23,691 bases of DNA from Promethearchaeota archaeon. Its GTDB lineage: Archaea > Asgardarchaeota > Lokiarchaeia > Sigynarchaeales > SOKP01. The DNA is taken from contig SDNV01000033.1 in assembly GCA_004524515.1 (NCBI GenBank), positions 1 through 23,691 on the forward strand, written 5' to 3'. This document shows, in pieces, positions 1 through 23,691 of the stretch; within the stretch, counting starts at the first letter, position 1, and the number at the start of each line of letters is the position of its first letter. Both the position numbers and the translations under genes were made by a program. The notes below the pieces were generated by a model. The model worked only from the letters and a program-made list of their open reading frames with translations, had not been told where the DNA came from and made no database searches.

Positions 1-240
1 CGATGTATTAAAGATTTTTTCAGGAGACTGGTAAGCTCTTATATTTTTTATCTTTCTAATCTCGTCCTCTCTCTCGATGATCAGACCATTTTTGTTTATG
101 GCATTGGCATGATTACTTCTACAAAATAAGATTATTTTAATGTTATCTTTATATGATTTAGCGGCCGCTAAATATCCACCAAATAAACTTCCTACTGACC
201 CTGCCCCTAAAAATCCGATTGTCAATTCAAATTTATTCAT
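1..240 (-). CDS. panE: 2-dehydropantoate 2-reductase (ketopantoate reductase)-like protein, N-terminal part only
   Basis: Only the first 80 codons lie in the window; the gene runs off the left edge. The translation begins MNKFELTIGFLGAGSVGSL, an N-terminal Rossmann strand followed by the dinucleotide-binding motif G12-x-G14-x-x-G17. Further on are an LFCRS segment at the end of the second strand and a NKNGLII turn, both typical of the ApbA/PanE family, which reduces ketopantoate to pantoate with NADPH for coenzyme A synthesis. The catalytic Lys and C-terminal helical domain are outside the window, so the substrate is not proven; other Rossmann reductases share this N-terminus. The ATG at 238-240 is the only sensible start. 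It lies 47 bases downstream of the DUF72 stop on the same strand, so the two may be co-transcribed, with no obvious functional link. Confidence 0.72.
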   Translation of the reverse strand, partial: MNKFELTIGFLGAGSVGSLFGGYLAAAKSYKDNIKIILFCRSNHANAINKNGLIIEREDEIRKIKNIRAYQSPEKIFNTS

Positions 241-287
241 CCTAATCGTACTATCCTAAAGCGAAGCATAACCTAATAATATTTCTT

Positions 288-1163
288 TTAAACAAATTTA
301 TCTAAACTCGTCTGATCCCTTGAATAAGCACCCGATTTTTTTTTAATTTCAAAAATCTGGATTGATGAGGGATCATTACGAGGTTTAATGTCCAATTCAC
401 TCATCATCATTAAACAATTCTTTGCCGCATACCCAGAAAAGTGATTGTTAAAATAAATTCCTATCTTTTTGGAGTTTGCAATTACATTTTTAACAGAAAT
501 AGCCCACTTCTCTATCTCTTCCTCATTAAAAAAATAATCAAACCAAATTTTCTTGCCATATCCATGAAATCTAACATACGCTAAATCTTTATTTGTTATA
601 TCCATTCGGGGAGGTAACAAAGGTTCAATTACCGTACAATAACTCAGTTTATTCTTTTTTAAATAAGTAAATGTATCATCATCCATCCAAGATTTATGCC
701 TAAATTCAATAACTAAGTTATATCCTCCAGATTCACGATCTCTAGGCCAATTAGCGATAAATTCTTTTAAATTATTAAAATGTTCTGCTTTTCGAAACGA
801 TGGCGGCAGTTGTATAAGAAATGCTAATAATTTCTTAGAATCAATTAATGGTTTCATTGTTTCTAAAAAGAGTTCTAATTCCTCCAAGCAATTATTTATA
901 TCTAATTTATTATCATGAGTGATAGATTTAGGGATTTTAGCTGAAAACAAAAAATCCGATGGTGTACGCTTGACCCAGCCCTCTACAACCCGTCTCGATG
1001 GGATGTTATAAAAAGTAGTATTGATTTCACTAGAATTAAAAATTTTTGAATAATAGAGCAGATATTCTTTGTTTTTTAAGCTTTTGGGATAAAATGGACC
1101 AACCCACTCATCATAACTCCACCCAGAAGTACCGATTAACACTTTATCCATATTATTCTTCAT
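288..1163 (-). CDS. DUF72 (YecE-like) family protein
   Basis: A complete 291-residue protein of normal length for the DUF72 family, a TIM-barrel-like fold of unknown biochemical role found in bacteria and archaea. Visible family features are the opening strand and loop GTSGWSYDEW (residues 11-20) followed by FYP, the SSEINTTFY segment near residue 45, a FSAKIPKSITH strand near residue 73, the QLPPSF turn near residue 118, VIEFRHKSW near residue 150, YVRFHG near residue 197 and YFNNHFSGYAAKN near residue 240. The start may be Met1 or Met5, as the conserved fold begins only at residue 8. It reads toward the panE-like gene and is preceded by about 140 bases of AT-rich DNA. Family assignment is firm; function is not known. 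Confidence 0.9.
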   Translation of the reverse strand: MKNNMDKVLIGTSGWSYDEWVGPFYPKSLKNKEYLLYYSKIFNSSEINTTFYNIPSRRVVEGWVKRTPSDFLFSAKIPKSITHDNKLDINNCLEELELFLETMKPLIDSKKLLAFLIQLPPSFRKAEHFNNLKEFIANWPRDRESGGYNLVIEFRHKSWMDDDTFTYLKKNKLSYCTVIEPLLPPRMDITNKDLAYVRFHGYGKKIWFDYFFNEEEIEKWAISVKNVIANSKKIGIYFNNHFSGYAAKNCLMMMSELDIKPRNDPSSIQIFEIKKKSGAYSRDQTSLDKFV

Positions 1164-1265
1164 CTGAACTTCCAGATTTTAATATATAATCCAGAATATA
1201 AGTGCTTCCTATATTATATACATATTTGTTCTTAAAATTTTCTATAATTGAATGAATAAGAGAAA

Positions 1266-1274
1266 TATATTTAA
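1266..1274 (+). promoter_or_regulatory. Candidate archaeal TATA box for the LRR gene
   Basis: TATATTTAA sits about 34 bases upstream of the ATG at 1304. With archaeal spacing (TATA centre about 25 bases before the start point) this gives a leader of roughly ten bases. The region is AT-rich throughout, so chance matches are common. Confidence 0.35.
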
Positions 1275-1303
1275 GCTAAAAAGCCCTCTTAGATTAATGT
1301 GTA

Positions 1304-2446
1304 ATGCCCATTTTGAAGATTAAGCAAATATTTGAAAGTTTTTTGACCGGAGATATTGATAAATCTTCAATGTTAAGTTACATAATCTTCTTAATCGAAA
1401 AAAGTAATAATGATAATCTTAGAATAGAGGCTTTAAAGCTCTTATGTAAAACACCCCTCCAATCTGAATTAAGTTTTAAATTTTTAGAAAATCTCTTAAT
1501 TTCGGATGAAAACTATATCATTAAAGCCTATGCTGCTAAATATATTATTAAGAATTTTCCAAATAAAGCGTTTTCACCTTTAAAATGGGCTTTAAGAAGT
1601 TTAGAGTGGCCTGTATTGAATTCAAATGAAAATGTGGGATTAGGATCAATTTTAAAGGAAATAAGAACCAAAGATGACGTAAATTTAAATTCTTTATTGA
1701 AATTAAAAGAGCATGTATTTTATAAAGATAAAATCTTCTTTTTGAATAATGGTTTATTAAATTTGAAAAATTTAGGGATTAATGATATACGTGAAATTGA
1801 GGGAATCGAAAACTTAACTAAACTAAATGAATTGAATCTCTCTGGAAATAATATTAAAAGAATTAAAGGCCTTGAAAATTTAACTAAATTAAAAAAATTA
1901 AACCTTTCCTCTAACAAAATAAAAGAAATTGAAGGGCTTAAAACTCTTACAAATTTAAATCAATTATATCTCTATAATAACAATATTAATGAGATTAAAG
2001 GACTCGAAAACCTTATAAATTTGCATTATTTAAATTTAGATAAAAATCAAATAACAGAAATAAAAGACCTCAACAATAATATTAATTTAACTACGCTCTA
2101 TTTAAACGATAATTCTATTAGTAAAATCAAAAATCTTGATTCACTTCAAGAATTATATTTTCTGGCACTAAATGATAATGCTATTTCTACTATAGAAGGT
2201 CTTAATAAGCTGAATAATTTAAGAATATTGCAACTTGCTAATAATAAAATACAGAAAATCGAGGGACTCGATAATCTAAAGAAATTAACGAATTTGAATC
2301 TCTATAATAATCTTATTACCCAATTAAAAGACCCTAATTTACCAAACTTATATTTTTTTAGTCTCGATAATAATAAGATCCCTAAATTACAACTGAAAGA
2401 ATTTTATCAAAAACACCGTAAATTTAGATATTTCCATTATTTCTAA
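1304..2446 (+). CDS. Leucine-rich repeat protein with helical N-terminal domain (SDS22-like repeats)
   Basis: A 380-residue protein with two parts. Residues 1 to about 105 are alpha-helical and look HEAT-like (paired helices, for example YIIKAYAAKYIIKNF at 71-85). From about residue 145 to 368 there are nine to ten leucine-rich repeats of almost exactly 22 residues with the pattern LxxLxxLxLxxNxIxxIxGLxN, the short SDS22-type repeat. The DNA reflects this as a degenerate 66-base periodicity. There is no signal peptide or membrane segment, so it should be cytosolic and act as a protein-binding scaffold. No catalytic domain is attached, and the partner cannot be deduced. The gene stands alone on its strand and converges with the small gene ending at 2615. 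Confidence 0.88.
   Translation: MPILKIKQIFESFLTGDIDKSSMLSYIIFLIEKSNNDNLRIEALKLLCKTPLQSELSFKFLENLLISDENYIIKAYAAKYIIKNFPNKAFSPLKWALRSLEWPVLNSNENVGLGSILKEIRTKDDVNLNSLLKLKEHVFYKDKIFFLNNGLLNLKNLGINDIREIEGIENLTKLNELNLSGNNIKRIKGLENLTKLKKLNLSSNKIKEIEGLKTLTNLNQLYLYNNNINEIKGLENLINLHYLNLDKNQITEIKDLNNNINLTTLYLNDNSISKIKNLDSLQELYFLALNDNAISTIEGLNKLNNLRILQLANNKIQKIEGLDNLKKLTNLNLYNNLITQLKDPNLPNLYFFSLDNNKIPKLQLKEFYQKHRKFRYFHYF
1814..2407 (+). repeat. Tandem 66-base LRR-coding repeats
   Basis: Nine successive 22-codon units (residues 171-368 of the LRR protein) with conserved Leu, Asn and Ile positions. The first three units (about 1814-2011) are the most alike at the DNA level, consistent with recent internal duplication; later units have drifted. 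Confidence 0.6.
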
Positions 2447-2614
2447 TTTATTATTGCGTATAATTTATGTTTAAAAGCGATTTTAAGCTTGAATTTGAAC
2501 TTTTAGAACGCGTATTATTAATCCGAATTTGTCTTATACCTTTATTTTATTATGGAAATAAAAAAATTCAATATTTTACTTATTTTAACGCAATCATAAT
2601 GAGAATTCTCTTAG

Positions 2615-3046
2615 TTAAACTATTTTTTCACATTCTTCATTTACTATTTTTATAGTCGCGTTAAAATCTTGCCACCAATCTTGTCCTTGTTGGGCAACCA
2701 GCATAGGATCCCATTTTCTAGAATCTAAACATCTGATCTCTTCTTTTTGAGTCTTTATCTTATCCTTCCAAATCTGACTAAATATGTTTTGCAAATTTAT
2801 TTTTACTTTTTTAACTAATTCTTCATAGGATACAGAGACATCTTCAGATTTTTGTAATTGCTGTAATTGGGTAAATTTTATCTTTTCCTTAGCTTGATTG
2901 AGGTCGGTACAATTAATTTCTATGGTAAATGGATTCTCTTTTCCATATTTACAATATTTTTGAATTTCACATTGTCTACAATAGCTCTCGAAACTTATTG
3001 AATAGTCTTCTAATCCAATTATGGAATAATTCAGCACATCAGGCAT
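2615..3046 (-). CDS. Small hypothetical protein with an N-terminal Cys cluster
   Basis: A 143-residue protein of unknown family. Near the N-terminus is a cluster C23-x2-C26-x5-C32, with another Cys at 46, which could bind zinc or an Fe-S cluster; two CxxC-like elements of a full zinc ribbon are not present. The middle is charged and probably helical, and the C-terminus carries a W-rich stretch (DWWQDF near residue 125). No signal peptide or membrane helix. The ATG at 3044-3046 gives the full Cys motif. It is convergent with the LRR gene and divergent from tRNA-Ile, so it is probably transcribed alone. I do not recognise it. Confidence 0.6.
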   Translation of the reverse strand: MPDVLNYSIIGLEDYSISFESYCRQCEIQKYCKYGKENPFTIEINCTDLNQAKEKIKFTQLQQLQKSEDVSVSYEELVKKVKINLQNIFSQIWKDKIKTQKEEIRCLDSRKWDPMLVAQQGQDWWQDFNATIKIVNEECEKIV

Positions 3047-3195
3047 TCAATTCACTCAAAGTGCTTTTATTTAAAATTAGATCTTATAATTATTAAAACT
3101 TAGGGATAAGTGGTTCAAAAAATTTTTTAACCATTTATCCTTAAATTTATTCAATTAACACGATTTTTACTATTAAAATAAAAAAATATATCGAC

Positions 3196-3269
3196 GCGAG
3201 AGTGGCTTAGCCTGGTATAGCGCACGGCTGATAACCGTGAGGTCGGGGGTTCGAAGCCCCCCTTTCGCA
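3196..3269 (+). tRNA. tRNA-Ile (anticodon GAU)
   Basis: A 74-base uninterrupted cloverleaf. Acceptor GCGAGAG (3196-3202) pairs with CTTTCGC (3262-3268) with one G-U; discriminator A3269. The anticodon stem CACGG/CCGTG (3223-3227, 3235-3239) encloses loop CTGATAA with anticodon GAT at 3230-3232. The T arm is GGGGG-TTCGAAG-CCCCC. No CCA is encoded, as usual in archaea. The GC-rich island stands out sharply from its AT-rich flanks. Confidence 0.96.
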
Positions 3270-3293
3270 TTTTTTCATTATCATTGTTTTTTT
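3270..3293 (+). terminator. Oligo-T termination region after tRNA-Ile
   Basis: A run of six T (3270-3275) directly follows the tRNA, and a run of seven T lies at 3287-3293. Archaeal RNA polymerase stops at such oligo-T tracts without needing a hairpin. It separates the tRNA from the downstream kinase gene. Confidence 0.45.
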
Positions 3294-3355
3294 CAAGAAT
3301 CCGTATTATTCTGTCATTACCTTTTTAATCAACTCCCGCTATATTTAAATTATAC

Positions 3356-3949
3356 ATGAAAATTATTATCATATCCGGAACACCTGGTACTGGAAAAACA
3401 ACAGTTTCAAAAAAAATTGCTGCTATAATAGGGGCTGAAGTAATCTCATTAAATGAAATAGTAATATCTAAACAATTCACTCTTGAATACGATAAGAAGA
3501 GGGACACTTATATTGTTGATTTTGAAAGCTTACATCATTATATTTTAAAACAAATTGAGAAACTAAAAGCAGATATGATTAAATTCTTAATAATAGAAGG
3601 TCATTTTTCTGACTTTATACCTGATGATTTAATTGATTTAGCAATCATTTTGAGAAGCAATCCAGATATATTATACAAAAGATTAGAAAAAAGAGGCTAT
3701 AAAACTGAAAAAATCATTGAAAATGTTCAAGCCGAGATTTTAGGAAATTGTGTTAATTATATGATTCAAAAAAAAATTAAGACCCCAATTTTAGAGATCG
3801 ATACTTCAAATCGTAATATTTATGATTTAGCTCAAATAATCATAGAACTTATTAATAATGGAAAAAATTTAGAAGAATATGTAATTGGAAAAATTGATTG
3901 GTTGGAAGACTTATCCGATAATAATAGATTAAAAGAATTTTTTGATTAA
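3356..3949 (+). CDS. AK6/Fap7-type adenylate kinase (ribosome maturation NTPase)
   Basis: A 197-residue P-loop kinase. The Walker A motif GTPGTGKTT occupies residues 8-16 directly after the first strand. Later come an IIEGHFSDF element near residue 80, an LRSNPDILYKRLEKRGY segment near residue 101 and KIIENVQAEIL near residue 119, which together are characteristic of the AK6/Fap7/hCINAP family rather than classical Adk. In eukaryotes and archaea this family combines adenylate kinase/ATPase activity with a role in small-subunit maturation through uS11; that role is inferred here from the family. The ATG at 3356 puts the Walker A at the usual N-terminal place. The stop is 26 bases before TgtA, so the gene likely heads the RNA-modification operon. 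Confidence 0.87.
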   Translation: MKIIIISGTPGTGKTTVSKKIAAIIGAEVISLNEIVISKQFTLEYDKKRDTYIVDFESLHHYILKQIEKLKADMIKFLIIEGHFSDFIPDDLIDLAIILRSNPDILYKRLEKRGYKTEKIIENVQAEILGNCVNYMIQKKIKTPILEIDTSNRNIYDLAQIIIELINNGKNLEEYVIGKIDWLEDLSDNNRLKEFFD

Positions 3950-3975
3950 AATTAAGAAGCATATGAAGATTATTG

Positions 3976-5631
3976 ATGAATTTTGAAATTTTAGATATTG
4001 ATGGATTAGGAAGAATTGGAAAAATAGAAGTAAATAATAAGCAAATAATTACTCCTAATTTATTTCCTGTTGTTCATCCTTATAGAAATATCATCCCACC
4101 TATTCATTTAAAAAAATTTGGGGTTCAAGCTTTATTCACAAATGCATATATTCTATACCAGAATGAAAATTTAAGAGAAGTAGTTAAAAAAAACAGTATC
4201 CATCATTATCTCAATTTTGAGGGATTAATAGCTACAGATAGTGGTGCCTTTCAGCAATATATGTATAATAATAACCAATTTAATATTAACGCTGAGGAAA
4301 TTGAAAAATTTCAAGAAGATATTAATTCAGATTTTCCAGTTATTTTAGATATACCCGTTCAACTGAAGGATACTTATCTCATTGCAAAGAAAAAAGTCTT
4401 AAACACTATTGAACGGGCAAAAGACAATATCGCACGGAGAACTAATGAAAATTGCAATTGGTTTGGTCCGATCCATGGTGGAAAATACCTCGATTTACTG
4501 GAATTTAGCTCGCGAGAAATGAGTAAATTGAAATTTGATGTCTTTGCGATTGGAGGTTTAGTTAAAGCTTTTTTAGAATATAGATTTGATTTAACACTTC
4601 AAATATTGTTGAATGTGAAAAAAAATCTAATTCCAAATAAACCAATTCATATGTTCGGATTAGGACTCCCTCAATTTTTTTCATTAGCTATTGCTTGTGG
4701 ATGTGATTTAATGGATTCTGCTGCATATATATTATATGCAAAAGAGAATAGATACTTTACCTTATCTACGGGGACAAAATCTTTAGAAGAATTAGAGGAA
4801 TTTCCTTGTCATTGTCCTATTTGTTGTGAATATTCACCAAAGGAATTGAAAAAATTAGAAAAATCAGATTGTATCGAATTATTAGCGAAACATAATTTAT
4901 ATTTATCATTTTCAGAACTGAAAACAGTTCGACAGGCGATAAGAGAGGGAAATTTATGGGAGCTTGTAGAGCAGAGAATTAAATCCCATCCATTTCTTGT
5001 TGAGGCGGCAAAGATTATAAAAAATTATATAGATTTCTTTGAGGCACATGAAAAAATATATAAGAATCATGGAAGATTGTTAGTCTCATCACAAAGTATT
5101 TCTCGACCTTTAATCCACCGATATATAGCAAGAATTACAGAAAATTATAGAATTCCTGAAAATGTGAAATATCTAATCGTTTTACCGGAATTAGATGTTA
5201 AGGGTGATTCATCTCTAACAGTACAAAACTGGTTAGAAGAAATTTATAAAGAAAATTTGGATTTTAAAGAATTCATTCATGTGGTATTTATGTCTGCATT
5301 TTTCGGAATTATCCCAATGGAATTGATTCATACTTTTCCTTTAGGACAAAATGAGTCAATTAAAGTTGTGGATGTTTATGATCTATTATATAAAAATTCA
5401 ATTGCAAAAGCTAAAATATTCTTTGATCAATTTTCAATGTCTTACGAGCAATGTGGTGTATTAATACCTAAAAATTTTATAAATCAATTTGAAGAATTAA
5501 TTGAATTTTCCAAGAATCATCCGATTCAGGGATTAGATAATATTTTAACTACAAAATTTAAATCAAATTATATTAAATCTGATAAAATATCAGAAATTCT
5601 TCAATTTTTTAAGGAAAAAAGAGAAAGATGA
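3976..5631 (+). CDS. tgtA: Archaeosine tRNA-guanine(15) transglycosylase with DUF5591-type C-terminal domain
   Basis: Exchanges guanine-15 in the tRNA D-loop for preQ0, the first committed step of archaeosine formation. Residues are counted from ATG 3976; an in-frame TTG at 3973 is less likely. The catalytic barrel shows TDSGAFQ (Asp88, base binding/acid role), GPIHGG (165-169), FAIGGLVK near 190, and DLMDSAAY with the expected nucleophile Asp247. The zinc site is Cys278, Cys280, Cys283 and probably His306. After about residue 350 comes a second domain with HVVFMSAFFGIIPMELIHTF, matching the DUF5591 domain shared by TgtA and ArcS. A C-terminal PUA domain, usual in archaeal TgtA, is not visible; the protein stops at 551 residues. 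Its stop overlaps the DUF371 start as ATGA, so translation is coupled. Confidence 0.94.
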   Translation: MNFEILDIDGLGRIGKIEVNNKQIITPNLFPVVHPYRNIIPPIHLKKFGVQALFTNAYILYQNENLREVVKKNSIHHYLNFEGLIATDSGAFQQYMYNNNQFNINAEEIEKFQEDINSDFPVILDIPVQLKDTYLIAKKKVLNTIERAKDNIARRTNENCNWFGPIHGGKYLDLLEFSSREMSKLKFDVFAIGGLVKAFLEYRFDLTLQILLNVKKNLIPNKPIHMFGLGLPQFFSLAIACGCDLMDSAAYILYAKENRYFTLSTGTKSLEELEEFPCHCPICCEYSPKELKKLEKSDCIELLAKHNLYLSFSELKTVRQAIREGNLWELVEQRIKSHPFLVEAAKIIKNYIDFFEAHEKIYKNHGRLLVSSQSISRPLIHRYIARITENYRIPENVKYLIVLPELDVKGDSSLTVQNWLEEIYKENLDFKEFIHVVFMSAFFGIIPMELIHTFPLGQNESIKVVDVYDLLYKNSIAKAKIFFDQFSMSYEQCGVLIPKNFINQFEELIEFSKNHPIQGLDNILTTKFKSNYIKSDKISEILQFFKEKRER

Positions 5632-6059
5632 TTTTAGAGGAAATTTATGCATTTGGACACAATTACATCCTTTGTACTCATAATACCACAATTGAGATCA
5701 CAAAAGAGAAAAATTTAACTAAAAAAGGTAATTGTATTTTAGGTATAAATTCGTCAAAAGCCTGTTCAGATCTCAATCAAAATTTAAAAAGCCAGCTTAA
5801 TCAAGGAAAGAAATTTAAAATTATTTTAAAAGTAAGAGATCAAATTGATCACTTCTATGGTTATGGTCACTCTAATTTGACGTTATTAGACAAAAGAGAT
5901 ATGGTTTTTAGAAAAAGTAAATTCATTTGTGATAGAACGGTTTTAATAAATTGTACTAAATCAGCTAGCGAATTGAATAGAAAGCTTATTGGGTACCTAA
6001 AAAACAAAGATGAGAAATTATCAATTTTATTTGAAAAATTAGAAGAAGATGAAGAATAA
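5628..6059 (+). CDS. DUF371 family archaeal protein
   Basis: A 143-residue protein matching DUF371, a small, nearly archaea-only family of unknown function. Recognisable elements are AFGH near residue 8, the HNTTIEITKEKNLTKKGNCI segment (residues 18-37), the GYGHSNLTL turn near residue 78 and the FRKSKF element near residue 93 followed by the RTVLINCTKSASELNR helix. No signal peptide or membrane segment. The start overlaps the TgtA stop by 4 bases (ATGA), and its last 11 bases overlap the Trm5 start, so it is embedded between two tRNA-modifying enzymes. This context suggests a job in tRNA maturation or translation, but it is only inference. Confidence 0.87.
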   Translation: MILEEIYAFGHNYILCTHNTTIEITKEKNLTKKGNCILGINSSKACSDLNQNLKSQLNQGKKFKIILKVRDQIDHFYGYGHSNLTLLDKRDMVFRKSKFICDRTVLINCTKSASELNRKLIGYLKNKDEKLSILFEKLEEDEE

Positions 6060-7188
6060 AGAAATTTCTTTTATAAAAGTCAAGAAAAGCGAAGGTCAAA
6101 CATTTTTAAAATTATTAAAAGCATATTTTAAAGACATTGCGATTATTAACAAGAAATTTAAAGTAGAACAAGAATCTAATTATATTCTTTTTCCCTTAAT
6201 AGACGATCATATAGAACTTAGGAATTTAATTAATAAAATTTCCAATAAAATTCCTTTTGAGATTGTACAAAAGCAAGGAATACTTAATTCTCAATTTAAA
6301 CCTAATACCTTATATGATTTTTTGAAAAATGAACTTCCTGATAAATTTTTAGATATGATTCCTCACTCCTATGATCAGTTAGGCAAAGTAGCCATTTTGG
6401 AATTCAAGAAATTTAAAGATTTAAAAAAAAAAGATACTACTATTATTAAAAAGAAAATAGCTAATGCGATAATAAATCTAAATAAAAATATTGAATCTGT
6501 TTTTGAAAAAAAAAGTAAAATAAGAGGTCAACATAGATTAAGAGAATTAGAATTTTTATATGGAGTGAATAATACTGAAACTTTATATAAAGAGAATGGC
6601 TGTATTTTTAAACTCGATATAGTTAAAACTTTTTTTACACCAAGACTAATTTATGAGAGAAAAAGAATTTCAGATGCCAATATAAATGAAAATGAACTTA
6701 TTGTTGATTTATTTGCAGGAGTAGGACCTTTTTCTATTCAAATCGCCAAAAAAAATAGGGTAAATATTTATTCTTTTGATATAAATCCTCTTGCTTATAA
6801 ATATCTGAGAGAAAATATTAAAAAAAATCATTTAAAAGGTAAAATTTTTCCTTACAATTTTGATGTTAAATCTCTTTTAGATCCACAAAACGAGCTGAGG
6901 AAAAAATTGAATGACAGTGCAGATAGAATAATCATGAATTTACCTGAAAATGCGATTAAATTCATAGATGTGGCATGTGTTTTAATGAAAAGATCAGGAG
7001 GAATATTACATATTTATCAGTTTTGTGAGCAACCAAATGCTATAGAAAAAGCCCTAGAAAACCTAACAAAAACTTTAAAAAATCTTAATTGGAAGGTAAA
7101 AGAAGTCTTGAATTCTAAAATTGTAAAATCCTATTCCCCTAAATCTGATATGATTGTGATTGATGCAGAAATTAAAATGCTCGAATAG
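6049..7188 (+). CDS. trm5: tRNA (guanine-37-N1)-methyltransferase Trm5
   Basis: Methylates N1 of G37 next to the anticodon using SAM, preventing frameshifting. The 379-residue protein has the archaeal Trm5 plan: a small N-terminal D1-like domain (about 1-65), a linker/D2 region with IPHSYDQLGKVAIL (104-117) and GQHRLRELEFLYG (160-172), and a Rossmann methyltransferase domain. In the latter, FTPRLIYERKRI (196-207) holds the Glu and Arg positions implicated in catalysis, VDLFAGVGPFS (219-229) is the SAM-binding motif, FDINP (243-247) the acidic ribose-binding loop and NLPE (297-300) the motif IV equivalent. Having D1 points to the Trm5b-like form. ATG 6049 overlaps DUF371 by 11 bases. It is last in the operon and converges with the coiled-coil gene 40 bases away. 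Confidence 0.93.
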   Translation: MKNKEISFIKVKKSEGQTFLKLLKAYFKDIAIINKKFKVEQESNYILFPLIDDHIELRNLINKISNKIPFEIVQKQGILNSQFKPNTLYDFLKNELPDKFLDMIPHSYDQLGKVAILEFKKFKDLKKKDTTIIKKKIANAIINLNKNIESVFEKKSKIRGQHRLRELEFLYGVNNTETLYKENGCIFKLDIVKTFFTPRLIYERKRISDANINENELIVDLFAGVGPFSIQIAKKNRVNIYSFDINPLAYKYLRENIKKNHLKGKIFPYNFDVKSLLDPQNELRKKLNDSADRIIMNLPENAIKFIDVACVLMKRSGGILHIYQFCEQPNAIEKALENLTKTLKNLNWKVKEVLNSKIVKSYSPKSDMIVIDAEIKMLE

Positions 7189-7228
7189 AAATTAAATCAA
7201 AAAGGGTAATTAAGGTTAATTTTTCCTT

Positions 7229-8350
7229 TCAGGTTATTTTTGTTCCTCTTATAAATGGTTCCATAATTGCGGCTTTAAATAAATTGATAAATTCTAGTTC
7301 TTCTGTGTAAATACCTATTATATTATCATTTCCAGTAAATAAGCTTATTAAAAACTTTGACGAATCCACATTTAATGCAAGGAATTTTTTATCCCTATAA
7401 TCTGTTAATTGACAATAATTCTTTAAATCACCAACAATCACACTTCCGCTTGGATCTTCAATCTTAGCGCTTATATTAATTCTTACCTTGGTGGGTACTT
7501 GTTTAATAATATTTATTAATTCAAATTTATGGACATCATCAATTTCTGGTAAAACTAACCTTATATTACTCTTACCTTGAGGTAATAGATCTTTAATAAT
7601 TTTAATTATTGTATCTAAATTAGAAATAATTTGGGTGCTTCCTATAGATTCTGCCCTATCTGCGTCAGCATCTTGAATGCTCTCTTGAGGAATATTCTTT
7701 AATTCTTCGATAATTTTTTGAGATTTTTCTATTTCATTTGATAAGCTGGCGACCTTATCTTCCAATTCTTTTGTTTTCTCTTCCTTTTGTTGTGATTCGG
7801 CTTCTAAATTCTGTATTATTGCTTCCAGGTCTTCCATATTTTTATCTTTCTTAACCAATTTATCAATTTGCATACTTTTACTGAGAAGATCACTACTAGA
7901 TTGTTTGAATTTCTCTCTTAGCTCAAAAATTTTTTGGTCTTTTTGTTGAGCATCTAATTCTTTCTCCTTTAATTTCTGTAATATATTATTCTTACTTTCT
8001 AATATCTCAGATTTTTCATTTAATAAATTTTCTTTATCAATAAGCAGTTCTTCAATTTTTTTTTCTTTTAGTTCTAGTTTATTTTCTAAATCTTTAATGT
8101 TTTTCTCAAAAGCTTCAATATTTTCGTTTAAAAGTTCAATATTTTTTTTATTAGCTTCGAGGTATTTGATCTCTGACTGAAGATTACGGATTTCACTATT
8201 TAATAGAGTTTCTTTGTCTTTAGAATTCTTTAACTCTGTTCTTAATTCTAAGATTATTTCATCACATTTACTTAACTCGACTAATAATTCTGATTTTTTT
8301 TGGCTTGCTCTTTGCTTTTTTTTTTCATCATTCAAATTCTTCAAAAGCAC
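7229..8350 (-). CDS. Long coiled-coil protein with PLD/TrmB-like C-terminal domain
   Basis: About 373 residues. Residues 5 to roughly 215 are an almost unbroken heptad-rich coiled coil dominated by Lys, Glu, Leu and Ile (for example KDLENKLELKEKKIEELL). A short linker at about 217-235 leads to a C-terminal alpha/beta domain of about 135 residues whose strand pattern (NIRLVLPEI, TKVRINISAKI, KFLALNVDSSKFLISL, NIIGIYTEE) resembles the degenerate phospholipase-D-like sensor fold at the end of TrmB-type proteins; the HKD motif is absent, so it would bind rather than cut. No DNA-binding domain or membrane segment is seen. The start is uncertain: GTG at 8350, or a TTG six bases inside that is preceded by GAGGTG. 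Function unknown; scaffold or sensor are the options. Confidence 0.7.
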   Translation of the reverse strand: MLLKNLNDEKKKQRASQKKSELLVELSKCDEIILELRTELKNSKDKETLLNSEIRNLQSEIKYLEANKKNIELLNENIEAFEKNIKDLENKLELKEKKIEELLIDKENLLNEKSEILESKNNILQKLKEKELDAQQKDQKIFELREKFKQSSSDLLSKSMQIDKLVKKDKNMEDLEAIIQNLEAESQQKEEKTKELEDKVASLSNEIEKSQKIIEELKNIPQESIQDADADRAESIGSTQIISNLDTIIKIIKDLLPQGKSNIRLVLPEIDDVHKFELINIIKQVPTKVRINISAKIEDPSGSVIVGDLKNYCQLTDYRDKKFLALNVDSSKFLISLFTGNDNIIGIYTEELEFINLFKAAIMEPFIRGTKIT

Positions 8351-8536
8351 CTCTCATTTTTTAATCTCTTGTAATCATAGGATTATAATGATAATTTTAA
8401 TTTATAATAATTTCTTTTTAAATATTTAATTTTTATCTTTAATTCTTTAATTTTTTGTTCTACACATTAACTATATTAAATCTATATATATAATCGTAAA
8501 CTTCTATTTAAAATATAATAAAATTTAAACATATTA

Positions 8537-8546
8537 TTAAATATAA
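8537..8546 (+). promoter_or_regulatory. Candidate TATA box of tRNA-Arg
   Basis: TTAAATATAA lies about 38 bases before the mature tRNA 5' end, the usual archaeal distance allowing a short 5' leader. The 8351-8579 spacer is otherwise featureless and nearly pure A/T. Confidence 0.3.
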
Positions 8547-8599
8547 TAAAACATCAAAAACTTAATTTTTTAAAATCAAGGACCTATAGCCTAGCCTGG

Positions 8600-8628
8600 A
8601 GATTTTTATTTAAATAAAAATCGAGAAT
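8600..8628 (+). other. tRNA-Arg intron 1 (D-loop, after G18-G19)
   Basis: A 29-base intron whose core, 8601-8622, is a perfect inverted repeat (GATTTTTATTT and its complement) giving a strong hairpin. Three-base bulges GG|A (8598-8600) and AT|A (8627-8629) lie on opposite strands, separated by four positions (GCCT against GAGA). Only two of these four can pair, so the bulge-helix-bulge is relaxed. The cuts still give a canonical D-loop. Confidence 0.72.
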
Positions 8629-8669
8629 ATAGGGCGTCGGACTTCTAATCCGAAAGTCGCAGGTTCGAA

Positions 8670-8697
8670 ATGCGGCGGGATAACCCGAGCATGAAAA
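8670..8697 (+). other. tRNA-Arg intron 2 (T-loop, position 59/60)
   Basis: A 28-base GC-rich intron with a good bulge-helix-bulge. The outer helix is the T stem GCAGG/CCTGC, then a 3-base bulge AA|T (8696-8698), a central 4-bp helix TTCG/TGAA (8664-8667 with 8692-8695, one G-U), a 3-base bulge AA|A (8668-8670), and an inner helix TGC/GCA topped by a CGGG/CCCG hairpin. Cleavage after the second base of each bulge restores TTCGAAT exactly. Confidence 0.88.
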
Positions 8698-8904
8698 TCC
8701 TGCTAGGTCCGCTATTTTTCATATTGATGAGATGATTCTCATTATTTGTCGGCGGGAATGCGTTAGATTATCCTGATAAATTAATAAATCATTAATACAT
8801 CTCTTTTAATAAATTTATTTCATTAATGAAAGTTAGGAACCTTTATTTTTTTTGAAAAATTCTAAATTGACTTGCCAATTATTAACGAAAGCTGAGATAA
8901 AATA

Positions 8905-9624
8905 GTGATAAAAAGGCGGGATTTCGTACATCAAAATATTAAATATTCATTTAATTGGAATTTAAAAAACCACAAAGAAAAATTACATCAACTAAATTCA
9001 AATAGAGAGGATTTCAAAAAATTAGGTACTTATCTTAAAAGAATCTACCAAGGCGCAATACCAAATAATCTTTTTAATGCAAGAGATATTACACGAGTCT
9101 CTCAATTTAAAGTTAAAGGGCTTGATAATGGATTTCTTAGAAGTTTTAGTAAAAAATTAATTCGTGAAGGAAAAATACTAAAATTTGATTCCGATTCTAA
9201 ATTACCCAAATTCGCCCAAAAAGTATATAAAATTTATCATAATAATCAAATAAATAGAAATCCGGGCCATGAGACTATATTAAAAAATATATTAATTAAA
9301 GATCGAGATTCTATTGCTATTGAAGTTCCAATATGGAATACTACAAACAAAAAATTCATTACTGGACATATTGATTTGATACAAATAGAAGGTGATATTA
9401 TTAAAATCATTGATTATAAACCAGAAGGGAATTTCCTCTTTTCACTTCCTCAGGTTGCGACATATGGACTTTTAATTAAAGATATAATTAATGTTGAGGA
9501 ATTATATTGTATTTCATTCAATAAAAATGTCGCATGGGAATACAATCCAGAGATATTGATGACTGATATTAAAAAATATTTAAGTTCTAAAAAGATACCA
9601 CAAATATGGGAAAATTATGTGTAA
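8905..9624 (+). CDS. PD-(D/E)XK nuclease-like protein (RecB/Cas4-like core)
   Basis: A 239-residue protein starting with GTG at 8905. The N-terminal 115 residues are basic and helical. The C-terminal half has the order of the RecB/Cas4-type PD-(D/E)XK core: HE at 122-123, a strand with Glu140, GHIDL (154-158, the metal-binding Asp), IIDYKP (168-173, the D-x-K catalytic motif) and Q183-x3-Y187. Such proteins cut DNA in repair, recombination or defence. There are no Cys residues for a Cas4-type iron-sulphur cluster, no helicase domain, and no CRISPR array or cas gene nearby, so it is a stand-alone nuclease of unknown target. It begins about 190 bases after the split tRNA-Arg and converges with a small membrane-protein gene. 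Confidence 0.7.
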   Translation: MIKRRDFVHQNIKYSFNWNLKNHKEKLHQLNSNREDFKKLGTYLKRIYQGAIPNNLFNARDITRVSQFKVKGLDNGFLRSFSKKLIREGKILKFDSDSKLPKFAQKVYKIYHNNQINRNPGHETILKNILIKDRDSIAIEVPIWNTTNKKFITGHIDLIQIEGDIIKIIDYKPEGNFLFSLPQVATYGLLIKDIINVEELYCISFNKNVAWEYNPEILMTDIKKYLSSKKIPQIWENYV

Positions 9625-9639
9625 ATTATGAAATGCTTA

Positions 9640-9903
9640 TTATTTTTTCTTTCCCTTTTCAGAAATAGGTTCAGCTTCTTCTTCTTTTTTAAGATAACTC
9701 TTGAATATAAGATATATTAAGCTCATAGCAATTATTTCAATTAAGATTCCAACTCCGGCGATTATTGAACCATTATAATCAAGGTGTCTGAGTAATAAAG
9801 CAAAAAGTAAACCAGAAAAAGACAATATGAATAAAATAAAGGCTTTAATTAGCTGAGAAATAGAATCTATTAGATATTGGATAAAATCTCTAATCTTTGA
9901 CAT
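9640..9903 (-). CDS. Small two-helix membrane protein
   Basis: An 87-residue protein with two hydrophobic helices at about residues 17-38 (IKAFILFILSFSGLLFALLL) and 48-68 (IIAGVGILIEIIAMSLIYLIF), joined by a short polar loop, and a charged Lys/Glu-rich C-terminal tail. The positive tail suggests it faces the cytoplasm, with both termini inside. No known family recognised. An AAAGGT element about 11 bases before the ATG may be a weak ribosome binding site. It stands alone between a convergent nuclease gene and the helical-protein operon. Confidence 0.6.
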   Translation of the reverse strand: MSKIRDFIQYLIDSISQLIKAFILFILSFSGLLFALLLRHLDYNGSIIAGVGILIEIIAMSLIYLIFKSYLKKEEEAEPISEKGKKK

Positions 9904-10086
9904 TTTTAATAAGACCTTTAATACGAATTGCTCTAAATTTTAAATAAATTAAATGAAGATAATTTTAATATTTTTAGTATTTTTCCAAGTAATTACCCCT
10001 TATTTCAAAAAAATCGAAATTATTAAACTAAAATTAGTAATTAATCAGATATATAATCGATCTGTTTTTATTTATAGTCTATTTTT

Positions 10087-12477
10087 CTATTTTCGGTTTG
10101 ATTTGAACTTTGTATAAAGCGCCTTATCCAAAATTTTTCCGATTTTTAATGCTATTTGTTTCGCAATTTGAAATCTTTCCCCTTCAAGCATGTTATTAAT
10201 TTCTTCTTGAGAAGGTACATGCTTTAATCTCTTCTCCAATTCCTGGTTTGTTATATCTATTACTAGATTCTTTATCACTTCAGCATCAGGTAAATTTATA
10301 GTAGAAAAACCTCGAATCTTTTCCATTGAAAACTGGAAATATTCACAAAATAAATCAATAACGTTACCTTCTAACTCGCTATGTAGCTTAATATTATCTG
10401 TTGCTGTTTTTATATCTTTTTCTTGCCAATATAACTGATTTGGATTAATACCAGGACTATTAATCCTCATTAAAGACGAAGTTACTCTTCTTTCTATCCA
10501 ATTAAGGGTGCTAATCTCTTGTTTTTCACGAATTTTTTGCTTCTCTTCGCTCTTAGATTTCTCTTTTTCTTCAAGTATTTGCTCAACTTTTAATTTCCGT
10601 AAATCTTCATAAGCTTCGAATCTCTTAACTAAATCGTAGGCAATACAATACGAGATGGGCGATATTATATCCTCCTTTAATTTTAAAGGTTTTATATCTT
10701 CATAAAGCGGACTTATATTGTTTTTTAATTCCAAAATTCCTTCATTTAGAGATAAATCCGTAAACCTTGATAAAATAAAACCGTTCACAAGAAAAGGTTG
10801 ATTATCAGCATTAAAAACAATTACTAGCTCTTTTTGTCTTTCTAATAATCGATTTATAACCAATTCTTCTAATTTAATTCTAACCCATTCTTCTGAATCT
10901 GTGGTTCCCCTAATCTTTTTTAGAGCCACAAGAAAAAGGGCTTTATCATTTGTTATTTTTAGGTAGAGTTCAACAATTCTACTTATTTGTCTTATAATTT
11001 TTGAAAAGAGATAATAAAAGATATCTTTAGCTAGATTATTTAAAATATCATCAAAGTTCAAAAGTAATAATAACTGGGAGTAGCTATTTAATTGTAAACC
11101 CTCCATAAAAATTTTATCTATAACCTCTTTTTTTTTTACAAAATCTCTTAAATTTCCTAATTTTATTCCTACTTTTTCTTCTAAAATCTGCCAAATCTCT
11201 CTAAGATTATCATCTTCTAAAAATAAAACATCGGATAAATTAAATTCAGAGATGTCATCACATTTTTTTAAGAAATTTTCCAAAATTGCATAATCTAACT
11301 CACATAATGCTTTCTTGGCTAAAATTAATAAATTTTTATTACTCGTATTTAATGTCATTATATCAAATTTGTCGATATTATATCTAATCAGGTTTTTTTG
11401 TATACTTTGTGCTAAATCCTCATTCACATTAATCAAATGTAAAATATTATAAATTCCATATTTATGTAAAAAATAAATTATTTCATCAAAGCTAGATTCA
11501 TTTAAACACTGTAAAAAGTAAATAAAATCATTTGGATTAGTATTTAACTTCTGAATTAACTCTGTTTTTAAAAGTTCCAATCCTTCCTTTTCAAATTGAT
11601 CAAAATTTATTTTCTTATTCAAATTATGGCTAATTTTTTCCATTAATTTGGTTTTTATATTATTAGTCTCTAAAAAAATATGTAAAGCGGGGATTGATAT
11701 TGGAAATTGATTGAATTTGTATTCCATGATTTTACGCTTAATCATTCTTACAGACATATTCTGCATTTGTAATTCTTTATATGACTTAAATTCAAACTCT
11801 GATTGAATTTTGTTAATTAATCGATTTAACGTAGACAATTCTATGAATTTATCTTCCTTTTCTTCCTGTTCTAATTTTTTTTCTATTTCAACCGATAAAT
11901 CTTTAAATGCAGAACTTTCCTCCAAAATATTGATTTTTATATCATTACTTAAACCCATTAAATCTCCGATTAAGTCATAAAAATAAAAAGGGGGATATTT
12001 TAATATGATATCTAATAAATTTTGTTCAATCTGGTTATCGATTTCATCTAATTTCTGCTTTTTTTGCATATCATTTAGATTGGATATTCTACTCTCTATT
12101 AAAAATGATATTATCTGATCTTCTAAACTTACTGACCTCTTCAACATATCAATTTCCAAATCAAGTGAATCCTTTAATAATGAATCCAATTCCTCAACTA
12201 TTACCTTTTTTTCGGATATCTCCAAGTTCTTAGTTGAGTCTGTAGAAATATAACCTGCTTCCATACTATCTTTAACTCTGATTCCTAAATTATGATATAA
12301 ATGAACTGCAGAGGTAGCGATTAATAAATCCTTCAGTGTTATCTCTTCACTTACTAATTCAAAAATCTTTTCTCGATCTGCTTCTCTTTTAAAATGATTA
12401 ATTATGAGATCTACGGTTTGAAAAAATCTATACGTACTTTCTATAGCAGTTGTTTTTCTTTTTATTCCACTAATCAT
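10087..12477 (-). CDS. Large alpha-helical protein of unknown function (second of a coupled pair)
   Basis: About 796 residues, almost entirely predicted helical, rich in Leu, Ile, Lys, Glu and Asn, with no signal peptide, membrane segment, nucleotide-binding motif or Cys cluster that I can identify. A strongly charged coiled-coil stretch lies about 640-670 (EEKEKSKSEEKQKIREKQE). A short beta-like island (KELVIVFNADNQPFLVNGFIL) occurs near residue 560. I choose ATG 12475-12477 over the ATG 15 bases upstream (12492): it forms an ATGA overlap with the stop of the preceding gene and follows GGTGAAGGAA, a fit to the archaeal anti-SD. Translation is therefore coupled to the upstream 767-residue protein, implying joint function. 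Not recognised; a tether, scaffold or rod subunit is a guess from shape only. Confidence 0.75.
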   Translation of the reverse strand: MISGIKRKTTAIESTYRFFQTVDLIINHFKREADREKIFELVSEEITLKDLLIATSAVHLYHNLGIRVKDSMEAGYISTDSTKNLEISEKKVIVEELDSLLKDSLDLEIDMLKRSVSLEDQIISFLIESRISNLNDMQKKQKLDEIDNQIEQNLLDIILKYPPFYFYDLIGDLMGLSNDIKINILEESSAFKDLSVEIEKKLEQEEKEDKFIELSTLNRLINKIQSEFEFKSYKELQMQNMSVRMIKRKIMEYKFNQFPISIPALHIFLETNNIKTKLMEKISHNLNKKINFDQFEKEGLELLKTELIQKLNTNPNDFIYFLQCLNESSFDEIIYFLHKYGIYNILHLINVNEDLAQSIQKNLIRYNIDKFDIMTLNTSNKNLLILAKKALCELDYAILENFLKKCDDISEFNLSDVLFLEDDNLREIWQILEEKVGIKLGNLRDFVKKKEVIDKIFMEGLQLNSYSQLLLLLNFDDILNNLAKDIFYYLFSKIIRQISRIVELYLKITNDKALFLVALKKIRGTTDSEEWVRIKLEELVINRLLERQKELVIVFNADNQPFLVNGFILSRFTDLSLNEGILELKNNISPLYEDIKPLKLKEDIISPISYCIAYDLVKRFEAYEDLRKLKVEQILEEKEKSKSEEKQKIREKQEISTLNWIERRVTSSLMRINSPGINPNQLYWQEKDIKTATDNIKLHSELEGNVIDLFCEYFQFSMEKIRGFSTINLPDAEVIKNLVIDITNQELEKRLKHVPSQEEINNMLEGERFQIAKQIALKIGKILDKALYTKFKSNRK

Positions 12478-14777
12478 AATTCCTTCACCCATTCTCTATA
12501 TACTTCTTTAAAATTATCTGATATATCTGCTTTGAAATTATTTGCCCAAAATCTAAAATTAAACACATGGAAAAAGTCTGAGTTGAATAATTCTCTTTCC
12601 TCGTTTGTTAAGTCATGTTTTAAAATCAGAGTCAATGGTCTTGGGATTAGTTTTGAAAAATATTTTAATTCCATCTCTTTCAAATAATTATAAAATGTAT
12701 CTCCCTCATCTAATTTAAAAAAATTCATTGGAATTTGTTGTTCTAACTCAGGATTTAATGTTGTAATCTCCTTTTCAATAATAGATTTAATATATTTTGG
12801 AAATTCTGTTTTTATTTTGTTACAGAATTCATATTGTTTAAGAAATTCTATTAAGAGTAGTTTCTCCTCTTCATTTGATACTTGAGCGATGTAACCATCT
12901 AAAAATTTTAAAAAATTATCCGTTAGCTGTTCATTTCTCTCACGTTCCTCAAAATAATTGATAAAATCTTTATATATTTCCTCCAACGTCCAATTTTTTT
13001 CCTCTGTTATTCTTAAGAATTTTTTTCCATAGTCTTTGATCCAATCTAAATTATATGATTTCCATACTAAATTAATCCCTCCAACTCGTTTCTCTAAAAA
13101 TCGATGAAATCTATTAGCAAATGTAACGGGATCTGCAATTTCTTCATCAGGTTCGTCCTTCAAATAACGATTGATCGTTGAATATCTTAATAGATACCCT
13201 AAAAGGTAATTTAATTCATTTGAAAATTTTTTGAATTTATCTATATGAATTTTAATTGAACTGGGATCTCTCTCCATCAATACTTCAGCAAAGGAAACCA
13301 AATCACTTATGTTCAATTCAATAGTATCAAAAAAACCATCCAGATTTTTGGCTATAATATTCCTAAACTCTTTTATGATATTTTTCTCATTAAATTTTAG
13401 CCCTTTTTTTAATAATATTGGATTTATTTCAATTTGATTAAAAAGAAACGTATTAAATTTCTCCATAAATTTATTCCCTAAATTTCTAGCAGGTTTTTGT
13501 TCTCTATCAAAAATTAGTTTTATTTTATTAATAAAATCTGTAGTCAATGTTTTCAATCTTCGACGAGAGAAATATCTCGGTAAAGCCCTTTTAATTGTAT
13601 TTAAACTATTTTTAATTATTTCAGAAAAATAATAAATTACTGATTCTAATTCAATGGCGCGTAAATTTTCTTTTTGAATGAGGGAATTTTCTATGGATTT
13701 AATTGCTATTTTGCAGATTTTATCGAAACTTTCGTTTTCTAATTTTCCTTTTTCGACAATAAAGGTTCTATATTTCTCAGATAAATCTTCCAAATTTCCC
13801 ATTTCTCCTGTTCCAAGGAATTTCATGGAATAATCAATAAATTTATTTAAATAGCTTTCCATATCTCCCAAAATTTTATGGACTTCATTTATTAACCATT
13901 CTGCAGTTTGTGGATTTTTAATATTTTTTAATTTCTCTTCAATATCTTCGATTAAAAATGAAATCAACTCATCTTGAGATTCGTCTATAGTTCCTGTATT
14001 AGCTAAATTGATAAGATTAGTTCCAAGCTTTAAGGTATTTTCAATTACAAAATTAGCGCTGGGTTCTGAAATAGAGAATTTTAAATGGTCAATAGCAGAC
14101 TGCTTTTCAAAAGGAGTACGTAATCTATCAAATTTAGGATTTATAACTTTGATCTCATAAGGTCGTTTATTCCATAATATTTCAAATTTAGATTTTAGCG
14201 ACGCAAAGGTATCTAGCATTTCCTGTTCTGTTGGAAGTGATACACTCAACCCAACAAGTTTTTTATTCCATTTATCTTCTAATAAATTGCCAAAAAGTTT
14301 TTTGCTAAACCTTGAAGCAAATTTATTAAAAACTTGTTCTTTTTCTTCTTTTATCAGATCAGGGCGATTTGTAAATTCCTCTACTTCGTAAAATAATTCA
14401 CTAATTTTATTAATATCCTCTCTAGATTTATGAATATTTAAAAATCCCGTCTCGGGCTTTAGAGCAAGAAGCAAACTTTCACAATCCTTAAATTGTCCAG
14501 GAATTAAGAGCATGGATTTAGGATAGATGTTAATTTGGGCACTTTCATCAATATTATAAAGTTCAAATTCAATGGAAAAAACTTCTGAACCTGTATAATC
14601 TCTTAGCATTGCATTATACATTCGTAAAAACTTTATAACTGATAACGAAAGCTCTTTTACCTTTTCCTTTGTCAATTTCCCTGGTCCTATTACATCTCCC
14701 ACCACAATATCATTTGGAGAGGAATACCCAAATATTAAAGAAAATTGATAATTTATTGATTCCCTTGTGGTTATCAT
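12474..14777 (-). CDS. Large protein, mostly alpha-helical, unknown function (first of a coupled pair)
   Basis: About 767 residues from ATG 14775-14777; a TTG six bases upstream (14783) is an alternative. The first 110 residues look alpha/beta, with strands such as FSIEFELYNI and INIYPKSMLLIPG, and might form a small folded head. The rest is long helices without recognisable catalytic motifs, including a basic patch RYFSRRRLK near residue 405 and many Phe/Tyr-rich helical turns. No signal peptide or membrane helix, so it is cytosolic. It precedes the 796-residue helical gene with a 4-base ATGA overlap, and nothing else is in the operon. The size, shape and coupling recall two-subunit scaffolds or tethering complexes, but no homology is claimed. 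Unrecognised. Confidence 0.75.
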   Translation of the reverse strand: MITTRESINYQFSLIFGYSSPNDIVVGDVIGPGKLTKEKVKELSLSVIKFLRMYNAMLRDYTGSEVFSIEFELYNIDESAQINIYPKSMLLIPGQFKDCESLLLALKPETGFLNIHKSREDINKISELFYEVEEFTNRPDLIKEEKEQVFNKFASRFSKKLFGNLLEDKWNKKLVGLSVSLPTEQEMLDTFASLKSKFEILWNKRPYEIKVINPKFDRLRTPFEKQSAIDHLKFSISEPSANFVIENTLKLGTNLINLANTGTIDESQDELISFLIEDIEEKLKNIKNPQTAEWLINEVHKILGDMESYLNKFIDYSMKFLGTGEMGNLEDLSEKYRTFIVEKGKLENESFDKICKIAIKSIENSLIQKENLRAIELESVIYYFSEIIKNSLNTIKRALPRYFSRRRLKTLTTDFINKIKLIFDREQKPARNLGNKFMEKFNTFLFNQIEINPILLKKGLKFNEKNIIKEFRNIIAKNLDGFFDTIELNISDLVSFAEVLMERDPSSIKIHIDKFKKFSNELNYLLGYLLRYSTINRYLKDEPDEEIADPVTFANRFHRFLEKRVGGINLVWKSYNLDWIKDYGKKFLRITEEKNWTLEEIYKDFINYFEERERNEQLTDNFLKFLDGYIAQVSNEEEKLLLIEFLKQYEFCNKIKTEFPKYIKSIIEKEITTLNPELEQQIPMNFFKLDEGDTFYNYLKEMELKYFSKLIPRPLTLILKHDLTNEERELFNSDFFHVFNFRFWANNFKADISDNFKEVYREWVKEL

Positions 14778-14998
14778 TCTCAAATCAATTTATTCATTTT
14801 AATTTATCATAAAGTTACGTTAATTCTCAGAATATCTTCAAATAACTACTATAAAGAAAATGGATTTGTATTTTAAACCTTTGTAAGTTTTAATTCTAAT
14901 TTAAATTTGCGTAAATTTTAAGTCATGGTTGAGTTTAAAGTTCAGGTATCAAATTAAATTTTTTAATTTAAGGTTTAAAAAAAAACACAATTGAAAAT

Positions 14999-16963
14999 TC
15001 AAATTTTTTTTCTAATTTTACCTTTATAATATAACTGAATGAATACTGCTAGTATTCCGCAAACTATCCAGATGGTAACATAAGCACCAATTTCTGAAAT
15101 TTTTATTTGAAACTCCGGAAATTCTATAACTTCATCAGAAATTTCATCACTATTGTCATCTTCATCTTTATTCTTGTCATCTTTCGGGGGACTTTCGGGA
15201 TTATCAATATTTTCATTCAAGCTATCATTATATTTAAAAATATAAAGAGTTGTCCACGGTGCGATATTTCCGACTAAATCTTTAGCACACACTCTTAAAT
15301 AATACGCTCCATTATTTACAGCAGGAGGATCATATACGGGTTCTTGAGTATAGGAGGATGATGTGCCGGAAGGATCACTCCCCCAATAATAATAATACCC
15401 ATCTATAGCTGTATGGGAATCAAATGCTCCATTCCACAAGAAATTAGGATCATTGACCGAATCTTGCCATACATCGCTAACTGTAGAACCATTTATTTGA
15501 GAACAAATTGTCGGATTTGAAGGATCATCGGCATCTACTAATAGTTTATAGGACCCCATAATTCCTACATTGTTATTTTCCTTAAATTCTGTGATGGTGG
15601 AATTCACATCTATTATCCAACCAATATAATACGAACCACTCGGAATATTGCTCGGGAAAATACCCAACCAATTTGATTGAGTATAATCTGTAGCATCAAT
15701 ATTGGAAATTATATCATAACCTAGAAAAAAATCGGATTCAGTTATGGTGGTATCTAAGGAGGCATAATAAGACACAGGAAACGTGCCGGTTGAAACGGTA
15801 CCTATGTTTTGAATCTCACACCACACATTAAATACGGTTATTCCCGATCCAACCGTCGTCGGGGTGAATCCCGAATGGATTTGACTTCGACTTATCATAT
15901 CAGGGCGTTGTGTCGCTGTGTTGTCCGCTGTCAACCAATTCTTTATACAGTCAAATTTAACTCGATCGATTCTTGTCCCATGATTGCTACCCGAACCATC
16001 ATCTCCATAAGCGCAAATTGTAATGATATATCGACTAATGCCATCATAAACCCATATTGGACTACCGCTCATTCCAGGAAGAGTATCCAGATAATACCAA
16101 TGATTATACTCATCAGCAATTCGACCATTCTCATAATCACAATACATATTCAATCCGCCATCTAAATCTCCAGGATAACCCGCAACATTCAAACCACCAG
16201 AATACATAGGACTATATGAATAAGACCACATAAGGTTCATCCATCCCGTTTGTTGGCCAATATTACTGTCTAAAGTAATCACAGCAAAATCATGCTGATG
16301 ATCTTGATAATCGATCCAACGATTATACGTGCGCATAGCGATTGCCCACGCATGACCATAGGGCTCACTTCCATCATCCATTCCGGGAATAACTTTGATA
16401 CTATCTGCCCAACCGCCATGAACGTGATTATATACACAATGTCCCGCAGTTAACACATGAGACTCATCAATTATAGCCCCAGATCCGATACATGTAGTTT
16501 CTCCAAATGTAATATATAGCTTTACTATACTACGCCAGGGAAATGAGGTAGTAGGTGTTACTTTTATGAGATCATCGCCGGCAGACATAGATATACCATG
16601 AATCGTAGCTTGATCATCTTTATTTCCCGAAATATTTTCTAAAAGTATAAAATTTTCAAAAGGAGATTTTTCAAATGAATTTACTCCTCTATTTCGAGAG
16701 AAATTTGAAGAAGAAAATTCGATTGATTCAAAATTTTTCAATATATTATGCTCGATTAGCTTTGAATTATATTCATATCTAAGATTGTTAGACAAATATT
16801 TGGGCTCTATATCTGTCGAAAGATTTTTTTCATGATTCCTTAGACATAAACCAGAGCTAGCTAAACCACTTATGATTAAAATAATCAAAAAAATAACTAA
16901 TCTAATCCTGAATTTTATTTTTTTTGTCTTCCTGACATTCTTATTTTTATAGTTTAAGTTCAA
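14999..16963 (-). CDS. Surface trypsin/V8-like serine protease with CARDB domain and C-terminal membrane anchor
   Basis: About 654 residues. An N-terminal hydrophobic segment (22-40) after a basic stretch is a signal peptide or anchor. Residues about 140-345 form a chymotrypsin-fold S1/V8-like protease: LTAGHC with His175, HDFAVITL with Asp225 and PGMSGSPIW with Ser299 make the triad, and Cys158 and Cys176 probably form the disulphide around the His. A CARDB-type beta-sandwich follows (about 353-475, ENNNVG near its end), then an Ig/FnIII-like domain (about 480-580), an acidic Asp/Glu/Lys linker and a C-terminal helix (about 625-645) with a basic tail. It should cleave proteins outside the cell. 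The frame opens just after a TGA, so TTG 16961-16963 is the start. The protease and CARDB region is clearly richer in G+C than its neighbours, hinting at transfer. Confidence 0.88.
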   Translation of the reverse strand: MNLNYKNKNVRKTKKIKFRIRLVIFLIILIISGLASSGLCLRNHEKNLSTDIEPKYLSNNLRYEYNSKLIEHNILKNFESIEFSSSNFSRNRGVNSFEKSPFENFILLENISGNKDDQATIHGISMSAGDDLIKVTPTTSFPWRSIVKLYITFGETTCIGSGAIIDESHVLTAGHCVYNHVHGGWADSIKVIPGMDDGSEPYGHAWAIAMRTYNRWIDYQDHQHDFAVITLDSNIGQQTGWMNLMWSYSYSPMYSGGLNVAGYPGDLDGGLNMYCDYENGRIADEYNHWYYLDTLPGMSGSPIWVYDGISRYIITICAYGDDGSGSNHGTRIDRVKFDCIKNWLTADNTATQRPDMISRSQIHSGFTPTTVGSGITVFNVWCEIQNIGTVSTGTFPVSYYASLDTTITESDFFLGYDIISNIDATDYTQSNWLGIFPSNIPSGSYYIGWIIDVNSTITEFKENNNVGIMGSYKLLVDADDPSNPTICSQINGSTVSDVWQDSVNDPNFLWNGAFDSHTAIDGYYYYWGSDPSGTSSSYTQEPVYDPPAVNNGAYYLRVCAKDLVGNIAPWTTLYIFKYNDSLNENIDNPESPPKDDKNKDEDDNSDEISDEVIEFPEFQIKISEIGAYVTIWIVCGILAVFIQLYYKGKIRKKI

Positions 16964-17055
16964 TTCTCATTTTATTACTGGTTTTTATTTTATTCTCGAA
17001 ATAGTAATAAAAACCCAACCTTTATCTCAAGATTAGAGAAAGAATAGATAATAAG

Positions 17056-17063
17056 TATATATA
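17056..17063 (-). promoter_or_regulatory. Candidate TATA box for the surface protease gene
   Basis: TATATATA about 95 bases before the TTG start, inside the spacer between the membrane-protein and protease genes. It would give a leader of some 65 bases. Weak evidence in AT-rich DNA. Confidence 0.25.
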
Positions 17064-17071
17064 CATTTAAT

Positions 17072-18703
17072 TTATATTAAATCATTTTCAAAAAACACTA
17101 TAAGATCAATAAAAATTAATCCGCAATAAAATAAGAGAAACGTGATTGAATGAAAATGATAAAATCTCAAATACCATACGTCCTTCTTTTGGTTATGCCG
17201 TCCTAATTCCTCCAAACCTTCCCATCCATAATGGCTTATAAATCCTTTCAAATCATAAAAAAAGACTTTCTTTTCTTTAAAATGTCTACAAATATCAAGA
17301 TCTTTTTTATATAGCTTTTCTTTGATATATTGAGTATCTTTAAATTCCCGATCAAAACTACCTATAAAAATATATTGATTTTTCGCTTCAGTGTCTCCAG
17401 GAGTTTGCTCCAGTGCAACATTTTGATAAAAATTTAACTCTGAATTAGTTACTTTAGTTCCTTCAGCCATAGTACCGAATAAAATAGATAAAGACTTAAT
17501 ATAAAATTTTGATGGCTCAATTTGAGTCTCGTCATCCTGAAGTTGATCTGTCCGGTATAACATAGTGATGGTATAATCCCAATCAACATCCAAATTATAA
17601 ATATTTCTGGAAAATAACGAAAGATCATCATCATTATCCGATGAATCAAGTAATTGAGCCGCTCTAATCATTCCGCATTCTTTTTCATCATTTCTCACCA
17701 AATCTTTAAATTCATTCATAGCTTTGGTAGCGATTTCTATATCTTCTTTAATGGGATAATTTTTTGATCCATATTCTATAGATTTTAAGATATTTTCTTT
17801 ATCCATATGTTTAGAGAATTCCTTTGAGGGTTCTGCATCAATACAAAAGGATTTAATATGAGGATTTGATAATAGGCTTTCATTTATAAACCAATCTCGG
17901 ATCTTACTGTAAATTATTGGAAATTCATTAGCATTATCAATATTCCCAAAAAATTCAGTATCTCCACCAATACAAAAATACAAATTAATACTATTCGCGG
18001 TTATATTTTTGTATAAATCTATATATTCATTAACCCCAACCATATTACTCCGGATTGTCGGCATAAAACCGATATTATATTTCTTACATACCTCTAAAAT
18101 TTCCGGATCATCCGGTAATTGACTTGAGCCACACCAAAATATTAATTCTGGTTCACTTTTGGGTTTTATTTCGATTGTACTTGGCACAAAAGAAATGATT
18201 GTTGAAATCCCTATACTTGTTGATAATAATAATAGAAGAATTACAACCGATTTAGTTTTTATTTTCATTAAACTTGATGATTGAGATTTTATTGAATACC
18301 TAATAATTAATAATGAAGAAATTATCATGGATACTAAAATTAATTTTAGCATAATTAATGATTTTAGCCAGATCATAGAAATAATTAATATTATACTCAA
18401 CAATACTAAGAATACTAAGGAAAAACCTATGCGAAATAGCTTCGACTGATAAGAGCAAACAATAAATAAGGTATAAATGCTGAGAATTATTATTTGTAGC
18501 ATCCAAATTGCTGTAGAATTAGCTTTTTCCATTCTGAAAAATAAAAATGAAAATATAAACTCAAACAAAAATAAAAAAATTGTAAGTTCAGATGAAATAA
18601 GCAAAAAGGAGATAATTGAAGATCTAGCTGATTTATTGAATTTAAGTTTACTTAAGAAAGCATAATAACATTGAGAAATATCAAAACGTTGTGCTCTGTA
18701 CAT
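17072..18703 (-). CDS. Polytopic membrane protein with extracellular, possibly TIM-barrel-like domain
   Basis: A 543-residue protein. The N-terminal third has about five membrane helices (near 30-56, 65-84, 92-112, 115-135 and 152-172). Residues about 185-510 form a soluble alpha/beta domain, and a last membrane helix lies near 518-540. The soluble part begins with a strand ELIFWCGSS and continues with alternating strands and helices (IGFMPTI, INLYFCIGGD, IKSFCIDAEP, YTITMLYRTD, YIFIGSFD), a rhythm like a glycosidase-type TIM barrel. Asp289 and Glu291 in CIDAEP at a strand end would be candidates for an active site. I do not recognise the family, so enzyme activity is inference. It sits between two other surface-protein genes on the same strand, with about 108-base spacers on each side. 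ATG 18701-18703 is the first start in frame. Confidence 0.7.
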   Translation of the reverse strand: MYRAQRFDISQCYYAFLSKLKFNKSARSSIISFLLISSELTIFLFLFEFIFSFLFFRMEKANSTAIWMLQIIILSIYTLFIVCSYQSKLFRIGFSLVFLVLLSIILIISMIWLKSLIMLKLILVSMIISSLLIIRYSIKSQSSSLMKIKTKSVVILLLLLSTSIGISTIISFVPSTIEIKPKSEPELIFWCGSSQLPDDPEILEVCKKYNIGFMPTIRSNMVGVNEYIDLYKNITANSINLYFCIGGDTEFFGNIDNANEFPIIYSKIRDWFINESLLSNPHIKSFCIDAEPSKEFSKHMDKENILKSIEYGSKNYPIKEDIEIATKAMNEFKDLVRNDEKECGMIRAAQLLDSSDNDDDLSLFSRNIYNLDVDWDYTITMLYRTDQLQDDETQIEPSKFYIKSLSILFGTMAEGTKVTNSELNFYQNVALEQTPGDTEAKNQYIFIGSFDREFKDTQYIKEKLYKKDLDICRHFKEKKVFFYDLKGFISHYGWEGLEELGRHNQKKDVWYLRFYHFHSITFLLFYCGLIFIDLIVFFENDLI

Positions 18704-18811
18704 ATAACTTTAAAAGTATTGTAAATGGTGAATAAAGTACAAAAATCTAAGGTTAAAATAAATATACTTTAGGGATATTTAAAAAAAAAATGTGAAATTA
18801 AGAGTATTGTT

Positions 18812-21800
18812 TTAGTATTCATGATCCATATTTGGAATAGTATCTGGTTCGATTAATTCATCTAAACTCTCGAAAAAGGATTCCATTGTAAAATTATCTG
18901 CTATTTCTGCTCTATTATCAACTGAATTTTTGATATTTCTTTCAATATGCAGTTTTTTCCCTGGTTTATAGGATTTTACTATTAGGATTAAGCTTATAAT
19001 AGTGATAATCCCAATAGCAGCGATAATTCCTATATAAAAAAGGGAATCGTTCGTATTAGAATTAGTAGAATCATCCTTGTCTTCCTCAGAATCGTTCGAA
19101 TCATCATCAGAATTATCTCCTGGATTAGGAGGAATTGGATCTTGAATAAAAGAGCGATTAACCTCAAAAAGTGTTTCGAATAAGAAAAATCCATCAGGAT
19201 GGTAATCATCCACAAAATTTACATTAAATCTATAATTACCATCCTCTTTAATAGAACAATTGTAGGTAAATTGGCTAAATTCTAAGAAGAATTGAACGCT
19301 AAAATTTTGCTCTTCTATATATGTCCCGTTTTTAAATATATCCATATATACCAATGAATTATGTGTAGGTTTAGGGCCCGAAATAGATGCATAAGAAAGA
19401 TTAACATGAAAAAAAATGCTATTACTATTGTTTACAATATGTTTTAATATATTCAATTCATATATTGTTTCAATTGTTACTGGAACTGTACCAACAACTT
19501 GGAATCCTTCATAGATATTAATAACACCTTCAACGAGAGGATAATAGGTATGATTAATCGGCACCAAAAAATTCGTTATATATAGATTATCGAACTGCTT
19601 TTCAAGATTCACAGTACCAAATGGACTTTCCTCAAACTTAACTGAAAAATCTGGACCAAAAGTATCTAGAATAATATTACAAAAAGAAACCGTTAAAGTA
19701 TTCACCGTTCCTAAGGGCATAGACCCGATATAATCACAGTCAATCTTGAGATCATCGTTTTTCGCCATCTCTGAAATCCATAAAAATAATTCTTGTTCCA
19801 TGATGTTTTTTTCTGTACTTACAAAATATTCCTTTTCTTCTTCAGAATAAAGGGTTTCAACCAAATTTTGAGTTAAATCCGTGTCAAATTCAATATTCAA
19901 ATCTAAAATTTCCGAGATTTTATAACAGAAATAAATATTTTCGATATTAGTGTAGTCTATGCTCTGGAAAATGAAATTCTTAATCTTCTGATTATCTAAA
20001 CCATAAAGATTGAGAGCTTTTAATAAGTATATCATCTGATAAGTGGTTTGTAAGATGGAATTAGTATCATCAACATATTGAGGATTATAGTATATAATCG
20101 ACGAGGTTTCTACTATGTTCGAGAGAATATATGAATATAAGGCGGCTTTATTAAAGCCGAAATTCGCAATGTCCTCCTCTCCCATACATTCTGCAATGAG
20201 CTCTAACGCTTTAATAGCAAAATAGCAATATTCTAAATATACAAAATCGTTTTGCGCGTCCAATGACAGCTTGGATTTTATCCACATATTAGGAACAAAT
20301 CCTCCATAATTAGGATAAGAAGATTCTAAGAACTGAGAATCGATAATATCTTCGGCTAAACGAGAAAGATCGTATTGGGAGTGAAAGTAACTAAGCTTAA
20401 ATATAGCTTTTAAAGTGTCCAATGCTAAAAAGGATGTTTTATGAGAATAGCGTAACCCAATTTCATTAGTTTCCGTATGATAACGATCACTAAAAAATTC
20501 TAATGGTCTGGAACGGAAATTCACATCCCATGCCCGCAATTCTGGATATAGAGAACCATAATAATCATTATTAATCCATCCATTAAAGTAATACCAATCA
20601 ATAGCCCCAGTTCTGTAATTGTAAAGATACATTATTCGCTCATATAATTTCGGGAAAAAGCTATTAAGCTCTTGAATTCTTCCATAGGTATGAAAAGCTC
20701 TTACTATCGTATGCATAAGCTCTAGACTGTAATATTGCTTTGATACTAACGAATATCCTTTAATTTGTTTAAAATTTTCTTCAATATTATCAAATATCAC
20801 GGTTTCATCATTGTAGTAGTTATAGAGATGCGAAATCTCTCCAGTTTCCCTTAATGCCCGAATTACTTGGAAGGTATCAATAAGCTCATAAAGATTGTAT
20901 GCCGTGGTACTATTCCAAAGACCCAATGGATTGCGATTATTAAAAATAAAAGCAATAACCCACTCTCGCTCGTAATATATATATCCGGTTAAATCAGCTA
21001 ATTGAAGTCCAAAAGCGGCACCGATAATATCAAAGTCATCTTCATTTGCTAAATTATTTCCCATTTTGAAGTAAAATAATTGAGCATTATATAATCTCTC
21101 TAAATACACACGGAACGCGCCCATATTAATGGTATTAATTAATCCCAATATATCTAAGGTTTTGATACAGAGGTAGGCGGACCATAGAGTCGGGTCATAA
21201 GGATAAATAGTGGGAAAGGGTGCTTCACTATTGTCAAAGCCTCCAAAATTTGTATCGGAAGGATTGGCATATTGCAGGGCTTGAATGAAATTAACTAATG
21301 AGTCTAATTCTATTAGATGTGAATTGAAATCATCTCCCAGCGTTTCTAAGGCTAAAATTGCGTAATAGCTGTTATCCATCGTCGAATATTTAAATTCTTC
21401 ACATAAATCAATACTATACTTCTGTCCAATAAATCCTCCGGTCTCTGGATTATAGCAATCCCACATAAACTGTACCATTTTCGAGATGTCAATAGTACCC
21501 GAATCAAGCCTCCCCAGAATATCCAAGCTTAAAACCGCATAACAATTCACTTGAAGTAAACTTGTGAGAGGGTAATAATTCGCACGAAAATCAGTATTTA
21601 AGTAGCGTTTAGCGTAGTTATCCATGAATAAATTTGAAGTTTCATTATAGCAAGACATTATATAATTGAAAATAGCAGTCTGGTTGACTTCTTCGAGTTT
21701 TCCTATGCTGTCAATGATGCTTAACGCATAATAAGTGGCTTGCAGGGAAGATTCATAGATCTGTGGAAAATACCTTATAGACGAAATCTGGTCGATTTTA

Positions 21801-22012
21801 GAATCAAATATCGATTCCAAATCATTATAATTACTAGTTTGCGAAAGCTTAGGGTAATCCTCTGTTTTCTCTAGGAGATAATACTCTTTATCTTCTTCTT
21901 TACTTTCCTCATCAATAATTGTCATATTCGCAGTGATTTGGAATGCCAAAACAACGCTGAACAAAAATAAAATTATAAAAAAGAATGGTTTGATATATAT
22001 ACGTAAATTCAT
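18812..22012 (-). CDS. Giant surface protein with alpha/alpha-toroid (prenyltransferase/terpene cyclase-like) repeats, C-terminal anchor and cytoplasmic tail
   Basis: A 1066-residue protein. A signal peptide or anchor occupies about residues 5-25. From about 60 to 740 there are roughly ten helical-hairpin repeats of the prenyltransferase/squalene cyclase type, with the recurrent pattern Y-A-xx-xLexLG and GGF turns (for example CYAVLSLDILG, PETGGFIG, YYAILALETLG, TNFGGFD, YPNYGGFV). Acidic DxDD or DCTAE cyclase motifs are not seen, so binding rather than catalysis is likely, as in other secreted toroid proteins. A beta-rich region (about 790-955), an acidic Asp/Ser/Asn linker, one membrane helix (about 991-1012) and a 54-residue acidic cytoplasmic tail follow. 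The toroid would face outward. The AGGT before the ATG may be a weak ribosome binding site. Confidence 0.8.
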   Translation of the reverse strand: MNLRIYIKPFFFIILFLFSVVLAFQITANMTIIDEESKEEDKEYYLLEKTEDYPKLSQTSNYNDLESIFDSKIDQISSIRYFPQIYESSLQATYYALSIIDSIGKLEEVNQTAIFNYIMSCYNETSNLFMDNYAKRYLNTDFRANYYPLTSLLQVNCYAVLSLDILGRLDSGTIDISKMVQFMWDCYNPETGGFIGQKYSIDLCEEFKYSTMDNSYYAILALETLGDDFNSHLIELDSLVNFIQALQYANPSDTNFGGFDNSEAPFPTIYPYDPTLWSAYLCIKTLDILGLINTINMGAFRVYLERLYNAQLFYFKMGNNLANEDDFDIIGAAFGLQLADLTGYIYYEREWVIAFIFNNRNPLGLWNSTTAYNLYELIDTFQVIRALRETGEISHLYNYYNDETVIFDNIEENFKQIKGYSLVSKQYYSLELMHTIVRAFHTYGRIQELNSFFPKLYERIMYLYNYRTGAIDWYYFNGWINNDYYGSLYPELRAWDVNFRSRPLEFFSDRYHTETNEIGLRYSHKTSFLALDTLKAIFKLSYFHSQYDLSRLAEDIIDSQFLESSYPNYGGFVPNMWIKSKLSLDAQNDFVYLEYCYFAIKALELIAECMGEEDIANFGFNKAALYSYILSNIVETSSIIYYNPQYVDDTNSILQTTYQMIYLLKALNLYGLDNQKIKNFIFQSIDYTNIENIYFCYKISEILDLNIEFDTDLTQNLVETLYSEEEKEYFVSTEKNIMEQELFLWISEMAKNDDLKIDCDYIGSMPLGTVNTLTVSFCNIILDTFGPDFSVKFEESPFGTVNLEKQFDNLYITNFLVPINHTYYPLVEGVINIYEGFQVVGTVPVTIETIYELNILKHIVNNSNSIFFHVNLSYASISGPKPTHNSLVYMDIFKNGTYIEEQNFSVQFFLEFSQFTYNCSIKEDGNYRFNVNFVDDYHPDGFFLFETLFEVNRSFIQDPIPPNPGDNSDDDSNDSEEDKDDSTNSNTNDSLFYIGIIAAIGIITIISLILIVKSYKPGKKLHIERNIKNSVDNRAEIADNFTMESFFESLDELIEPDTIPNMDHEY

Positions 22013-22060
22013 GAAAGATACCTAATTTGGTTAATGTTTGAAACACAGTACTTTTGTTTC

Positions 22061-22068
22061 TATTTAAA
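22061..22068 (-). promoter_or_regulatory. Candidate TATA box for the toroid surface protein
   Basis: On the minus strand TTTAAATA, the classic archaeal TATA form, lies about 50 bases before the ATG at 22012, giving an expected leader near 25 bases. The surface-gene cluster may be transcribed from here. Confidence 0.4.
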
Positions 22069-22214
22069 GAAAAAAGAAGGAGAGAATCAATTTGAAAAAT
22101 TTTTTAAAAATTAAATTATCATAGACTTTGATTTTTTCTTTAAATAAGGGTAAATCAAGTATTTTTTAATCTCACCAATAAAAATTTCTTGATAAACGGA
22201 AAAATCGATATAAA

Positions 22215-23691
22215 ATGAACGAAATTGCTGCGAAAAATAGGCCGTATGAATTTTGTACGGAATGCGGAGCTAAAGTACTCAATGAGTCAATCAAAAATGC
22301 TATTAGAAATAAAAAATCCGCCTTCTGCAATTACTGTGGAGCTGAAATTATCAAGTTTAACGCCCAGAATTATAATTTTAAAAAAGAAAAAATTCAAAAA
22401 TTAGTCGCAAAAGACTTTAACCGACAAACAAAACTGTTTATCTGTAGAATAATCTACGAAATTCTAAAAAGTCCTGAATACTGCTCAAACCTAAAAGAAC
22501 ATCAAAGAGAACTCCCTCAAAAACAAATACAGAAAATCGCAGAGAATATAACAAAATCACTCTCCTATTTAAATATTCGAAACTCATGGATTAACAAGCT
22601 ACATACTATTAGCCAAAAAGAGTTCGAGAAAGGATATGAAAAATTACAAGTTCTATTAAAATCCAACCCAAATTATCAAAATAGTTTCACAAAGTATATC
22701 GAAAAACTTACTCAAATTATATTCAAAATAATTAACTGGAATTATGATATAACTCTACTCCGCGGCTTTAATCTGGTTGTAGCAGAAGATTTAAAAGAAC
22801 ATTACGGCTTTCTCCATGACCCACTTTTATCAAAAGAATTCAAATATTGGCTCTTCATTTTCATGGCTAGAATAATTTATTTCACTATGAAAGCTCAAGA
22901 AAAATTTATGAAATTGCAATCAAATGAATCATTTTCTCTAGAGGGATATCTCTTAAAACTCGCATACCAGCTTAAAGAAAATATCTTGAAAGAAAATAAA
23001 ATTATGACAAAAGAATGGCTAAACCAACTGCAAAATATTTCTCTCAGCGAATTTGTCCGAAATTATAGAATTTTACAACTCAATTTAAATATCGACCAAA
23101 TATATTGCGAAAGCTTTATCAAACAATTAAATTGGCTTAGCTGGACAGTATACACCATCATTTCCAAAAATCAATACGAGCCGGAACCTTCCAAATTTAA
23201 ACAAATCCTTATGCAAGATATCAAAAACATACAAAAGGATAAAGAATTTATCAAAAAAATTGAGCAAAAACAATTTAGGGAATTTGAATATCAAAAATCC
23301 GGAAAAGGTGACCTGAACTTCGAATTTATTGAATCAACCACAGATAATGAGAAATTTGGAACTTCTCCGCTAACTACTGATTCTGCCCAAAATCCACCCC
23401 CCGATATTGATTATGAAAATATCTTTATCCAAGCGGAAAATTATCAAAAATATCCTGTGACCGCCGTAATTGATACCGGCTCGGAAATAAATACAATTGA
23501 CTCCGAACTTGTCAACCTCCTCTCCTTAAAAACCAACTCAACCTTGCAAACCGTAGAAACTTATAACGGAAAAGATACAAAACAACAATACTGTAAAGCA
23601 ACCATCATTTTTAGAGGCGAACCTTTGGAACTCGACTTCTACATTGATGAAAGCCTCTATAACCGATTTAAAGTGCACATCATCCTCTCCA
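22215..23691 (+). CDS. Zinc ribbon - helical region - retropepsin-like aspartic protease protein, partial at 3' end
   Basis: An open frame of 492 codons without a stop running off the right edge. The N-terminus has a zinc ribbon C14-x2-C17 ... C38-x2-C41 (FCTECGA, FCNYCGAE). Residues about 55-370 are helical and unrecognised. From about 400 a retropepsin-like fold appears: a short strand VTAVIDTGSEINTID with catalytic Asp420 in the Asp-Thr-Gly-Ser motif, the following helix SELVNLL, further strands (KATIIFRG, LELDFYI), then YNRFKVHIILS where retroviral and Ty3-like proteases have the ILG-x-(D/P)-(W/F)-L element. The window cuts off at that point. Retropepsins act as dimers, so cleavage of proteins is plausible. 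C-ending codons are more frequent here than in neighbouring genes. Start ATG 22215 includes the whole zinc ribbon. Confidence 0.82.
   Translation, partial: MNEIAAKNRPYEFCTECGAKVLNESIKNAIRNKKSAFCNYCGAEIIKFNAQNYNFKKEKIQKLVAKDFNRQTKLFICRIIYEILKSPEYCSNLKEHQRELPQKQIQKIAENITKSLSYLNIRNSWINKLHTISQKEFEKGYEKLQVLLKSNPNYQNSFTKYIEKLTQIIFKIINWNYDITLLRGFNLVVAEDLKEHYGFLHDPLLSKEFKYWLFIFMARIIYFTMKAQEKFMKLQSNESFSLEGYLLKLAYQLKENILKENKIMTKEWLNQLQNISLSEFVRNYRILQLNLNIDQIYCESFIKQLNWLSWTVYTIISKNQYEPEPSKFKQILMQDIKNIQKDKEFIKKIEQKQFREFEYQKSGKGDLNFEFIESTTDNEKFGTSPLTTDSAQNPPPDIDYENIFIQAENYQKYPVTAVIDTGSEINTIDSELVNLLSLKTNSTLQTVETYNGKDTKQQYCKATIIFRGEPLELDFYIDESLYNRFKVHIILS

What the first reader, a model, noticed from the sequence alone, without database searches (positions are those of the whole stretch)
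8580..8711. tRNA-Arg(UCU) interrupted by two introns, in the D-loop and the T-loop, but none in the anticodon loop
Removing 8600-8628 and 8670-8697 restores a 75-base tRNA with intact acceptor, anticodon and T stems. Multiple non-canonical tRNA introns are established mainly for Thermoproteales-type archaea. A gene that carries only elbow-region introns, in a low-GC Asgard-like genome, would extend that phenomenon and implies a splicing endonuclease with relaxed specificity.
Basis: partly seen in the sequence, partly recalled or inferred. Interest (0 to 1): 0.75.

Follow-up and report, generated by a model that had tools for sequence, protein, structure and literature searches.

The report
Arginine tRNA gene with two introns
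In a Lokiarchaeia (Asgard archaeon) contig, a tRNA gene for arginine is interrupted by two short introns in unusual places; relatives show the gene with and without them, and carry the kind of splicing enzyme that could remove them.

Summary
Removing 8600-8628 (D-loop, 19/20) and 8670-8697 (T-loop, 59/60) leaves a 75-nt tRNA-Arg(UCU) identical to uninterrupted genes in six other Lokiarchaeia genomes. Of 40 complete orthologues, 9 carry inserts in both loops, 7 in the D-loop only, 24 none. The inserts read as bulge-helix-bulge (BHB) introns: over distinct sequences the central helix pairs in 33 of 36 (D) and 27 of 28 (T) positions, reached by 0 of 2000 shuffles. The window's T-loop motif is canonical; its D-loop motif is degenerate (2 of 4 central pairs), so a tolerant endonuclease is needed. 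Lokiarchaeia encode a two-subunit EndA whose catalytic subunit has the Lys-Pro-Arg loop tied to broad specificity in Crenarchaeota; Lys-Pro is in 20 of 20 subunits sampled from the phylum. In G046, whose introns resemble the window's, 23 of 26 tRNA matches are interrupted by my reading. Multiple non-canonical tRNA introns were reported in two other Asgard lineages in 2024 (PMC11291895), so this is a new member of a known kind. RNA evidence is missing and the window's own genome is not held.

The parts
8580..8599 (+). exon 1: acceptor 5' strand, U8-A9, D-stem 5' strand, D-loop up to G18-G19
   Evidence: identical to uninterrupted orthologues
8600..8628 (+). D-loop intron, 29 nt, between positions 19 and 20; hairpin 8601-8622
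   Evidence: no D-loop insert in 24 of 40 complete orthologues, insert at this site in 12 of 40; in the BHB register bulges GG|A and AU|A, central helix GCCU/GAGA with 2 of 4 pairs
8629..8669 (+). exon 2: rest of D-arm, uninterrupted anticodon arm (UCU), variable region, T-stem 5' strand and UUCGAA
   Evidence: identical to uninterrupted orthologues
8670..8697 (+). T-loop intron, 28 nt, between positions 59 and 60
   Evidence: canonical BHB: outer helix GCAGG/CCUGC, 3-nt bulges AA|A and AA|U, central helix UUCG/UGAA 4 of 4 pairs; insert at this site in 9 of 40 orthologues
8698..8711 (+). exon 3: T60, T-stem 3' strand, acceptor 3' strand, G73
   Evidence: identical to uninterrupted orthologues
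3196..3269 (+). tRNA-Ile(GAU), uninterrupted; its counterpart in G046 carries a 30-nt T-loop insert at the same 59/60 site
3973..5631 (+). tgtA (archaeosine tRNA-guanine transglycosylase), used to find relatives
   Evidence: PF01702
6049..7188 (+). Trm5/TYW2-type tRNA methyltransferase, neighbouring tRNA-modification gene
   Evidence: PF02475

Best explanation
This is a working tRNA-Arg(UCU) gene with two BHB introns, in the D-loop (19/20) and the T-loop (59/60). Inferred mechanism: the transcript folds so that each exon-intron border forms two 3-nt bulges around a 4-bp helix; an (alpha-beta)2 splicing endonuclease with the Lys-Pro-Arg loop cuts after the second base of each bulge; RtcB joins the exons. 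At the T-loop the exon half of the central helix is the UUCG of the T-loop itself. Shown: spliced product equals intact orthologues; inserts recur at the same sites; pairing is kept across changing sequences; enzyme genes exist in relatives. Inferred: transcription, cleavage, ligation, and the presence of the enzyme in the window's own genome.
For: Identity of the spliced 75-mer to intact genes of six genomes. Inserts at both sites in 9, and at the D site alone in 3 more, of 40 complete orthologues. Central-helix pairs 33/36 and 27/28, 0 of 2000 shuffles as high; pairs of the intron hairpin reached by 0 (D) and 1 (T) of 2000. Exon and intron change together: GCAU/GUGU against GCCU/GGGU, UUCG/CGAA against UUCA/UGAA. 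One Arg(UCU) match in each of the 41 genomes with any; AGA is 111 of 205 arginine codons in 14 window ORFs. EndA catalytic paralogue in 19 of 20 and second paralogue in 19 of 20 Lokiarchaeia genomes; Tyr-His-Lys and Lys-Pro invariant in the 19; best sequence and fold match Aeropyrum pernix EndA 3p1z. RtcB in 5 of 5.
Against: The window's D-loop central helix pairs at 2 of 4 positions (G046: 3 of 4); 2039 of 5000 shuffles reach 2 pairs, though only 2 of 5000 reach helix and hairpin together. For the window's T intron alone the figures are 431 (helix) and 28 (both) of 5000. In 6 of the 16 distinct introns tested my script counts only 2 hairpin pairs next to the bulges. Related introns are not independent, so the pooled test overstates its strength. 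No RNA data. No whole genome for the window, so a second intact gene or absence of EndA cannot be excluded. G046 gave no EndA catalytic subunit, perhaps an assembly gap. 42 of 83 class genomes gave no Arg-arm match and were not searched further.
Confidence: 0.92

Rival explanations
1. Only the T-loop intron is removed; the D-loop insert, with its broken central helix, stays as an enlarged D-loop or makes the gene inactive.
For: D-loop central helix has 2 of 4 pairs in the window.
Against: The D insert has a hairpin of 9 pairs and is alike in sequence to G046's (0 of 5000 shuffles as good); in the 12 orthologues with this site the same register gives 3 of 4 (G046) or 4 of 4 (11 others) central pairs; a retained 29-nt insert between G19 and A20 would disturb the tRNA elbow (inference); relaxed BHB motifs are known substrates of (alpha-beta)2 EndA (PMC6379350, passages read).
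Confidence: 0.06
2. The gene is a decaying pseudogene with two unrelated hairpin insertions.
For: ARAGORN and Rfam miss it.
Against: Exons are letter-perfect; the same two sites are used in 9 other genomes, each with a single match to the Arg arm; exon and intron change together.
Confidence: 0.015
3. Assembly or cloning artefact at palindromic sequence.
For: The D insert holds a perfect 22-nt palindrome (8601-8622, read by eye); one relative (L098) looks like a contig chimera.
Against: Other assemblies (G046, G007, G018, G006 and more) have inserts at exactly the same sites.
Confidence: 0.005

Closest known systems
Multiple non-canonical BHB tRNA introns of Thermoproteales (e.g. Pyrobaculum)
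   Same: short introns at several sites of one tRNA gene; sites such as 20/21 and 59/60 are listed in the review PMC4090602 (passages read); BHB borders
   Different: a 28% GC Asgard lineage; D-loop site here reads as 19/20, which is not named in the passage I saw; D and T loop only in this gene
tRNA introns of Atabeyarchaeia and Freyarchaeia (PMC11291895, passages read)
   Same: Asgard archaea; 92-95% of tRNA genes with introns, often non-canonical, over half of the genes with several
   Different: another Asgard class (Lokiarchaeia); here the introns are compared across orthologues, with structure and enzyme
Crenarchaeal (alpha-beta)2 EndA with Crenarchaea-specific loop (Aeropyrum pernix, 3p1z)
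   Same: catalytic alpha with Tyr-His-Lys; loop Lys44-Pro45-Arg46 (named in PMC12397907, passages read) aligned to Loki Lys58-Pro59-Arg60; separate paralogue without the catalytic His
   Different: in Lokiarchaeia and in 20 of 20 subunits sampled from the phylum; third residue Lys, Arg or Gln; loop 53-65 modelled with pLDDT under 50; assembly and activity not tested
Cyanidioschyzon merolae tRNA-Ile(UAU) with D-, anticodon- and T-arm introns (PMC9602550, start of abstract seen in listing)
   Same: introns in both D- and T-arms of one tRNA
   Different: eukaryotic alga; also an anticodon-arm intron; no homology claimed

Membership tests
Archaeal BHB (EndA-spliced) tRNA intron | removal restores a complete tRNA | tested here: met
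Archaeal BHB (EndA-spliced) tRNA intron | 3-nt bulge, 4-bp helix, 3-nt bulge at the exon-intron borders, T-loop intron | tested here: met
   4 of 4 central pairs, 5 of 5 outer pairs, bulges of 3
Archaeal BHB (EndA-spliced) tRNA intron | the same motif, D-loop intron | tested here: inconclusive
   window 2 of 4 pairs, G046 3 of 4; the 7 other distinct D introns 4 of 4: a relaxed motif here
Archaeal BHB (EndA-spliced) tRNA intron | splicing endonuclease and ligase in the organism | tested here: inconclusive
   window genome not held; present in relatives; catalytic subunit not found in G046
Archaeal BHB (EndA-spliced) tRNA intron | excision and exon joining seen in RNA | not testable with these tools
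   no RNA data
Broad-specificity (alpha-beta)2 EndA with Crenarchaea-specific loop | catalytic Tyr, His, Lys in alpha | tested here: met
   invariant in 19 of 19 Loki alpha and in 15 of 15 rows of a wider alignment, 14 sampled genomes plus the G007 query
Broad-specificity (alpha-beta)2 EndA with Crenarchaea-specific loop | loop with Lys followed by Pro and a basic residue | tested here: met
   Lys-Pro in 19 of 19 Loki and 20 of 20 sampled; third residue basic in 19 of 19 and 18 of 20. The sample was drawn from the listed, better-scoring matches, 3 of the 20 from the same class as G046
Broad-specificity (alpha-beta)2 EndA with Crenarchaea-specific loop | second, non-catalytic subunit | tested here: met
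   second paralogue in 19 of 20 genomes; none of the 18 of 19 that my pattern read has His in the stretch where alpha has it, by eye
Broad-specificity (alpha-beta)2 EndA with Crenarchaea-specific loop | heterotetramer that cuts relaxed BHB substrates | not testable with these tools
   needs biochemistry

The most novel reading that the evidence does not exclude
A splicing endonuclease with the 'Crenarchaea-specific' Lys-Pro-Arg loop is ancestral to Asgard archaea, not confined to Crenarchaea, and licensed a wide spread of tRNA introns in Lokiarchaeia, where the universal T-loop sequence UUCR serves as a ready-made half of the splice motif and so as a recurrent landing site (Arg, Ile and Val in one genome). 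Relaxed tRNA splicing would then predate the eukaryotic enzyme rather than being a separate invention.
Probability: 0.4. Interest if true: 0.62.

Novelty: new member of a known kind. Interest (0 to 1): 0.45.

Why it matters
It shows that tRNA genes in Lokiarchaeia can escape ARAGORN and Rfam because they are cut in the D- and T-loops. The orthologue set gives natural with-and-without pairs of one tRNA, hence a direct test of what the endonuclease tolerates. The Lys-Pro-Arg/Lys loop, with Lys-Pro in all 20 sampled Asgard subunits, bears on how the eukaryotic tRNA splicing enzyme arose: PMC12397907 (abstract and passages read) proposes that such loops were acquired independently, and a word search of its main text finds no mention of Asgard.

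Tried and rejected
Group I or II intron: the inserts are 28-29 nt, too short (inference). Pseudogene and artefact: see rivals. A single origin of both introns: the tgtA tree leaves the window unplaced; the two-intron state needs 5 changes (at least 4 forced by well-supported branches when unknown rows count as lacking it; still 5 when the 16 unknown rows are left out, and 4 for the D-loop site alone). Only 8 of the 10 two-intron genes are in that tree. Gain, loss and gene replacement cannot be told apart; the intronless G010/G012/G013/G014 group inside a two-intron clade also has a different tRNA allele, and in G010, G012 and G014 the tRNA points the other way relative to tgtA than in G007 and G018, which suggests replacement rather than precise loss. 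Homology by sequence with G007: weak for the D intron (44 of 5000 shuffles as good), not supported for the T intron (498 of 5000), while with G046 it holds for both (0 of 5000). Intron transposition between Arg and Ile in G046: suggestive only (47 of 5000). A MAFFT alignment of 26 genes misplaced the 3' ends and was not used for pair counts. An automatic intron parse of the 26 G046 matches gave several false parses: it called 5 uninterrupted, of which I hold two (L142, L145) to be interrupted by their acceptor pairing and length, and left L160 unparsed; the count of 23 of 26 therefore rests on reading by eye. In one search, 6 of 20 subunits were missed by my pattern; all 20 were then read. Two sub-threshold third EndA matches (G064, G060) were ignored.

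Full report
What is there. Positions 8580-8711 (+) hold a tRNA gene. Taking out 8600-8628 and 8670-8697 leaves 75 nt with intact acceptor, D, anticodon and T arms, read by ARAGORN as tRNA-Arg(tct). ARAGORN and Rfam report nothing in the uncut gene but do find the tRNA-Ile(gat) at 3196-3269. The uncut transcript folds with the acceptor, anticodon and T stems plus one hairpin in each insert, -47.4 kcal/mol against -32.1 +/- 3.5 for 200 shuffles. The contig is Lokiarchaeia: its tgtA is 57-65% identical to 20 Lokiarchaeota/Lokiarchaeia MAG loci. No whole genome is held for it.

Comparison with relatives. The spliced 75-mer occurs, uninterrupted and identical, in six genomes: G002, G004, G054, G056, G059, G060. 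A search of 83 class genomes for the Arg anticodon arm (18 nt, up to 1 mismatch) found one match in each of 41 genomes and none in 42; a gene with an anticodon-loop intron would be missed. Of the 41, one gene (G001) is cut by a contig end; of the other 40, 9 have inserts in both D- and T-loop, 7 in the D-loop only (one of them, G065, probably a chimeric contig), 24 none. Further exact copies of the 13-nt arm core in G007 (1), G018 (2) and G006 (2) do not lie in tRNA genes, by eye. In 12 of the 16 genes with a D-loop insert the site is that of the window. By eye, G041 and G042 use a site two bases further on (20a/21), and G052 and G065 a third; these four were not in the shuffle test.

Structure. 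With the borders fixed by the intact orthologues, I asked whether the BHB register (outer exon helix, 3-nt bulge, 4-bp exon-intron helix, 3-nt bulge, intron hairpin) is paired. Over distinct introns, central-helix pairs were 33 of 36 in 9 D introns (shuffle mean 12.8) and 27 of 28 in 7 T introns (mean 11.9), reached by 0 of 2000 dinucleotide shuffles; hairpin pairs were 55 (mean 14.0) and 26 (mean 9.3), reached by 0 and 1 of 2000. In 6 of these 16 introns the script counts only 2 hairpin pairs beside the bulges, so hairpins are less regular there. Exon and intron change together: GCAU/GUGU against GCCU/GGGU in the D-loop, UUCG/CGAA against UUCA/UGAA in the T-loop. Against this, the window's own D intron pairs at only 2 of 4 central positions (GCCU/GAGA), G046's at 3 of 4. 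The test treats related introns as separate, which overstates its strength.

Neighbouring evidence. The window's uninterrupted tRNA-Ile equals G046's tRNA-Ile after a 30-nt T-loop insert at the same 59/60 site is set aside: presence and absence run the other way round for this gene. In G046 a tRNA-family search scored 150 of 353 candidates and gave 26 matches, 16 of them over the family cut-off; by eye 23 of 26 are interrupted genes, most outside the anticodon loop, including a T-loop insert in Val. So the finding looks like one case of a genome-wide condition, though this is no census.

Enzymes. Of 20 Lokiarchaeia genomes searched for the EndA catalytic domain (G046 was in both), 19 have a paralogue with Tyr, His and Lys, 19 a second paralogue, 18 both; G046 lacks the first, G035 the second. 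The catalytic one matches A. pernix EndA best by sequence (3p1z, 3.2e-34) and by predicted fold (4.3e-15, rmsd 4.4; model pLDDT 79, but under 50 in the loop 53-65). In the sequence alignment Loki Lys58-Pro59-Arg60 sits on A. pernix Lys44-Pro45-Arg46, residues that papers tie to cleavage and broad specificity (PMC12397907 and PMC6379350, passages read). Lys-Pro is in 19 of 19 Loki subunits. In the phylum of G046, 205 of 227 genomes have a match to the subunit; I fetched 20 from the listed matches, the weakest not being listed, and all 20 have Lys-Pro, with Gln as third residue in two. RtcB ligase is in 5 of 5.

How it most likely works. Shown: intact orthologues, shared sites, conserved pairing, enzyme genes in relatives. 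Inferred: transcription, cleavage by (alpha-beta)2 EndA, joining by RtcB. The introns part G18-G19 from the rest of the D-loop and split the T-loop, so the tertiary elbow, and the modifications that need it, can probably form only after splicing (inference from general tRNA knowledge).

Known or new. Non-canonical multiple introns are known from Thermoproteales and, since 2024, from Atabeyarchaeia and Freyarchaeia (PMC11291895, passages). Searches for Lokiarchaeia or Asgard tRNA introns and splicing endonuclease listed no paper that I saw to describe them in this class; I opened eight papers at passages, the rest I saw only as listings, and only open-licence papers are held. A word search of PMC12397907 and PMC6379350 finds no Asgard. 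Verdict: real, explained, a new member of a known kind, with a promising side finding in the enzyme.

Noticed in passing
window 3196-3269; L160 (G046): tRNA-Ile(GAU) is uninterrupted in the window but carries a 30-nt T-loop insert at 59/60 in G046, with identical exons.
   Followed up: yes
L135-L160 (G046): By eye 23 of 26 tRNA-family matches in this genome are interrupted, many in the D-loop, some with what look like several introns; a full census was not possible.
   Followed up: partly
L098 (G065), 1471-1575: tRNA-Arg with a D-loop insert whose 5' part equals G052 and whose 3' end and flank equal G066; acceptor pairs 6 of 7: probably a chimeric contig.
   Followed up: no
L086 (G052), 1471-1575: D-loop insert built of repeated AGCC/TAGCC units that resemble the exon around it, unlike the other introns.
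   Followed up: no
G046: EndA catalytic subunit not found although the other subunit and RtcB are; gap in the assembly or real absence.
   Followed up: partly
L237-L256 and Loki alpha loci L116-L124, L211-L220: The loop motif called Crenarchaea-specific is present in sampled Asgard EndA catalytic subunits: Lys-Pro in 20 of 20, then Lys or Arg in 18 of 20.
   Followed up: partly
window 3973-7188: tRNA-modification genes (tgtA, Trm5/TYW2-type methyltransferase) lie beside the tRNA gene.
   Followed up: no
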